Positions 1-64,000 of a DNA stretch of 64,000 nt are shown in pieces. The stretch lies in contig NZ_CP016477.1 of NCBI RefSeq assembly GCF_001693275.1, positions 930,001 to 994,000 on the forward strand, read 5' to 3'. Both the position numbers and the translations under genes were made by a program. Below the pieces are notes generated by a model. It was not told where the DNA came from and made no database searches. It saw only the letters and a program-made list of their open reading frames with translations. The stretch is from Picosynechococcus sp. PCC 7117. Its GTDB lineage: Bacteria > Cyanobacteriota > Cyanobacteriia > Cyanobacteriales > MRBY01. The number at the start of each line of letters is the position of its first letter. Position 1 is the stretch's first letter.

Positions 1-694
1 AAATTTCTTTTTCTCGCTGACCTCGACGCTGACCTCGACTAAGAATTTCGTTATACCAAGGCGATTCCCGAAGTACAGTCATATCCCACCTCATAATTTG
101 TTGAACAAGGGGCAGATCCAATACAAAGCTAGCAAAAAAGGCCAACAGCGGCTCCAATTCATCGAGTCGTTCCTCTTGACGGAGTTGGTAGACCGCTTCC
201 CGAATTAAGCTTTCATCATTGCCCCCGGCGAGAATCGGAACAAAGGGCAACAATGAGGTTAGGGATTGGGCCAAAACCAAATTAGCTTCCACCTCCCAAA
301 GATTAATCACCTGATAGTCCTGCCTCGTTTGCAACCCTTTAAACACCGCTTGGTAGGAAGTCGGAATCTGGGGTTTGCTTGCCGGGGGCAGAATATTGAT
401 CAGTACTGGGTAAACGGGCAAGTTGAATTTTTCCCGCGCTAAGGCTGCATAGGCCGTCATCCGACGGGGCATCTGGGCGGTATAACGCAACTGCAATTCG
501 TTGAGCAGCAGAAAATCGCCATCCTGGGGACAGGTCACGCGCAACAGCACATCGCTATCCCGGCTGACCCACTGGAATTGGGGATCGATAAATTCCTGGG
601 CCTGGAGCGTTTGATCCCCCATGACCCACTGCACCCAGGCATCGGGGTTAAGACTAATGAGACGTTTACTGCCAATATCGGCGGATTTAGCCAT
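1..694 (-). CDS. Rpn-family PD-(D/E)XK nuclease/transposase-like protein, 3' end cut by window
   Basis: The gene starts at the ATG ending at 694 and runs off the left edge, so about 231 residues are visible and no stop is seen. The order of conserved patches fits the Rpn/PD-(D/E)XK family common in cyanobacteria: an acidic patch SRDSDVLLRV near residue 45, then LLNELQLRYT near 65, where the family's ExK or ExQ lies, then a helical C-terminal part. The visible tail ends in a GQRRGQR repeat. Some relatives act as recombination-promoting nucleases; its role here is unknown. It starts only 14 bp upstream of the dapB 3' end, and both genes lie on the minus strand. Confidence 0.6.
   Translation of the reverse strand, partial: MAKSADIGSKRLISLNPDAWVQWVMGDQTLQAQEFIDPQFQWVSRDSDVLLRVTCPQDGDFLLLNELQLRYTAQMPRRMTAYAALAREKFNLPVYPVLINILPPASKPQIPTSYQAVFKGLQTRQDYQVINLWEVEANLVLAQSLTSLLPFVPILAGGNDESLIREAVYQLRQEERLDELEPLLAFFASFVLDLPLVQQIMRWDMTVLRESPWYNEILSRGQRRGQREKEI
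16..39. repeat. 12-bp tandem duplication inside the Rpn-like gene
   Basis: GCTGACCTCGAC occurs twice in perfect tandem. On the coding strand it encodes the repeated Gly-Gln-Arg-Arg near the C-terminus of the Rpn-like protein. The unit is a multiple of three, so copy number can change without shifting the frame. Confidence 0.8.
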
Positions 695-708
695 AATTTT
701 GGCAAGTA

Positions 709-1536
709 CTACAGGATATTTTCTAAGCCGTAAACAAGGGTATTTAACTCAGTCACTTTACGAATCGAGAGCAGTACACCGGGCATATAGCAGGAGCGAT
801 CGCTGGTGTCATGGCGTAGGGTATAGATTTGACCAGGAGCACCGAAAATCATTTCCTGGTGGGCGATTAAACCAGGTAACCGAACGCTATGGATGCGGAT
901 ATTATCTTCGGTGACAGCTCCCTTTGCACCGGGCATCTCTTCTTTTTCTTCTACTTCAGCGGGATTGAATTGCTTGCCGAGTTCCGCCAACATCTGCGCC
1001 GTTTTAATCGCAGTGCCACTGGGGGCATCGGCTTTTTGGTTGTGGTGTAGCTCGATGATTTCGACGTGATCAAAATATTTAGCGGCCTGTAATGAAGCCT
1101 GTTGCATGAGGACGACGCCAATGGAAAAGTTGGGAATAATCAATGCTCCGGTGCTGGCTTTTTCGGCAAATTCCTTGAGGTCATTGATTTGTTCTTCGCT
1201 TAATCCTGTGGTTCCCACAACAGGACGCACCCCATAGGCGATCGCCGCGCGCGTATTCGCATAAACCCCACTGGGATGGGTAAAGTCCACCATCACCCCT
1301 TGGATTTTGCTCTGGGTCGCCATGACCAGGGAAGCCTCTAAATCATTCACAATGGGCACTTCAATCGCACCACAGCCCGCAACTTCCCCTGCATCCTGAC
1401 CGAGGAGCGCCGGATTTTTATCCACAGCAGCGACAATTTCTAGATCCGCTGCCCCAGCCACTGCTTTGACCACTTCCCGGCCCATTTTGCCACCGGCACC
1501 GTTGATCACCACTGGGATTTTGTTGATATTTTCCAT
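709..1536 (-). CDS. dapB: 4-hydroxy-tetrahydrodipicolinate reductase
   Basis: DapB reduces 4-hydroxy-tetrahydrodipicolinate with NAD(P)H in the diaminopimelate/lysine pathway, which feeds peptidoglycan synthesis in the cytoplasm. The 275-residue protein has the dinucleotide-binding motif GAGGKMG at residues 13-19. It also has the family signature [15 protein letters not shown] near residue 165, with the catalytic His pair and substrate Lys. Length is normal for the family. It is transcribed divergently from purA, and the roughly 90-bp gap holds a good purA promoter. Confidence 0.97.
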
Positions 1537-1566
1537 GACTTCCCTTAGAAAACTTTTTTAAAAAGC

Positions 1567-1596
1567 TTGACACAAGATCGCCAAAGTCACAATAAT
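1567..1596 (+). promoter_or_regulatory. candidate promoter of purA
   Basis: A perfect TTGACA (1567-1572) is followed after 18 bp by AATAAT (1591-1596), about 32 bp before the purA start codon. This matches a group 1 sigma factor promoter. No experimental support is available. Confidence 0.5.
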
Positions 1597-1610
1597 TGAA
1601 GTTTGTGTGA

Positions 1611-2960
<1,350 letters not shown>

Positions 2961-3015
2961 GCCTGCTATTTTTTAACTTTTTATTTTCTAACGCTATTTA
3001 TTTAGGTTATTTCCC

Positions 3016-3309
3016 ATGTCTTTAACGATTGAATGTCAAGCTCGCCCTGAAGGGGTTAACCCCCGTGCACTCCGCCGTGACGGCCTCCTACCCGTCAACC
3101 TCTATGGCCATAAGGGTGCTGATTCTGATGTTTTTGTGGTGGACTACAAAGATGCCCTAACGTTGCTGAAAAAAGTAACCCCCAACGAAACCGTAGTTGA
3201 AGTCAAAACCCCCGATTGGTCTGGCACTGCGGTCGTGCGAGAAATCCAGTCCCACCCCTGGAAGCGGAATTTACTACACCTCAGCTTTTTCCACACGGAT
3301 GCTGCGTAA
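3016..3309 (+). CDS. rplY: 50S ribosomal protein L25, short form
   Basis: L25 binds 5S rRNA in the large ribosomal subunit. This 97-residue protein is the short form without the CTC-type C-terminal extension. Recognisable family segments are the N-terminal LTIECQARP, the basic ALRRDGLLPVNLYG and the C-terminal WKRNLLHLSFFHTD. It lies 55 bp after purA on the same strand and ends in a clear terminator. Confidence 0.9.
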   Translation: MSLTIECQARPEGVNPRALRRDGLLPVNLYGHKGADSDVFVVDYKDALTLLKKVTPNETVVEVKTPDWSGTAVVREIQSHPWKRNLLHLSFFHTDAA

Positions 3310-3338
3310 GGACACCTAATTTGATTGGTTAAGATGGG

Positions 3339-3369
3339 GAGGGCGTCACAGAAAGTGCCCTCTTTTTTT
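3339..3369 (+). terminator. rho-independent terminator after rplY
   Basis: GAGGGC (3339-3344) pairs with GCCCTC (3357-3362) and is followed by seven T residues. It separates rplY from pyrB, although both lie on the plus strand. Confidence 0.8.
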
Positions 3370-3384
3370 GTGGCTTGATAGTGA

Positions 3385-4407
3385 ATGGGAACAGTTATGA
3401 CAACGGCAACGGCCACCTGGACAAGGCGACATATTCTGTCACTGATGGATTTTTCGGTGGCGGAACTGGATGCGGTACTGCAGACGACCACTAGCTTACG
3501 GGATGTTTTATTTCGTCGCATGAAGAAGGTGCCCGCGCTGCAAGGGCAGGTGGTCACAAATATGTTTTTTGAGCCATCGACCCGTACCCGGAGTAGTTTT
3601 GAGTTGGCGGCGAAACGGCTTTCGGCGGATGTAATGAATTTTGCGCCGGGATCTTCGTCCCTGAGTAAGGGGGAAACGATTTTGGATACAGCGAAGACTT
3701 ATCTGGCCATGGGGGCAGACATTATGGTGATTCGCCACCAGCAATCGGGGGTTCCCCAGGCGATCGCCGCTGAAATGGATCGGATAAATTCAGGCGTCAG
3801 TATTCTCAATGCGGGAGATGGCCTCCACGCCCACCCGTCCCAAGCCCTATTGGATCTGTTTACCATTTGCCGGGTACTCGATCCCGAAAATCCCCGGTGT
3901 GAACTTTTGCGGGGCAAAAAAATTGCCATTGTCGGGGATATTATGCACTCCCGGGTGGCCCGCTCGAATATTTGGAGTTTGACCACCGCTGGGGCCGATG
4001 TCCACTTAGCCGCGCCGCCCACTTTGCTCCCAGAAGGATTTCGGGAATTTGCCACGGACGCCGCGGGAAGCCTCAAGCTCCACTGGGACATTGAACCCGC
4101 CCTAAAAGATGCCGATTTTGTGATGACCCTCCGCCTGCAACATGAACGGATGACCGCCCATCTTCTGCCCAGTTTGCGGGAATATCATCAACGGTTTGGC
4201 ATTACAGGCGATCGCCTTAAATTTTGTCAACCAGATGTTAAAGTGCTCCATCCGGGGCCTGTGAATCGTGGCGTGGAACTTGCCTCCGATGTGATGGATC
4301 ATCCCGCCCTCAGTCTTGTTTCTGAGCAGGTGACCAATGGCGTCGCTGTACGGATGGCGTTGCTTTATCTCATCGGTAGCAGCAAGGCCAATGGTTCTCT
4401 CAATTAG
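3385..4407 (+). CDS. pyrB: aspartate carbamoyltransferase catalytic subunit
   Basis: PyrB condenses carbamoyl phosphate with aspartate, the committed step of pyrimidine synthesis. The carbamoyl-phosphate motif [13 protein letters not shown] lies around residues 61-73, and the aspartate-binding part continues to a normal C-terminus (340 residues). A second ATG at 3397 gives MTTATATW and may be the true start. No pyrI-like regulatory subunit is nearby. The stop lies 16 bp from the convergent amylosucrase stop, with no terminator between them. Confidence 0.96.
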
Positions 4408-4423
4408 TTCTTGGCGCAATAAC

Positions 4424-6409
4424 CTACAGCAAAGTTGTGGTCAGACTCGGCTGCATTTTACTCAACCAATAAAACTGGAACGGTGCCAGCACAAGTTGTT
4501 TTTCAAAAATTTCCGGTGCATTTTGACTGTATAAATCAATCAATAAATCCTGGTCATGGCAATCAAAAGGATGACAGGCTAAGTGACTAAGATCTAAATT
4601 TTGATAGTCCGGTGAAAAATTTCCAATGACTAAAATATGATCCCGTTTATTGGGACTAATGCGCACAAACCCAAATAGGTGCGAATTATCAATGGATAAC
4701 AGTTGACGATTATTGAAATCAGCAAAGGCAGGAATTGCTTTACGTACGGCGATCATGTGTTGTAAAGCAGAAAAAATACGGTGTTCAATGGTGCCTTCAA
4801 TATGTCGTAGTTCTGCTTTTTTCCAATTAATTTTCGGTCGATGGGCCCAGCGGGTATCATTAGCTTTACTCAAATTTCCCACGTAGGAATAGTCATTTAA
4901 AGTGCCAATTTCATCGCCATAATAAATCAGCGGAATGCCCCCAAAGGAAAAAATAATACTGTAGAGTAACAAAATATGTTTGATGATAATCGCTATTTTT
5001 TGGTGATCGTTGGCCTCAATAGCTGTTTCTAAGCCCATTAAAGACGTTAAAGTGCCTGAAATACGGGCATCGTCATTTTTAGAATTTTGACCAAACAGTA
5101 AACCCCTCGCGTCGGTGCCTTCAAATTGGCCACAAAAATAGTCAATGAGAAACCGTCGGTGGGATTTTGGGTCATAGCCCGCCTGGGCAATATCTGCATC
5201 GGTAAACCCCAGGCCAATGTCATCATGGCAGCGGATATAGTTGAGCCAGGTGGCGCGGTCCAGTTTTGCCGGAATATTTTTGAGTCCTTGGATTAACAGT
5301 TTGGCGTTCTTGGTGGCGGCGGCATCCCACAGGAGGGCCATGAGCGTGGCATTGTAGGCAATTTCACATTCCTTGGCATTGATCGCATCCTCCCCGAAAT
5401 ACCGCACAATTTCTACAGGGGCAACGATCGCCTCGGCAATGAAAATAACCCCTGGGGCGGTAATTTGGCAGCAGTCTTTGAAGATTTGCAAAATCATGTG
5501 GGCTTCTTTTTCGTTTTGACTCTGGCTGCCGATCTTTTTCCATAGAAAAGCGACCGCATCGAGCCGCAGCACATCAACGCCTTGGTTGGCCCAAAAAAGA
5601 ATAATATCGACCATTTCAATGAGCACCGCCGGGTTTTGATAATTAAGATCCCATTGGTAGTTATTAAAAACAGTCATCACCCATTTTTGTAATTCTTCAT
5701 CCCAGGTAAAATTACCCGGAGCTGTTTCTGGAAAAATTTCTGGGAGATTTTTTTCAAACATGTCGGGAATATCCCGCGTGTCGAACATGTAATAATATTT
5801 TTGATATTTTTTGTCCCCTTTACGTGCTTTTTGCGCCCATTCATGCTCGTTTGAAGTGTGATTAATCACAATGTCAAGGGCTAATAAAATTTCCTTTTGG
5901 CGAAAGATTTGAACGAGGTGTTGTAGATCCTGGAGAGTGCCAATTTTAGGGTTGATTTGTCGATAATTACTGATAGCATAGCCACCGTCGCTGGCATGGC
6001 GAGGGCACTCTAGAATCGGCATAATGTGGATGAAGTTAACCCCTAATTCGCTGAAATAGGCAACGCGATCGCCTAGATCTTGGAGATCATCGGCAAAGCC
6101 ATCGGCATACAAAGTCATACCGACCCATTGGGATTCGAGAAACCAGTTAAAGTTTTTTTCCCGTGCTAGATCGGTCTGCTTAAATTCTGGCGATCGCCCA
6201 ATGTATTGATAGGCCATCACTTCGACCAGTCTCAGCAGTTGTGTCTTAAAATCTGAGCGGCGACCATAGAGTTTATAAAAGAGGGAAAAAAGGCTATAAA
6301 AGTTTGCTCCTAAACGGGTATAAAAATGACTTAATTCTTGTTCTTTGAGTTCGGGCCTTAATTGATCTAAAATCTCATTTAAAATCGAGTGAGAAAACTG
6401 TTCGTACAT
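4424..6409 (-). CDS. amsA: amylosucrase (GH13)
   Basis: Amylosucrase splits sucrose, transfers glucose to an alpha-1,4-glucan and releases fructose. All four GH13 regions are intact and match the Neisseria enzyme pattern: HTSNEHEW near 184-191, RLDAVAF with nucleophile Asp284, IAEAIVAP with acid/base Glu326, and CHDDIG with His395-Asp396. The 661 residues are full length, with the N-terminal helical domain and a C-terminal beta domain. No signal peptide is seen, so it should act in the cytoplasm. It follows sps-spp-frk on the same strand after a 110-bp gap containing an 18-bp palindrome, so it may have its own promoter. A plain alpha-amylase is less likely given the NHTSNEHEW and SHDDIG-type motifs. 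Confidence 0.93.
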   Translation of the reverse strand: MYEQFSHSILNEILDQLRPELKEQELSHFYTRLGANFYSLFSLFYKLYGRRSDFKTQLLRLVEVMAYQYIGRSPEFKQTDLAREKNFNWFLESQWVGMTLYADGFADDLQDLGDRVAYFSELGVNFIHIMPILECPRHASDGGYAISNYRQINPKIGTLQDLQHLVQIFRQKEILLALDIVINHTSNEHEWAQKARKGDKKYQKYYYMFDTRDIPDMFEKNLPEIFPETAPGNFTWDEELQKWVMTVFNNYQWDLNYQNPAVLIEMVDIILFWANQGVDVLRLDAVAFLWKKIGSQSQNEKEAHMILQIFKDCCQITAPGVIFIAEAIVAPVEIVRYFGEDAINAKECEIAYNATLMALLWDAAATKNAKLLIQGLKNIPAKLDRATWLNYIRCHDDIGLGFTDADIAQAGYDPKSHRRFLIDYFCGQFEGTDARGLLFGQNSKNDDARISGTLTSLMGLETAIEANDHQKIAIIIKHILLLYSIIFSFGGIPLIYYGDEIGTLNDYSYVGNLSKANDTRWAHRPKINWKKAELRHIEGTIEHRIFSALQHMIAVRKAIPAFADFNNRQLLSIDNSHLFGFVRISPNKRDHILVIGNFSPDYQNLDLSHLACHPFDCHDQDLLIDLYSQNAPEIFEKQLVLAPFQFYWLSKMQPSLTTTLL

Positions 6410-6466
6410 AGCCCGAAACCTAAAGTTTAGAAAATTGAACCGTATTTATAGTAAAGCAAAGGTGCT

Positions 6467-6484
6467 TGCAAACAACCGTTTGCA
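6467..6484. repeat. perfect inverted repeat between frk and amsA
   Basis: TGCAAAC, a 4-bp loop AACC, and GTTTGCA form a perfect 7+4+7 palindrome about 58 bp upstream of the amsA start. No T-run follows on the minus strand, so an operator or mRNA hairpin is more likely than a terminator. Confidence 0.7.
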
Positions 6485-6519
6485 GAAAATTAAATGAGTG
6501 CTGGGTTAACTCCAAGCAA

Positions 6520-7395
6520 TTATAACCGCCAGGCCTGAATAAAAGGTTGATAAAATCGGGGATCTTCACTTACCGCACCACGAATCCTCACAATAGCGCT
6601 GGCAAAGGCTTGCGCCCGTTCTAGGGTTAGGACAGATGGCCAATCATTCATAAGCCCCAATAAGCAAATACTACAAAAAGCATCCCCAGCTCCAACCGTA
6701 TCAACCACGGTGGTATTTTTTGGAGGAGAAATCTGTTGGCGATCGCCTTGGGTATAGAGACTCGCACCGGCTTCTCCCGCTGTTAGGATAATATGCCGTA
6801 GCGAATTCTGATTTAATAAATGATCGATGGCAAGGTTAGTTGAGAAAAACTCAGGTGTTAATAACGGTAATTCTTCGGTATTTAATTTCACATATTGACT
6901 AGCAGCTAGGGCAGAAGCAATAGTTTCTAATGTCCACCAGGGTTGACGTAAATTCACATCAAAAAAAATCTGGTCTGCTCGTTGCTGTAGTACCCTAAAA
7001 CTGGCTTGAGAAACAGCATTTCTGAGGGCAAGACTGCCATGGTAAAGCCAAAATTTATCTTCTAATATAGGGAACTGTTGGCTATCAATAAAATCGTAAG
7101 CACAGTCGGCGGTGATTTCATATTGGGGTTGACCCTTTTCCAGGGTGACTTGAACGGTTCCGGTGGGGTGAATTTTATCTATTTGAAGACCAGCAAGGGT
7201 CATCTGCCATGCCTGCATTTTGGTTTGAATTGCCGCCCCAAGATCATCGGTTCCAATCCGAGAAATTAACAAAGGATTGGCCCCAAACGCCTTTAGATGC
7301 CAGGCCACATTGAAGGGAGCGCCCCCCAGCTTTCGATCATTGTCGGGAAAAATATCCCATAACACTTCACCAAAAATTACAATATTTTTTGCCAT
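6520..7395 (-). CDS. frkA: fructokinase, PfkB family
   Basis: This ribokinase-type sugar kinase probably phosphorylates the fructose released by amylosucrase. It has the N-terminal GG motif KLGGAPFNVAWHL near residue 20 and the C-terminal signature DTVGAGDAF with the catalytic Asp near residue 235. The ATG ending at 7395 gives 291 residues and the expected MAKNIVIFGE opening; a TTG two codons upstream is possible. It lies 14 bp after spp, which implies cotranscription. Fructose specificity is inferred from the sucrose context and is not visible in the sequence. Confidence 0.88.
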   Translation of the reverse strand: MAKNIVIFGEVLWDIFPDNDRKLGGAPFNVAWHLKAFGANPLLISRIGTDDLGAAIQTKMQAWQMTLAGLQIDKIHPTGTVQVTLEKGQPQYEITADCAYDFIDSQQFPILEDKFWLYHGSLALRNAVSQASFRVLQQRADQIFFDVNLRQPWWTLETIASALAASQYVKLNTEELPLLTPEFFSTNLAIDHLLNQNSLRHIILTAGEAGASLYTQGDRQQISPPKNTTVVDTVGAGDAFCSICLLGLMNDWPSVLTLERAQAFASAIVRIRGAVSEDPRFYQPFIQAWRL

Positions 7396-7409
7396 AGTCA
7401 AACGTTTCC

Positions 7410-8243
7410 TTAGGTGGAATTAAGCCATTGTTGATATTCAGGAAAGTAATAAAAAATGCCCTCTAAAATTCCAGCACTATAATTGCCATTCATACCTAAA
7501 CAATTACCCTGAGCAAAATAAAGTGAGGCTTGATCATGGGCATCTTGAAGTTTTTTTCTTAATTCTTGAGGAGCATTGGCCACAAGCACCGCAGGAATGG
7601 GACTGCTTAAAACTGCCTCATCATTGCCGCTATCCCCAGCAAAAATCGTTTGTGCCAAAGAAAATTTTTGGGTAGCTATCAAAAAAGAAATAGCTTGATA
7701 TTTATTCGCTTGGGAAGGCAAAATATCCAGGAGGCCGATGTTTTTTTCTTCATCAACGCTCCAGATTAAATGGGCGGAAAAATTATGTTCTTCTAAAAGT
7801 GCTTGGATCTCAATTAATAATTGTTGAGTATCTGCTTGAAGATCGACGTAATAACTCAGTTTATAGTGGCTTTGTTTGGCTGATTCTTGGAGTTGGAGAG
7901 CCGGGTGATTGGCAAGGCGGTGATGGATGGCGATCGCCCCCTGTTTTGGCCAGTCCGTCGCAAGGTGATCATCCCAGGTTTGCCAGCGGTGCCATTGGGA
8001 ATTTTGCCAAGTATAAATACTGCTACCCACATCGGCGATCGCAAATTGGGGGTGAGGCAGTTGATAGTCTAAAATCGCCTGATCAATTAAAGCTAAATGG
8101 CGTCCCGTGACATAGGCTAAAGTTACCTGGGGCTGGGCAACAAATTGACGAAAATAAGCCCTTGCCTGGGGAGATTCTGGGGCGGCACCATTGGGAATCA
8201 AAGTGCGATCTAGATCAGTACATAACAGCAAGCGATCAGTCAT
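7410..8243 (-). CDS. sppA: sucrose-phosphate phosphatase
   Basis: SPP dephosphorylates sucrose-6-phosphate to sucrose. The HAD nucleophile motif LLCTDLDRTLIPNG at the N-terminus carries both aspartates, and AGDSGNDEAVL near residue 200 is the Mg-binding loop. The chosen ATG overlaps the sps stop by eight bases (ATGACTGA), typical of translational coupling. An upstream ATG ending at 8261 would add MRRDKI. With about 277 residues it is a normal SPP. It is the active partner for the SPS-fused phosphatase-like domain, which lacks its nucleophile. Confidence 0.93.
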   Translation of the reverse strand: MTDRLLLCTDLDRTLIPNGAAPESPQARAYFRQFVAQPQVTLAYVTGRHLALIDQAILDYQLPHPQFAIADVGSSIYTWQNSQWHRWQTWDDHLATDWPKQGAIAIHHRLANHPALQLQESAKQSHYKLSYYVDLQADTQQLLIEIQALLEEHNFSAHLIWSVDEEKNIGLLDILPSQANKYQAISFLIATQKFSLAQTIFAGDSGNDEAVLSSPIPAVLVANAPQELRKKLQDAHDQASLYFAQGNCLGMNGNYSAGILEGIFYYFPEYQQWLNST

Positions 8244-10395
8244 GATTTTGTCCCGTCGCACGACACAATTCTAAGAAATTGTAGTGGGCTAAACCATCTA
8301 AAATGCCAGCCGCAAATTCTTTTTCAGAAAAATAAATTGGTTGAATATTGTTTAAATCCGAAAGCTCTTCCCGGTGGCGATTTTTAACCACCACAGACAA
8401 ACTATTGCCTAACATCATGTCTTCATCGGCCCCGGAACCACCCACCGTTAGAATACGATTGAGGGGAATTTCCCACTGTTCTGCAAACCAGCGTAACCCG
8501 TAACCTTTTGAGGCACGAATTGGCACAACGTCGAGGTATTGACCAAAGGAAAACATGACATTTATGGTCTGATCATTTTTAAATAAAATGCGTTTTAATT
8601 CCTCAACACTGGGGGCGATCGCCGGGTCGTAAAAATAGCTAATTTTAAAGGTGCTTTGGAATAATTTGGGTTGAAGCTCTAACCCAGGTAAATCCCCTAA
8701 AAGATCCACCACCCGTTGACGATTCCAAAGATAATTAATGTGATTCGACCAAGCCCGATCCGGCGTCAATTGAGGGGCGTAGTAAATTTCTGTGCCGAGG
8801 CTCGTCATCAACACATCCGGTTGGGGGATATTGTGTTCCCGCAAAACTTTGAGGGCCGCATCCAAACGCCGGCCAGTGGCAATACAAAAGGCAATTTCCT
8901 TACGGTGCTGATTGAGCAAATCCACCAATGCTTGCAAGGCAAGCGGATCCCCCACCAAATTCTGATCGATGGTCGAAACAATCGCTCCCTGGTGATATAG
9001 GGCCGGGCGACGGGCGATCGCCAATTCCTGTCGGGACTCCGTGCGGTTCAAAATCGACTGCACCACTTCCATGTACTGCTCCACATGGGACTGCCAAGTA
9101 TATACCCGGCGCACATTGCGAATCCCCTGTTGCGAAAACGTTTGCCACCGTTGGGCGTCCCCTAAAATTTTGCTAATCTTCGCCGCAATATCCTGGGGTT
9201 CAAGGGGATTGACCAAATAACCATTTTGACAATTTTTCAAAATATCCACTGGCCCCCCATCCTCAGTGGCCACAATGGGTAAACCGCTGGCCGCCGCCTC
9301 GATCAACGTCAAACCAAAGGGCTCCGTTAACGCTGGATTCACAAATACCCCTTGGGAAAGACTAGCCAGCCGATATAGTTCCCCAATTTCCTGGGCAGAC
9401 AAAAATTTAGGATAGGCCACTTTGCCATATAGGTTGTAACGATCAATCGACCATAACAATTCCGTAAAGATCGCCTGGGCATTGCTGCTTAAATCCCGTG
9501 GATCGTCTCGCGTACCCGAAAAAACAATCAAATTAGCCTGCTGTTGCAACGATGGTGATGTCCCAAAAGCTCGGATTAGGCCCAGAATATTTTTGCGCTG
9601 ATCCAAACGAGACAAGGCTAAAATCATCGGCTTACGGGGTTCCTGCAAAAACACCGCCAATTTCTGCCAAACTGAGCCCTGCCATTCATCACCCGTAGGA
9701 GGATAAAAACATTGCAGATCCGTCCCCGGTGGAATCACCCGCATATTTTCCGGATGGTAAAAATCGTACTGGGCATACTGACCTTGGATTTCCTGTTGGG
9801 TACTGGTAATCACCCTGGTAGCTGAGGCAAGGGTTTCTTCCTCCGCATTAATTCGTCGGGTCAAACGGTAACGGCTCTCGATCAGTTCCCCTTTAACTCC
9901 ACTGGCAAGCAAGCGCTTGCGTTTGCTGCGACCGAGGGAATGGCCTGTATGAAATAAAGGAATCCCCAGATGATTCGCTAGACGGATGCCCACATAACCG
10001 GCATCGGCGTAATGACTGTGGATCAGATCCGGGAGTCTGGGTTGATGGTTGAGATAGGTTAAAGTGTTGTCTGCGAAATTATCGAGGTAATCCCACAGTT
10101 CTTCTTTGGGAATATAGTCATCGATCCCGGCCGAGATGCGAATAATATTGGCTTTTTCGCTAATGGGTTCGCAAGACTGACTGTAATCGGCACTCACTTT
10201 TGGGTCAATGATCTGCTTGGTAATCAAATCGACCTGTTCAATGTCTGGGTGCTGGGCTAGGGCAGCTGCAAGTTCGACCACATATTTCGTCTGACCACCC
10301 GTATCAGCATCACGACCCAATTCTAAATTTTGACTACGGATAAGACCGTGAATACTGATTAAAACGATGTATCGAGGGGATTGGGGACGCATCAT
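8236..10395 (-). CDS. spsA: sucrose-phosphate synthase, two-domain (GT4 plus inactive SPP-like)
   Basis: SPS joins UDP- or ADP-glucose to fructose-6-phosphate. The first ~470 residues are a GT4 glycosyltransferase with SIHGLIRSQNLELGRDADTGG at the N-terminus, SHYADAG and HTGHSLGRSKR in the acceptor region and the donor motif PALTEPFGLTLIEAAASGLP. The last ~240 residues are HAD/SPP-like, but the DxDxT motif reads TIDQN, so the nucleophile is gone. The start MMRPQSPRYIVL is preferred; an ATG ending at 10545 would add 50 poorly conserved residues. It is the first gene of the sps-spp-frk cluster. Confidence 0.93.
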   Translation of the reverse strand: MMRPQSPRYIVLISIHGLIRSQNLELGRDADTGGQTKYVVELAAALAQHPDIEQVDLITKQIIDPKVSADYSQSCEPISEKANIIRISAGIDDYIPKEELWDYLDNFADNTLTYLNHQPRLPDLIHSHYADAGYVGIRLANHLGIPLFHTGHSLGRSKRKRLLASGVKGELIESRYRLTRRINAEEETLASATRVITSTQQEIQGQYAQYDFYHPENMRVIPPGTDLQCFYPPTGDEWQGSVWQKLAVFLQEPRKPMILALSRLDQRKNILGLIRAFGTSPSLQQQANLIVFSGTRDDPRDLSSNAQAIFTELLWSIDRYNLYGKVAYPKFLSAQEIGELYRLASLSQGVFVNPALTEPFGLTLIEAAASGLPIVATEDGGPVDILKNCQNGYLVNPLEPQDIAAKISKILGDAQRWQTFSQQGIRNVRRVYTWQSHVEQYMEVVQSILNRTESRQELAIARRPALYHQGAIVSTIDQNLVGDPLALQALVDLLNQHRKEIAFCIATGRRLDAALKVLREHNIPQPDVLMTSLGTEIYYAPQLTPDRAWSNHINYLWNRQRVVDLLGDLPGLELQPKLFQSTFKISYFYDPAIAPSVEELKRILFKNDQTINVMFSFGQYLDVVPIRASKGYGLRWFAEQWEIPLNRILTVGGSGADEDMMLGNSLSVVVKNRHREELSDLNNIQPIYFSEKEFAAGILDGLAHYNFLELCRATGQNHD

Positions 10396-10593
10396 CGTTG
10401 CTCTGGGGGCATACCCAATATCAACCGTCGCAAGAGGTTTGGTTTTTGTTGAAAAATGAATCGCAAAACGCAACCAAAAGGTAACTGCTGTTGTGATGTT
10501 AGCGTACCCTTTAGCCCAGTAAGGATCCTTGAAAAATATCTTCATTAATCAAAAATTGGCCAAAGTAGGGCAATTTCCCTGGCTAAAGACCAT

Positions 10594-10617
10594 AAAAAAC
10601 TCCCCCCGAAAGGAGAG
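10594..10617 (-). terminator. rho-independent terminator after folD
   Basis: On the minus strand CTCTCC pairs with GGGGAG around a short TTTCGG loop, followed by six T residues (10599-10594). It lies about 36 bp beyond the folD stop and isolates folD from sps. Confidence 0.75.
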
Positions 10618-10653
10618 AGAATTTCATCAAAATCTGTACCTAAAAATAAATGC

Positions 10654-11520
10654 TTATTTCGCCTTAGCTTGGTAACTGTTGAAGGTATTTTGTAGGAGCA
10701 TCGCCACGGTCATGGGGCCGATGCCACCGGGAACGGGCGTAATCTGGGCAGCAACTTGGGCGGCCTCTGTGTAGGCGACATCTCCCACCAGACGAGATTT
10801 ACCCGTTGCCGTATCGACGATGCGATTGATGCCCACATCGATCACCACAGCACCGGGCTTGATCATGTCAGCGGTAATAAATTCGGGTCTGCCAATGGCG
10901 GCTACGAGAATATCTGCCTCCCTGGTCACCGCAGCGAGGTCTTGGGTGCGAGAATGGGCGATCGCCACCGTGGCATTTGCTTCTAAAAGCATCAAGGCAA
11001 TGGGTTTCCCTACCAAAATACTCCGGCCCACCACCACGGCTTTTTTCCCTTCGAGGGGGATGTGATATTCCTTGAGCAGTTCCATTACGCCGTAGGGGGT
11101 ACAACTGCGCAGGCCCGGTTCGGAGCGTACAAGATGGCCTAGGTTTAAGGGGTGCAGCCCATCGGCATCCTTTTCCGGGGCAATGGTTAACAGCAAACCC
11201 ACGGCATCTAGGTGGGGCGGTAACGGCAATTGCACCAAAATCCCGTCAACTCGCTCATCTTGATTCAGGTCTTGGATCACGGCTTCAAGTTCGCTTTGGG
11301 TGGTATCGGCGGGAAAATGCTTACCAAAGGAGGCCATGCCAATCCGTTCGCAGGCGCGTTCTTTGTTACGGACATAGGCAGCGCTAGCAGGATTATCCCC
11401 AACCATCAGCACGGCGAGACCGGGGGGACGACCCATTTTTGGGGTGAGGGCCGCGATTTGGGTTTTGAGGTTTGCTTGGATTTTTTGGGCAAAGCTTTTG
11501 CCGTCAAGGATTTGTGCCAT
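10654..11520 (-). CDS. folD: bifunctional methylene-THF dehydrogenase/cyclohydrolase
   Basis: FolD interconverts 5,10-methylene- and 10-formyl-tetrahydrofolate for one-carbon supply. Key family segments are present: [14 protein letters not shown] with the catalytic Lys near residue 53, [12 protein letters not shown] near 98, [13 protein letters not shown] near 165 and [14 protein letters not shown] near the C-terminus. At 288 residues it is full length. It is a single gene closed by its own terminator. Confidence 0.97.
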
Positions 11521-11601
11521 GGATGTCGGGGATGCTGAGCATTTCGGTTGCCAAGTTTATCTTAGATCTGATGCTGAGGATAGGATCTAAGCGGTGCAAA
11601 T

Positions 11602-12537
11602 TTAAGGGGTCGTGGGAGCATTTTTAGGGCGACGGCTGCGACTGCGTGGGGGTTGGAGGGCTTTTTTGATCAGGGTCGGAATTTCTTTAAGATTGCGGCC
11701 AAAGGCGAGTTTTTCCCGTTTAAAGGCGCTGTGCATTTCCGCAGGGGTGTAGGTGTCGCTAATGCAGTAGGAAAGTTGGTTAGCAATAATGGTTCCGGCA
11801 TCGTAGCAACTGCGCTGGATAGGCGCGTGACTGCCACAGAGATAGGTAACGACGGGGGTTTGGATCTGGTCGCGGATCAGAGGAATCAGATCGATTTCTT
11901 CTTGGGAACCATAACGACCTAAAAGGGCGATCGCCTTGGTTTGGGGATCTTGATCGAGGTAGTGGAGCCACTGGGCAAAATGGGAACCCGGCAGATCGGC
12001 GTTGCCCACATCCACCACATAGGATTGACCTAAACCCGCTTGATTGAGCAAAATTGCCACTTCCTGGGAGAGGCTACTAAACCGACTGAGAAGCGCAACC
12101 TCACCGGGTTGGAAATGATTAACGAAGCTTGTCCCTAGCCACAGTTGCCCCGGAATCACGAGTCCACTGCTCCCTGGCCCTAGGATCTGCACCTCTTCTT
12201 GTTGGGCTTGGCAGAGTAGGCGCACCATATCCAGGGGCGGCACTCCCGCAGAAACGATGATTAGTTGTTTAATCCCGGCGGCGATCGCCTCAAAGGCCGC
12301 ATCCAAAACCTCAAAGGGTTCGACAAAGATCAAACTGGTGGTAATCTCGCCGACCTGGGCCTTGGCTTCCATGACCAAATCAAAAATGGGAATGCCGTCA
12401 AGGGTTTCTCCACCGCCCCCAGCACTGACGCCCCCAATAATCTCGGTGCCATAGGCGACCATCCGGGGGAGATAATATTGGGCGAGGGGCGTATGGATCC
12501 CTTGAATCAGAATATTGTGATTTGTGTGCCAAGCCAT
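11602..12537 (-). CDS. sucD: succinyl-CoA ligase alpha-like protein lacking the catalytic His
   Basis: The 311-residue protein aligns by eye with SucD along its length: an N-terminal CoA-binding Rossmann part (AYGTEIIGGVSAG), a middle GPGSSGLV segment, and the ligase part TPVVTYLCGSHAP. In active SucD the phosphorylated His sits in GHAGA; here that place reads YDAGT, with Asp246. The GEIGG patch with the supporting Glu reads GRYGS. The gene follows sucC by 46 bp on the same strand, so a heteromer is expected. Succinyl-CoA ligase activity is doubtful from these substitutions. The two genes may serve another acyl-CoA ligase-like or regulatory role. The gene symbol marks homology only. Confidence 0.7.
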   Translation of the reverse strand: MAWHTNHNILIQGIHTPLAQYYLPRMVAYGTEIIGGVSAGGGGETLDGIPIFDLVMEAKAQVGEITTSLIFVEPFEVLDAAFEAIAAGIKQLIIVSAGVPPLDMVRLLCQAQQEEVQILGPGSSGLVIPGQLWLGTSFVNHFQPGEVALLSRFSSLSQEVAILLNQAGLGQSYVVDVGNADLPGSHFAQWLHYLDQDPQTKAIALLGRYGSQEEIDLIPLIRDQIQTPVVTYLCGSHAPIQRSCYDAGTIIANQLSYCISDTYTPAEMHSAFKREKLAFGRNLKEIPTLIKKALQPPRSRSRRPKNAPTTP

Positions 12538-12583
12538 TGCCGTTGTGTCTAAGTCCTGTGTGTGAGAAAAGTTGAAAGGCGTT

Positions 12584-13750
12584 TTAGGTTCCGGGTTTAC
12601 TGAGGGCGATCGCCTGTTTGACGGCGGCCTCTAAATCTTCTTCCCAATGGCAACCAGGCGCGATCGCCGGGTCAAGGGAAGGTAAACAGCGCACAATAAT
12701 GTGTTGGGACAACTCAGGCAGCTCTGGATCGGGGTCAGCATCCGGGGCGATCGCCAATTGGGGTAAACGTGCCGTTAAAGTTGCCAAAATGCGTTGGTTA
12801 ATTTCTGCTTCTGCCACCAAGTTCAACAAAACCACCTTGATCTGCGGTAGTGCGGCCAATTGTTCAAGAATGATCTCGATCTGTTCATCTAGGTCGTAGG
12901 GTGAAAACACTCGACCCTGGGCGCGGGGGCCAAGGAGCCAACAGCAGGCTGGATGACCCTTGAGATCATGGAGCATATCCCAAATCACCGCCGCTGCCCC
13001 CACCCCATAACAAACAATGCCCACCGCGCCCCCCTGGACATCATGTTGCCAAGAGAGGGGGGCCGCCTCTGGGGTAAAGCTGAGTTGGTTTTGGTGCTCG
13101 TAAAATAGGGCGATTTCAGGGTGCTTACGGAGGGCCGTATCGTGAACCGTGACCTTACCATCAAGGGCCATTAATTCCCCTGCTTGGTTAATGCCCAGGG
13201 GATTGATTTCCACCAATTCCAAGTCCTTGGCAAGGAGCAGATCGTACATTTTTTTGATGATGTCGCTCAAGGCGGGCACCAATGCCCCCCGGATGCCCAT
13301 TTTGTTGAGGAGATGGCGCGCTTGGAACGGGGAGAAAAAGTCTTTGATCACCACTTGATGGAGGTTCGCCAAAAGCTGATCGATTTCCATGCCGCCGTGG
13401 GCCGACCCCAAAAGCACAGGCCGCTGCAATTCGTAGTCTAAAACCACCGCCAAGAAAATTTCCTGCTTGCGTTCGTAGTGGGCCTCGGCCAATAAAACAT
13501 CAGGGTATTGCCCGGCGATCGCCAAATTAAAAATATTCCGCGCGGCGGCGATCGCATCGATGGTATTCTGCACCCGTTTAATGCCCCCAGCTTTGCCCCG
13601 TCCCCCAGCCCGCACCTGGGACTTCAGCACAATGGGATAGGGAATTTGCAACTGTTTCAGTTCCCGGGGATCCGCAATAATCTGGGACGGCAACGTGGGT
13701 ATCCCCACCTGTTCAAAAAGTTGTTTTGCTTGGTATTCGAGCAATTCCAT
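12584..13750 (-). CDS. sucC: succinyl-CoA ligase beta-like (ATP-grasp) protein
   Basis: The start MELLEYQAKQLFEQVGIP matches the SucC N-terminus; an ATG 10 codons upstream is less likely. The ATP-grasp part is recognisable: SQVRAGGRGKAGG near 43-55, VVLDYELQRPVLLGSAHGGMEI near 110-130, and VEINPLGI near 195 with the conserved Glu-Asn Mg site. The C-terminal CoA-ligase part is divergent: the usual NGAGLAMATMD region reads YGVGAAAVIWD, and the DVGGGA segment reads LLGPRA. At 388 residues the length is normal. It pairs with the sucD-like gene downstream. Confidence 0.75.
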   Translation of the reverse strand: MELLEYQAKQLFEQVGIPTLPSQIIADPRELKQLQIPYPIVLKSQVRAGGRGKAGGIKRVQNTIDAIAAARNIFNLAIAGQYPDVLLAEAHYERKQEIFLAVVLDYELQRPVLLGSAHGGMEIDQLLANLHQVVIKDFFSPFQARHLLNKMGIRGALVPALSDIIKKMYDLLLAKDLELVEINPLGINQAGELMALDGKVTVHDTALRKHPEIALFYEHQNQLSFTPEAAPLSWQHDVQGGAVGIVCYGVGAAAVIWDMLHDLKGHPACCWLLGPRAQGRVFSPYDLDEQIEIILEQLAALPQIKVVLLNLVAEAEINQRILATLTARLPQLAIAPDADPDPELPELSQHIIVRCLPSLDPAIAPGCHWEEDLEAAVKQAIALSKPGT

Positions 13751-14035
13751 TAGCGCAGAGGCAACCTCTATATTTCTCAACTCAAGCCTAACTTAAAACC
13801 TGAACCCTAGTCATCAAGGCCAGAGGTTCCAGTGCCGAGGCGCAATGATTGGGCTTTATCTTTTTTCATGTATTTAGGTAATTAGGCGAACGAGGGAAAA
13901 AAGTTAATTGCAGTTAAAGAAATGGTGTTTTTTAGATTAAGTTTTATCTGGGATCTCAACGGATTATTTAGGGTTGTTTGCACCCAATAAATTCTGAGCC
14001 ATTCGCCCCCAGGACAAACAATAGATCGCGGCGGT

Positions 14036-14668
14036 CTAGCCGGGAAAATACGCATCTAGTTTTTGTTTTAGGCGGATTTGGGCTTCAAACAGATTTGGGT
14101 AAGCTTCTCCCCGGTGGGTACGGTGATCATAAAGGAGATTCTCGCCCGCAAAATGATCTGGATCGCAAACATAGCTGATTAGATTTAACCCCAAAGCTCG
14201 ATTTTCAAAGATCAAGACCGGGAGCAAGGATGGGTCGGGCACGGCATAGCCAAACCGGGCGATCGCCTTTTCTGCCACCGTAACGCCAATAATCGTTTCA
14301 TCGCCCCAGAGAATCTCACTATCGGGAATCGTCAAAGCATAAAACCAGAGGCGATCGAGGGCTTGCCAGTCCGTTGCCGTGGCCCGTTTGGTCAAATTTT
14401 CCCAGCGACTGGGGTCAGGTTTTAACAAGGTCACAAAGGCTGCCACCAAACCATGACTCGGTTGATAGCCAGCGGCGGTACGGTGTAGTAACACCTCAAT
14501 GTAATACCCCCGACGCTGTTCTCGACAAATGACCTTGAGGCTCCCCTGGGCATCCGTAATTTCCCACCAAAGTAGTTGCAGAGGCTCGCCGTAGGCTTGG
14601 GTACAAACCCGTTGGAGCTGGACTTCAGGATCTTGGCCCGTGGCGTGGGTCGTTGGGGACATGGACAA
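14036..14668 (-). CDS. hypothetical protein, soluble, 210 aa
   Basis: I do not recognise a family. The protein has no signal peptide or membrane segment. It has several Trp/Tyr-rich stretches (LLWWEITDAQG near 35, RLWFYALTIPD near 110) and a cysteine in YVCDPDHF near 170. Its codons and embedded HIP1 sites resemble its neighbours, so it is probably a resident gene. It lies downstream of phoX on the same strand but is separated from it by a terminator. Confidence 0.6.
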   Translation of the reverse strand: MSMSPTTHATGQDPEVQLQRVCTQAYGEPLQLLWWEITDAQGSLKVICREQRRGYYIEVLLHRTAAGYQPSHGLVAAFVTLLKPDPSRWENLTKRATATDWQALDRLWFYALTIPDSEILWGDETIIGVTVAEKAIARFGYAVPDPSLLPVLIFENRALGLNLISYVCDPDHFAGENLLYDHRTHRGEAYPNLFEAQIRLKQKLDAYFPG

Positions 14669-14719
14669 AAATTGGGTGGTGACAGAGCAAAATCCAGCTT
14701 AACCTCTAGGCCGATGAAA

Positions 14720-14756
14720 GAGAAAAGTCACCCCAGAGTTGAACCGTTGGGGTGAC
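14720..14756 (-). terminator. terminator after phoX
   Basis: On the minus strand GTCACCCCA and TGGGGTGAC form a perfect 9-bp stem with a 12-nt loop, followed by TTTTCTCTTTC. It begins about 40 bp past the phoX stop. The same 9-bp stem is used in the terminator at 51.6 kb. Confidence 0.8.
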
Positions 14757-14795
14757 CGATCTGTAACGCCAAATCCTAACTAAATCATCAAAGTG

Positions 14796-16631
14796 CTATG
14801 AGCCAACGATGCCGCCATCTTTACGGGTGATGACCACAGTGCTATCCCGGGGCACCATCCCACTCCCCTGGGGAGCCGGGAAATTGGTGGTGGCTGGGTT
14901 GCCATCGCCTGGGTGCTGCACGTTAATAAACATCGTGCGACGCTCTGGGGTCACCGTAATCCCCGTTACTTCGCAATCAGTCACCCCAGTAAAGAGACGC
15001 CGAATTTCCTTGGTATTGGTATCAGCCACAAGCAGTTGGTCATTCAAGCCGTCCTTCTGGGCACCATCGGTTTGGATAAAGAGGCGGCCATCGGGGTCAG
15101 CCCATAGTCCATCGGGGGAGGCAAAAGATTCTTCGGTGCCATGGGTATCTTGGGCGATCGCAAAAATATCCCAGGTAAAGGTTGTCCCCACGTGACGATC
15201 GCTATCCTGCCAGCGAATAATGTGACCATCGGGATTCGGTGCCAGGGGATTTGCCGCATCAGCTTCCGTGCGACGGCTATTGTTAGTCAGGGCACAATAA
15301 ACGTTTTCCTCGGTGCCGACAGTGATCCATTCCGGACGATCCATCGGCGTTGCCCCAGCCGCATCTGCCGCTAAGCGAGCATACACAAGGATTTCAGCCT
15401 GGTCTTGGAATTTTCCTTGTAAGGCTGGGTTATCCATGCTGAGGGATAACCACTCTCCAGAGCCATCATCGTTGAACTTTGCGACGTACAACTGGCCTTC
15501 ATCGAAGGGACTGATCCCCCGCGCCCGCATTGACTGCCAATTGTTTGCCGAAACGAACTTGTAAATGTAGTCAAAGCGTTCATCGTCACCCATGTAGCAG
15601 ACCACACGACCGCCACGACCAACGACAATTTCTGCCCCTTCATGCTTAAAACGACCGAGGGCTGTCCGCTTCACAGGGGTCTGGTTGGGATCCATCGGGT
15701 CAATTTCGACGACCCAACCGAAGCGGTTTTCTTCATTTTTGTAGGCCGCCTTGGATAGGTCAAACCGCTCGTCATAGCTTGCCCAACCATAGCGAGAACT
15801 GCTGGCGAGTCCATAGCGGGCCTGGGCTTCAGTGGGCGTCCATTCTCCGGTGGCCCCGAAGTAGGTGTTGAAGTTTTCCTCACAGGTGAGGTAAGTGCCC
15901 CAGGGAGTGTGACCATTAGAACAGTTATTGATCGTCCCTTTCGGCGCATTGCCCGCTGCTGTTTTTAGGAGGGGATGATTTGCGGCAGGGCCACTGAAGG
16001 CCATGGGGGTATTGGCATGGATCCGGCGAGCATAGTTACTGCGAACCACTTCCCAAACGCCACGATTATTTTTCTTGATTTCAACGACGGAGGCACCATG
16101 GGCATGTTGAGACAATCGCACATCCTCAAGGCTGGCGGGATCTGCTTTACCTAGGACGTGTTCGTTGATGCCAAATTCATGGTTAATTGCCAACAAACCA
16201 TGGTCATTGTTGTTGCCGAGGGGGAAAAACCACATCCCATCGTGGCCGATGCCGATCTGCTGGGCCTGTTCGTCGGCGGTGGGTCGGGTGTTGGGGTCGC
16301 CATTGTATTCGGGGCCGCCGGGTTGGAGGGGGGTGCCCCAGGGGATCAACACTTGGTATTGGTAGTCACTGGAAATACTGGGGACAGGGCCATTGCTTTG
16401 GGCTAGGGTTACAGCATTGAATCCCAACAGGGGACTGGTGCGCCGTTGGGCAACTTGGGTGGCGGCGGTGCTGGGTTTGAGGACGCTATTGCCGGCGATC
16501 GCCCCGATAAAACCAGCGGCGGAGAGCATCATGCTTTTTTGGAGCATACTCCGGCGGGAGAATCGCGCCTTGAAAATATCTTGGAAAGGACGATTATTTG
16601 AATAATTACTTCTGCCGTCGTCGTGAATCAT
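14796..16631 (-). CDS. phoX: PhoX-family alkaline phosphatase, Tat-exported
   Basis: This DUF839/PhoX protein probably releases phosphate from organic esters outside the cytoplasmic membrane. The N-terminus carries a twin-arginine signal (FSRRSMLQKS near residue 25, then a hydrophobic stretch ending in AATQVA). The mature part has the family's metal- and substrate-binding regions: GHDGMWFFPLG, NHEFGIN, NNCSNGHTPWGTYLTCEENFN and the C-terminal NVQHPGDG. At 611 residues it is complete. A weak Pho-box-like pair of direct repeats lies about 300 bp upstream. Phosphate regulation is likely but unproven. Confidence 0.88.
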   Translation of the reverse strand: MIHDDGRSNYSNNRPFQDIFKARFSRRSMLQKSMMLSAAGFIGAIAGNSVLKPSTAATQVAQRRTSPLLGFNAVTLAQSNGPVPSISSDYQYQVLIPWGTPLQPGGPEYNGDPNTRPTADEQAQQIGIGHDGMWFFPLGNNNDHGLLAINHEFGINEHVLGKADPASLEDVRLSQHAHGASVVEIKKNNRGVWEVVRSNYARRIHANTPMAFSGPAANHPLLKTAAGNAPKGTINNCSNGHTPWGTYLTCEENFNTYFGATGEWTPTEAQARYGLASSSRYGWASYDERFDLSKAAYKNEENRFGWVVEIDPMDPNQTPVKRTALGRFKHEGAEIVVGRGGRVVCYMGDDERFDYIYKFVSANNWQSMRARGISPFDEGQLYVAKFNDDGSGEWLSLSMDNPALQGKFQDQAEILVYARLAADAAGATPMDRPEWITVGTEENVYCALTNNSRRTEADAANPLAPNPDGHIIRWQDSDRHVGTTFTWDIFAIAQDTHGTEESFASPDGLWADPDGRLFIQTDGAQKDGLNDQLLVADTNTKEIRRLFTGVTDCEVTGITVTPERRTMFINVQHPGDGNPATTNFPAPQGSGMVPRDSTVVITRKDGGIVGS

Positions 16632-17150
16632 GATTGTAGGGTGCTTAGTTTACAGCGTCTCAAAGATGTTTTAAGGAAGAAATATTTTAATTTGCCCCTG
16701 ATTTTGGTTTTGAATATTGAGTGTTTAGCATAGAAAATTATGCCATTATTTTTTTATGGCGAATCAATTCCTGAAATACACTTTTATCCAAATGAATGTC
16801 CTTAAACAGGAAGTGGTTAGAGCCTTTTAAATATTGTTTTAAACAAAGGCTTTAGCCGTGGTTAGAAAACATCTAATCAGTTAAATGGGCAGACATAGAG
16901 GATGCCGATTACAATTATCTCCATGGGAATTAAGTAGAAATTAAGATTGACCAGTTAAAACTTTAAATTTTCTTTCAATCCGTTTAAGAAAGAAGCCGAT
17001 CTATTGAATTTAAAATCGATAATTACGGTATATTTTTGGGCTGCTCGTTTTGCGAACAGGCACCCGTCACTACCCCAAGGCGATCGCCCCGCTGCGGATT
17101 TTCCCTATAATGAGAGTTAACTTATGTAACAACGCCTGCTCATTTTCACC
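16632..17150. other. 519-bp divergent intergenic region, phoX / radical SAM
   Basis: AT-rich DNA with no open frame of note. At 16927-16945 GAATTAAG and AAATTAAG repeat with an 11-bp period, which resembles two degenerate minus-strand Pho-box half sites (consensus AGGTTAAG). A HIP1 octamer lies near 17080. It presumably holds the promoters of both flanking genes. Confidence 0.5.
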
Positions 17151-18719
17151 ATGACTCAGCGCCTCCTCTACGTCCGCCTCCCTTGCAATCCCATCTTTCC
17201 CATTGGCGTGGTGTACCTAGCAGATCATGTCCATAAGCTCTTCCCGAACCTCGAACAAAAGATTTTCGACCTGGGGGCCGTACCGCCCCTAGATTACAAA
17301 AAAGCCCTCGATGACTGTATCGCCGCTTTTAAGCCGACGCTGCTGGTCTTTTCCTGGCGCGATATCCAAATCTATGCCCCTGTGGGCGGCCGGGGCGGTA
17401 ACCCTTTACAAAACTCCTTTGAGATTTTCTACGCGAAAAATCCCTTCATTAAACTGAGGGGAGCCTTCGGGGGCCTGAAGGTGATGGCGGCCTACTACGG
17501 CGAACTGTGGCGCAACCTGGGACTCATTAAACGCGGTCTTCAAAAAGCCCAACAGTATAATCCTGAAGCCCAGATGGTCGTTGGCGGTGGGGCAGTTAGC
17601 GTCTTTTATGAACAACTGAAAACCGCATTACCGAAAGGGGCGATCGTCTCCATCGGCGAAGGAGAAACCCTACTAGAACGCCTACTCCGGGGCCAAGATT
17701 TTAGCGATCAACGTTGCTATGTTGTGGGCCAAGCAGAGCTACGCCCCGGCATGATCCACGAGGAACCCACCCCCATCGAAAAAACTGCTTGCAATTACCA
17801 GTACATTGCTGAAATTTGGCCGGAGTTTGATTATTATCTCCAGGAAAATGATTTTTACATCGGTGTCCAAACGAAACGGGGCTGCCCCCACAACTGTTGC
17901 TATTGCGTCTACACCGTCGTCGAAGGCAAGCAAGTCCGGGTCAATCCAGCGGCGGAAGTGGTGGCAGAAATGCGCCAACTCTACAATCGGGGGATCCGCA
18001 ATTTCTGGTTTACCGATGCCCAGTTTATCCCGGCGAAAAAGTACATGGATGACGTGGTGGAACTGCTCCAGGCGATCCGCGATTCGGGCATGGACGATAT
18101 TCACTGGGCTTCCTATATCCGCGCCGATAATTTGACCCCAGAGATCTGCGATCTGATGGTAGAAACGGGGATGAATTATTTTGAAATTGGCATCACCAGC
18201 GGCTCCCAGGAACTCGTGCGGAAAATGCGCATGGGCTACAATCTGCGGCGGGTCTTGCAAAACTGCCGGGATCTCAAAGCGGCGGGCTTTAATGATGTGG
18301 TCTCGGTGAATTATTCCTTTAACGTCATTGATGAGACCTTTGATACGATCCGCCAAACCATTGCCTACCACCGGGAACTCGAAAAAATCTTCGGGGTCGA
18401 TAAGGTAGAACCCGCCATTTTCTTCATTGGCCTCCAGCCCCACACCCACCTTGAACAATATGCCTTTGATCAAGAAGTGCTAAAGCCGGACTATAACCCG
18501 ATGAGTTTGATGCCCTGGACGGCGAAAAAACTCCTGTGGAACCCGGAACCCCTCGGTTCTTTCTTTGGGGAAGTGTGTCTCCAGGCGTGGCGGCAAAACC
18601 CCAATGATTTTGGTCGGGAAGTGATGGCAATTCTAGAGGCTCGTTTGGGGCGATCGCCTTTGGAAGAAGCCCTAACGGCGAAAATTGTGTCCCAAAAGCC
18701 GACTCTGATCCCTGCTTAA
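17151..18719 (+). CDS. B12-binding-domain radical SAM protein
   Basis: The N-terminal ~230 residues look like a cobalamin-binding-type Rossmann domain (VGGGAVSVFYEQL, SIGEGETLLERLL). The radical SAM domain follows, with the cluster motif CPHNCCYC near residue 247, and a C-terminal region to residue 522. Such enzymes use S-adenosylmethionine radicals, often for methylation or ring chemistry in tetrapyrrole or lipid pathways. The substrate cannot be read from the sequence. Its start ATG follows an AT-rich upstream region. It lies alone and opposite phoX. Confidence 0.85.
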   Translation: MTQRLLYVRLPCNPIFPIGVVYLADHVHKLFPNLEQKIFDLGAVPPLDYKKALDDCIAAFKPTLLVFSWRDIQIYAPVGGRGGNPLQNSFEIFYAKNPFIKLRGAFGGLKVMAAYYGELWRNLGLIKRGLQKAQQYNPEAQMVVGGGAVSVFYEQLKTALPKGAIVSIGEGETLLERLLRGQDFSDQRCYVVGQAELRPGMIHEEPTPIEKTACNYQYIAEIWPEFDYYLQENDFYIGVQTKRGCPHNCCYCVYTVVEGKQVRVNPAAEVVAEMRQLYNRGIRNFWFTDAQFIPAKKYMDDVVELLQAIRDSGMDDIHWASYIRADNLTPEICDLMVETGMNYFEIGITSGSQELVRKMRMGYNLRRVLQNCRDLKAAGFNDVVSVNYSFNVIDETFDTIRQTIAYHRELEKIFGVDKVEPAIFFIGLQPHTHLEQYAFDQEVLKPDYNPMSLMPWTAKKLLWNPEPLGSFFGEVCLQAWRQNPNDFGREVMAILEARLGRSPLEEALTAKIVSQKPTLIPA

Positions 18720-18850
18720 ATGTTTAATCTCGGTGGGTCATGGGTTCGGAATCTTCAGGACTGGGGGTCAGCATTTGCGTTTGGCCAAATCTTTAATAAG
18801 ATTGTCAAAAAAGCCTTATTTACCCCGTCTGTTTACGGAGGAAAAGATCG

Positions 18851-19585
18851 GTGTTGAAGTCTTGCCCTAATCTTCTGTGTCCCCTATTGGCTGTTCTTGG
18901 GGGATTTGTGCTGCTTTCGCCTGGGACGATCGCCCAAGAAGTTTTCACCTTTGAGCCGTTACCCCCCGTCCCCCCAGTAATTCCCCTCTGGGAAGAAGCC
19001 CCCGCCTCGGAACCTGTGTTTTACGATGGCCCTGCAACGACGGTGGCCCCTGGTCAAGAATATATTTTTGAGGCTCCGGCTCCCACCGCGTCCCCTCCGG
19101 CATTTGTTCCTTCGACGCCGCGGTCAAGCGCCCGCTACCGGGTTGAAGTAGTCGGGTCTAGTCCCTTGATGTTGGCAACGGTGCGCCAGGTGGAACCAAC
19201 TGCTTTTGTGAAAGGCGATCGCATCCAGGCTGGTTTGTTTTCTGAGCGCGAAAATGCAGAAACCCTCCGAGCCAACCTCCAAGCCAGTGGCATTGCTGCC
19301 CAAATTACAGACATGGGTTCCGGGGATTCATTCGCTGCCAATAGCACCACAGCAGCCAGTAGCCATGGTGGTTACTTTGTGGCGATTCCCAGCCGCGGCC
19401 AAGGCCAAGATATCCAAGACCAACTGCGGCGCATGGGCATTCAACAGGATTTGATTGAAGCGAAAAGTGCTCCCCGGGGGCCTCACATCGCCATCGGCCC
19501 TTTTGCCCAACGGGAAGAGGCAGAGTTGATGAATGTGCGGGTACGCCTCATGGATCTTGACGGTCGCCTGTATTTCCGCAACTAG
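18851..19585 (+). CDS. secreted SPOR-like protein (GTG start)
   Basis: A GTG start is favoured by GGAGGA about 8 bp upstream. The N-terminus is a signal peptide (LLAVLGGFVLLSPGTIAQ), followed by a Pro-rich linker to about residue 90. The C-terminal part has two repeats of the type RIQAGLFSERENAETLRANL and HIAIGPFAQREEAELMNVRV. These resemble SPOR peptidoglycan-binding half-repeats, so an envelope role is likely. No enzyme motif is seen. Assignment to SPOR is by pattern only. Confidence 0.65.
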   Translation: MLKSCPNLLCPLLAVLGGFVLLSPGTIAQEVFTFEPLPPVPPVIPLWEEAPASEPVFYDGPATTVAPGQEYIFEAPAPTASPPAFVPSTPRSSARYRVEVVGSSPLMLATVRQVEPTAFVKGDRIQAGLFSERENAETLRANLQASGIAAQITDMGSGDSFAANSTTAASSHGGYFVAIPSRGQGQDIQDQLRRMGIQQDLIEAKSAPRGPHIAIGPFAQREEAELMNVRVRLMDLDGRLYFRN

Positions 19586-19647
19586 CTTTCATTGACTTTC
19601 CCTTACAATCGAAACGCACTTGATTTGTCGTTTTTTTCAGAAAAACC

Positions 19648-19938
19648 ATGGTCACAACAAACCAGCAAGCGATTCAGATTGAACGTCAACCCAGCCCGGA
19701 ACGATTAGCGGCACTGGGGGTTAAAACTTGGGGCATTTGGACGAAGGAAGTCTCCACCTTTCCCTGGTCTTACAACGAAGCGGAAACCTGCTATTTCCTT
19801 GAGGGGGAAGTAACTGTAACCCCAGAGGGAGGCACCCCAGTCACCATGGGTAAAGGAGATTTAGTGACCTTTGCGGCGGGCCTGACCTGTACCTGGGAGA
19901 TTACCCAACCTGTGAAAAAGCACTATTCCTTTGGGTAA
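19648..19938 (+). CDS. small cupin-domain protein
   Basis: A 96-residue single-domain cupin of the DUF861/EutQ-like type: KTWGIWTKEVSTFPWSYNEAETCYFLEGEVTVTPEG, then GKGDLVTFAAGLTCTWEI. The conserved Glu of motif 1 is present but metal histidines are scarce. Its function is unknown. The 3' end overlaps the convergent rsmA stop by 16 bp. Confidence 0.85.
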   Translation: MVTTNQQAIQIERQPSPERLAALGVKTWGIWTKEVSTFPWSYNEAETCYFLEGEVTVTPEGGTPVTMGKGDLVTFAAGLTCTWEITQPVKKHYSFG

Positions 19939-20744
19939 TCATTGAGGCGATCGCTCAGGGCAATCCATTGTAAAAGATCCACTTCTTCCCCCCTCGCCTG
20001 GGGACTAATGTCGAGATCTGCAAAAATGGGGTCAAGAATTTCCGGGTTATAAAGGCTTTTGAGGTTATTACGCAGCATCTTGCGTTTGCTGGCAAAGCCC
20101 ACCTTAATCAGGGTTGCGAGTAGTTTGGGGTTCTGGGCTGGCTGGGCGAGGGGCCGGGGCCGTAGGCGCACCACCACGGATTCGACCTTTGGTTTCGGGT
20201 AAAAGGCCTTCGGCGGGACGACACAAACCGTTTCACAATCGGCGAGATATTGCACCCGCAGAGTCAATGCCCCAAAGGCTTTAGTACAAGGATGAGCCAC
20301 CAGGCGATCGCCTACTTCCTTCTGAATCAGCAGCACAATCGACTCAAAGGGATTCGAGTTCGGTCGGTCAATGGTGCCCAGGAGCTTCTCTAAAATCGGC
20401 CCGGTGATGTTGTAGGGAATATTCGCCACCACCTTGCGGGGGTGCTGAAATTGAGGAAAATCCCCCAAAAATTCATTAATATCTGTCTGGAGATAGTCCG
20501 CTTCGAGGAGTAAAAAGTTCGGGCGATCGCCATAATTTTTGACCATGTACTTGCATAGATCCCGGTCAATTTCTACCGAGAGCAAGGCTTCTACTTGAGG
20601 CAATAAACGGCTGGTTAACGCCCCTTTCCCTGGGCCAATTTCCAAGACCCGGTCTGTCGGTTGCAGGTTTGCCGCCGCAACAATCTCATCTAAAATCTGT
20701 TGATCCGTCAGCCAATGTTGACCAAACCGTTTTCGGGGGCGCAT
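19923..20744 (-). CDS. rsmA: 16S rRNA A1518/A1519 dimethyltransferase
   Basis: RsmA (KsgA) dimethylates two adjacent adenines near the 3' end of 16S rRNA during small-subunit maturation. The start MRPRKRFGQHWLTD is the family N-terminus; an ATG six codons upstream is possible. The SAM motif LEIGPGKGALTSRLL lies near residue 40 and the catalytic motif NIPYNITGPIL near 115. The C-terminal helical domain is complete (273 residues). Confidence 0.96.
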   Translation of the reverse strand: MRPRKRFGQHWLTDQQILDEIVAAANLQPTDRVLEIGPGKGALTSRLLPQVEALLSVEIDRDLCKYMVKNYGDRPNFLLLEADYLQTDINEFLGDFPQFQHPRKVVANIPYNITGPILEKLLGTIDRPNSNPFESIVLLIQKEVGDRLVAHPCTKAFGALTLRVQYLADCETVCVVPPKAFYPKPKVESVVVRLRPRPLAQPAQNPKLLATLIKVGFASKRKMLRNNLKSLYNPEILDPIFADLDISPQARGEEVDLLQWIALSDRLNDYPKE

Positions 20745-20800
20745 CGTTTTGTCTCTCTCCATCCAGGGGCAGGGGTTTATTTTACAAGCATTTTCTACCC

Positions 20801-21391
20801 CTAAATTTTTTCCCCACTCAAGATAAACATCGGGTCTACCGCCGCAAACACCTGGCGCATTCCCTGGGTTTCTAAACGGTTAATTGCCGCCTGAACCACT
20901 TCCACATTCCGGGCCTGCAGTTCCGAAAAACCCTCCGAAAGCTGATAAAGCTGCTCCAAGTTAGTCGCCATCGCCACCGCTCGGCCCCCTTGCCGTAAGC
21001 ATTGCCAAGCCTCACTCAACAGAACTTTGATCGGTTTGCCACCCCCAAGACAAATCCGATCCGGCTTCGTGGCAATCTGGGCAAAACATTCCGGTGCATT
21101 CCCCTCAATCACCGTAATATTGTCGGTTTGAAAATGTGCACAATTGCGACGCACTAAATCCGCCACCTCCTCATCCCGTTCAACGGCGATCACCTGGGCT
21201 TGGGGGCATAAAAGGGCGATCTCAACGGAAATTGTCCCCGTCCCGGCCCCAATATCCCAGAGTACAGAATCCGCCTCCATCCGTAGGGCCGAGATAATCA
21301 AAAGCCGCGCTTCTCGTTTCGTCAGGGGAATGCCCGGTAAACGTTTAAATAGGTGATCCGGAATGCCAGGGGTCTGGTAATGCCAAGCCAT
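20801..21391 (-). CDS. cbiT: precorrin-6B C15-methyltransferase/decarboxylase, CbiT type
   Basis: CbiT methylates and decarboxylates C-15 of the corrin precursor in cobalamin synthesis. The opening GIPDHLFKRLPGIPLTKREA and the SAM motif LWDIGAGTGTISVEIALL near residue 50 are characteristic, as is CLGGGKPIKVLL. The start MAWHYQTPG (196 residues) fits the family; an ATG 14 codons upstream would overlap the preceding gene's end. No cbiE is adjacent. Cobalamin enzymes are implied elsewhere, including the B12-type radical SAM gene. Confidence 0.88.
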   Translation of the reverse strand: MAWHYQTPGIPDHLFKRLPGIPLTKREARLLIISALRMEADSVLWDIGAGTGTISVEIALLCPQAQVIAVERDEEVADLVRRNCAHFQTDNITVIEGNAPECFAQIATKPDRICLGGGKPIKVLLSEAWQCLRQGGRAVAMATNLEQLYQLSEGFSELQARNVEVVQAAINRLETQGMRQVFAAVDPMFILSGEKI

Positions 21392-21413
21392 AAGTGCTGC
21401 TAAAAAATAAAAA

Positions 21414-22361
21414 CTATAGGGTTGCAAACGCATCCGTTGCGTTCAATAATTCCGTTTGAATGCCCGGTTCAAAGGCCGAGTGACCTGCCTCCGGGACAAG
21501 GACAAACTTTGCCTCCGGCCAGGCTTGATGGAGTTCCCAGGCACTGGTCATCGGACAAACCACATCATAGCGACCCTGGACAATGACTGCCGGTAAATGA
21601 CGGATGCGATCAATGTTTTCGAGGAGTTGATTTTCCGTGGCAAAAAAACCTTTATTCACGAAGTAATGGCATTCAATCCGGGCAAAGGCTTCGGCAAATT
21701 CTGGGCGTGCAAAACTCACTTTACTGGCCGCCGAAGGAATTAACCGACTGGTGCTACCTTCCCAAACAGACCAGGCTTGAGCTGCTTCTAGGCGAATGTG
21801 GGGATCGGGACTGGTTAAACGTTTGTAATAGGCACTGACGAGATCGTGACGTTCTTCGGGGGGAATTGGTTTGAGATAACTTTCCCAGGCATCGGGGAAA
21901 ATTTCGCTGGCCCCGTACTGATAGAACCACTGAATTTCTTTTTGACGGAGCATAAAAATTCCCCGCAGGATCAGACCAAGGCAACGGTCTGGGTGGGTTT
22001 GGCTATAGGCGAGGGCGAGGGTACTGCCCCAACTGCCGCCAAAGATAAACCATTGGTCAATGGCGAGATGGTCGCGGATTTTTTCGATATCTGCAACGAG
22101 ATCCCAGGTGGTATTTTCCCGTAATTCTGCCCTGGGGGTACTCTGGCCTGCGCCCCGCTGGTCAAACAGAATAATGCGCCATTGTTGCGGATCAAAAAAT
22201 TGACGATAAATCGGGGGACAGCCACCCCCTGGGCCACCGTGGATAAAGATGACGGGTTTGCCATCTGGATTGCCGGATTCTTCGTAATAGAGGGTGTGGA
22301 GATCAGAAACGGGGAGTTTGTCGCTGTGGTAGGGCTGGAGAGGGGGATAGAGGTTGCGCAT
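21414..22361 (-). CDS. pip: proline iminopeptidase
   Basis: This alpha/beta hydrolase removes N-terminal proline from peptides. The oxyanion motif HGGPGGGCPP lies near residue 40, the nucleophile elbow GGSWGSTLAL near 108, and the acid and His in the C-terminal third (GRYDVVCP, EAGHSAFEPG). At 315 residues it matches the family. It is probably cotranscribed with cbiT, 22 bp downstream on the same strand, which has no obvious functional link. Confidence 0.95.
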   Translation of the reverse strand: MRNLYPPLQPYHSDKLPVSDLHTLYYEESGNPDGKPVIFIHGGPGGGCPPIYRQFFDPQQWRIILFDQRGAGQSTPRAELRENTTWDLVADIEKIRDHLAIDQWFIFGGSWGSTLALAYSQTHPDRCLGLILRGIFMLRQKEIQWFYQYGASEIFPDAWESYLKPIPPEERHDLVSAYYKRLTSPDPHIRLEAAQAWSVWEGSTSRLIPSAASKVSFARPEFAEAFARIECHYFVNKGFFATENQLLENIDRIRHLPAVIVQGRYDVVCPMTSAWELHQAWPEAKFVLVPEAGHSAFEPGIQTELLNATDAFATL

Positions 22362-22433
22362 GGCCGAGGTGAAGGGGTGGGCGTAGTTGAATCGTGCCAG
22401 AAACAGCGGGCGATCGCCAATGGGTTGGCTGTC

Positions 22434-24716
22434 CTAGAGGGTGCTGGCGAGATAGTGACGGGTGACGTAATGGTTCACCATATCAATCAGTTTTTCACTG
22501 TGGATCGGCTTGGGGAGGTAATCTTGGAAACCATGTTTTTGAAGTTTTTGCCACTGGTCATCGCTGAGGCGATCGCCCGTCAAAAGCGTGGGAATTTGTT
22601 GGGTTTGGGGAGCCATTTTGAGGCTATCGATAATATCTTCAATTTGAATTTTATGTTGGTGGGCATCGAGAATCACTAAAATCGGCTGGAGAGCACTAAT
22701 CTGACGGCTGGCAATTTCGCTATCGATCAGCCAAATCACTTGGTAGTTCGTCGCCGTTAACAACTCACAAATCAAGGTCGCCATTTCTTCATCTTGGGAA
22801 ACCAGCACAATGGTGCCGCCCTGGTTACCGCCCACACTCCCCTTACCCACGGGGTGAAGATTGCGGGGCACTTGATTGGGGATGCGGACGGTGAAGATGG
22901 AGCCTTTTTTTGGCGTGGAGGTGACGTGGATTTGTCCCTGGTGAATTTCGACGAGCTGTTTGACGAGGGCTAAACCAAACCCTGCCCCATCGTAGCGACG
23001 ACTCATGGAAGGTTCGAGTTGCTGGAACTGCTCAAACAGGAGGGGAATTTGCTGGGGAGGGATGCCAATGCCCGTGTCTTTGACCTGGAAGCTGACATCT
23101 TTTTGTTTTTCGCGCCAAATGCTGAAGGTGACTTCGCCACCGTGGGAGGTAAATTTAATCGCATTGGACAGGAGGTGACTGAGGATTTTTTCCAGGCGAA
23201 TTGGGTCGGCGTAAAAGGAATCTTGTTCTGGTTCTAGTTGATTGATGAATTTAAGGTTGATCCCCTGGCGATCGCCTAATTCTTGGAACCCATTGAGGAC
23301 GCGATAACACAATTGTTTGAGGGAAAATTTCTGTAAATCCAACACGGAACGGGCCGCTTCTGTTTGGGAAAAATCAAGAATATCCTGGAGCAAATTGCGC
23401 AGGCGAGTGCCGCTTTCATGGATGGTTTGGAGATAGACGCGCTGTTTTTCGGGGGAGAGCTTTTTCGGATTGTCATCGGCTGTCCAATAGCTGAGGGTAT
23501 TCGAGAGGCCAATGATCGACGTGAGCGGAGTCAAAAGCTCGTGGCTCATGATGTGGATAAATTCTTTTTTTGATTGGCTGGCCACTTGGGCAGAGAGGAG
23601 GGCATCTTCTAGTTCCCGGGCGCGGCGTTGGGCGAGGGTCTCAAGGCTGGTTTTTTGTTCTTGCAATTGCTGGTAAGAACGGGCTTGGAGGATGGCGATC
23701 GCCAAATATTCCGCCACGTGGGTCAGAAAGGTAATTTCATTTTTGCGCCAACGGCGGGGGCCATGGCATTGGTGGGCGATGAGTAAACCCCAGAGGCGCT
23801 GCTCGACGATGAGGGGCACTACCAACTTCGCCTTGACCTGCATCCCTTGGAGTTGTTGTTTAAAACAGGGACTGAGGTTTGGTTGGGTCTCGATGTCATT
23901 TACCGCCAAGTGCTTCCCATTCAGATAGGCATCTTTGATCAGTTGATTATTCGTCAGGCATTCATCTTGGTCAAAATGCAGGAGGGAAGTAACTTTGTCT
24001 GAGGACACCACTTCAAAGGTGACCCGATTGACGAATTTCTCTGGATTCGCCGTCGGTAAATCGAGCTGATAAACCAGCAGCCGATCGACCCGTAAGAGGC
24101 GCTGGGCTTGTTCGAGGGCCATGCGTACCGTCACCATCAGGTCTTGGTTTTGGTAGATACGATGGGTAACATTATTGAGGATTTTTTCCTGTTCTAGGCG
24201 CTGGCTCAGCAACATATTCAGGGGTTGGTTGGGCACCACCGCCTCGTCTGGCGCAGTTTCTTGAATAGACGGCGATCGCACAATCTCCAAGAGGCCCACC
24301 ATCAGATCCGGCGGAATCGCAGAGCGTTGGGGCAAAATCTTTTTTCGCAGGGCCTTCAATTGGGGAAAGTCCACATGACTACCGAGGAGGGTCGCAATCA
24401 GGGGGGCGATCGCCTGGGGATCAAACGCCATAGAAATTTCATACTGTTCCCCTGGGGCTGACGGCGTATCCGGAGCAACTGCGGCGGGATCAATAGCCTT
24501 CGCCCACAGCAGAGCCGTAAAATCCGTTTCGATGAGGAGGTGAAAAACGTCGTAGTCGAGGGCCAACCCTGCCTCTTGTAACTGGGCACCACTGATGTAT
24601 AGGCGATCCTGGGGGTCGATGCCAATGCCAAACCGCCGCCAAAGATGACACAGCTGTTGCAGCACATTCCAGGGGGCAGTCCAAGCAATATCGGGGGTAA
24701 TGGCGTTAAGAATCAT
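22434..24716 (-). CDS. hybrid histidine kinase with bilin-type GAF domain
   Basis: Domains in order: an unrecognised N-terminal segment (1-165), a phytochrome/cyanobacteriochrome-type GAF (about 185-345), a coiled linker, a HisKA with phosphoryl His392 in SHELLTPLTS, an HATPase with NAIKF, DTGIGIPP and GAGFGLALVK, and a C-terminal receiver (about 640-755, VILDAH, LPKPI). The GAF keeps the LWGLLIAHQCHGPRRW signature. Two cysteines occupy candidate chromophore positions: C253 in DECL and C284 in PCF, where bilin binders usually have CH. It is cytoplasmic, with no membrane segment. Chromophore binding is possible but not assured. No cognate regulator is adjacent. Confidence 0.85.
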   Translation of the reverse strand: MILNAITPDIAWTAPWNVLQQLCHLWRRFGIGIDPQDRLYISGAQLQEAGLALDYDVFHLLIETDFTALLWAKAIDPAAVAPDTPSAPGEQYEISMAFDPQAIAPLIATLLGSHVDFPQLKALRKKILPQRSAIPPDLMVGLLEIVRSPSIQETAPDEAVVPNQPLNMLLSQRLEQEKILNNVTHRIYQNQDLMVTVRMALEQAQRLLRVDRLLVYQLDLPTANPEKFVNRVTFEVVSSDKVTSLLHFDQDECLTNNQLIKDAYLNGKHLAVNDIETQPNLSPCFKQQLQGMQVKAKLVVPLIVEQRLWGLLIAHQCHGPRRWRKNEITFLTHVAEYLAIAILQARSYQQLQEQKTSLETLAQRRARELEDALLSAQVASQSKKEFIHIMSHELLTPLTSIIGLSNTLSYWTADDNPKKLSPEKQRVYLQTIHESGTRLRNLLQDILDFSQTEAARSVLDLQKFSLKQLCYRVLNGFQELGDRQGINLKFINQLEPEQDSFYADPIRLEKILSHLLSNAIKFTSHGGEVTFSIWREKQKDVSFQVKDTGIGIPPQQIPLLFEQFQQLEPSMSRRYDGAGFGLALVKQLVEIHQGQIHVTSTPKKGSIFTVRIPNQVPRNLHPVGKGSVGGNQGGTIVLVSQDEEMATLICELLTATNYQVIWLIDSEIASRQISALQPILVILDAHQHKIQIEDIIDSLKMAPQTQQIPTLLTGDRLSDDQWQKLQKHGFQDYLPKPIHSEKLIDMVNHYVTRHYLASTL

Positions 24717-24979
24717 GAATTACGTCAAGAGACCAATCAGACAGACCTCGTTGCTGTCTAGCATGGCCCTAATTTTTGGCGGGAGCTTTAGATCTAAGCT
24801 TTTCTAAAGAAAGTTTATGGCAAGCTGAGGGGTTGCCGAAAGAATCTTCTTGTCTTGAAACGAAACGTGTCAAGGGCAGAGGATGATCAAGCCTGACTTG
24901 GCGACAGGTATTTTTTCGGTAGGATGATATCATACAAGGCTTTTGCCTTCCTTTCGCGCTCCTATTGTAGGTTTCGCCG

Positions 24980-25687
24980 ATGTTCTATAGTTTTCAAAAC
25001 CGCATCTCTGTCCTAGGGATTTCCCCATTGGCCCTGGGTTTCGCCTCTAGATCTTGTTTGGGTCTGGTGGGCTTAGTTGGACTATTAAGCTTGACGCTCC
25101 CCCAGGCGATCGCCCAAGCACCGCCCCAACTGACCTGTGATTATGCCGAGCCTCCCCAAGACCCAGCGATCACCCCAGAAATGTCTTGTATGCTCCGTTT
25201 TGATGCCATCGAAATTAATGGTCTAGAACCCTTAAGTTCCGGTCAACCCCCCAGCCGCTATTCCTGGTTTATGCGCCAGGCCGAAGATCGCACCGAATTG
25301 CTAATTCCTTTGTTATTTAGGCAAAGTCCTACCCCCAGCACTTTGGATCTTTTGGTACTTGGTCAAAATGATGTGGCGGTAGCCCCTCTATTTAATCTGC
25401 GTATTTCCCAACAGGATTGGCAACGGAACCCCAATATCAAACAGTGGGCCAGTTATTATCCCGAAGTAGATGTCCTCCTGAACCTCAGTCAGCCCGTAGC
25501 GAGCAACGAAGCTGCAACATCGCCAGCATCGCCAACCCCAGAGACAATCACGCCACCCCCAAGCTTAGATACGACCCCAACCCCAAGCGAAGGGTTAGTA
25601 CCCGATGCAGGGATTCCTGCTTTACCTAGCATTCCTACCCTACCAGACGTGGAAAATGTGAGCCCCCCAGAGACCACAGCACCATAA
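24980..25687 (+). CDS. secreted Pro/Thr-rich-tailed hypothetical protein
   Basis: A hydrophobic signal (LGLVGLVGLLSLTLPQAIAQ, cleaving near residue 47) precedes a ~120-residue domain with two Cys (LTCDYAEP, MSCMLRFDA), which could form a disulfide. The last ~60 residues are a low-complexity Pro/Thr/Ser tail. I do not recognise the family, although similar proteins are probably cyanobacterial. It ends next to a terminator shared with ftsH. Confidence 0.7.
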   Translation: MFYSFQNRISVLGISPLALGFASRSCLGLVGLVGLLSLTLPQAIAQAPPQLTCDYAEPPQDPAITPEMSCMLRFDAIEINGLEPLSSGQPPSRYSWFMRQAEDRTELLIPLLFRQSPTPSTLDLLVLGQNDVAVAPLFNLRISQQDWQRNPNIKQWASYYPEVDVLLNLSQPVASNEAATSPASPTPETITPPPSLDTTPTPSEGLVPDAGIPALPSIPTLPDVENVSPPETTAP

Positions 25688-25725
25688 AAAAGTTCCCATG
25701 ACCCTTGGAAAAGCCATAGGAAACT
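25686..25725 (-). terminator. terminator after ftsH, possibly bidirectional
   Basis: On the minus strand AGTTTCCTATGGC pairs with GTCATGGGAACT (one bulge, some G-T pairs) and is followed by five to six T residues. It begins about 50 bp past the ftsH stop and also abuts the convergent secreted-protein gene. Confidence 0.75.
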
Positions 25726-25773
25726 ATTTCTTATTTCTAAGTTACTAATCAGGCAACGTTAAAGGTTTGGGGC

Positions 25774-27651
25774 CTAGGCTGAAGCTGAAACTTCTGGCTT
25801 AACGGCTTGGTTCAAAAGTTCCTGGAGTTCATCGCCTTCAATGACCTCTGTATCGAGGATTTTTTGGGAGATGGTTTCGAGTAAATCTCGGTTGGCCCGC
25901 AAAATGGCGATCGCCTGATCATGGGCAGTCTCGACAATTTCTTTCACCTCTGCATCGATGGCCTGGGCTGTCTCATCGCTGACCATGCGCCGGGGATTCA
26001 TCATACTTTCACCGAGGAAATTATTTTGGGAACCCCGTTCATAGGCGAGGGGGCCAAGGACTTTGCTCATGCCGTAGGTGGTGACCATCCGTTCGGCGAG
26101 ATCCGTGGCCCGTTGCAGATCGTTGGCGGCACCTGTGGTGATCGAACCAAAAACAATTTCTTCTGCGGAACGGCCTCCGAGTAGGGTGGCAATCTGGTCA
26201 CGCATTTCCCGCTCATCCATCAAGAAACGGTCTTCCGTAGGCATTTGTAGTGTATAACCCAAGGCTGCCATTCCACGCGGCACAATGGAAATTTTCGCAA
26301 CTCGGCCTCCTCCAGGCAACAAGGCACCAACAAGGGCATGACCGACTTCGTGATAGGCGACAATTTTCTTTTCTTTATCCGACAAAACCCGGCTTTTTTT
26401 CTCCAGGCCAGCGACAACCCGTTCAATTGCTTCCGAAAAATCCGCTTGGGTCACCTTATCGCGCTTATTACGAGCCGCTAGCAAAGCTGCTTCGTTAACA
26501 AGGTTTGCCAAGTCAGCCCCCGCAAATCCAGGGGTGCGAGTCGCAATCTCTTTTAAATTGACTTCGTTATCGAGTTGGACTTTGTTGGCGTAGATTTCGA
26601 GGATCTTCAGACGTCCGCCGAGATCCGGGCGATCCACTAAGACTTGACGGTCAAACCGTCCTGGGCGGAGCAGGGCAGGATCAAGGGTTTCGGGGCGGTT
26701 CGTTGCAGCTAGGACAATCACGGTGGCATCGCCCGCCGAAAAACCGTCCATTTCGGTTAAAAGCTGGTTGAGGGTTTGCTCCCGTTCGTCATTGCCCCCC
26801 ATCATGCCGCCACTGGCCCGGGATTTGCCGATGGCATCTAATTCATCGATAAAGATAATACAAGGGGCTTTTTTCTTAGCTTGTTCAAAGAGATCCCGTA
26901 CCCGGGCGGCACCGGCACCGACAAAGAGTTCAACAAATTCCGAACCAGAAATACTAAAGAAAGGCACGCCAGCTTCGCCAGCAACGGCCTTCGCCATGAG
27001 GGTTTTTCCGGTTCCCGGAGGGCCAACCAGTAATACCCCTTTGGGAATTTTGGCACCGATCGCCGTGTAGCGTTGGGGGGTTTTGAGAAATTCAACGATT
27101 TCTGTGAGTTCAGTTTTGGCTTCCTCGACACCAGCTACGTCATCAAAGGTGATTTTTGTGGCTTCTTCCTCAACGTAGACTTTTGCTTTGCTGCGGGTAA
27201 AGGAGAGTGCTCCCCCTGCCCCACCGGCACCGCCAGCACTGCGCCCAATGAAAAATTGCCAGATTAAGACAAAAATAATCGGCGGGATCACCCAACCCAA
27301 GATATTGCCAAAGAAATTATTTTTTGGGGGAGGTGCGGCAAATTCAACGCCACTGGCTTCGAGACGCTTGGGCAAATCTAGGTCAAAAATAGGGGTGGTG
27401 CGGAGGATTGTGCCCTGTTGTTCTTCGCCTTCGGCTTTGAGTTGGTAACGGATTTCGCGATCGCCAACGGAAGCACGGGCCACCTGACCATCTTCTACCT
27501 GATTGATGAAGAGACTGTAGGGCACCTGGGGGGTCGGATTACCAAACAAATTGGGGAAAAAGGCATTCACCAGGAAAAAAAGTCCCGTCAGCCACAACAA
27601 AATGGAGCCAATTTGCCTCGTCCGAGAGGGGGGTTTATCTTTGATGCTCAT
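25774..27651 (-). CDS. ftsH: ATP-dependent zinc metalloprotease FtsH
   Basis: FtsH is a membrane-anchored AAA protease, in cyanobacteria central to photosystem II repair and membrane quality control. An N-terminal membrane segment ([17 protein letters not shown]), a periplasmic/lumenal region and a second segment ([15 protein letters not shown]) precede the AAA module ([19 protein letters not shown]). The zinc motif HEVGH lies near residue 430. At 625 residues it is full length. Which of the several cyanobacterial FtsH paralogues it is cannot be told here. Confidence 0.97.
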
Positions 27652-27842
27652 AGCAATGTTTTCCGCAGAAAGCTTTGTATTCCCCCATTGTAAAGATCGT
27701 TACATTTTTGATACAACGCGGTTAACCGAAATCAACGGTTCGGCTTCAGACGAGATCATTTGTGTTAGTGGGCCAGGGCTTGGCCAAAGTATTTAGCCGC
27801 TCTAGGGGCGATCGCCAAGGCATCTGTTACGCGCTACTTTCT

Positions 27843-28478
27843 TCATTTTTTATGCAAAAGAAAACGGTAGACCGGTTCGCCTTTATTGGCCGTGGCGACT
27901 TCCCGCTCCGTCGGCACTGGAAAAATATTCTCCTTTAGCCAAAACGAATCATGGGCGAGGATGAATTTTTCATGCTCCAGAAATTTTTCTCTCATTTCTA
28001 AAGCAACTTCTTCAACGTCCGACTGACAAAACAAAACCAGCTTTTGGGGTGTATGTTTCGCCAGAATGTCAACTAAATCTGGTTGCACAACCCGGCGTTT
28101 GTGGTGCTTTTTCTTAAACCAAGGATCAGGAAATTGAATCGTGATCCAAGTCAAAGTTTCCGTCGGCAAGGAGTCCAACAGCACCTGGAGAGAGGTATTA
28201 ATATTCGCAAAAACGTAGTGAAGATTGTTTAGCCCCAGTTGATCCCGGATTTCGTTGGCATCGTCCACGAGGGGTTCGCGAATTTCTACCCCAACAAAAT
28301 TACGCTCTGGAAACCGTTGGGCCATCTCTAAAATAAACCGCCCCCGCGCACAGCCAATATCAAGGTGCAAAGGGGCCGTTAGATCAGCAAAAAGCTCTGA
28401 CCAATCTGGCATCTGAAACACCTGTTGATACTTATCGGTTAAGGGATTGACATGCTGTCGAACGCGCGATCGCCCCAC
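27843..28478 (-). CDS. trmB: tRNA (guanine-N7)-methyltransferase (GTG start)
   Basis: TrmB forms m7G46 in the variable loop of tRNA. I place the start at GTG (28478), because AAGGAG lies 7 bp upstream and the protein then opens GRSRVRQHVNPLTDKYQ as expected. The longer in-frame ATG at 28541 adds 21 unlike residues. Family motifs are LDIGCARGRFILEMA near 45, the TWITIQFPDPWFKKKH patch near 130, and a C-terminal TEREVATANKGEPVYR. Confidence 0.92.
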   Translation of the reverse strand: MGRSRVRQHVNPLTDKYQQVFQMPDWSELFADLTAPLHLDIGCARGRFILEMAQRFPERNFVGVEIREPLVDDANEIRDQLGLNNLHYVFANINTSLQVLLDSLPTETLTWITIQFPDPWFKKKHHKRRVVQPDLVDILAKHTPQKLVLFCQSDVEEVALEMREKFLEHEKFILAHDSFWLKENIFPVPTEREVATANKGEPVYRFLLHKK

Positions 28479-28619
28479 GAACTCACTCCTTAGAAATGTC
28501 CAACGAAAAAATTTGCCATCCCATTGTGCCACGTCCCCCACGCTAAACTTGGATATGCTTAAATGAAAAAGAGCAAAAACCCTTTGCCCTTCGTGAACCC
28601 CTCAACTTTTCGGCAGACT

Positions 28620-29057
28620 ATGGCAGAAACCACCGATCCCAAATCCAAAGCAGCCCCCGCCGCGAAAAAAAAGGAAAAGCCCCCCGCAGTAGAAGACAAA
28701 CCCTTTGCGGAGTTTATTGAGAATCACTTCCTCCCGGATCTACAAACTGCCCTCAAGGAAAATGGCATTGGGGACATGGGTCTCAAATTTATCGAAACGA
28801 ATATTCCCATTAAAGGTTTAGAATCCCAAGTCTGCTGGCAGGTTCAAGGCAGTTGGCTCAATAACAAACGGCAATTTATCCTTTATTTCATTGATGCAGA
28901 CATCAAAGGCCAGAAGGCTTGGTCTTTTGCGACGGATGGCTCCCCCCACAGCACCCTAGAGTCTTTCATGATCGACGAACGCCGGGTGAATCTTCCCTTG
29001 ATGGTCGGCTATGTGCTCCAGCGGCTCAATGGCCAAAAATGGTTAGTTCTCAACTAA
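28620..29057 (+). CDS. DUF2996 cyanobacterial/plastid protein
   Basis: A 145-residue protein with a Lys/Ala/Pro-rich N-terminal tail (to about residue 25) and a DUF2996-type domain: FAEFIENHFLPDLQTAL, CWQVQGSWLNNKRQFILYF, and ERRVNLPLMVGYVLQRLNGQ. The family is confined to oxygenic phototrophs, and I know no firm function. An ATG 19 codons upstream is in frame, but the Lys-rich start here looks better. It is followed by larB 33 bp later. Confidence 0.85.
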   Translation: MAETTDPKSKAAPAAKKKEKPPAVEDKPFAEFIENHFLPDLQTALKENGIGDMGLKFIETNIPIKGLESQVCWQVQGSWLNNKRQFILYFIDADIKGQKAWSFATDGSPHSTLESFMIDERRVNLPLMVGYVLQRLNGQKWLVLN

Positions 29058-29090
29058 GGCGCGGCGCGATCTGTACCGACAAGGTTATCC

Positions 29091-29861
29091 ATGAGCGATC
29101 CTGAGGCCCTCAAACAGTTACTCGAAGCGGTGGCCCAGGGGGTAGTTAGTCCCCAAAATGCCCTGACAGAGCTGAAACATTTGGCCTTTGAAGCTGTGGG
29201 TGACTTTGCCAAAATTGACCACCACCGCCAACTGCGCACGGGCTTTCCGGAAGTGATCTGGGGGCCAGGGAAAACGCCGGATCACATTGCCCAAATTATG
29301 CAAACGATGGGCGATCGCCACCCGGTTGTCATGGCTACCCGCATTGATGTGGAGACCTACCACCAACTGCAGCCCAAGGTACATAACCTCACCTATTTCC
29401 CCGAAGCCCGCATTTGTGCCCTCATCCAGGCACCGCCCCAGGTACGCCATCGGGGGACGATTTCGATCTTGACCGCTGGCACCGCTGATCTCCCCGTAGC
29501 CGAAGAAGCGGCTGTCACTGCAGAGTTATCGGGTTTTGCGGTAAATCGCCTTTGGGATGTGGGGGTGGCCGGAATTCATCGTCTTTTAAGTCATCGCCAT
29601 GTAATCGAGCAAGCAGACGTTCTGATTACGGTGGCGGGCATGGAGGGGGCTTTGCCTAGTGTGGTGGCAGGTCTGGCCGATTGCCCTGTGATTGCGGTGC
29701 CCACCAGTGTTGGCTATGGAGTGAGTTTTGGGGGCGTTTCTGCTCTCCTGACCATGCTTAATTCCTGTGCGGCGGGCATTGGTGTGATGAATATTGATAA
29801 TGGCTTTGGGGCGGCGATCTTGGCGGGACAAATTTTGCGGACGGCGGCAAGGTTACGCTAG
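29091..29861 (+). CDS. larB: LarB, nickel-pincer cofactor precursor synthase
   Basis: LarB is a PurE-like carboxylase/hydrolase that builds pyridinium-3,5-biscarboxylic acid mononucleotide from nicotinate adenine dinucleotide. The N-terminal FPEVIWGPGKTPDHI and the C-terminal TAGTADLPVAEEAA, VAGMEGALPSVVAGL and PTSVGYGVSFGGVSALLTMLNSCA are characteristic. At 256 residues it is full length. No larC or larE is in the window, so it cannot make a complete Lar cofactor from neighbours alone. Its stop overlaps the convergent SpoIIE gene by 4 bp. Confidence 0.93.
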   Translation: MSDPEALKQLLEAVAQGVVSPQNALTELKHLAFEAVGDFAKIDHHRQLRTGFPEVIWGPGKTPDHIAQIMQTMGDRHPVVMATRIDVETYHQLQPKVHNLTYFPEARICALIQAPPQVRHRGTISILTAGTADLPVAEEAAVTAELSGFAVNRLWDVGVAGIHRLLSHRHVIEQADVLITVAGMEGALPSVVAGLADCPVIAVPTSVGYGVSFGGVSALLTMLNSCAAGIGVMNIDNGFGAAILAGQILRTAARLR

Positions 29862-30988
29862 AGGGTCAAACGCAACAGTGAAAAATCGTCTTCGAGGTGA
29901 TTTTGGTGCAGGCGATCGCCAATGCTTTTGACCAGAGGCTGGAGAGAAGTGCCTTGGAACCGCTGTAGAAAGTTCAAAAACAGATTCCATTGCTGTTTGT
30001 GGCTTATCGCCGCCGTATTTTCATAGACCCCATCACTAAACAGATACAAGCGGGAATTAAACGGCAGATAAAGGCTATGTTCTTCGTAGATGCTGAGGTC
30101 GGGTGGCAACATCCCGATGGGGAACCCCTGGGCCTTTAATAATTGCGGCGGTTCACCAGTATTGGGCTTCACCAGAACCGCCGGGGGATGGCCCGCACAG
30201 GCATAGGTAACGATCCGGTCATCCACGTCATAAATCCCATACCACATGGTGAAGTATTGGCCTTGCTGTTCGAGAAATTGGCAAGTGCGGTTGAGATGAT
30301 TCAGAACAGCCTGGGGGCTGCGGTAGTCAAGACCTTTAGTTTTGTTGCGCGATCGCAGGAGGTTCAAAATACTAATGGAAGGAAGTGCGGCTTTGAGGCC
30401 ATGGCCCGACACATCCAAAAGATAAAACACCAGTTCCTGGGGACTGAGCCAAAAATAATCAAAGCCATCGCCCCCCAATTGGGAAGACGGAATAAAGCAG
30501 CTATCGATCTGTAAATGATCTTGATAGAGGGGGTCTGGCAAAAGGGATTTAACGTATTGGGCCGCCTCGGTCAGTTCCGACTCTAAAGCGCGTTTCTGGG
30601 CAGTCAGATCCTGGGTGAGACGACAGATTCGCAGGCCAGATCTAACCCTGGCTTCTAGTTCGTGGCTGCTAATGGGTTTACAGAGAAAATCATCGGCTCC
30701 CGCATCTAAACCCATCACCTTATCTTCGACGGCATCTAGGGCACTCAACAAAATAAAAAAGGTAGTCGAGAGATCGGGGTGTTGTTTCACTGCTTGACAG
30801 ACTTCAATGCCATTCATTTCCGGCATCATCCAATCGGAAATGATGAGATCGGGCCGGGTGGCGATCGCCAAGTCCAATCCCGTTTTGCCATCACTCGCGG
30901 TGGTGACTTGATAACCCTTACGTTTGAGGGTCCGTTCCAAGAGAACCCGCATGGCAAGGTCATCATCAATGACAAGAATCTGAGGCAT
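29858..30988 (-). CDS. response regulator with SpoIIE-type PP2C phosphatase
   Basis: The N-terminal receiver (1-125) has LVIDDD, phospho-site ISDWMMP and LCKPIS. The C-terminal ~230 residues form a SpoIIE/RsbU phosphatase with DVSGHG, ACAGHPP, LFSDGVYE and DDFSLL. Such proteins dephosphorylate anti-sigma-factor antagonists in partner switching. A histidine kinase should gate it. It is divergent, with a 49-bp gap, from a gene whose N-terminus is an RsbW-like ATPase, which suggests that they form one module. Confidence 0.93.
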   Translation of the reverse strand: MPQILVIDDDLAMRVLLERTLKRKGYQVTTASDGKTGLDLAIATRPDLIISDWMMPEMNGIEVCQAVKQHPDLSTTFFILLSALDAVEDKVMGLDAGADDFLCKPISSHELEARVRSGLRICRLTQDLTAQKRALESELTEAAQYVKSLLPDPLYQDHLQIDSCFIPSSQLGGDGFDYFWLSPQELVFYLLDVSGHGLKAALPSISILNLLRSRNKTKGLDYRSPQAVLNHLNRTCQFLEQQGQYFTMWYGIYDVDDRIVTYACAGHPPAVLVKPNTGEPPQLLKAQGFPIGMLPPDLSIYEEHSLYLPFNSRLYLFSDGVYENTAAISHKQQWNLFLNFLQRFQGTSLQPLVKSIGDRLHQNHLEDDFSLLRLTL

Positions 30989-31037
30989 TACTTAAGCTAA
31001 ACTACCAAGGGAGACTATCCCTTTTTATGGCTGTACT

Positions 31038-32315
31038 TTGGCTATCTTAGACCAATTTCAATTCCAAATTCCCAGTGATACGGCTCAGTTAGACCAAGTC
31101 CTCCAGCACTGTGAGGCTTTTCAACTGCGTCATCACCTGGCCAGCCAAGATTGGCTCCAGTGCAAAATCGTGATCGCTGAGGGATTTACCAATGCCGTTC
31201 GCCATGCCCACGGCGAAGATCTCAAGCAGTACCAGATCACCGTTGAACTCTGCCTCAGCCACCACAGCCTCGAAATCCGCATTTGGGACCATAGCCCCAC
31301 TGTCTTTGACCTAGAGCAATATTACGCCACCCAACAACACCAACAAACCACCCTAGAAGATGCGGGGGGGCGTGGCATGATGATTTTGCAGAAAGTGGCC
31401 AATCACCTCACCTACCGTCGTGATCCCCAGCGGCAACAGAATTATTTACATATCGTTAAACATCTGATGCCCCGTTTATCTTCCCATTTCATCACCGTTG
31501 ATCAATTGGGCGATCGCCTAGCTGATCCCAACCTTGTCATTGTGGATTGTCGCTTTCGGCTCAATGATCCGACCTGGGGGGAAACGCAATACCAACAAGG
31601 CCATATTCCTGGGGCCTATTACCTGCATCTGGATCGGGACCTCTCCGGCCCTGTGCAACAACATGGGGGGCGTCATCCTTTGCCTGACCCAGAAGCTTTT
31701 GTTTCGTTACTTTCTCGCCTCGGCATTGAGCGCAATCGCACCGAAGTGATTATTTATGACGACTTTTACTGTGCTTTTGGGGCGCGGTTTTGGTGGTTGC
31801 TCAAATACTATGGCCACGACAAAGCCCGCCTGTTAGATGGCGGGTTTCCGGCCTGGCAGACTGCCCAATCGCCAATCGCCACTGATATTCCTGGGTTTAA
31901 ACCCGGCCAATTTGAGCCAAATCCCCAACCTCAATTGGTGGTTAATCGCCAGGACTTGTTAATCGCGACGGACAATCAACGGCTGGTGATCGATGCCCGG
32001 GATGGCGATCGCTATTTGGGAAAAGTTGAACCCATTGATCCAATTGCTGGCCATATTCCTGGGGCACTTAGTGTCTCCTGGAAACAAGTTACCGATGCCC
32101 AAGGGTTCGCCCAACCGCCGGAAGCACAGCAAGCCCTTTGGGAAAACCTGTCCCCTGATCAGGAGATTGTGCTGTATTGTGGCTCCGGGGTCACGGCCTG
32201 CGTCAATTGGCTGTCTTTAGAGCTGACGGGCCATCATAATTTGAAACTGTACCCTGGGGGCTGGAGTGATTGGTGTTCCTATGTAGCCCCCTCGTTCGAC
32301 GCAAAGTCTCCTTAG
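31038..32315 (+). CDS. RsbW-like kinase fused to a two-domain rhodanese
   Basis: Residues 1-145 form an RsbW/SpoIIAB-type ATPase: the N box has Glu48-Asn52 (EGFTNAVRHAHG), then WDHSP and the G2 loop GGRGMMIL near 110-117. Residues 150-425 are a tandem thiosulfate/3-mercaptopyruvate sulfurtransferase. The active-site loop YCGSGVTAC carries Cys381, and the N-terminal rhodanese half has a Cys245-containing YDDFYCAFG. The start is TTG; an ATG at 31027 is in another frame and ends after seven codons. An internal ATG (31467, at the rhodanese junction) could also be used. The fusion pairs a partner-switching kinase with sulfur chemistry. Its end lies 20 bp from the convergent chlM stop. Confidence 0.85.
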   Translation: MAILDQFQFQIPSDTAQLDQVLQHCEAFQLRHHLASQDWLQCKIVIAEGFTNAVRHAHGEDLKQYQITVELCLSHHSLEIRIWDHSPTVFDLEQYYATQQHQQTTLEDAGGRGMMILQKVANHLTYRRDPQRQQNYLHIVKHLMPRLSSHFITVDQLGDRLADPNLVIVDCRFRLNDPTWGETQYQQGHIPGAYYLHLDRDLSGPVQQHGGRHPLPDPEAFVSLLSRLGIERNRTEVIIYDDFYCAFGARFWWLLKYYGHDKARLLDGGFPAWQTAQSPIATDIPGFKPGQFEPNPQPQLVVNRQDLLIATDNQRLVIDARDGDRYLGKVEPIDPIAGHIPGALSVSWKQVTDAQGFAQPPEAQQALWENLSPDQEIVLYCGSGVTACVNWLSLELTGHHNLKLYPGGWSDWCSYVAPSFDAKSP

Positions 32316-32335
32316 GAAATTTCAGGCAATATTTA

Positions 32336-33031
32336 TTACCGGAGGCGAACCGCTTCCAACAAACGGGAATAGTAAAAACGGGTACTGGTCATTTCGGTGC
32401 GGGCGATCGCAAAACCGTTATCAATTAAGATTTGGCGGATATCCTGTTCCTTGTGTTGGTAGGCGCGGGTGGTCTTGCTGGGGCCAGGGAAGAATTCACC
32501 GATTTTCTTGAGGATCATCAGCCAAAACGTTTTCGGCGCAAAGCTCAAGATCAAGCGATCTTCACTGAGGGATGCCAAGTGGGCAATCATTTTTGCCGCA
32601 TCCTCGGTGGGATAGTGGATCAGCACATCCAAGCAAATCACCGTATTGTATTTGCCGCTGATGCTTTCGAGATCTTTGGTTTCAAACTTTAGATTAGGGG
32701 TGTTGCCAAAGATTTTTGCGGCCCGTTCCTGGGCTTCTCCGACCATTTTTTCAGAAATATCGCTGGCATAGATTGAGCGAGCACCGGCCTCCATGAGGGG
32801 GATACTGAGGCTACCGACCCCACAGCCAGCATCACAAATGCTTCTGAGGTTGAGATTTTGATCGGCCTTGAGCCAAGCCACCACCTTATTAATGGTCTGT
32901 TGGTGCCCGACGCGGATATCAGCCTGGACTTTGTTGACATCCCCGTCACCATAAATGCGTCGCCAACGGTCAAAGCCCTTGGCATTGAAATAATCTTTGA
33001 CGATGGTTTTGTCATTGAGGGAGGAGGTCAT
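32336..33031 (-). CDS. chlM: magnesium-protoporphyrin IX O-methyltransferase
   Basis: ChlM methylates Mg-protoporphyrin IX with SAM to its monomethyl ester on the chlorophyll pathway. The opening KTIVKDYFNAKGFDRWRRIY and the SAM motif CDAGCGVGSLSIPL near residue 67 are typical, as is DVLIHYP. At 231 residues it is complete. It has no pathway neighbours here. Confidence 0.95.
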   Translation of the reverse strand: MTSSLNDKTIVKDYFNAKGFDRWRRIYGDGDVNKVQADIRVGHQQTINKVVAWLKADQNLNLRSICDAGCGVGSLSIPLMEAGARSIYASDISEKMVGEAQERAAKIFGNTPNLKFETKDLESISGKYNTVICLDVLIHYPTEDAAKMIAHLASLSEDRLILSFAPKTFWLMILKKIGEFFPGPSKTTRAYQHKEQDIRQILIDNGFAIARTEMTSTRFYYSRLLEAVRLR

Positions 33032-33102
33032 GGCGCTTTGGATTTAGAAAAAAATTAAAGGATTTTGTTATCGATCCAATAATGTAGCAGCTTTGGGAAA
33101 CC

Positions 33103-33588
33103 CTAGGGTGATTGTTCTGTGGGGGACCATTGACAGTAGGGATAGCTAACGAGGTTGGCGTTGTAATAGCGGGGCTCGTGGCTCACTTCAGGGCCAACCC
33201 AATTGGGTTTTGGGAAGGGTTGATCAGCATCCGTCAGTTCAATTTCTGCCAGGATTAAGCCTTGGTTCTCGCCGAGAAATTCATCGACTTCCCAGAGGAA
33301 ATTATCGAGGGGAATGCGGTAGCGGATTTTTTCGATCTGGGGGCGATCGCCTAAATGCTCTAGGATCTCTAGGGCTTCGATTAAGGGAATCGGGTATTCA
33401 AATTCCAAGCGCCCAATCCCCTCGGTTTTACCTTTAATAGTCAAAAAAGCCTGCTCCCCGGCAATGCGCACCCGCACTGTTTTTTCGGGTGTCCGTTGGA
33501 GATAGCCTTGACGATAGGGAATCCCTGGGGCCAGATCTCGCCAGCGATCGCCAATGACGAGAAATTTCCGTTCAATTTCCTGGGGCAT
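33103..33588 (-). CDS. CYTH-domain (triphosphate tunnel) protein
   Basis: A single CYTH domain of 161 residues. The ExExK-type signature EIERKFLV is at residues 4-11, with alternating charged beta strands (KTVRVRIA, AFLTIKGKTEG, LEFEYPI, WEVDEFLG) and the C-terminal LAEIELTD. Relatives hydrolyse inorganic triphosphate or make cyclic nucleotides; triphosphatase activity is the more likely here. It is divergent from the ABC ATPase gene. Confidence 0.88.
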   Translation of the reverse strand: MPQEIERKFLVIGDRWRDLAPGIPYRQGYLQRTPEKTVRVRIAGEQAFLTIKGKTEGIGRLEFEYPIPLIEALEILEHLGDRPQIEKIRYRIPLDNFLWEVDEFLGENQGLILAEIELTDADQPFPKPNWVGPEVSHEPRYYNANLVSYPYCQWSPTEQSP

Positions 33589-33670
33589 AGCGTAAAAACC
33601 TCCACAACATCAGACCCCAAAGATTGTGGCCTAGAATGAAGATCAACTGTGCGATCGCCAACAAAAATCA

Positions 33671-34384
33671 ATGATCGAAATTCATAATCTCTCCAAGATT
33701 TACGGCCAAGGGGACACCCAAATCTACGCCCTCAAACAGGTAGAACTCAGCATCCAAGCGGGGGAATATTGCGCCATTATGGGAGCGTCAGGTTCCGGCA
33801 AATCAACCCTGATGAACATCATTGGTTGCCTCGATCAGCCCACCAGTGGCGATTATTTCCTCGATGGCCAAAATGTCGCCACCCTCAGCGATCGCCAACT
33901 GGCCACCATTCGGAATCGCAATATTGGTTTTGTTTTCCAGCAATTTCATCTCTTGCCCCAGATGAGTGCCCTTGAAAATGTGATTTTGCCGATGGTTTAT
34001 GGCAATGTTCCTCCCCACGAACGGCGAGACCGGGCCGTCGCCGCTCTAACCAAAGTCGGTTTGGGCAGTCGTCTCTATAATCGTCCGAACCAACTCTCTG
34101 GGGGACAACAACAACGGGTGGCGATCGCCAGGGCGATTGTGAACAAACCCTTGCTACTGCTAGCGGACGAACCCACCGGGGCTTTAGATTCCCGAACCAC
34201 CCAAGAAATCTTAGCGTTATTTCAGACCCTCCACGACGACGGCATGAGCGTGGTGATGGTCACCCACGAAACGGAAGTGGCCCGGCAAACCAAGCGGATT
34301 ATCTGGCTCCGGGATGGCAGTATTACCCACCCAAACCTCAGTCCTGCGGAAATGATCCAAGTGGCCCTGGCCCCAAGCCCCTAA
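33671..34384 (+). CDS. ABC transporter ATPase, MacB/LolD type
   Basis: Walker A GASGSGKS (around residue 40), signature [14 protein letters not shown] and Walker [14 protein letters not shown] are intact, with [15 protein letters not shown] as the Q-loop region. This subfamily usually pairs with an FtsX/MacB permease for lipoprotein or macrolide export. No permease gene is adjacent in this window, so the partner must lie elsewhere. A short frame continues in phase directly after the stop. Confidence 0.92.
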
Positions 34385-34402
34385 GAATCCTACGGGAGTG
34401 GT

Positions 34403-34504
34403 ATGCAATTTGGCGATCGCCATGGTTCAATTCAGATACACTTGGGACAAGACTTTGGGGAACCCTATCCCACCACCATGATTCCTTGGGGACAAGTCCA
34501 TTAA
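34403..34504 (+). CDS. possible 33-residue small ORF after the ABC ATPase
   Basis: ATG at 34403, preceded by GGGAG, opens a 33-codon frame in phase with the upstream ATPase, beginning 18 bp past its TAA. The peptide starts MQFGDRHGSIQIHLG and ends IPWGQVH. No family is recognised. It could be a real small protein, the remnant of a longer ATPase tail, or chance. The codons look plausible and contain a HIP1 site. Confidence 0.25.
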   Translation: MQFGDRHGSIQIHLGQDFGEPYPTTMIPWGQVH

Positions 34505-34622
34505 AAAAACGATAAAATTCGCAAATTTTGTCAAAGTCGGCAAAATCCCTTGTTACACTGCAGAGCAAAACCCCATTGCCTCTCCTGTTTTCCTTTCGCG
34601 TCCCGTCTACATCAGCACAACT

Positions 34623-35678
34623 ATGAGCAACCTTAACTTCCCCTCGCCAGAGCCCACGCCCCCCGAGACCGAAGCGAACCTCAATCAGTCTCCGCCCCAG
34701 GCCCCCGAGACCGAAGCGACCAGTGCCGTAGATCCGGGTCATTCTGAAAAACAACAACCAGAGTCTGCGAGTCCTAGCCCGACGATTCCGAAACCGAATC
34801 CCAACGCCGATGGCTATGTCATTGCCCACAAACTAAGGCAGCACAACCGCGAACTGGTTAAAACCGTTGTTCAACTCGAAGAAGCCTTGGCCGAATCCCA
34901 AGAAAAACTCCAGGCACACATTATCCGTTCCCGCAGCGCCGACAGTCTTATCACCCAGCAGAGTGACGAACTGAATACGAGCCAGCAACAGCTCAGTCAG
35001 TTGGGGCAAGAACTCGAACAAGCCAAACAAAATGCCCGCCAATACCAAGAGATGCTTGCAGAACTAGAATACAAATTCCAAACTAGCCAAACACAGTTGG
35101 CGAAAATCGAACGCGAATGTGCCCTCCTCCAGGAAGCCTATAACGAGCAGCAGCAAAAACTATTCGCCGCCGAACAGGAAATTAAGGATCTCCAGGTGCG
35201 ACTCCAGCGGCAACAACGCTACACCTTACAGTACAAATCAGCCCTAGATGAATGTGCGGATATTCCCGTCGAAAACGATTTGGCGACCGGGGAAGCTTCC
35301 ATGCCCAAGGCGTCGAATATTCAACCCTGGTCTGAGCCGGAAACAGCGGCAACCGAGCCAACAAGGCCGGCGATCGCCAAAGCAGATCCAAATACCGAAG
35401 CTGACCTGGATCGTCAGTTAGCGGCCCTCGAAGAAGAAATTGAAGAAATGGAAGAATCCGCCGGGGCCGCTTCAATCCTGAAGCCCACCATGAGCCTAAA
35501 AGCCGCCCTACGGATTACCCCCCCAGTGACAAAACGACGGGTTAGTGCGCCCATGAGCACCCCGGCCAAAGCAGAAACTAACCACAACTGGCCAGCGCCG
35601 ACCCTCAACAGTCCCCGGAACCAGAAGCGGCCGATGTCTGCGGCAGTGGTGGATCTACCAGCCTTTTTACGGAACTAA
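34623..35678 (+). CDS. coiled-coil protein, unknown
   Basis: Residues 1-60 are Pro/Glu/Thr-rich and acidic. About 65-200 form a long Gln/Glu-rich coiled coil (LRQHNRELVKTVVQLEEALAESQ and similar heptads). The C-terminal ~150 residues are low-complexity and end in a conserved-looking RNQKRPMSAAVVDLPAFLRN. No enzyme motif or signal is present. A structural or scaffold role is inferred from the coiled coil only. Confidence 0.75.
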   Translation: MSNLNFPSPEPTPPETEANLNQSPPQAPETEATSAVDPGHSEKQQPESASPSPTIPKPNPNADGYVIAHKLRQHNRELVKTVVQLEEALAESQEKLQAHIIRSRSADSLITQQSDELNTSQQQLSQLGQELEQAKQNARQYQEMLAELEYKFQTSQTQLAKIERECALLQEAYNEQQQKLFAAEQEIKDLQVRLQRQQRYTLQYKSALDECADIPVENDLATGEASMPKASNIQPWSEPETAATEPTRPAIAKADPNTEADLDRQLAALEEEIEEMEESAGAASILKPTMSLKAALRITPPVTKRRVSAPMSTPAKAETNHNWPAPTLNSPRNQKRPMSAAVVDLPAFLRN

Positions 35679-35695
35679 TTGCTGTCCTAAATATT

Positions 35696-35752
35696 GGGTC
35701 TCCCTGAGACCCCGTTGGTGATTGACCCAGTGGCGATCGCCAATCTTTTTTT
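35696..35752 (+). terminator. terminator with two hairpins after the coiled-coil gene
   Basis: GGGTCTC-CCT-GAGACCC (35696-35712) forms one 7-bp hairpin. Next, GATTG (35720-35724) pairs with CAATC (35741-35745) around a HIP1 palindrome and is followed by seven T residues. The second hairpin is the likely terminator. Confidence 0.6.
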
Positions 35753-35810
35753 GTCACAATATTTAACAATAGAAGTTGCAAATTTTATCAACGTTTATTT
35801 TTAAGTGATT

Positions 35811-36254
35811 ATGCCTAGAACGTTACCTGCAAACCTCGAAAAGATCGTCAGTCGGTTTAAGCGAAAAACAGATCCCAAACAAAAATATCAACAGCTTTTG
35901 TGGTACGCCAACAAGCTCGAACCCATGGCAGACAGTGAGAAAAACGCCAACAATAAAGTCCATGGTTGCGTTTCCCAGGTCTTTATCACAGCAGACTACG
36001 AAGCGGGCAAAGTGACCTACCACGGGGATTCTGACGCCCAGCTCGTGAAAGGATTGGTGGGCCTACTGATTACAGGTTTAAATGGTTTATCGCCTGCCGA
36101 GATCCTGGCGGTCACCCCAGACTTCATCGAAGAAACGGGATTGAATGTGAGCCTAACGCCGTCTAGGGCCAACGGTTTTTACAACATTTTTAAAATGATG
36201 CAAAAAAAAGCAAGGGGCTTTGAAGTGGGGTTAGAAGCGAGTTCCAACTCATAA
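35811..36254 (+). CDS. sufE: SufE, cysteine-desulfurase sulfur acceptor
   Basis: SufE takes persulfide sulfur from a SufS-type desulfurase for Fe-S cluster assembly. The catalytic cysteine lies in VHGCVSQVF near residue 48, with the family context YQQLLWYANKLEPM before it. At 147 residues it is normal. The ATG at 35811 is preferred to a GTG two codons upstream. A cysteine desulfurase gene lies 7 kb away; pairing is possible but unproven. Confidence 0.94.
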   Translation: MPRTLPANLEKIVSRFKRKTDPKQKYQQLLWYANKLEPMADSEKNANNKVHGCVSQVFITADYEAGKVTYHGDSDAQLVKGLVGLLITGLNGLSPAEILAVTPDFIEETGLNVSLTPSRANGFYNIFKMMQKKARGFEVGLEASSNS

Positions 36255-36321
36255 ATGAGAAAATTTTGATATCATTTACAACAAGTAATGTTGTTTGTTA
36301 AAAAAAGAAAATTTAAATCCT

Positions 36322-36687
36322 ATGGCACTTTTTGGCTTATTTGGCGGCAAGAAAAAGAACGAAGCTCCTAAGGGTGATTACTTCCTCGACTTTGAAGAAG
36401 CCCAGACCCTTGGTGATACTGAATTGATGAAGAAATCCGTAACCATTAAGCGGACTTTCCCGAAGGTTAAAGGTCAAGAGGGCGCGACAATCGTGACTCA
36501 AGTCTCCTCGGAGATCGCCCGTAAACTGAACAAAAATCAACAAGCTGTATCCCAGGCAACGGAAGCAACCAAGGCTTCTTCTGAAACCGCCAGCACTCCC
36601 ATCACCCCGGCAGCACCTCGTCCTAACCTGAAGGTCGATAGCAGCATGGACATGTTCCGTAACATGGCGAAGAAAATGAATCGCTAA
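36322..36687 (+). CDS. small cyanobacterial protein of unknown function
   Basis: A 121-residue protein opening MALFGLFGGKKKNEAPKGDYFLDFEEA, then a basic KKSVTIKRTFPKVKG, an Ala/Thr/Pro linker, and a C-terminal MDMFRNMAKKMNR. The ATG at 36322 is clear; an upstream TTG extension is unlikely. It has no signal peptide. It is probably conserved in cyanobacteria, but I know no function. It is closed by a strong terminator. Confidence 0.75.
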   Translation: MALFGLFGGKKKNEAPKGDYFLDFEEAQTLGDTELMKKSVTIKRTFPKVKGQEGATIVTQVSSEIARKLNKNQQAVSQATEATKASSETASTPITPAAPRPNLKVDSSMDMFRNMAKKMNR

Positions 36688-36744
36688 GGGTTAAGAACTA
36701 TTGCGATTTTCGACGGTGATTTTCAGAATATTCACTAAAAAGCT

Positions 36745-36766
36745 GGGGGCGTTGGCCCCCTTTTTT
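36745..36766 (+). terminator. rho-independent terminator
   Basis: GGGGGC (36745-36750), a GTTG loop, GCCCCC (36755-36760) and six T residues make a near-textbook terminator after the small protein gene. It may also act on mrp from the other side. Confidence 0.9.
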
Positions 36767-36796
36767 GTGCCGATCAGTTGGATTTAAGGGTTCAAT

Positions 36797-37858
36797 TTAA
36801 GCGAGGGCCGCCACAGAAACTTTCGCGGCGATCGCCTTAGCGATAGAGACCAGAGCCTTAGCCGAAGCAGATTTTGGTTGGGCGACCACAATCGGTGTAC
36901 CAGTGTCGCCCCCTTCCCGGAGCGCAATTTCTAGGGGAATGCAGCCGAGGAGAGGCACATCCAATTCGTTCGCGGTTTTTTCACCGCCCCCAGAGCCAAA
37001 CAGGTCATATTGGCGATCTGGCAGATCCGGCGGGATAAAGTAGCTCATATTTTCAACAATTCCCAGCACATTCACTCCCATTTGCTGGAACATCTTGAGG
37101 CCCCGGCGCGAGTCTAGGAGAGAAACGGTTTGGGGGGTGGTGACAATGACAGCACCGGCCATGGGAACCGCCTGGGCCATCGTTAGTTGGGCATCACCCG
37201 TACCAGGGGGCATATCAACGATGAGATAGTCCAGTTCGCCCCAGTTCACCTGGTAGAGAAACTGACGAATGATGCCGTTGAGCATCGGCCCTCGCCAAAT
37301 CACTGGTTGGTCTGGGTCAATCAGGAACGCCATGGAAACGAGTTTGACCCCATGGTTAAATTCTGGCTGGAGAATATCTTGACCGCCTGTTTTATCGACC
37401 TTGATTTCGACTTCGCCAATGCCCATCATGTTCGGTACATTTGGCCCGTAGATATCTGCATCCAAGAGGCCGACTTTTGCGCCAGTTTGGGCCAGGGCGA
37501 TCGCCACATTCACCGCAACGCTACTTTTACCAACGCCCCCTTTGCCGCTGGAGATGGCAATGATATTTTTGACGTTATCAATGCCCTGTTGATTAGGCAG
37601 TGCTTTCTGTTGAGGCGTTTCGGCGGTGACTTCCACATCCACAGCGTTTACCCCAGGTAAAGGCAGCACAGCATTTTTGCACTCCTCGACGATAAATTCC
37701 TTGAGGGGACAAGCGGGCGTTGTGAGCACCAGGGTGAATTTCACCGTACCATTCTCCACAGAAACATTGCGGATCATGTTGAGATCCACCAGGCTTTTTT
37801 GAAGCTCAGGATCTTGAACGGGACGGAGGGCAGCCAGAATTGCTTGGGTATCAGCCAT
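36797..37858 (-). CDS. mrp: Mrp/NBP35-type P-loop Fe-S carrier
   Basis: An N-terminal MIP18/DUF59 domain (1-90, LRPVQDPELQKSLVDLNM) is joined to a Mrp ATPase with a deviant Walker A, SSGKGGVGKSSVAVNVA, near residue 103. The WRGPMLNGIIRQF segment near 200 is typical. This family carries Fe-S clusters to apoproteins. At 353 residues it is full length. It lies directly downstream of crtR (14-bp gap) and probably shares a transcript with it. Confidence 0.93.
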   Translation of the reverse strand: MADTQAILAALRPVQDPELQKSLVDLNMIRNVSVENGTVKFTLVLTTPACPLKEFIVEECKNAVLPLPGVNAVDVEVTAETPQQKALPNQQGIDNVKNIIAISSGKGGVGKSSVAVNVAIALAQTGAKVGLLDADIYGPNVPNMMGIGEVEIKVDKTGGQDILQPEFNHGVKLVSMAFLIDPDQPVIWRGPMLNGIIRQFLYQVNWGELDYLIVDMPPGTGDAQLTMAQAVPMAGAVIVTTPQTVSLLDSRRGLKMFQQMGVNVLGIVENMSYFIPPDLPDRQYDLFGSGGGEKTANELDVPLLGCIPLEIALREGGDTGTPIVVAQPKSASAKALVSIAKAIAAKVSVAALA

Positions 37859-37872
37859 AACTTCAGGAAAAT

Positions 37873-38760
37873 TTAGGATTTGGGTTTGTGGTGCAGGCGA
37901 ATGCCCACAAAAATATCGTAGAGGAAACTGAGAAAATCTTTTCCCTGGAGCAGCCCTAATGATTGGGGAGAACCTTTATGATCTAACAGGGGCTTGATGT
38001 AGTAATAGGCGGGTTGATACTTATACCAAGGAATCGAGGGCCACAGGTGATGAACCAGGTGGTAATTTTGCCCAAGGATCAAAAGATTGAGGAGCTTGCT
38101 TGGGTAAACCCTGGCATTTTTCCAGCGATCGCGTTCTTCAAAGGGACGATGGGGCAAATAATCAAAGAACAGACCCAGGGCAATACCAACCACCAGGGCC
38201 GGGACAAACCAAAAATTCATGATGTAGCCAATAAAACCATACTGGATGCCCAGGTAGACAATGACCCCTAAAAAAGCACGGCTAAGGAACCACTCCAGTA
38301 ATTCGTAATTTTTCCACAGACGACGCTTAAAGAAAAAGATTTCGTGGTAGAAAAAACGGGCTGCAATCATCCAGAGGGGGCCGCCAGTCGAAACGAAATG
38401 ATCCGGATCATTTTCAGGATCATTGACATGGGCGTGGTGCTGGAGATGGACCCGGGTAAAGACCGGAAAAGCAAATCCCAGCATTAGGGCACTGGCATGG
38501 CCCAAAATGGTATTGACCGCACGGTTGCTATGGGCGGCACGGTGGGACGCATCGTGAATCACCGTTCCCGCAAGGTGCAGCGCTAAAACATTTTCTAGGA
38601 AGCAAATCCAGTCATACCAACCCCAAAACCAATAGCCTCCCACGGAGGTGGCGATCAATCCTACTGCGATGATGACCATCCACACATTGGGGTTCATCCC
38701 ACCAGGGGGACGCAAATACTCCCTTGACATTACCAATGATGACGCTGCCGCCGCCGTCAT
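37873..38760 (-). CDS. crtR: beta-carotene hydroxylase, CrtR type
   Basis: CrtR introduces 3-hydroxyl groups into carotenoids for zeaxanthin formation. It is a membrane fatty-acid-desaturase-fold diiron enzyme. Histidine boxes are visible: HDASHRAAH near 70-78, HLQHHAH near 105-111, and HLVHHLWP near 245. Hydrophobic segments lie at about 28-50, 145-190. At 295 residues it matches the family. It could be mistaken for a CrtW ketolase or a desaturase, but the overall pattern fits CrtR. Confidence 0.9.
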   Translation of the reverse strand: MTAAAASSLVMSREYLRPPGGMNPNVWMVIIAVGLIATSVGGYWFWGWYDWICFLENVLALHLAGTVIHDASHRAAHSNRAVNTILGHASALMLGFAFPVFTRVHLQHHAHVNDPENDPDHFVSTGGPLWMIAARFFYHEIFFFKRRLWKNYELLEWFLSRAFLGVIVYLGIQYGFIGYIMNFWFVPALVVGIALGLFFDYLPHRPFEERDRWKNARVYPSKLLNLLILGQNYHLVHHLWPSIPWYKYQPAYYYIKPLLDHKGSPQSLGLLQGKDFLSFLYDIFVGIRLHHKPKS

Positions 38761-39108
38761 AAGCTCCTGTTCTCCTCGATGTCTGTGAAATTTGGTTAAT
38801 CCTTGGGTAGTTTACAATACTTAAGGCTAATTCATAAACCTTGATGTGCCATAAACACTGTTTAGAAAAAAACAAAAAACGCTTGTAATTCAACGTTTCT
38901 AGGCTAATTTCAAGCTAGCCATTTGCTGCTTCGCTGCGTTTATAAAATACCAAGTCCACGGTTACTTTCTGAAGTTTATCGTCTTCTTTAACGGCGATCG
39001 CCTCGTGGAGTTTGACAATTAAGAGGATTAATGTTCCGTGACGTGATTGATAAACAATCGATTTTCCTGCATTGGGAAGAATTTAAGAGAGTGTCATGTC
39101 CTCGGTTC
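38761..39108. other. 348-bp intergenic region upstream of crtR
   Basis: Mostly AT-rich, with one HIP1 octamer near 38995. It presumably carries the crtR promoter. I see no clear terminator, repeat or RNA. A 33-codon plus-strand frame at 39031 was considered and rejected. Confidence 0.5.
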
Positions 39109-39915
39109 CTAGTCACTGGCTGGGGGATTTAGCTTTGGCAACAGGCGATCGCACACAAACAAAGTGCCAGAGGCAACGCAGAGGGGAATTGTCACGAGAT
39201 TGAGAAAAGGCAAACTGATCAACCCCAGACAAACCAGCCCAAACCCTGCACTCCCCGGCAAGGCCCGGTAAACTTGCCGCAACTTTTGGCGAAACGTGAA
39301 GCGCCTTCTCTCAAGGGTGGCGTCGAAAAAATCAAGGCAAATGATCGTTAAAGTCACCGCCAAGCCTCCCAGGGAGGACAGCACGCTACCAATCCCCGGC
39401 AAAAAGTTGATCCCAAACAACAAAGGGGCGATCGCCAAGACCAAAGCGAATTTTTTCAGTTCAAAAAGAATGGCACGGCCAATGTCGCGAATAATGCCCA
39501 CTTCAATGATTTCCAAACGACTGGTGCGGAGTTTTTCAATCTGTTCTGAGAGTTGGCCATACCAAGGGGCACCAAGAATAACGCCAAACTGCACTAGCAG
39601 CAGTCCCACAGCAATAAACACTGCTGCAATGAAAACAAGACCTAACAACCCTCCCAGAAAATTTGCACCGTAATCTAACCACTGCAACCAGGAAGGTAAC
39701 CGATCAATCAAACCAATCAGACTGGTGCTAATCCAAGTGTAGCCAGCCCCCGCCGTCCGCCAAGCCCAGCGCAAAGAGAAGGTGTAGAGCACCCCCCCCA
39801 GCACAACATTAACGCCAAGGGGAATCGCTAAATATTGGAGAAGCTTCGGGTGACGGGAAAAAAATTTCGCAGCGCGGAATGGATAACTGGCCCCCCGAAT
39901 GAAGTCAATGGGCAT
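39109..39915 (-). CDS. EI24/CysZ-like membrane protein
   Basis: A 268-residue integral membrane protein of the EI24 family. Hydrophobic segments lie at about 30-48, 86-118, 155-195 and 225-255. The start IDFIRGASYPFRAAKFFSRHPKLLQY resembles the amphipathic N-terminus of the family. CysZ members admit sulfate, but the cyanobacterial members are not assigned by sequence. It may form a unit with the SDR gene 48 bp upstream. Confidence 0.8.
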   Translation of the reverse strand: MPIDFIRGASYPFRAAKFFSRHPKLLQYLAIPLGVNVVLGGVLYTFSLRWAWRTAGAGYTWISTSLIGLIDRLPSWLQWLDYGANFLGGLLGLVFIAAVFIAVGLLLVQFGVILGAPWYGQLSEQIEKLRTSRLEIIEVGIIRDIGRAILFELKKFALVLAIAPLLFGINFLPGIGSVLSSLGGLAVTLTIICLDFFDATLERRRFTFRQKLRQVYRALPGSAGFGLVCLGLISLPFLNLVTIPLCVASGTLFVCDRLLPKLNPPASD

Positions 39916-39963
39916 ATTTTTCGGGTCAACTCTACCTTGGGTCGTAATGCTCTGTCTTTCAAT

Positions 39964-40794
39964 CTAAACTTCAATGGTCGGATGGCGGAATGTAAACCCT
40001 AAATTTTTTAATTTTTGGTTAGATACACGCACATTTAAAGGGCGATCAGAGGCTTGACTCGCATCCCAACGTACTGGGGCCAGGGCATATTTTTCGGCCA
40101 AACGAGAGAGTAATTCCCGCCGGAGCAGTGGTTCATCACAAACCAGATTAAATAAACCGCTCAGATTATGGATCTGGGCAAACTCGATCGCTGCCACAAT
40201 ATCTGCTAAATGAATCCAGTTACCATATTCGCTGCCGTCACCAGGCCGCACCTGGCCCATGGCCCGTTGGAAAATTTTTTTAATTTCCCGCCCTTCACCA
40301 TAGATTCCCCCCAAACGGAGAATGCAAACCTGACGTGCATCGGTGGCGATCGCCTTTAGGGTTTGTTCCGTTGCCAAAAGAATTTCTGCAAAAACATGAG
40401 GTGGTTTGTCGGGGGTCTTTTCATCAACCCAAGCACCGTGGTGATTGCCGACGATGGCGTAGCTGCTGGTATAAATCACCTGTTTAATGGTGTCGTTATG
40501 GGTGAGGGCCTGGGCGAGGTTTTGGGCCGTTTTGAGATAAGCCTGCCGATAATTTGCTTCGGTGCGCCCCTTTGAACCCACGGCCAAAAGAATGACATCT
40601 TGGCCTTCACAAAGCTCCTGGAGGGCTTCTGGTTGATCGCCGCTGAGGACTTTCACCTGGTGAGCAATCCCTTGTAACTGGGAGACTTTTTCGGGGGTCG
40701 TTGTTGTCACGGTCACTTGATGACCCGCCGTTGTCCACTGCTTGGCGATCGCCTGGCCCACATAGCCACAGCCAATAATTGCAATTTTCACCAA
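39964..40794 (-). CDS. NAD(P)-binding SDR/epimerase-like protein
   Basis: A Rossmann protein opening IAIIGCGYVGQAIAKQW, with GSKGRTEANYRQAYLKTAQNL, YTSSYAIVGNHHGAW and RLGGIYGEGREIKKIF, resembling YeeZ-type atypical SDRs. It starts at TTG (40794), or at GTG one codon on, with GGAGG 7-10 bp upstream. The substrate is unknown. It is divergent from the acyltransferase gene with a 66-bp gap. Confidence 0.85.
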   Translation of the reverse strand: MVKIAIIGCGYVGQAIAKQWTTAGHQVTVTTTTPEKVSQLQGIAHQVKVLSGDQPEALQELCEGQDVILLAVGSKGRTEANYRQAYLKTAQNLAQALTHNDTIKQVIYTSSYAIVGNHHGAWVDEKTPDKPPHVFAEILLATEQTLKAIATDARQVCILRLGGIYGEGREIKKIFQRAMGQVRPGDGSEYGNWIHLADIVAAIEFAQIHNLSGLFNLVCDEPLLRRELLSRLAEKYALAPVRWDASQASDRPLNVRVSNQKLKNLGFTFRHPTIEV

Positions 40795-40860
40795 GGGAAT
40801 TCCTCCTTAACAAACCGTGCCATAATTTTAAGCATTGTAAAGTCTTGTTTTGTCGCTATT

Positions 40861-41736
40861 ATGCCCCTTTTTCCGCCATTTCCGCCCCTGGATCCGCCTT
40901 TGGATGGCTGGTCTCTTGAGGGGCGTGACCCAGAAACTATCCGGCGTTTGCTGCCCCTCTGGGAGTGGCTCTACAAATTTTATTTTCGGGTAGAAACCAG
41001 TGGCTGGGAAAATTTACCGACGGCTGAGCCGGTGTTAGGGGTTGGTTCCCACAATGGCGGCCTTGCGGCGCCGGATATGTGGATGATGATGTATGACTGG
41101 TTTCGGCGGTATGGAGTTGAAAGGCCCACCTATGGTCTGATGCATCGCAATATTTGGCTCGCTTTCCCAGAATTAGCGAAAATTGCGGTCAAAACAGGGG
41201 CAGTGCAGGCCCACCCGAAAATGGCGATCGCCGCTTTGAAATCCGGGGCCAATGTCCTTGTCTATCCCGGGGGTGGCCAAGATGTCTTCCGGCCCCATGC
41301 CCAAAGAAATCAGATTTATTTTGCCGAGCGACGGGGATTTATTAAACTGGCCCTGCGCCAGGGGGTGCCCATTGTGCCACTGATTTCCTGGGGCGCCCAC
41401 GACAGTATTTTTGTCATTGAAGATATCTACGAACCCCTTAAAGAATTTTTAAAAGCGTTTAACCTGCCGTGGCTATTTAACATCGACCCAGAAGTCTTTC
41501 CTATTTATCTCGGTTTACCCTGGGGCGTCGCCTTTGGCCCCCTACCCAACTTTCCCTTACCCACAAAAATGTACACACGGGTCTGTCCACCAATTCGCTT
41601 TGAAAAATATGGCCGGGCCGCGGCGGGCGATCGCCCCTATGTTGAAGCCTGCTATCAGCGGGTTTTAGGGGAAATGCAACGGGAATTAGACCAATTAATC
41701 GCGGAGGTCGAATCTCGCCCTAAAAGTTGTCCCTAG
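40861..41736 (+). CDS. DGAT/PlsC-like acyltransferase
   Basis: A 291-residue lysophospholipid-acyltransferase-fold enzyme. The catalytic HX4D-type segment appears in SHNGGLAAPDMWMMM near residue 65, with GSNGxx-like YPGGGQDVFRP near 138 and IVPLISWGAHDSIF near 175. It resembles the DGAT-like slr2103 type of Synechocystis, which is linked in the literature I recall to acyl-plastoquinol formation; I could not check this. The start ATG at 40861 follows the promoter gap. Its stop overlaps the convergent permease by 4 bp. Confidence 0.8.
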   Translation: MPLFPPFPPLDPPLDGWSLEGRDPETIRRLLPLWEWLYKFYFRVETSGWENLPTAEPVLGVGSHNGGLAAPDMWMMMYDWFRRYGVERPTYGLMHRNIWLAFPELAKIAVKTGAVQAHPKMAIAALKSGANVLVYPGGGQDVFRPHAQRNQIYFAERRGFIKLALRQGVPIVPLISWGAHDSIFVIEDIYEPLKEFLKAFNLPWLFNIDPEVFPIYLGLPWGVAFGPLPNFPLPTKMYTRVCPPIRFEKYGRAAAGDRPYVEACYQRVLGEMQRELDQLIAEVESRPKSCP

Positions 41737-42593
41737 CGGCGGTTCGCAGGATTTAGCCAGGTGTTTAAGCCTTCCCCCAGCAAAGATAAACCCATCACCA
41801 TCAGGGTCATGGTCAGCCCCGGAAACAGCGCCGTCCACCAAATCCCCGTCGGCAAAGCATCGAGGGCGAGGCGCAAATCATGGCCCCATTCCGGCGTGCC
41901 ATCGGGCAAACCTAAACCCAAAAAACCTAATCCCCCCAGAATTAAAATCGCATCGGCAGCATTGAGGGCAAACAGTACCGGTACACTCTGGATTACATTG
42001 AGAAACAAATATTTCGACAAAATTCGCCTCGGCGTTGCCCCCATAGCCTGGGCTGCTTCGATAAACAGTTCTGTTTTGGCGCTGGTGGTGCGGTTGCGGA
42101 CAAGGCGAAAATATTGGGGCACATAGGAAATACTCAAGGCGATCGCCGCATTAATCACTCCTTTGCCCACCACAAAGGCGAGGGTAACGGACAACAGCAA
42201 TCCCGGTAGGGTATAAATCGTATCCATTAAGAAGAGCAGCACCCGGTCTACCTTGCCACCAAAATACCCACTCACCATCCCCAGGGGGACGCCGATCATT
42301 AAACTGAGACTCGTGGCTAGCAGCACTACCTTGAGGGCTGCCTGGGTACCAAAGAGGGTGCGGGACAAAACATCGTAACCCTGGCGACTGGTGCCAAACC
42401 AATGGTTCCAACTAGGAGGACTATGGATCGGGAAACTGAGGGAATCGAGGGGGTCTTTCAGCCAGCCGACATTTTCTAATAAGGGTGCGCCGAGGGCGAT
42501 CGCCACAAATAGCCCGGTAAGCGTCACCCCCACCAGGGCCAGGCGACGCGAAAGTTTTGCCTCAGGATTTTCCCCTGCCATAACAGCCCACAT
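41733..42593 (-). CDS. ABC transporter permease, DppC type
   Basis: A 286-residue permease for peptides or nickel. An N-terminal segment is followed by a periplasmic part (SPPSWNHWFGTSRQGYDVLSRTLFG) and five or six membrane helices. The coupling EAA-type motif AAQAMGATPRRILSKYLFLNV lies near residue 185. DppB, DppD/F and a binding protein are absent from the window. A second ATG four codons in is possible. It is the last gene of the unit with the KaiB-like gene. Confidence 0.9.
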   Translation of the reverse strand: MWAVMAGENPEAKLSRRLALVGVTLTGLFVAIALGAPLLENVGWLKDPLDSLSFPIHSPPSWNHWFGTSRQGYDVLSRTLFGTQAALKVVLLATSLSLMIGVPLGMVSGYFGGKVDRVLLFLMDTIYTLPGLLLSVTLAFVVGKGVINAAIALSISYVPQYFRLVRNRTTSAKTELFIEAAQAMGATPRRILSKYLFLNVIQSVPVLFALNAADAILILGGLGFLGLGLPDGTPEWGHDLRLALDALPTGIWWTALFPGLTMTLMVMGLSLLGEGLNTWLNPANRR

Positions 42594-42645
42594 TAAAACA
42601 GAACGTCTGTCAGTATAGCGGTTGGGCGGTCTCTCCCCATGGCTT

Positions 42646-42984
42646 TTACCAAATATCTAAACCAATCAGAATACTTTCTCGATCGGATAAATCGCCGATA
42701 AACTTTCGCAAGGGGGGCGGCAATTTCTTGATCAGAGTCGGGGTCGCAACAATCCGTTCTGACTCAGCGAGATCGGGGTGCTCGTAAATATCAATGATCC
42801 GGATTTCGTGGCGTCCGGGCAGATATTCGCTGCAAATGCTTTCTAGTTCGTTGATCGCCCAGCGGGAATGGCTATTACTGCCAGCAACGTAGAGATAAAG
42901 CACATAGAATTCATTTTGTTTGTGGTGGATGGGAGGGCTTGGATCTAGCCGCGGGGAGGGATCCTTAGAGAAGTCAGAAGCCAT
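42646..42984 (-). CDS. KaiB-like thioredoxin-fold protein, orphan
   Basis: A 112-residue homologue of the clock protein KaiB. The core EFYVLYLYVAGSNSHSRWAINELESICSEY, the helix-turn DIYEHPDLAESERIVATPTLIKKLPPPLRKFIGDLSDRESILIGLDIW and the PPP motif match KaiB. The N-terminal ~25 residues (Pro-rich) are an extension, and the acidic C-terminal tail is absent. No kaiA or kaiC is in the window. It lies 14 bp after a cysteine desulfurase and 52 bp before a permease. It is probably a KaiB3-type paralogue rather than the clock KaiB. Confidence 0.88.
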   Translation of the reverse strand: MASDFSKDPSPRLDPSPPIHHKQNEFYVLYLYVAGSNSHSRWAINELESICSEYLPGRHEIRIIDIYEHPDLAESERIVATPTLIKKLPPPLRKFIGDLSDRESILIGLDIW

Positions 42985-42998
42985 GTATTTGGGTCAGG

Positions 42999-44162
42999 TT
43001 ATGCCAGAAGCACGGTAGGTTGTCGCTGCAAAATTTGTTCGAGGGCGATCGCCGTCCATTCTATATCTTCCATTTGAGTTTGTGCACCTAGGGTTAAGCG
43101 AATCCCGGAGAGGGCCTCTTGATCGCTATAGCCCATCGCCTTCAGGGTTGTGCTGGGATTGAGCTTACCGCTATGGCAGGCAGACCCCGCACTAATACCG
43201 ATGCCAGCGAGGTTCATTTGGCGCACGAGGGTTTTCCCGGTTAGGCCCAGGAGGGGCGAATCTTGGCGCAAGGCAAAACTGACATGGTGGGGTAAGCGGG
43301 CATGGCGATCGCCTGTAATTTGTAAATGTGGGCTACTGCTCCCTCGGTTTAACAAAAAATTGCGGAGGCGACTCAAGCGCTCAATTTCTTGAGCCATGGT
43401 TTCCTCGGCGAGTTCAGCGGCCATGCCCAAAGCAACGATGCCGGGTAAATTTTGGGTGCCGGAGCGTAAATTGTGTTCTTGGCCGCCGCCGTAGAGTCGG
43501 GGCTGAAGTTTAATACCGTCGCGCACATACAACGCACCAGCCCCCTGGAGGCCATAGATTTTGTGCCCAGACAGGGAAAGCAAATCCACGGGAAGCTGGC
43601 GGAGATCAATGGGAATGCGTCCCACGGCCTGAACTGCATCGGTGTGAAAGGTGATGTGATGTTTTTTGGCGATCGCCCCCAGTTCCGCAATGGGTTGAAT
43701 GGTGCCCACTTCGCTCTGGCCATAGATCACCGAAATTAAAACCGTGTTGGCTTGAATCGCCTTTTCTAGATCCTGAGGATCTACTTGGCCACGACGATTA
43801 ACTCCGAGGCGTGTCACTTGCCAGCCTTGGGTTGCGAGGAAATCTGCGGCCTTGGCGATCGCCGGATGTTCCACCTGGGAGATAATCAAATGTTGCGGCT
43901 CTCGGTACTGATCGGTAATGCCAAAAATCGCCAGGTTATCGGCTTCGGTGCCCCCTGCCGTAAAAATAATTTCATCGGGGTTCGCTGCACCAATGAGGCT
44001 CGCCACTTGCATCCGCGCCATTTCCAGGAGAGTGGCAGCCCGATTGCCCCAACCATGTAAGCTTGAGGGGTTGCCCCAGGTTTGGCCACAGACTTCTTGC
44101 ACCCGCTGGATCACCAAGGGATGGGGGGGCGTTGTTGCGCTGTAATCAAGGTAAATTTGCAT
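42999..44162 (-). CDS. cysteine desulfurase, NifS/IscS type
   Basis: A PLP enzyme that removes sulfur from cysteine. The start MQIYLDYSATTPPHPLV is the family N-terminus; a longer frame to 44255 is less likely. The PLP Lys is in SLSGHKIYGLQGAG near residue 203, and the catalytic loop has SAGSACHSGKLNPS near 325. At 387 residues it is normal. It heads a unit with the KaiB-like gene and the permease. A terminator lies just upstream, closing the GH57 gene. Confidence 0.93.
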   Translation of the reverse strand: MQIYLDYSATTPPHPLVIQRVQEVCGQTWGNPSSLHGWGNRAATLLEMARMQVASLIGAANPDEIIFTAGGTEADNLAIFGITDQYREPQHLIISQVEHPAIAKAADFLATQGWQVTRLGVNRRGQVDPQDLEKAIQANTVLISVIYGQSEVGTIQPIAELGAIAKKHHITFHTDAVQAVGRIPIDLRQLPVDLLSLSGHKIYGLQGAGALYVRDGIKLQPRLYGGGQEHNLRSGTQNLPGIVALGMAAELAEETMAQEIERLSRLRNFLLNRGSSSPHLQITGDRHARLPHHVSFALRQDSPLLGLTGKTLVRQMNLAGIGISAGSACHSGKLNPSTTLKAMGYSDQEALSGIRLTLGAQTQMEDIEWTAIALEQILQRQPTVLLA

Positions 44163-44266
44163 GGTGGGCGATCGCTCAATGGTTCCCTTAGCATACGCAA
44201 ATTCGGGCCAACCCGTCAGCCCGTGCGACCAAGGGAGTATCCCAGGATAAGCCAAAGTCGCAACAA

Positions 44267-44300
44267 GAAAAAACTCCCCCAGTCCAAGACCAGAAGAGTT
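44267..44300 (-). terminator. terminator after the GH57 gene
   Basis: On the minus strand AACTCTTCTGGTC pairs with GACTGGGGGAGTT (several G-T pairs) around a TTG triloop, then continues in a T-rich tail. It lies about 30 bp past the GH57 stop. Confidence 0.8.
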
Positions 44301-44328
44301 TCGCCATCACATCACTCTAGTACAAACC

Positions 44329-45795
44329 CTAAGCCAAACTTGCAAGCCCATCACTGTAGAGCTTCCGGGCGTAGTCTGTCCAAGTGCCCTGGCCCCAATA
44401 GCGGAAACAACTGGTTTCTACCAACAGCAAATACAACAGAGATCGTTGATAAGCTTCTGTTTTCGTTACGCTGGGATCTTCGGCCACGAGGCGGTCATAT
44501 TTTTCGTGGAATTTAGCGCTCAGTTCGTTCATCGGCTCCAGGACATTTTCATAACCCTTGACCCAACTGAGATCATTTGTCCAGGAAGCGCCATCCACAT
44601 GGAATTGGTGGTCATGTTCATTTAAATAGGCGATCGCCTGATTGACAGTTTCCGGCGTAACACCTTGATTTTCGGCCTCTAGTCTTGCCCAAATCTTCGC
44701 CTGGCCCACCGCCTGACACACTGGATAATCGGCTTCGGTAATACCCTTCACTTCTAGGAGTTCAAGATATTCCGTGCCGTTAAAACCGACAACACTACCG
44801 TCATTTTTAATGTCATGCCAAGCTGGGAGATAACCTCCAGGAAACTCATTCATCATCACGCCGCCATTTTCCCCATCGGCGATCTGGGAAACTAAACAGG
44901 GCACTGATTGACCTGCTAATTCTTGGCGATCGCGACTCTTGGCTTCGTAGTAGGGTTGCATCTGGGCCACCAGTTTCGTATCAGACCCCTGGGTTTTAAT
45001 CAGTGCCGTAATGCTGATTTCTTCGCCCCGGGAATTTTTCACCACCAGGCGATTGGGGAGATATTTATCATCATGGTGTAAACCAGAACCGTCCAAACGC
45101 TCCACGGAATGTTCTTGCACTAACAACCAACGATAACCACATTCCTTGAGGGCTTTAATGTATTCAAATAGCGTATCCGGATGATTGGGGAGGTGCATTT
45201 CTGGGGGCGAAAATCCTTTAACCCGCTTCAGGGCTTCGACCCCAAAGATTTCCGCAAAATAATGCTGCCAGGCTTGAATTTGCAATTTTAAATCGGGGAT
45301 GGGCGTCGAAGGGGCCACCGCATGGCTCCACATAGTCCCTAGCCATTCCACATAGGGCTGATAACAGGCATCTGTGGTGATTTTCTTGAGGTTATCGAGG
45401 ACATCTTCCCGGCCCATTTGCCGTAGACCCCAGAGCAGGTTGCCAGAATAATCCAACATAATCCGGGGGCTGCAGCCTGCAGCTACTAGCTCAGGGATAA
45501 ACTCTCCCATGCGGCTGTAGCACCAAGCAAACACTGTGGCATTGTGGTTATCACCATCATGGGGATTTTCCATCATGTGCTGCAAGTTGCAAATGAGTGC
45601 GCCATCGGTTCCGGCGGGAATGGTGGGTTGGTGCATATGAAGGGCACAGGCAAACCCAGCCTTGACTTGATCAAGATTGAGATCACTCCGATCGAGAAAG
45701 ATTTTTTCGTGATGATTGACAATCTCTGAAATTTCCTGCTCCTGACCGCAAATATTGGGTAATTGGGTTGCTTGAGGAGAAAGTGTCGAAACCAT
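44329..45795 (-). CDS. glycoside hydrolase family 57 protein
   Basis: A 488-residue GH57-type enzyme. The N-terminal motif HMHQP lies near residue 53. The nucleophile motif KGFSPPEMHLP with Glu near 195, WLLVQEHSVERL near 230 and the acidic DGENGGVMMNEF near 305 follow the family order. It probably acts on alpha-glucans in the cytoplasm (amylase, 4-alpha-glucanotransferase or branching enzyme; specificity unread). The ATG at 45795 with AAGGA upstream is preferred over a 23-codon extension. Confidence 0.85.
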   Translation of the reverse strand: MVSTLSPQATQLPNICGQEQEISEIVNHHEKIFLDRSDLNLDQVKAGFACALHMHQPTIPAGTDGALICNLQHMMENPHDGDNHNATVFAWCYSRMGEFIPELVAAGCSPRIMLDYSGNLLWGLRQMGREDVLDNLKKITTDACYQPYVEWLGTMWSHAVAPSTPIPDLKLQIQAWQHYFAEIFGVEALKRVKGFSPPEMHLPNHPDTLFEYIKALKECGYRWLLVQEHSVERLDGSGLHHDDKYLPNRLVVKNSRGEEISITALIKTQGSDTKLVAQMQPYYEAKSRDRQELAGQSVPCLVSQIADGENGGVMMNEFPGGYLPAWHDIKNDGSVVGFNGTEYLELLEVKGITEADYPVCQAVGQAKIWARLEAENQGVTPETVNQAIAYLNEHDHQFHVDGASWTNDLSWVKGYENVLEPMNELSAKFHEKYDRLVAEDPSVTKTEAYQRSLLYLLLVETSCFRYWGQGTWTDYARKLYSDGLASLA

Positions 45796-45971
45796 GTATT
45801 TTTCCTTATATATCTTTATCGCAATCACGGGACGATGCTTGAAGATCGCTACGGTCAATCCCACAAGGTCGTTTGTGCTGTCGTGGTCTTAATGTTATCT
45901 CAATCCTTTGGGAGTTAAGTTTAAGTTTTAGTTTATCTTGTTATTATTTGATAACCTTATGTTTTGTGAAG

Positions 45972-46006
45972 AAAAAAAGAGAGACCAGTGGACTGATCCC
46001 TCTCAA
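45972..46006 (-). terminator. terminator of the ndhAIGE operon
   Basis: On the minus strand GAGA-GG-GATCAG pairs with CTGGTC-TCTC around TCCA (two-base bulge, one G-T pair), followed by seven T residues. It lies about 40 bp past ndhE. Confidence 0.8.
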
Positions 46007-46045
46007 AAAGATGAAGTTTATTAACTTTGCTTGGTTTTTAAAGGG

Positions 46046-46357
46046 CTACCATTTCAGCAAATTAAACTGTTCCATATCGATGGTGTTGCGGTTGCGGTAA
46101 ATGGCAAGGATGATCGCCAAACCCACGGCGGCTTCAGCAGCAGCAACAGTCAGAACAAAGACGGTAAAAACTTGTCCTTTGATTTCGCCGGGATCGAGGA
46201 AGTTAGAAAAGCCCATAAAGTTGAGATTGACGGAGTTTAGCAATAGCTCAATGGACATCAACACGCGGACGGCATTGCGACTGGTCACTAAACCGTAAAT
46301 GCCGATGCAAAATAGGGCGGCAGCGAGAACCAGGATGTATTCGAGTTGAATTTGCAT
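46046..46357 (-). CDS. ndhE: NDH-1 subunit NdhE (NuoK-like)
   Basis: A 103-residue membrane subunit of the cyanobacterial NAD(P)H:quinone oxidoreductase. It has three hydrophobic segments and the family signature [18 protein letters not shown] near 35-52, with a Glu in the membrane and [15 protein letters not shown] near 70. I start at the ATG ending at 46357; a longer frame into ndhG exists. It is the last gene of the operon. Confidence 0.95.
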
Positions 46358-46373
46358 GGGTGTCAAGAAAAGC

Positions 46374-46991
46374 TTAGTTTTGTTTGGATTTGGGGCTATT
46401 TGCGCCAGCGAGCTCCCGGGGACGCTCTGGTAGTTGGAGGCCAGTACTCCCTTCTTCTGTGGTTGTAATCTCAGGAATAATATCGCGACGGGCCAGGATA
46501 ATCGCGCCCACCATAGCAATGAGGAGGAGCACTGAAGCTAGTTCAAAAGGCAGGAGGAAATCGCTAAAGAAATGTTTGGCGATCGCCACCACAGAATTGC
46601 CCACTGCTGCCGGAGAAATTGCTGACAATTCCCAAGGAGTTACCAAAACCATCGTGCCAAGGAGAGCGAAAAGACCCAAGCAGACCAGAGCCGTTGCCCC
46701 CTGACGAAGGAGACGACCAGGCATCTGACTGAAGTCTTCTTTTTTATTCACCAACATGATGGCGAATAAGATCAAAACATTAATCGCCCCTACATAAATC
46801 AAGACCTGGGCTGCCGCGACGAAATCCGCATTTAACAGAATATAGAACCCAGAAATACTGATAAACACGCCCCCCAGCAGGAACGCTGAGTAGACAATAT
46901 TTTCAAAGAGCACAACCCCAAGGGCTGACCCCAGCATCATCACCGTAAGGATGACGAACGAAACAATTTGAACACCTTCTGCTAAATTCAC
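46374..46991 (-). CDS. ndhG: NDH-1 subunit NdhG (NuoJ-like)
   Basis: A 205-residue membrane subunit with five hydrophobic segments and the characteristic ALLGG-type N-terminal part and [25 protein letters not shown] segment near 60-84. The C-terminal tail is hydrophilic. It lies between ndhI and ndhE, as in other cyanobacteria, with short gaps that imply one transcript. Confidence 0.95.
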
Positions 46992-47054
46992 AATTTTTTT
47001 AAAACTCCTGCTAAATTCACACCTGCACTAAATCTTGCTTAGTCTATCGTGGCT

Positions 47055-47666
47055 TTATTGATCTGCTGTTTCTTGTTGCTTTTCGGCCTGTAAGCGTTCG
47101 AGAATATCCTCTGGATGCTCGCCAGCCCGCTGACTGCCTTGGGGGAGATCATGGGGGTCAATGACACCTTGGGGCAAGTAGGCCAACTCCCGGAGGGGGG
47201 TCACCATTGGATCTTGGGTGACTTTGTAGGGCAGACGACCCAGGGCCACATTATCGTAGTTCAATTCGTGGCGATCGTAGGTGGCCAGCTCATATTCTTC
47301 TGTCATCGATAGACAATTGGTGGGGCAGTATTCGACACAGTTACCGCAGAAGATACAAACCCCAAAGTCGATGCTGTAATGCTTGAGGGTTTTCTTTTTG
47401 ATACTTTTATCAAATTCCCAATCCACGACGGGGAGATTGATCGGACAAACTCTTACACAGACTTCACAGGCAATACATTTATCGAATTCAAAGTGAATTC
47501 TGCCGCGGAACCGTTCTGAGGGAATCAGCTTCTCGTAGGGATATTGCACTGTCACGGGGCGTCGCCGCATGTGATCAAAAGTTACCGAGAGACCCTGGCC
47601 AATATACTTCGCTGCCTGGGCTGCATCCTTGGCATAGTCACCGACTTGTTTGAGGATTTTAAACAT
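47055..47666 (-). CDS. ndhI: NDH-1 iron-sulfur subunit NdhI
   Basis: A 203-residue peripheral-arm subunit with two [4Fe-4S] motifs: [12 protein letters not shown] near 65-76 and [12 protein letters not shown] near 105-116. The N-terminus ([23 protein letters not shown]) is amphipathic and probably binds the membrane arm. It lies 51 bp after ndhA and 63 bp before ndhG in the same operon. Confidence 0.96.
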
Positions 47667-47717
47667 AGGACATAGGGTAAGAAGATCAACAAAGAAGGAG
47701 AAAGAAACGGCGAAGCC

Positions 47718-48836
47718 TTAGCCCCCAAAAGCAATGGGAAAAGCAAGTTTTAGGGCCGCCGTGAGCAATAGATTAACGAGGGCAACGGGGAGGAGAAACT
47801 TCCAGCCAAAGTTCAAGAGTTGGTCAATGCGTACCCGCGGTAAAGTCCAGCGTAGGAGGACAGCAATAAAGACCAGGGCATAGGTTTTCACGAGGGTCAT
47901 AATAATCCCCAAGGAGGCGGTGATCACCTGGAGCCAAGGGGTGCTGGGGGCAACGTTTAACCAACCGGCAAGCTTATCGAGGGGAATGGGAAACTCCCAA
48001 CCGCCTAGGTAGAGAATCGAAACAATCAGGGCCGAAAGCACGAGGTTGACATAGGAGCCAACGTAGAACAGACCAAATTTCATCCCGGCATATTCGGTTT
48101 GGTAACCAGCGACGAGTTCTTCTTCTGCTTCGGGTAGGTCAAAGGGGAGTCGTTCACATTCGGCAAGGGCGGCAATCCAGAAAATGAGGAAGCCAATGGG
48201 TTGTCGCCAAATATTCCAGCCTAAAATGCCGTAACCGGATTGTTGTTCAACAATGTCAATGGTGCTCAGGCTATTGGACATCATGGCGATCGCCAATACA
48301 GCCAGGGCCAGGGGAATTTCGTAGCTGATTGATTGGGCGGCAGCACGGAGTCCCCCTAGTAACGCATATTTGTTATTAGAAGAGTAGCCTGACATCAAAA
48401 GGCCAATGGGAGCGATGCTTGAGAGGGAAATCCACAGAAAAATCCCCACGTTCAAATCCGTAATCACCAGGTTTTGCCCGAAGGGAACGATGAGATAGGA
48501 CAAAAAGACCGGAATGACCACGAGAGCAGGCCCGAGGGTAAAGAGCCAGGGATCTGTTTTAGCGGGGACCACATCTTCTTTAAAAACCAGCTTTAAACCA
48601 TCGGCCACCGGCTGTAAAACCCCTAGGGGGCCTGCATATTCCGGGCCAACCCGTTGTTGGGCTGCCGCTGAAATTTTTCGCTCTAACCACACCACGACTA
48701 AAACACCCACTGTCGCGCCAATAATCATCAGTAACAACGGTAGGGGTAGCCAAATAGTCTTGGCAATTTCATGGGACAACCCAAAGGATTGGAGGGTTTC
48801 GATAAAACTACCTTGAAGATCGATTCCTGAGTTCAT
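47718..48836 (-). CDS. ndhA: NDH-1 subunit NdhA (NuoH-like)
   Basis: The quinone-site membrane subunit, 372 residues with about eight helices. Signatures include [32 protein letters not shown] near 52-83 and [22 protein letters not shown] near 228-249, both highly conserved around the quinone tunnel. It is the first gene of ndhA-ndhI-ndhG-ndhE; the 210-bp gap upstream should hold the promoter. Confidence 0.97.
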
Positions 48837-49046
48837 AGGGGTTCTTTAGCCTGCACGATGGATTGTTAAGGGAATGTATCGAGGCAGGGATTTCCAACAA
48901 AAGTGACATCACTGAATTAGTATATCGTTGTTCCGGGAAACTCCGTTATCAGAACCTCTTAGGGAATTTTAGGGGCTATTGATAAGTTTTTCTAAACCAA
49001 GGTACGTCAATAGCCACTGCAAAACGCCAGGATTGGAAAATCGCCC

Positions 49047-49862
49047 TTAACTGATTTGGAAAATAAACGTCACCTTATCGCCTTTGCCTAGACCAATGCG
49101 ATCGCCGGCCCGGAGTCGATGTCGATTACCGACGGGGAGGGGCACATGGTTGATATAGGTGCCATTGGAACTACCGGTGTCTTCTATATAGTAGAGGCCC
49201 GCTTCTTGGCGCAGGTCAGCGTGTACCCGTGATACCACTTCAGAACTCGGAAAACCAGAAACATCAATATCTGGTGGGACGGTCTCATTCGGTTTGCCGA
49301 TGTGAATCACATCGAGGTGTTCAGGAATTTCTAAGGCCACCTGGGTTTGCACATGGAGCAAGCTGGCGGTCTGCACTTGAATTTGGGTTGCCTGCATTGA
49401 TCCCTGGACAGTGGTTGGGGCAGGGGCAGGAGCAGGGGTAGGCGTTGGCGGCACCTCTGGGGCAGGGCTTGGTTCTTCAAAATCAAATGTGAAAGGATCA
49501 GGCAATTCTGGAGATTCGGCAACGGCAGGGGCAGCGGCTTCTTCTTCCTCGAAAAAGTCAGGAAAATCAGGGAAATCTGCTTCGGGAATCTCTGGAAAAT
49601 CCAGGGTGGGCTCAGGGGGAGCTGTGGGGGGGGCGCTGGCACTGGGGGCATTGGGAACCACAGTTTTGGGTAACTCCTCTGTTACTGCCATGGGAGCGGC
49701 CTGTTGCAGGTTAAAGCCACATTGACCACAGAAGGCGGCATTACTTTGGACGCTAGCACCACATTGGGGACAAGCCGATGCTTGGGGGAGAGGGGTATAA
49801 CAGGCTTCGCATTGGACAGCGCCGTCAGGATTTTGGTGGTTACAGTTGGGACAACTAATCAT
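49047..49862 (-). CDS. double zinc-ribbon plus FHA domain protein
   Basis: Two CxxC-CxxC zinc ribbons (CPNCNHQNPDGAVQCEAC and CPQCGASVQSNAAFCGQC, residues 4-52) are joined by a long Pro/Glu/Ala linker to a C-terminal FHA domain (about 180-270). The FHA carries SRVHADL and SSNGTYINH, so it should bind phosphothreonine. It probably acts as a phospho-dependent adaptor. The partner kinase is not in the window. Confidence 0.9.
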   Translation of the reverse strand: MISCPNCNHQNPDGAVQCEACYTPLPQASACPQCGASVQSNAAFCGQCGFNLQQAAPMAVTEELPKTVVPNAPSASAPPTAPPEPTLDFPEIPEADFPDFPDFFEEEEAAAPAVAESPELPDPFTFDFEEPSPAPEVPPTPTPAPAPAPTTVQGSMQATQIQVQTASLLHVQTQVALEIPEHLDVIHIGKPNETVPPDIDVSGFPSSEVVSRVHADLRQEAGLYYIEDTGSSNGTYINHVPLPVGNRHRLRAGDRIGLGKGDKVTFIFQIS

Positions 49863-49899
49863 GACAGTGGGTGGTCAAAGGGAAAAGAATGGTTTTATT

Positions 49900-50658
49900 T
49901 TAAGGCTCTGGGCGAGATTTCGTTTGATAGATTGCTTGATCGGGGGCGAGGCGATCGCCAGCGGCAGCATCCAGGAGCCACCAGAGGACACCGTGGTCTG
50001 GGTTGATCAGTTTACTGGGATAGGCAAACCCATCGGCATCGCTATGGAAAATTTTCTGGAGCGCCTCCTGTTTATTTTCCCCAGCGACCAAGAAAAGAAT
50101 GTTCTGGGCAGCATTAATCAAGGGCACGGTAAAGGTCAGCCTGGGTTCTCCCTGTTTCTCGCCAACGGTGATGAGGCGATCGCCAACGGTTAGGGCCGCC
50201 GTTTGGGGAAAGAGCGAAGCAGTATGGCCATCATCCCCCATGCCCAACAGCACAATATCAAAACTAGGCCAGGGGCGATCGCAAAAAAAATTTCTCAACG
50301 TTGCGTCATAGGCCGCTGCATCTTGCTGGGGGTCTGCGGCTGCGGTCGGCATCGGGTGAATATTGCCCTCCGGAATCGGCACCTGATCCAGCCAGGCGAG
50401 CCGGGCCATCCGTTGATTACTATCGGGGTGATCGGCAGGTACATAGCGTTCATCTCCCCAGAAAATGTGGAGTTGCGCCCAGGGGAGGGATTGCTCTGCT
50501 AATTTTTCGTATAAAGGTTTGGGGGTACTGCCGCCGGCAAGGGCAATGGTACAGACACCACGACGGGCGATCGCCTCCTCAATCCGGCCCATGACAATAC
50601 GCAGCGCCCGTTTAATGAGTTCCGGTTTATCATCCAGGATTTCCAGGTATTTTGTCAT
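49900..50658 (-). CDS. pgl: 6-phosphogluconolactonase
   Basis: Pgl hydrolyses 6-phosphogluconolactone in the oxidative pentose phosphate pathway. The motif ALAGGSTPKPLYEKL near 40 and the FWGDERYVPADHPDSNQRMA segment near 70-90 are characteristic. MGDDGHTASLFP near 142 forms part of the active site. At 252 residues it is typical. It lies 37 bp from the FHA gene on the same strand and is divergent from the HpsJ-like gene. Confidence 0.95.
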   Translation of the reverse strand: MTKYLEILDDKPELIKRALRIVMGRIEEAIARRGVCTIALAGGSTPKPLYEKLAEQSLPWAQLHIFWGDERYVPADHPDSNQRMARLAWLDQVPIPEGNIHPMPTAAADPQQDAAAYDATLRNFFCDRPWPSFDIVLLGMGDDGHTASLFPQTAALTVGDRLITVGEKQGEPRLTFTVPLINAAQNILFLVAGENKQEALQKIFHSDADGFAYPSKLINPDHGVLWWLLDAAAGDRLAPDQAIYQTKSRPEP

Positions 50659-50753
50659 AAACTTTACAGAGGACGAACCATGCCCCCTAAAATAGCGTTA
50701 CTCGTCATTCTAGTGGTGACACCCATAAACGCCCATTGACTGATACATAAAGT

Positions 50754-51581
50754 ATGAATAATGTTCGCCTTGCTTCTTTTACGTCCCTGAGCCTCAAGAT
50801 TTTGGGGGGCGTACTGTTAATTTCTTCTTTCGTTGATTACGTCATTGCCGCCTTCCCGTGGCTGCCCCTGGACAATGCTTGGCAAATTAATTTCACAAAT
50901 CAGGTAGTCGGTAGAGGGATTAACCCTTTGATTGGGATTGTGGCTCTGCTTCTGGGCAGTTGGCTAGATGACAATGCCGGAAAATCAGCAAAACTGCGCG
51001 CCTCCATTACAGATGGTCGCTTTGTAAGTTTTCTTTTTTCTCTCGTCCTTGGGGTGATCTTCTTGATCCTCATCCCTATCCACCTCGATAATATGCAGGG
51101 CATTCGGGAACAGGCGATCGCCCAAATTGAACAAGAAACCCAACAACGGGAACAACAAGTCCAGCAGCAATACAGCCAACTCCAGGCCCTTGCCCAAAAC
51201 CCCGAAGCCAAACAACAACTAGAGCAACAGATTCAAGAAATCGAAACAGCCCTCAACTCTGGTCAAGTTCCCCCCCAGCAGATCGCCGAAGTCGAAGCCC
51301 AAAGACAAGAATTCCTCAACTACCAAACATTCGTCAATGACCCCGAAGCCCTGAATGCGCGGCTAGAAGAATTACAACAAAGCGTTGTTGAACTCCAGAC
51401 ACAACAGCGCCAAGAAGCCAACCGCAGTGTCCTCCAGGAAATTATCCCAACCACTATCCGGAGTCTCTTGTTAGGAATTGCTTATCTGATTGTGGGTTGG
51501 CTTGGCGTTCGTAATACTTGGTTCAATAAAACAAGCCCATCCCAAGCCCCTCAACCTGAAGCACCTGCCGATTCCGAATAA
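50754..51581 (+). CDS. HpsJ-like membrane/coiled-coil protein
   Basis: A 275-residue protein with about four membrane segments (residues 10-35, 55-70, 88-108, and 225-245) and a long Gln/Glu-rich coiled coil (about 110-215). The layout matches HpsJ, found near polysaccharide-secretion genes in filamentous cyanobacteria. No such genes are adjacent here, so the assignment is by overall layout. It ends in a strong terminator. Confidence 0.65.
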   Translation: MNNVRLASFTSLSLKILGGVLLISSFVDYVIAAFPWLPLDNAWQINFTNQVVGRGINPLIGIVALLLGSWLDDNAGKSAKLRASITDGRFVSFLFSLVLGVIFLILIPIHLDNMQGIREQAIAQIEQETQQREQQVQQQYSQLQALAQNPEAKQQLEQQIQEIETALNSGQVPPQQIAEVEAQRQEFLNYQTFVNDPEALNARLEELQQSVVELQTQQRQEANRSVLQEIIPTTIRSLLLGIAYLIVGWLGVRNTWFNKTSPSQAPQPEAPADSE

Positions 51582-51594
51582 TATTTTTCCCGCT

Positions 51595-51632
51595 TGGGGT
51601 GACCTCGACTGGTACTTGTCACCCCATTTTTT
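51595..51632 (+). terminator. terminator after the HpsJ-like gene
   Basis: TGGGGTGAC (51595-51603) and GTCACCCCA (51618-51626) form a perfect 9-bp stem with a 14-nt loop, followed by six T residues. The stem is identical to that of the phoX terminator at 14.7 kb. Confidence 0.9.
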
Positions 51633-51838
51633 CCAGCACAGTAGCACCCAGACACGTTGGCAACCCCAAAGAATTCAGTAAAATAGATTACGTCGTCTTT
51701 TTTCTTAACATTTCACTTATTTTTCTACCCTAGTCCCCAAAATTTCCCTGATTTCCTAAACCGACAAAAACGACTACCCACTGTATATATTCCCGCCATT
51801 TCGTCCACCATCTCCCTACCAGGAAACCTCGCCCTACC

Positions 51839-52603
51839 GTGTTAGAACGTCTGAAACAAGATTTAAAAAACGATCTGATTGCCGGGTTGCTCGTTGTTAT
51901 CCCCCTAGCGACCACCATTTGGTTGACGATCACAATTGCGACTTGGGTGATTAATTTTTTGACGCAAATCCCTAAGCAGATTAATCCGTTCGATGGCCTG
52001 GACCCAATCTTGACCAATGCCTTAAATATTGGCGTTGGGATCACCGTTCCCCTGACATTTATTCTGGTGATCGGTCTGATGGCACGAAATTTTGTCGGAC
52101 GTTGGCTGTTGGATGTGGGGGAACAAATTCTCCAAGGGATTCCCCTAGCAGGCGCAATTTATAAAACCCTCAAGCAACTATTAGAAACTCTCTTGCGGGA
52201 TTCCCAGAGTCGCTTCCGACGGGTAGTGATGGTGGAATATCCGCGACCTGGTGTTTGGACGCTAGGTTTTGTCACAGGAACAGTCAGTCCCCAATTACAG
52301 GCCCAGGTGGCCGATCCTCTCTTGAGTGTGTTTATTCCGACGACTCCGAACCCCACCTCTGGCTGGTACGCAATGGTGCCAGAAGATGATGTGATCAACC
52401 TCTCAATGTCCATTGAGGATGCCTTTAAAGTCTTAATTTCTGGGGGCATTGTCAGCCCGGATGTAGAAACTGAACGAAAATCAGTGCGGGGCACAATTCC
52501 CCTCAATCTCACCCGCCGTAAAAAGTCCCGTGAATTGGAGCGTCCCCTTGAAGAATTGAATAGTCCCCAGGCGGATATGCTTTCTCTAGAGGAAGAAGTG
52601 TAG
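51839..52603 (+). CDS. DUF502 membrane protein (GTG start)
   Basis: A 254-residue protein with a membrane helix near residue 15-38 (LIAGLLVVIPLATTIWLTITIATWV), a second near 65-85, and a soluble C-terminal domain with the family's RFRRVVMVEYPRPGVWTLGFVTG near 125-147 and IPTTPNPTSGWYAMVPEDDV. It starts with GTG (51839). Its function is unknown; the family is widespread, including in plastids. nusB follows 57 bp downstream. Confidence 0.88.
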   Translation: MLERLKQDLKNDLIAGLLVVIPLATTIWLTITIATWVINFLTQIPKQINPFDGLDPILTNALNIGVGITVPLTFILVIGLMARNFVGRWLLDVGEQILQGIPLAGAIYKTLKQLLETLLRDSQSRFRRVVMVEYPRPGVWTLGFVTGTVSPQLQAQVADPLLSVFIPTTPNPTSGWYAMVPEDDVINLSMSIEDAFKVLISGGIVSPDVETERKSVRGTIPLNLTRRKKSRELERPLEELNSPQADMLSLEEEV

Positions 52604-52660
52604 TTTAATGGTGCCTCTGAGTGACGTTGATTTTCCTTATTGTTTATCCCTAGTTAGACT

Positions 52661-53302
52661 ATGCCCGCCCGTAAACAGCCCCGTAGTGTTGCCCGTGAAA
52701 TTGCTCTATTGAGCTTGAGTCAGATCAAAGGCAAGCCCGATAAATTAGAAGCCGTAGAGCTTGATGAATTGATGTTGGCAGCGGTTCGGACCCTGAGTAG
52801 CGAAATCCATGACATTTTAGAGGATGCGGCGAGTGAAGTTTCCCGGGCGGAGGAGCAATTACTCAGAAGTGAAACGTTAGCGGTTAATGTCAAAAGTGCG
52901 CGCACAATGGCCGCAGATGCCCTGGAATTGACTCGTGCGGCAATTAATCGTTTGGGTCATGTGGTGGAATTGCCAGAATTTTTGCAGTTGACCCGCCAAC
53001 ATGAGGTGCGCAATTTTGCGTTAGAGATTCTCACAACCCTCCGCCGTCGCAATAATCAGATCAAAGAGGTCATTGACGGGTCTTTAGTGGATTGGCAATA
53101 CCATCGTCTGCCCCGCTTAGACCGGGATATTCTGCGCATCGCTGTAGCTGAAATTTTGTTTTTAGAAACGCCCTATAAAGTGGCCATCAATGAGGCCGTA
53201 GAACTAGCAAAACGCTATTCTGACGAAGACGGCCATCGTTTTATTAACGGTGTTCTGCGCCGGGTTAGCGATCGCCTCCGGGCTGAGGACAGCCTCAAAT
53301 AG
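52661..53302 (+). CDS. nusB: transcription antitermination factor NusB
   Basis: NusB binds boxA RNA in rRNA leaders and supports antitermination. The opening [15 protein letters not shown] and the C-terminal [38 protein letters not shown] are the conserved parts. At 213 residues it is longer than enteric NusB because of a helical insertion near 25-110, as in other cyanobacteria. It lies downstream of the DUF502 gene, probably cotranscribed. Confidence 0.93.
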
Positions 53303-53326
53303 ATGCCCTCTAGGTCGTTATTATCA

Positions 53327-53947
53327 TTATCTTAAGAAACTCGTCCCTAAGCCAAAAACAATACTGGTGAGCACTAATAGGAGATGTTCGGGGGCGATCG
53401 CCACAGTGACGCCAGCGCTACTGAGGATGGCATTCACACCACTACCGAGGGCAATGCCTGCGACCAGGGCGACAAACCCAATGGGGGCAGCCCGTTCAAA
53501 GCGCTGTTCTTTACGGTAAAGCAAATAAATATTCGCGATCAATGCCACAGTCAAAAGAGTTGAGGTGAGATCCGTTGCGAGGAATATTCCGGCAATGGCG
53601 ATCGCCCCATTGACACCGAGGGCAGTATATAGAGTGTTGGTTTCTGGTGTATCCCGTAAATTGACCAACCACTGGGGCAGTTCGGGAGACTTCACCAACG
53701 GTTGAGACGCCTGCGTCTTCTTCTGAGAAGTTTCTGCAAAGCGAATTTTATCCGGAACATCTAGGGTGCCCTGTTGTCGTTGTCTAAGGCGATCCATAAT
53801 AATCGCATCGTAGGCCGCTTCGAGTTTGTCCACTACGGCGCGATCGCCTTCGTATTGGGCGCTTAGTTTTTGTTTGGCTGCTTGGATCTCTTCAAATGAA
53901 GCCGTTTTTGCAAGCCCAAGGGTTTCGTAGGGATTTTGTTCGCTCAT
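53327..53947 (-). CDS. CPP1-like (DUF3353) J-like membrane protein
   Basis: An N-terminal DnaJ-like segment (NPYETLGLAKTASFEEIQAAKQKLS, about 5-55, without the HPD motif) is followed by a linker and four hydrophobic segments (about 105-205). This is the CPP1 type; the plastid homologue protects protochlorophyllide oxidoreductase. A chlorophyll-related chaperone role is inferred from homology only. It converges on nusB with a 24-bp gap. Confidence 0.88.
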   Translation of the reverse strand: MSEQNPYETLGLAKTASFEEIQAAKQKLSAQYEGDRAVVDKLEAAYDAIIMDRLRQRQQGTLDVPDKIRFAETSQKKTQASQPLVKSPELPQWLVNLRDTPETNTLYTALGVNGAIAIAGIFLATDLTSTLLTVALIANIYLLYRKEQRFERAAPIGFVALVAGIALGSGVNAILSSAGVTVAIAPEHLLLVLTSIVFGLGTSFLR

Positions 53948-54419
53948 TCTCCTCCTCCTGTGAGCATGCCACTGGGTTATTGGAACATCCTTAGATTCTT
54001 AATGTAACCCAATCATCATACAGTTTATTATTATGAGCGTTTTCCGGTGCGCTTTCCATAGAGCAAAATTTTTTCTGGTGATGATAGCCGGGGCGATCGC
54101 CTCAAGACTTGCCCAGACCAGAGAGCATACATCCCCATACCTAACGCTAGCTGATCAACGGAGTAGGTACTCGAACCACTCAGGCTCCCTAACCCGCTGC
54201 AATGTACAAAATCTTAAAGACCATCCCAAAGACCCTCCACTAAGCGATCGTGTAGAGGCCAATGAACAGACAAGCACGAAAATACAATCCTCCCAGACTA
54301 CGGTTTGTGCCCATTGATCGCACTCGGCATGAAAATAAGTCCATTTCGTCGATTGACCCTACCTTAAAAACTCAAGCTTGATCTTTTATGGATCGTCTTT
54401 CTTTCGATCTGGCTTTGTA

Positions 54420-54435
54420 AACATAAGTTTATGTT
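54420..54435. repeat. short palindrome
   Basis: AACATAA and TTATGTT flank a GT centre, giving a 7+2+7 palindrome in the noncoding region before the first secreted-protein gene. Confidence 0.7.
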
Positions 54436-54470
54436 AATTAGTTAAAGATGCCCTGAATTTTGTCAGTTTC

Positions 54471-54529
54471 ATGAAGCTTCTTTTAACCTCAGATTAATTA
54501 GGCACTAATTTTATAGAAAAAAGCTTCAT
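54471..54529. repeat. nested inverted repeat
   Basis: Outer arms ATGAAGCTT (54471-54479) and AAGCTTCAT (54521-54529) enclose inner arms AATTAG (54496-54501) and CTAATT (54505-54510) with a GCA loop. The transcript could form a long two-part hairpin. Confidence 0.65.
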
Positions 54530-54972
54530 TATATAGAATTTCTAAAAATCAAGCCTTAAAGGGTTGACCTTCCTTTTGAAAGGTAATAAAACTGAAGTAC
54601 AAACAAATACGTAAGTAACAAAAAGGAGTAAATCACAATCTGCCTCAGTGGGAACACGTATTTTTATCCCAAAAGAAGTATTTTATTCATCTTTCTCCTT
54701 TGTGAGAAGGTTCATGGAGATCCTTCTGGGGCACTTGAAGCCTCTGCTTGCAAGAATTCAAGCAATATACGTACGTGTTTCTCCAAAAAATCCTAGAAGT
54801 AGGGAGTAGTTCCTCTACCGAGATTTTAAGGAAATTAAGTGTTCTGAGGCTTGGTTTATACGGGAAATTTAGACTTGATAGTTTGGGTCTTACCTTTGCC
54901 TAGCAGCAAGACTAAATTAATTAGTTACGCATTTGTTGAAATCAAACTGAATTCTATTGAGGATTCCTTACA

Positions 54973-55551
54973 ATGGCTAAATTCAATTCTTCTACAATCG
55001 CATTCGCAACCATCATCGCTTTTGGTGCCATCGGTCAAGCCGCACAGGCTGGCGAAAGCTACGTCCGCAACACATTTGAACACAGCACCTCCAAAACGAC
55101 TTCTAATCTTGATCTGGAAAGCAAAGATTGGTATCACGGCTCTCGTGAATGGTCTAACTATGCTTACAAAGAATACTACGATGGAACTGTAACAACCAGT
55201 GTAGATGGTGAACTCTCTAGTGAAATTGCATTAACTGGAACTTTTGAAGGTACTGTTGAAGGTACCATTCAAGACGGTGCTCTATGTAACCAGTGTGGCG
55301 GTCCCGTTGACTTTTTTGAAGATGATTTTTCTGGTACCACAGAAGGCACAATTTCCTTAGAAGGTACTGAAAATACGATCGCATCTGACTTTACTACAAC
55401 AAGTGATTATGACGGCTTTACCTTCCATGTTGCCGGTGCCCATGAGACTGGTAATGAAACCTTTGGTGGCTATTCTAAAGTTACTGGCACCATTGAAGCT
55501 ATCATGCGATCTACAACTGATAGCCATGAAACTGCTGCCGGCAACCGTTAA
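54973..55551 (+). CDS. small secreted beta-rich protein, unknown (island gene 1)
   Basis: A 192-residue protein with a signal peptide (TIAFATIIAFGAIGQAAQA, cleaving before Gly-Glu-Ser). The mature part is Thr/Gly/Glu-rich with many alternating-residue stretches (GTFEGTVEGTIQDG, GTTEGTISLEGTENT), which suggests beta strands. A CxxC pair lies in LCNQCGG near residue 108. I recognise no family. It is the first of three plus-strand genes, each with a signal peptide, in an AT-rich, HIP1-free stretch. Confidence 0.75.
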   Translation: MAKFNSSTIAFATIIAFGAIGQAAQAGESYVRNTFEHSTSKTTSNLDLESKDWYHGSREWSNYAYKEYYDGTVTTSVDGELSSEIALTGTFEGTVEGTIQDGALCNQCGGPVDFFEDDFSGTTEGTISLEGTENTIASDFTTTSDYDGFTFHVAGAHETGNETFGGYSKVTGTIEAIMRSTTDSHETAAGNR

Positions 55552-55604
55552 TTTTGTCAGTGGTTTGTCTCGTAGCTAAGTTCTTTAATATTACGGACAG
55601 AATC

Positions 55605-56060
55605 ATGAAAAAAATGCTAGGTTTGGCGATGACCTTGTTCGTCGCCAGCCCGGCATTTGCGGGTAATCTGCTCAAGGGCGAGCCTTATTATGATGGCTTA
55701 TATGCAGGCGAACCCTTAACTATCGACATAGAGCCAGATCCTTTCGACTCTGAACCCACAATCCGGGCTAATTTTTTTCATTCCATTGAGCCATTCTACG
55801 GCGGCTCCACAGAAATTGATATTACAGAAGAATTTCGTGGGCAATCCAGCATTTTCGAAACGGAATTCTCTCAAAATGTAGTTTCCGGATCGATGACCCC
55901 CATCGATGGTGGTGTCGAATTTGAAAATTACACAGTCGAAAGTCAATATTCGTACGCATCAGAATTTACAACACGAGGTTCCTCTACAACGGTCAAAGGC
56001 TCAGCAGAGACCTATGGCACCACCTTTATTTTTGAAAGCAATCTCTCCGTTGAGTTCTAA
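55605..56060 (+). CDS. small secreted protein, unknown (island gene 2)
   Basis: A 151-residue protein. The start ATG at 55605 gives a clean signal peptide (MKKMLGLAMTLFVASPAFA); an in-frame ATG 17 codons upstream is rejected. The mature part is acidic, free of cysteine and Thr/Ser/Tyr-rich (TEIDITEEFRGQSSIFETEF, SEFTTRGSSTTVKGSAETYG). It weakly resembles the beta-rich style of the gene before it, but I cannot claim homology. The next gene starts 11 bp after its stop. Confidence 0.75.
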   Translation: MKKMLGLAMTLFVASPAFAGNLLKGEPYYDGLYAGEPLTIDIEPDPFDSEPTIRANFFHSIEPFYGGSTEIDITEEFRGQSSIFETEFSQNVVSGSMTPIDGGVEFENYTVESQYSYASEFTTRGSSTTVKGSAETYGTTFIFESNLSVEF

Positions 56061-56071
56061 AGGTTTTATTT

Positions 56072-56689
56072 ATGCTTGGTCGAAAATTCTTCACACTTTT
56101 AACGGCTGTCTCCACAGTGTTCCTGACTCCTATTTACGGAGCGGCTCAAACGATGCAAGATCAAAGTAATACGATGAATAATGAAAATTCATTGGGGAAT
56201 AGTGCGACTGGGGTAGTCAACCAAACCGCTGTGTACAACTTAGGTCAAAGTGCCACCTACGGTTTTAGAGGGATCGTTTGTCCCCGCCCTTCCTTTGTGC
56301 TCAGTGGCTCTGCAAATGGAAATAGCTTTGACGGCAACACTTCAAATTCCTATGCTCTTTCCGGTGCCATTATTGTGCCTCTCGGTGGTCAAGTGGGCAG
56401 CAACTGTAGAGATTTCAGCACTACCCTACTGGAAAGAGAACAAGCCGAATTAGCAAAGTTTCAAATCCAATCTTCAGCGGAAACAGTCAAACTTTGTGCT
56501 GACATGATTTCTTCAGGCATTCAAGTAGACCCAGAGGTTTATCCAGTACTGGCGCGGCAATGTTCTGCGGTTCGGTTGGTTTCACAAGGACGGACTTCTA
56601 GTACAAATGAAGCCCGACAAAATGAATCGAGTCACAATAAGCTAGATGATGATGTAGAATTGTCTGCTAATTACTTAAAGACTGATTAA
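56072..56689 (+). CDS. small secreted protein with four cysteines, unknown (island gene 3)
   Basis: A 205-residue protein with a signal peptide (FFTLLTAVSTVFLTPIYGAAQ). The mature N-terminus is Asn/Ser/Gly-rich (MNNENSLGNSATGVVNQTAVYNLGQSA). It is followed by an ordered-looking domain with four Cys (IVCPRP, SNCRD, KLCADM, RQCSAV) and a helical segment LLEREQAELAKFQIQSS near 120-136. It could be an exported, disulfide-bonded surface or periplasmic protein. No family is recognised. It is probably cotranscribed with the two genes before it. Confidence 0.75.
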   Translation: MLGRKFFTLLTAVSTVFLTPIYGAAQTMQDQSNTMNNENSLGNSATGVVNQTAVYNLGQSATYGFRGIVCPRPSFVLSGSANGNSFDGNTSNSYALSGAIIVPLGGQVGSNCRDFSTTLLEREQAELAKFQIQSSAETVKLCADMISSGIQVDPEVYPVLARQCSAVRLVSQGRTSSTNEARQNESSHNKLDDDVELSANYLKTD

Positions 56690-57040
56690 ATATAATATTT
56701 TGAATGGTGAGGAAAAATATCTCAAAGGCTCTACGAAAATAAAAAAAGAGCGGCTAAAAAATCTTCAGCTTACAGTGACGCCTGTCTTTGCATTCTAAAG
56801 CACTAAAACACGGTCGTTTTTTTACTGACCCCAAGTGTTTTTATTACTATACTTAGAAATCCGTCAAATAGACATGGAATTGTTGTATTGAAATATCCTA
56901 CTGTATCTTTTAGTTCACAGTATTTTTCTTGAGTTGATTTTGTATCAGTAACTCAAGAAAATAAAGTCAAAGTGCTTCTATAATTTAAGATCTATTTTTA
57001 AACAGTACAGCTTTACAGAAAGAAAAACCAGAAGGGACGC
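56690..57040. other. 351-bp convergent intergenic region
   Basis: AT-rich, between two convergent secreted-protein genes. Its only clear structure is a perfect 12-bp inverted repeat at 56924-56961. No RNA gene or open frame of note. Confidence 0.5.
56924..56961. repeat. perfect 12-bp inverted repeat
   Basis: TTTTCTTGAGTT (56924-56935) and AACTCAAGAAAA (56950-56961) flank a 14-nt loop. T residues lie on the outer 5' side and A residues on the outer 3' side, the reverse of a bidirectional terminator, so its role is uncertain. Confidence 0.75.
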
Positions 57041-57433
57041 CTATTTTATATCGCTTTCTTCCCAGAGCAGCAGGACATTTTTTTCTGTAAAAGCAGAGCA
57101 ATTTGTACTGAAATCATTATCAATAATGACATTAGATTCTTCGATCAAGACATCTGTACCGTTGCTTATATCTGCTTCAGAGCCTAATACAATGGGGTAT
57201 TGTGGTTGTTGACATGCCGCATTAACGAGTACTTTGACTGGGAATACAACCGAATCATCGCTATAGGTGTAGACATTGGCGTGGTAGTAATAGGTATAGT
57301 CATCATAGTCGTAATTATATTCATAACCATACCGATACTGGTAATCAAAATCAATGAATACAGGTTCACTTTTTGCCTGTTGAACAACGATAAATGATAG
57401 ACCACTAAGGGCTGCTGTAAACAGTTTATTCAT
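57041..57433 (-). CDS. small secreted tyrosine-rich protein, unknown (island gene 4)
   Basis: A 130-residue protein with a signal-like start (MNKLFTAALSGLSFIVVQQAKS). Residues about 25-60 are extremely Tyr- and Asp-rich, with near-alternating Tyr in DYQYRYGYEYNYDYDDYTYY. The rest has two Cys (NAACQQPQ, TNCSAF) and acidic patches. No family is recognised. Tyr-rich tracts occur in adhesive and cross-linked surface proteins, but that role is only a guess. It is transcribed against the three preceding genes. Confidence 0.7.
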   Translation of the reverse strand: MNKLFTAALSGLSFIVVQQAKSEPVFIDFDYQYRYGYEYNYDYDDYTYYYHANVYTYSDDSVVFPVKVLVNAACQQPQYPIVLGSEADISNGTDVLIEESNVIIDNDFSTNCSAFTEKNVLLLWEESDIK

Positions 57434-58181
57434 TTTGCTTTCTCCATCCCTTGACTTAATTGATCAATATTGGAGCGATCAGTTTGAGTAAATTTTTTTG
57501 TAAAAGAACTTTTGCTGAAAGCACATCTCTTGGGTTTGTTGGTGCTTAATGTTGTACTCAATGCTTTTGGTTATGAATTATTTATGTTTACGATGAGAAA
57601 AATTCGAGGTTGAGTGATTGAAATATTGATGCTCTCCCCCTAAATGATAACAATATTTGAGAAAGCATGACTACGTAGTTTAAATAAAAATTCAAGATAT
57701 GTTTCAATACTCAAAAATAGTGAATAAGTATTGCATAAACAAAAGGGGTATTGACGACCTTCGTTTAGTAGTCTGAATCTAGTCTGCCTCTAACTTCTTG
57801 GGATAAATTGAAGTCTCAATTTTGAAAGCTTAGTGATGCATCTTTTTTCTAACACAATTAATTTGATAGGCAAAGGTTGTCTAAAATTATCAAAAAAAGA
57901 AGAAGGAAAAATTTTCTACTTCGGAAAGTCATCGTGGGGATTGGGGAAGCAGCAAAAGTTGCTTTTTATGTTCTGGCTCCCTTCAGGCCGTTTTTAGGGC
58001 TTGCCCACTGGTCAAATTGAATTTAAAAAAAACTCTGGGGCGGCTCAGGGCGATCGCCATAGACTTTTCGCAGAATTACACTAAAATAATGTGTTAGGGA
58101 GGAATATGATCGCACACTAATCAAACAAGCTTTAGTTTGAAGCCTTGATTTACTATTCGCCGAAAGTATCTTGAAGAGTCT
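57434..58181. other. 748-bp AT-rich intergenic region at the island's right edge
   Basis: Rich in inverted repeats: AAATATTG/CAATATTT (57621-57658) interleaved with ATGCTCTC/GAGAAAGCAT (57629-57668), ACTACGTAGT (57670-57679), CAATACT/AGTATTG (57705-57733), and an AAGCAGC-AAAA-GTTGCTT hairpin followed by T residues (57947-57967). HIP1 returns at 58050. It has no protein-coding frame of note. Promoters for the Tyr-rich gene and the downstream regulator should lie here. A small RNA ending at the 57.95-kb hairpin is possible. Confidence 0.5.
57621..57668. repeat. interleaved inverted repeats, pseudoknot-like order
   Basis: Arms A (57621-57628) and A' (57651-57658), B (57629-57636) and B' (57659-57668) occur in the order A-B-A'-B'. 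This allows a pseudoknot or two alternative pairings in RNA. B' has a two-base bulge. Confidence 0.5.
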
Positions 58182-58901
58182 ATGGCCGGTGCCAAAATTT
58201 TAGTTGTTGATGATGATCCAGCAATTCGCACACTAATTGTTCGATTTCTCGGGCAGAAAGGCTATGCAGTAGCAGCAGCAACGGATGGACAATCCGCTAA
58301 AGAAACATTTCAATCCTTTAGTCCTGACCTGGTAATCCTCGACATTAATCTGCCAGATACCCTCGGCTATGCCCTCTGTGAGCAAATGCAGGAGTCGAAG
58401 GATACTTACGTGTTGATCCTGACCAGTCGCACCGATGCGACCGATAAAGTACGAGGCTTTACCCAAGGGGCAGATGATTACCTGACTAAACCCTTTGACA
58501 TTATTGAGCTTGAACATCGTGTCCATGCGATCCTCCGCCGTCAGCGATCGCCCGTTGCCCCCCCAGCCCAAGACCAAAGCCTCGATTTTGCTGATTTAAA
58601 CATTGACCCGATGCGCCATGTGGTCGCTGTCAAGGGAGAACCCGTCAACCTAACGGCCCTAGAATTCAACCTGCTCCACTTCCTCGCGAAAAATGCGAAC
58701 AAAGTTTGGCGGCGCTCAGAACTGATTCAAGCAGTGTGGGGCTACGATTACCTAGGCGATCAACGGGTAGTGGATGTCCATATCGGACAAATTCGTCGCA
58801 AACTTGACAACCTCATGCAGCAAGAAAACCCAATCAAAACCGTGCGGGGTGTGGGCTATATGTTTGAAACAACATTAAACTCCTTTAGCGAAACCCGCTG
58901 A
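58182..58901 (+). CDS. OmpR/PhoB-family response regulator
   Basis: A 239-residue regulator. The receiver (1-120) has LVVDDDP, phospho-Asp in LVILDINLPD, TSRTD and the Lys in LTKPFD. The winged-helix domain (about 135-230) has LTALEFNLLHFLAKN, RRSELIQAVWGYD and VVDVHIGQIRRKLD. No histidine kinase is adjacent. Its start follows the AT-rich island. It may be an orphan regulator of nearby or distant targets; the sequence does not show which. Confidence 0.93.
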   Translation: MAGAKILVVDDDPAIRTLIVRFLGQKGYAVAAATDGQSAKETFQSFSPDLVILDINLPDTLGYALCEQMQESKDTYVLILTSRTDATDKVRGFTQGADDYLTKPFDIIELEHRVHAILRRQRSPVAPPAQDQSLDFADLNIDPMRHVVAVKGEPVNLTALEFNLLHFLAKNANKVWRRSELIQAVWGYDYLGDQRVVDVHIGQIRRKLDNLMQQENPIKTVRGVGYMFETTLNSFSETR

Positions 58902-59031
58902 TCAGTTCCCAGTCTGTAGCGTCATCTGACAGGAAAAGACCCCCAAAAGTGAGGGTCCGAAACCCTATCTTGGTCTTTTCTCTTCCCTCTGCTGCCTATA
59001 ATTAAGGCTGATCTATTTTTTTGCTTTGCCC

Positions 59032-60039
59032 ATGAGTGAAACCTCGCAAACCATTCAACTCCCCAGCCTAGAAAGTGCGATCGCCCTCTCTGGCGTCAAG
59101 GAAGAAAACCTCAAATTTCTATCCCAGCACACCGGCACAACTGTGGTCTTACGGGGACAAGAGCTACTGGTGCGAGGTCGCGAAAAGGCCGTTAATCGTT
59201 GCATTAAAGCGCTCTATTTCCTGCAACCTTTTTGGGAAACAGCCCAACACATCTCCCAACCAGATCTACTGACGGCCTTCCATGCCATCGATACCCACCA
59301 AGTCGAAGAATACCAAGACCTCCAAAAGCAGACCCTAGGAAAAACCAGGCGTGGCGAATATATCCGCGCCAAAACATTTCGACAGCGCCAATATATCCAA
59401 CTCATTCAAAAACATGACATCACCTTTGGCATTGGGCCGGCGGGTACCGGGAAAACCTTTCTCGCTTCAGTCTTAGCCGTCCAAGCCCTGCTCCGGGATG
59501 AGGTTGAGCGTTTGATTCTAACCCGGCCAGCGGTGGAAGCTGGGGAAAAACTAGGCTTTTTGCCGGGGGACTTGCAACAAAAAGTTGATCCTTTCCTGCG
59601 TCCTTTATATGACGCCCTCTACCAATTTATCGATCCGCTGAAACTGCCTGAACTAATGGAGAAAGGGCGCATTGAAATCGCACCATTAGCCTATATGCGG
59701 GGACGCACCCTCAGCAATTCCTTTGTGATCGTCGATGAGGCCCAAAATACGACCCCAGCCCAGCTCAAAATGGTGCTGACACGGTTGGGTTTCGGTTCTA
59801 AGATGGTGATCACCGGGGACATCACCCAAACGGATTTGCCGAGTCATCAGTCTTCGGGATTGATTATGGCGAGTAAGATTCTCCAGTCTGTAGAAGGGAT
59901 TGGCTTTTGTTATCTGACAGATGCTGATGTTGTGCGTCACCCCCTCGTCCAGAGAATCGTTAGCGCCTATGATCGATTTGAGAGCCATGGTACGACCAGC
60001 CAAAAACGGCGGCCTTTGGGACAAACGAAAGGAGGGTAG
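59032..60039 (+). CDS. phoH: PhoH-family ATPase
   Basis: A 335-residue PhoH-like protein. An N-terminal KH-like part (1-90) precedes the ATPase with Walker A GPAGTGKTFLAS near 140 and Walker B FVIVDEAQNTT near 240. PhoH proteins are thought to act on RNA with helicase-like ATPase domains. The ATG at 59032 is preferred over a TTG two codons upstream. Despite the name, a phosphate link is not shown here. Confidence 0.93.
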   Translation: MSETSQTIQLPSLESAIALSGVKEENLKFLSQHTGTTVVLRGQELLVRGREKAVNRCIKALYFLQPFWETAQHISQPDLLTAFHAIDTHQVEEYQDLQKQTLGKTRRGEYIRAKTFRQRQYIQLIQKHDITFGIGPAGTGKTFLASVLAVQALLRDEVERLILTRPAVEAGEKLGFLPGDLQQKVDPFLRPLYDALYQFIDPLKLPELMEKGRIEIAPLAYMRGRTLSNSFVIVDEAQNTTPAQLKMVLTRLGFGSKMVITGDITQTDLPSHQSSGLIMASKILQSVEGIGFCYLTDADVVRHPLVQRIVSAYDRFESHGTTSQKRRPLGQTKGG

Positions 60040-60072
60040 CAAGGGGGCCATACCCTAATCACCTATTTTGTT

Positions 60073-61827
60073 ATGACGACAATTCTAGTCATTGAAGATG
60101 ATGATATTGTGCGGAAGCTAATCCGCAAAATCCTAACGCAGCAGCAATATGCAGTCCTAGAAGCCGCCGGGGGACATCAGGGTGTGCAGTTAGCCTTGGC
60201 GCACCAACCGGATTTGATTGTTTGTGATGTGATGATGCCGGGAATAGATGGTTATGGGGTCTTGCAAAAGCTCCAGGCCGAAGCGGCAACGGCAATGATT
60301 CCCTTTGTGTTTTTAACGGCCCGGGCGGAAAAACAGGACATTCGCCAGGGAATGCGTTTGGGGGCGGATGATTATTTAACAAAACCATTTACAAAAGAAG
60401 AGTTACTGTCGGCGATCGCCATCCGGTTGAGTAAGTTATCTTCTTTGCAACAGCACTATAGCTCCCCAGATGCATCGTCAAAGGCAGTGCCCCAGACAAC
60501 GCCCCCAGCACTGAGAAATGATTGCGGCGATCGCTTTAGTCTCCAGGAAACCTTCGAGGCGATCGCCCTGACTCTCCAGCAGGATGATGCTGCATTTTTA
60601 CCGCTATTTGTCGTTGGCTTTGAACGGTTTGCCCAGATCTGTGCTGACCTCGAACCCCAGGAAATTGACACGCTCAACCAGGCGATCATCAATCGTCTAA
60701 ATCAAGGGCTCCAAGGGCGAGGAAGAGTCATTTGTTTGGCGGCTGGGGAATTTTGCCTCGTTTTAAATCGCGCCTATGTCCAGGCCGATACCGGGGCGAT
60801 CGCCCAGGAAATCCTTGCTGCTTTCGAGCAATTTTTAACCACTGCCACCGAGGAGTTTTTCCTGTCCGTGAGCCTAGGGATTGCTGAGTATCCCCAGGAT
60901 GCCGACAATCTCAGGGACTTAGTCGCCCAGGCCCAGACCGCCCAGCGCCAAGCCCAAAATTTAGGGGAGCCGCGCTATCAATTTGCCAACGCAATGACGC
61001 CGCAAAGTTACCCCAAGGGCCTTGATCTAGCCGATGATCTGCGGGATGCCTATCACCAGCATCAGTTAACGGTTCATTATCAGCCCCAATGCCAACTGCC
61101 AGGAAAAGAGATGGTGGGAGCGGAGGCCCTGCTGCGGTGGGAACATCCCCTGAGGGGTTCTATTCTGACTGAGGAAATTTTGGCGATCGCCAACCCCATC
61201 GGTTTACTCGAACTTCTCGATCAATTTGTGCTGACCCAAGCCTGTCGTCAGCTCCGCCGCTGGGCAAACCAAGACCATCAAACGTTTCAAATGGCGGTCA
61301 ACCTCTCGGCGACTCAATTTAATCAACCCCACTTCCACCAAGATCTCAGCCACTTACTGATTGAAAATGGCTTAAACCCAGCAAACCTCGTGTTAGAACT
61401 CACGGAGTCAACCCTCTTAGACAATGCCCCGTTAACCATTCGCCGCCTCAAGGCGATTAAAACCCTCGGTGTCAAAATTGTTTTGGATGATTTTGGTCTC
61501 GGTTATAGCTCTTTGACTTACCTCAAAAAATTTCCCTTTGATTTCCTCAAACTAGACCCCAGCTTAATCCGTAACATCCACCAAAAATCGGCACAGCGGA
61601 CAGTGGTGCGATCGCTAATTAACACGGCCCACCAACAGAAACGCCTAGTGATTGCGGAGGGGGTTGAAAACGAGACAGAATTAGAGTGTTTGCAGCAACT
61701 CAACTGCGATCGCGCCCAGGGTTTTTTATTGGGCTATCCGATGAGCGCCCCAGAACTAGAGCAGTTACTCTTGTCCAAGACAATATTTCCCCATGATTCG
61801 GTAATCTTTGATGCCCCTGACCCCTAA
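60073..61827 (+). CDS. receiver-degenerate GGDEF-EAL protein
   Basis: A 584-residue protein. The receiver (1-125) has VIEDDD, phospho-Asp in IVCDVMMP and LTKPFT. The GGDEF-type domain (about 150-310) reads AAGEF at the active loop, so cyclase activity is doubtful. The EAL domain (about 325-570) keeps the catalytic set: EALLRWEHP, MAVNLSATQF, ELTES, DDFGLGYSSL, FLKLD and EGVEN. A c-di-GMP phosphodiesterase gated by phosphorylation is likely. dusB overlaps its 3' end by 17 bp. Confidence 0.9.
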   Translation: MTTILVIEDDDIVRKLIRKILTQQQYAVLEAAGGHQGVQLALAHQPDLIVCDVMMPGIDGYGVLQKLQAEAATAMIPFVFLTARAEKQDIRQGMRLGADDYLTKPFTKEELLSAIAIRLSKLSSLQQHYSSPDASSKAVPQTTPPALRNDCGDRFSLQETFEAIALTLQQDDAAFLPLFVVGFERFAQICADLEPQEIDTLNQAIINRLNQGLQGRGRVICLAAGEFCLVLNRAYVQADTGAIAQEILAAFEQFLTTATEEFFLSVSLGIAEYPQDADNLRDLVAQAQTAQRQAQNLGEPRYQFANAMTPQSYPKGLDLADDLRDAYHQHQLTVHYQPQCQLPGKEMVGAEALLRWEHPLRGSILTEEILAIANPIGLLELLDQFVLTQACRQLRRWANQDHQTFQMAVNLSATQFNQPHFHQDLSHLLIENGLNPANLVLELTESTLLDNAPLTIRRLKAIKTLGVKIVLDDFGLGYSSLTYLKKFPFDFLKLDPSLIRNIHQKSAQRTVVRSLINTAHQQKRLVIAEGVENETELECLQQLNCDRAQGFLLGYPMSAPELEQLLLSKTIFPHDSVIFDAPDP

Positions 61828-62911
61828 CACCACGGCCCCAGTGAATTCAGTGAATTTTGACCCAAGGCGATCGCCGCCAATCTCCCTGCCAGATAGCCCC
61901 TTAAAAATCGGTAACGTTGCCCTCCAGAGTCGTGTCCTCCAAGCGCCCCTATCGGGAGTCACAGATCTAGTATTTCGTCGCCTGGTACGTCGCTACGCCC
62001 CCAGTTCAATGATGTACACCGAAATGGTAGGCGCCCAGGAAGTCCACCACCTCCAGACCTTACCGAGGCTCATGGAGATTGACCCGGGGGAGCAGCCGAT
62101 CAGCATTCAACTGTTTGACTGTCGCCCTGATTTTATGGGGGAAGCAGCGAAAAAAGCCGTGGCCGAGGGCGCCCAAACCATCGACATCAACATGGGTTGT
62201 CCGGTGAATAAAATTACCCGCAAAGGAGGTGGTAGCTCCCTCCTGCGGCAACCAGAGGTGGCGGTGGCGATCGTTAAAGCAGTGGTGGAAGCCGTCGATG
62301 TGCCTGTGACCGTTAAAACCCGCATTGGTTGGGCGGATGCTGAAATCGTGATTGTTGACTTTGCCCGCCGCTTAGAAGATGCCGGAGCGCAAATGCTGAC
62401 GGTGCACGGTCGCACCCGGGCCCAGGGTTATACCGGGAAAGCCCAGTGGCAGTGGATTAAAAAAGTCAAAGAAGTCCTCTCGATTCCGGTGATTGCCAAC
62501 GGCGATATTTTTTCAGTGGATGCGGCGATCGCCTGCCTGGAAGCAACGGGAGCTGATGGGGTAATGTGTTCCCGGGGCACCCTCGGTTATCCGTTTTTAG
62601 TCGGCGAAATTGATCATTTCCTCAAAACAGGACAGCGGCGACCCCAACCAACCGTGGTGGAATTGCTCCAGTGCGCCAAGGAACATTTAGACGGACTTTG
62701 GGCCTACAAAGGACAAAAGGGCATTTACCAATCCCGCAAGCACCTGACTTGGTATTGTCGCGATTTTCCGGGGGCCGCAGATTTTCGCGATCGCCTTAAT
62801 AAAATCAACACCGTGGCCGAGGGTCAGGCCCTCCTCGATGAAGCCATTGAGCAGATACAAAACCAAGACAGCATTCCCGCCGTAAAAACGCCCCAACTGG
62901 CCGTGATTTAA
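61811..62911 (+). CDS. dusB: tRNA-dihydrouridine synthase
   Basis: A flavin enzyme that reduces uridines in the tRNA D-loop. FMN-barrel motifs are VLQAPLSGVTDLVFRRL near 43, MGCPVNKITRKGGGSSLL near 135 with the catalytic Cys, TVHGRTRAQGY near 200, and VIANGDIFS near 230. At 366 residues it is normal, with a short extra N-terminus. It overlaps the EAL gene upstream and converges on lpxD with a 4-bp overlap. Confidence 0.94.
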   Translation: MPLTPNTTAPVNSVNFDPRRSPPISLPDSPLKIGNVALQSRVLQAPLSGVTDLVFRRLVRRYAPSSMMYTEMVGAQEVHHLQTLPRLMEIDPGEQPISIQLFDCRPDFMGEAAKKAVAEGAQTIDINMGCPVNKITRKGGGSSLLRQPEVAVAIVKAVVEAVDVPVTVKTRIGWADAEIVIVDFARRLEDAGAQMLTVHGRTRAQGYTGKAQWQWIKKVKEVLSIPVIANGDIFSVDAAIACLEATGADGVMCSRGTLGYPFLVGEIDHFLKTGQRRPQPTVVELLQCAKEHLDGLWAYKGQKGIYQSRKHLTWYCRDFPGAADFRDRLNKINTVAEGQALLDEAIEQIQNQDSIPAVKTPQLAVI

Positions 62912-63933
62912 CCCTTCTTGAGCTTGCGGAATACCTCGTACATTTCCGGTAAACGCTTGTAGATGGCCGAAACTTTCCGGTAAACCGCATTGGGTACTGC
63001 TGGACTACCAGAGACAATTTCCCCAGGGGCGACCCGATTATTAATCCCGGTTTGGGCGGTGGCGATCGCCCCATCACCGATCACTGCTTGGTTCGCGACC
63101 CCCACCTGACCCCCAAGGAGCACATTATTCCCGACGGTGACGCCCCCTGCTAAACCCACCTGGGCAGCAAGAGCACAGTTCGAGCCGATGGTTCCCCCAT
63201 GGGCTACATGGACGAGATTATCCAGTTTGGTTTGGGTTTTAATGCGCGTTTCCCCGACGGCGGGCCGATCTACCGCACTGTTACAGCCAATTTCAACGCC
63301 ATCTTCGAGGACAACAATCCCCGACTGTTCCATCTTGAACCAGCCCTGGGCCGTGGGCACAAAGCCAAATCCTTCCGCCCCAATTACCGCGCCGCTGTGG
63401 ATTACACAATGATTGCCAATCTTGACCCGCTCGTGGATCGTGCAATTGGCATGGAGTAAGGTATCAGCACCAATTTCCACATCGGGATAAATCACCGCAT
63501 TGGCCATAATGCAAGTGCGATCGCCAATTTTCACCCCCGGATAAAGCACCACATGGGCACCCACCGAGACAGCCTCGCCCAGCTGCACCGACGGATCAAT
63601 AACAGCGGTGGGATGAATCCCCGGTGCCGGACGAAACGGTTGATAAAAGACTTTGATCGCCGCTGCGAATAACAAACGCGGCTCCTTGGTACTGAGCCAA
63701 GCCAAACCCCGATCCGTCGCCCGCTGTTGCAAATCTTCATCCGCTGGCAAGATTAACGCCGAAGCTGCCGTTGTATCGACCCTTGCGGCAAATTTCCCCC
63801 CTTCGATGTAGCTGATTTCCTGGGATTTTGCGGCATCAATGGCGGCGACCCCCGTAATCTCCGGGTCACTTCCGAGGGAATGATCGATAATGAGATCAGA
63901 CTTTAAAACTTGAATTAATTCAGAAACGTTCAT
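62908..63933 (-). CDS. lpxD: UDP-3-O-acylglucosamine N-acyltransferase
   Basis: LpxD adds the N-acyl chain in lipid A synthesis. An N-terminal uridine-binding domain (1-100) is followed by many hexapeptide repeats forming a left-handed beta helix (VSVGAHVVLYPGVKIGDRTCI and on), and the catalytic His in LVHVAHGGTIGS near residue 243. At 341 residues it is complete. Some cyanobacterial LpxD-like genes are kept without a full lipid A pathway, so the exact product here is unproven. The other lpx genes are not in the window. Confidence 0.93.
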   Translation of the reverse strand: MNVSELIQVLKSDLIIDHSLGSDPEITGVAAIDAAKSQEISYIEGGKFAARVDTTAASALILPADEDLQQRATDRGLAWLSTKEPRLLFAAAIKVFYQPFRPAPGIHPTAVIDPSVQLGEAVSVGAHVVLYPGVKIGDRTCIMANAVIYPDVEIGADTLLHANCTIHERVKIGNHCVIHSGAVIGAEGFGFVPTAQGWFKMEQSGIVVLEDGVEIGCNSAVDRPAVGETRIKTQTKLDNLVHVAHGGTIGSNCALAAQVGLAGGVTVGNNVLLGGQVGVANQAVIGDGAIATAQTGINNRVAPGEIVSGSPAVPNAVYRKVSAIYKRLPEMYEVFRKLKKG

Positions 63934-64000
63934 CGAATTTTAGCTATAGAAAATGACGATTAATCTAAACAAGGGCCAAGGCATTTCCCTCAAGAAAGCT
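63934..64000. other. upstream region of lpxD at window end
   Basis: Only 67 bp of AT-rich DNA, presumably part of the lpxD promoter. No feature can be called. Confidence 0.3.

Follow-up and report, generated by a model that had tools for sequence, protein, structure and literature searches.

Gene clusters GC 218, 219, 234, 235 and 237 form a group of unknown function reported from 15 of 16 sequenced cyanomyoviruses (Sullivan et al. 2010, PMC3037559), and the same T4-GC 218/219/234/235/237 cassette has been described as mobile (PMC3037559). A search of the literature for the relevant PHROG, DUF and T4-GC labels returned only this 2010 report as mentioning them, and the cassette has so far been without an assigned function. 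Podoviruses carry related genes: in the P-SSP7-type order, PSSP7_042 to PSSP7_045 correspond to phrog_9426, DUF6450, phrog_650 and phrog_1755, and PHROG 1755/848 includes both T4-GC235 of the cyanomyoviruses and PSSP7_045 of P-SSP7. Relatives of the P3-type cassette, named here after the bacterial protein described below, were found in podoviruses and in at least several hundred marine viral contigs.

We analyzed a stretch of 64,000 nucleotides from Picosynechococcus sp. PCC 7117 (NZ_CP016477.1, positions 930,001 to 994,000; hereafter, the window), which contains an island of about 4 kb with four small genes, P1 to P4 (Table 1). The third of these belongs to the family of the cyanophage cassette protein, and thus bacterium and virus appear to have a single envelope or cell-surface module in common. 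The preliminary description of three tandem plus-strand genes opposed by one, all encoding exported proteins, holds for position and orientation, with N-terminal signal-peptide-like sequences judged by eye in all four ORFs. Its statement that none could be placed in a family stands as far as Pfam and NCBIfam are concerned, which hold no family for any of P1–P4, and falls for P3, given its homology to a family known from cyanophages.

Table 1. Features of the island, in window coordinates
Feature	Position	Strand	Remarks
Left noncoding flank	54101..54972	.	GC 0.385; aligns collinearly at its left end with the intergenic region of G002
Candidate cluster promoter, TTGACC-17-TAAAAC	54564..54592	+	blastn matches in congeners
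Segment absent from G002	54599..57913	.	about 137 bp stands instead between the conserved left (promoter) and right ends
P1	54973..55551	+	192 aa; signal peptide (by eye); C-terminal motif HETAAGNR
P2	55605..56060	+	151 aa; signal peptide (by eye)
P3	56072..56689	+	205 aa; signal peptide (by eye); matches PHROG 1755/848 (cyanophage T4-GC235)
P4	57041..57433	-	130 aa; signal peptide (by eye); Tyr/Asp-rich; convergent with P1–P3
Right noncoding flank	57434..58181	.	GC 0.352; the part from about 57914 to the response-regulator gene is conserved in G002

The island was originally singled out as an AT-rich region lacking HIP1 (GCGATCGC), and both observations proved exact: no HIP1 site occurs in 54101–58049, the nearest ones lying at 54093–54100 and 58050–58057, and the GC content is 0.394 vs 0.495, with the lowest-GC 4-kb and 1-kb windows both falling inside the island. 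The HIP1-free interval of 3957 bp is the longest in the window and the second longest measures 2154 bp, in agreement with the estimate of about 2 kb for the other gaps. The genome as a whole carries 5578 HIP1 sites in 3.43 Mb, and in a 790-kb sample three gaps at least as long as that of the island were seen vs approximately 1.7 expected under random placement; such gaps are therefore uncommon, yet not exceptional. Several 4-kb windows of the same sample also have a GC content below that of the island. The orthologous cluster in the congener G001 has an equally low GC content (0.383) and two HIP1 sites, which indicates that low GC and the noncoding flanks account for the gap and that it is no signature; in the remnant of the locus in another congener, G002, three sites were found in the sampled interval. 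The absence of HIP1 was accordingly dropped as a distinguishing feature of the cluster, since sites are present in the G001 cluster and comparable gaps exist elsewhere in the genome.

The long noncoding flanks noted in the preliminary description are real, whereas the inverted repeats said to fill them are weak, comprising one short palindrome, one local hairpin and otherwise short, imperfect and widely spaced pairs. Terminator-like and promoter-like sites in the island occur at chance level, and an Rfam search of the island gave no match. The candidate promoter lies in the left flank, where a leader of about 370 nt precedes P1, and has blastn counterparts in the two congeners G001 and G002 (E values of 7e-5 and 6e-7): TTGACT-17-TATAAC at the relocated G001 cluster, and an orphan TTGACT-17-TCAAAC with no genes behind it in G002.

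Comparison of four congeners showed conserved synteny of the two genes that flank the island, which encode a CPP1/DnaJ-like protein and a response regulator, with a distance between the two of 4234 bp in the window, 1122 bp in G002 and 230–298 bp in G001, G004 and G005. In G002, the closest congener by flank identity, a deletion spanning about 3.3 kb has removed the genes, while 0.85 kb of extra DNA and the orphan promoter remain, which places the cluster at this site before the window genome (G000) and G002 split. All four genes, including the convergent P4, are found with identical order and promoter elsewhere on the chromosome of G001. A gene adjoining that cluster (L036:15325-16260) possibly encodes an L,D-transpeptidase, as judged by eye; because it sits on replicon C6 in G000 and C3 in G002, the G001 site represents a rearranged region. 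The synonymous divergence of P1–P3 from G001 equals that of neighboring core genes, with dS near saturation, and their non-synonymous divergence is modestly higher than in these neighbors. The match in dS points to an old, mobile and loss-prone cassette without recent import, and no integrase- or transposase-like ORF was recognized by eye in the island. The earlier suggestion of recently acquired DNA is not supported, on these grounds and on the age implied by the orphan promoter. The simplest account of the sequence comparison would be an insertion that preceded the G000/G002 split, followed by loss in G002, the G001 cluster being located elsewhere.

The codon-position pattern and dN/dS of approximately 0.1–0.2 show that P1–P3 are real genes under selection. 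Relative to G001, dN/dS (Nei–Gojobori) was about 0.18 for P1, 0.17 for P2 and 0.09 for P3, and approximately 0.04–0.14 for four neighboring core genes; synonymous sites of P4 are saturated in this comparison. Scans of P1, P2 and P4 against Pfam, NCBIfam and PHROG yielded nothing convincing, and profiles searched against the PDB gave no match. AF2 models were poor (pLDDT 45 for P1 and 43 for P3), and their secondary structure indicates, with low confidence, that P1 is beta-rich. Mutual homology of P1 and P2 was rejected, as their scores did not exceed those of shuffled sequences. P1 has relatives in G001, G020, Nostoc and Calothrix; P2 is confined to the window genome and G001; P4 is conserved in G001 alone, at the corresponding place in the cluster, and has no counterpart outside the genus.

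P3 combines an Asn/Gln-rich N-terminus, a VNQTxVYN motif, four conserved Cys residues and an amphipathic strand ending in PLGG, followed by helices. Its match to the PHROG 1755 profile (E 1.7e-5) is exceeded by that of a Nostoc-type P3 (G115; E 4.6e-11), and PHROG 848 is matched as well. Alignment of host and phage P3 profiles with hhalign gave a probability of 98% (E 1.2e-13) over 109 columns, the significant profile similarity spans the C-terminal domain, and both share the Cys positions and an amphipathic strand ending in PLxG. Searches by tblastn with P3 reached many cyanophages; in the host P3 profile search no viral contig was matched directly. The alternation of hydrophobic residues in the conserved strand, which ends in PLGG or a variant, was equaled in 0 of 5000 shuffles, and the family constants are export, conserved Cys residues (four in host proteins), the alternating strand and the helices after it. 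In the phylogenetic tree all sampled phage P3 proteins but that of S-CAM7 fall into one clade (99/99). The S-CAM7 protein groups with hosts (86/92), a placement from which more than one transfer of P3 between host and phage seems possible.

The resemblance extends to the genes that accompany P3. A signal-peptide ORF, called by a crude rule, lies directly upstream of the phage P3 gene in 147 of 150 loci (70 of 73 myovirus-like and 77 of 77 podovirus-like), and in the S-SM2 annotation, where the P3 homologue is T4-GC235, GC237 is upstream and GC234 convergent. A conserved signal peptide, in frame with phage P3 but absent from its annotation, overlaps the preceding gene at its 3′ end (L082:3797, L083:3800, L086:3545 and L293:2375). 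In 42 of the 48 scored podovirus loci the cleavage motif is preceded, at a distance of 37 codons, by GTG, TTG or ATG; a canonical start 10–45 codons upstream occurs in none of the 51 scored myovirus loci, suggesting that myovirus P3 may be translated from a non-standard start or through a frameshift. Host and phage modules are tied together by one genome (G481), in which two partner proteins beside P3 match PHROG 564 (T4-GC237) with E values of 3e-11 and 3e-14. Homology of the host P1 and P2 to phage partners or to those of host family f41 was tested and rejected: real sequences aligned no better than shuffles, and no homology to phrog_564 or phrog_650 was detected.

Clusters of P3 with exported partners were found in G001, G020 (two copies), Nostoc, Calothrix and families f18, f20, f32, f33, f40 and f41. 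Relatives of both P1 and P3 are found in G020 (two clusters), several Nostoc, Calothrix parasitica and f20, and P3 relatives with other exported partners in f18, f32 (G481), f40 and f41. Presence is patchy, a strict P3 model being matched in 19 of 389 genomes of the order (some matches weak) and a broad model in 11 of 386 genomes phylum-wide, while gene order is kept in G001 and the genes are lost in G002; a plasmid search with P3 gave no match. One of the G020 copies (L022:5745-7911) lies near integrase-like and RES/Xre-like genes recognized by eye, hinting at mobility. The five f41 genomes with a P3 operon (G235, G253, G303, G372 and G393; 2.4–3.0 Mb) are probably of Synechococcus/Cyanobium type, and giant Ig/cadherin (Big/cadherin) adhesin genes adjoin the operon in two of them. 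Together with the four proteins exported by eye and exported relatives in other genera, these neighbors support the earlier suggestion of a surface-type system. In four f41 genomes (L308–L311), the P3 operon adjoins genes for exported proteins of 356–412 aa that carry the motif TFSGSGTAxFNN..VGSxTxxGVNAS, with two copies in G303 and no Pfam match among those scanned. Microcystis-like genomes (g54; L067 and L069) carry a P3 relative near a patatin-like phospholipase gene, with no recognizable exported partner adjoining. A gene with an HTH-like N-terminus, in divergent orientation, lies near the P3 cluster of Nostoc, Calothrix, G209, G370 and G481 (L037, L045, L073, L079 and L080) and is sometimes fused to a full or truncated NB-ARC or AAA_35 NTPase.

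With about as much confidence for as against, we propose that the island represents the host form of the cyanophage-borne protein module, self-contained, mobile and prone to loss, with P3 as the envelope partner of surface-displayed proteins. A single strong promoter would drive P1–P2–P3. P1, P2 and P4 would be small, fast-diverging, beta-rich proteins exported through Sec, and P3 the conserved core, exported as well, stapled by Cys residues and built from an amphipathic beta region with helices after it. Located in the periplasm or outer membrane, P3 would hold, assemble or present its co-encoded partners on the cell surface, and the phage module would remodel the envelope of the infected cell late in infection. 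Promoter activity, localization, binding of partners by P3 and surface display are what we infer from these sequences; P3 may insert into a membrane, but the AF2 models are too poor to use. The proposal draws on the homology of P3 to phage proteins, its recurrent linkage to small exported proteins, purifying selection, relocation as a unit and the loss in G002. Constant P3 features alongside partners that vary beyond recognition fit an envelope partner serving a variety of surface proteins. Against it stand the P1/P2 and phage partners, which are alike in layout without detectable homology, the Microcystis-like P3 genes that lack a recognizable exported neighbor, and the narrow distribution of P2 and P4. 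A broader and rather improbable version is that a P3-core envelope machine with interchangeable exported partners is common to cyanobacteria and phages, the latter having taken it from host surface operons to breach or remodel the outer membrane, which would account for cyanophages without recognizable spanins.

The main rival, possible though we think it unlikely, is a lysis device that replaces spanins in cyanophages: P3, its partners and a C-terminally anchored membrane protein would destabilize the outer membrane beside a holin-like protein, and hosts would retain a derivative of it that serves self-lysis or conflict. T7 lysis genes occupy roughly the same genome place as the pair in P-SSP7 and its relatives, which is located between a small transmembrane protein of holin-like topology (DUF6450) and the small terminase. 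The phage cassette does include such an anchored protein (phrog_570/9426), and spanins are reported to be absent from cyanophages (PMC6139136). Podovirus gene order and the lack of spanins thus favor lysis, whereas host context opposes it. Host clusters hold no holin, endolysin or transmembrane partner, and the several diverged exported partners of hosts fit surface proteins better than a lysis switch. The cassette of the myoviruses inspected has psbA, hsp20 or carbon-metabolism genes nearby instead of lysis genes.

An alteration of surface receptors, providing superinfection exclusion in phages and phage resistance in hosts, would account for exchange between the two and for patchy presence, and is consistent with exported proteins found in both, gain and loss among hosts and the divergent HTH-STAND NTPase gene adjoining the host cluster in several lineages. 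We regard it as quite improbable, however: no link to a receptor was found, HTH-STAND genes may just be frequent in such genomes, and none lies beside the cluster in this genus. The view that the island consists of low-GC DNA in decay and without function, or of ORFs assembled by chance, is very hard to sustain. Low GC, long noncoding flanks and the G002 deletion would fit decay, but the codon-position pattern and dN/dS of P1–P3 argue against it, as does the retention of the four-gene order and promoter at a different locus in G001.

The surface-display reading concerns a module whose host versions occur in cultivable, tractable cyanobacteria, in which a simple deletion could reveal the function of the cassette, and the outcome bears on how cyanophages alter or open the host envelope. 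The cAMP-regulated surface genes slr1667/slr1668 of Synechocystis were considered as a possible relative. Curli (CsgA/CsgB/CsgG) and TolC-type systems offer an analogy only, in that small, exported proteins rich in beta structure have an envelope partner of their own; a Pfam scan to E 10 detected neither a curlin repeat nor a CsgG match in P1–P4, and an identity of P3 as a TolC/OEP outer-membrane factor is not supported, PF02321 giving no match. Membership in a spanin module is likewise not supported by gene neighborhood: the window contains no holin or endolysin neighbors, and among phages only podoviruses have a holin-like one. The f41 operons resemble the island in that two tandem exported proteins precede the P3 homologue (in four of five genomes), but differ in having two further Cys-rich exported genes downstream and partners with no sequence relation to P1/P2. 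P-SSP7-type podoviruses likewise have a P3-family gene immediately preceded by one for an exported protein of beta type, although they add transmembrane and holin-like proteins and adjoin terminase genes. Finally, the cyanomyovirus cassette differs in that GC237 and phrog_650 are unrelated in sequence to the host P1/P2 and in its GC234/phrog_570/phrog_9426-type membrane protein, of which the island has none (P4 shows no similarity to GC234), yet its GC235 is homologous to P3 and likewise lies downstream of tandem genes for small exported proteins.
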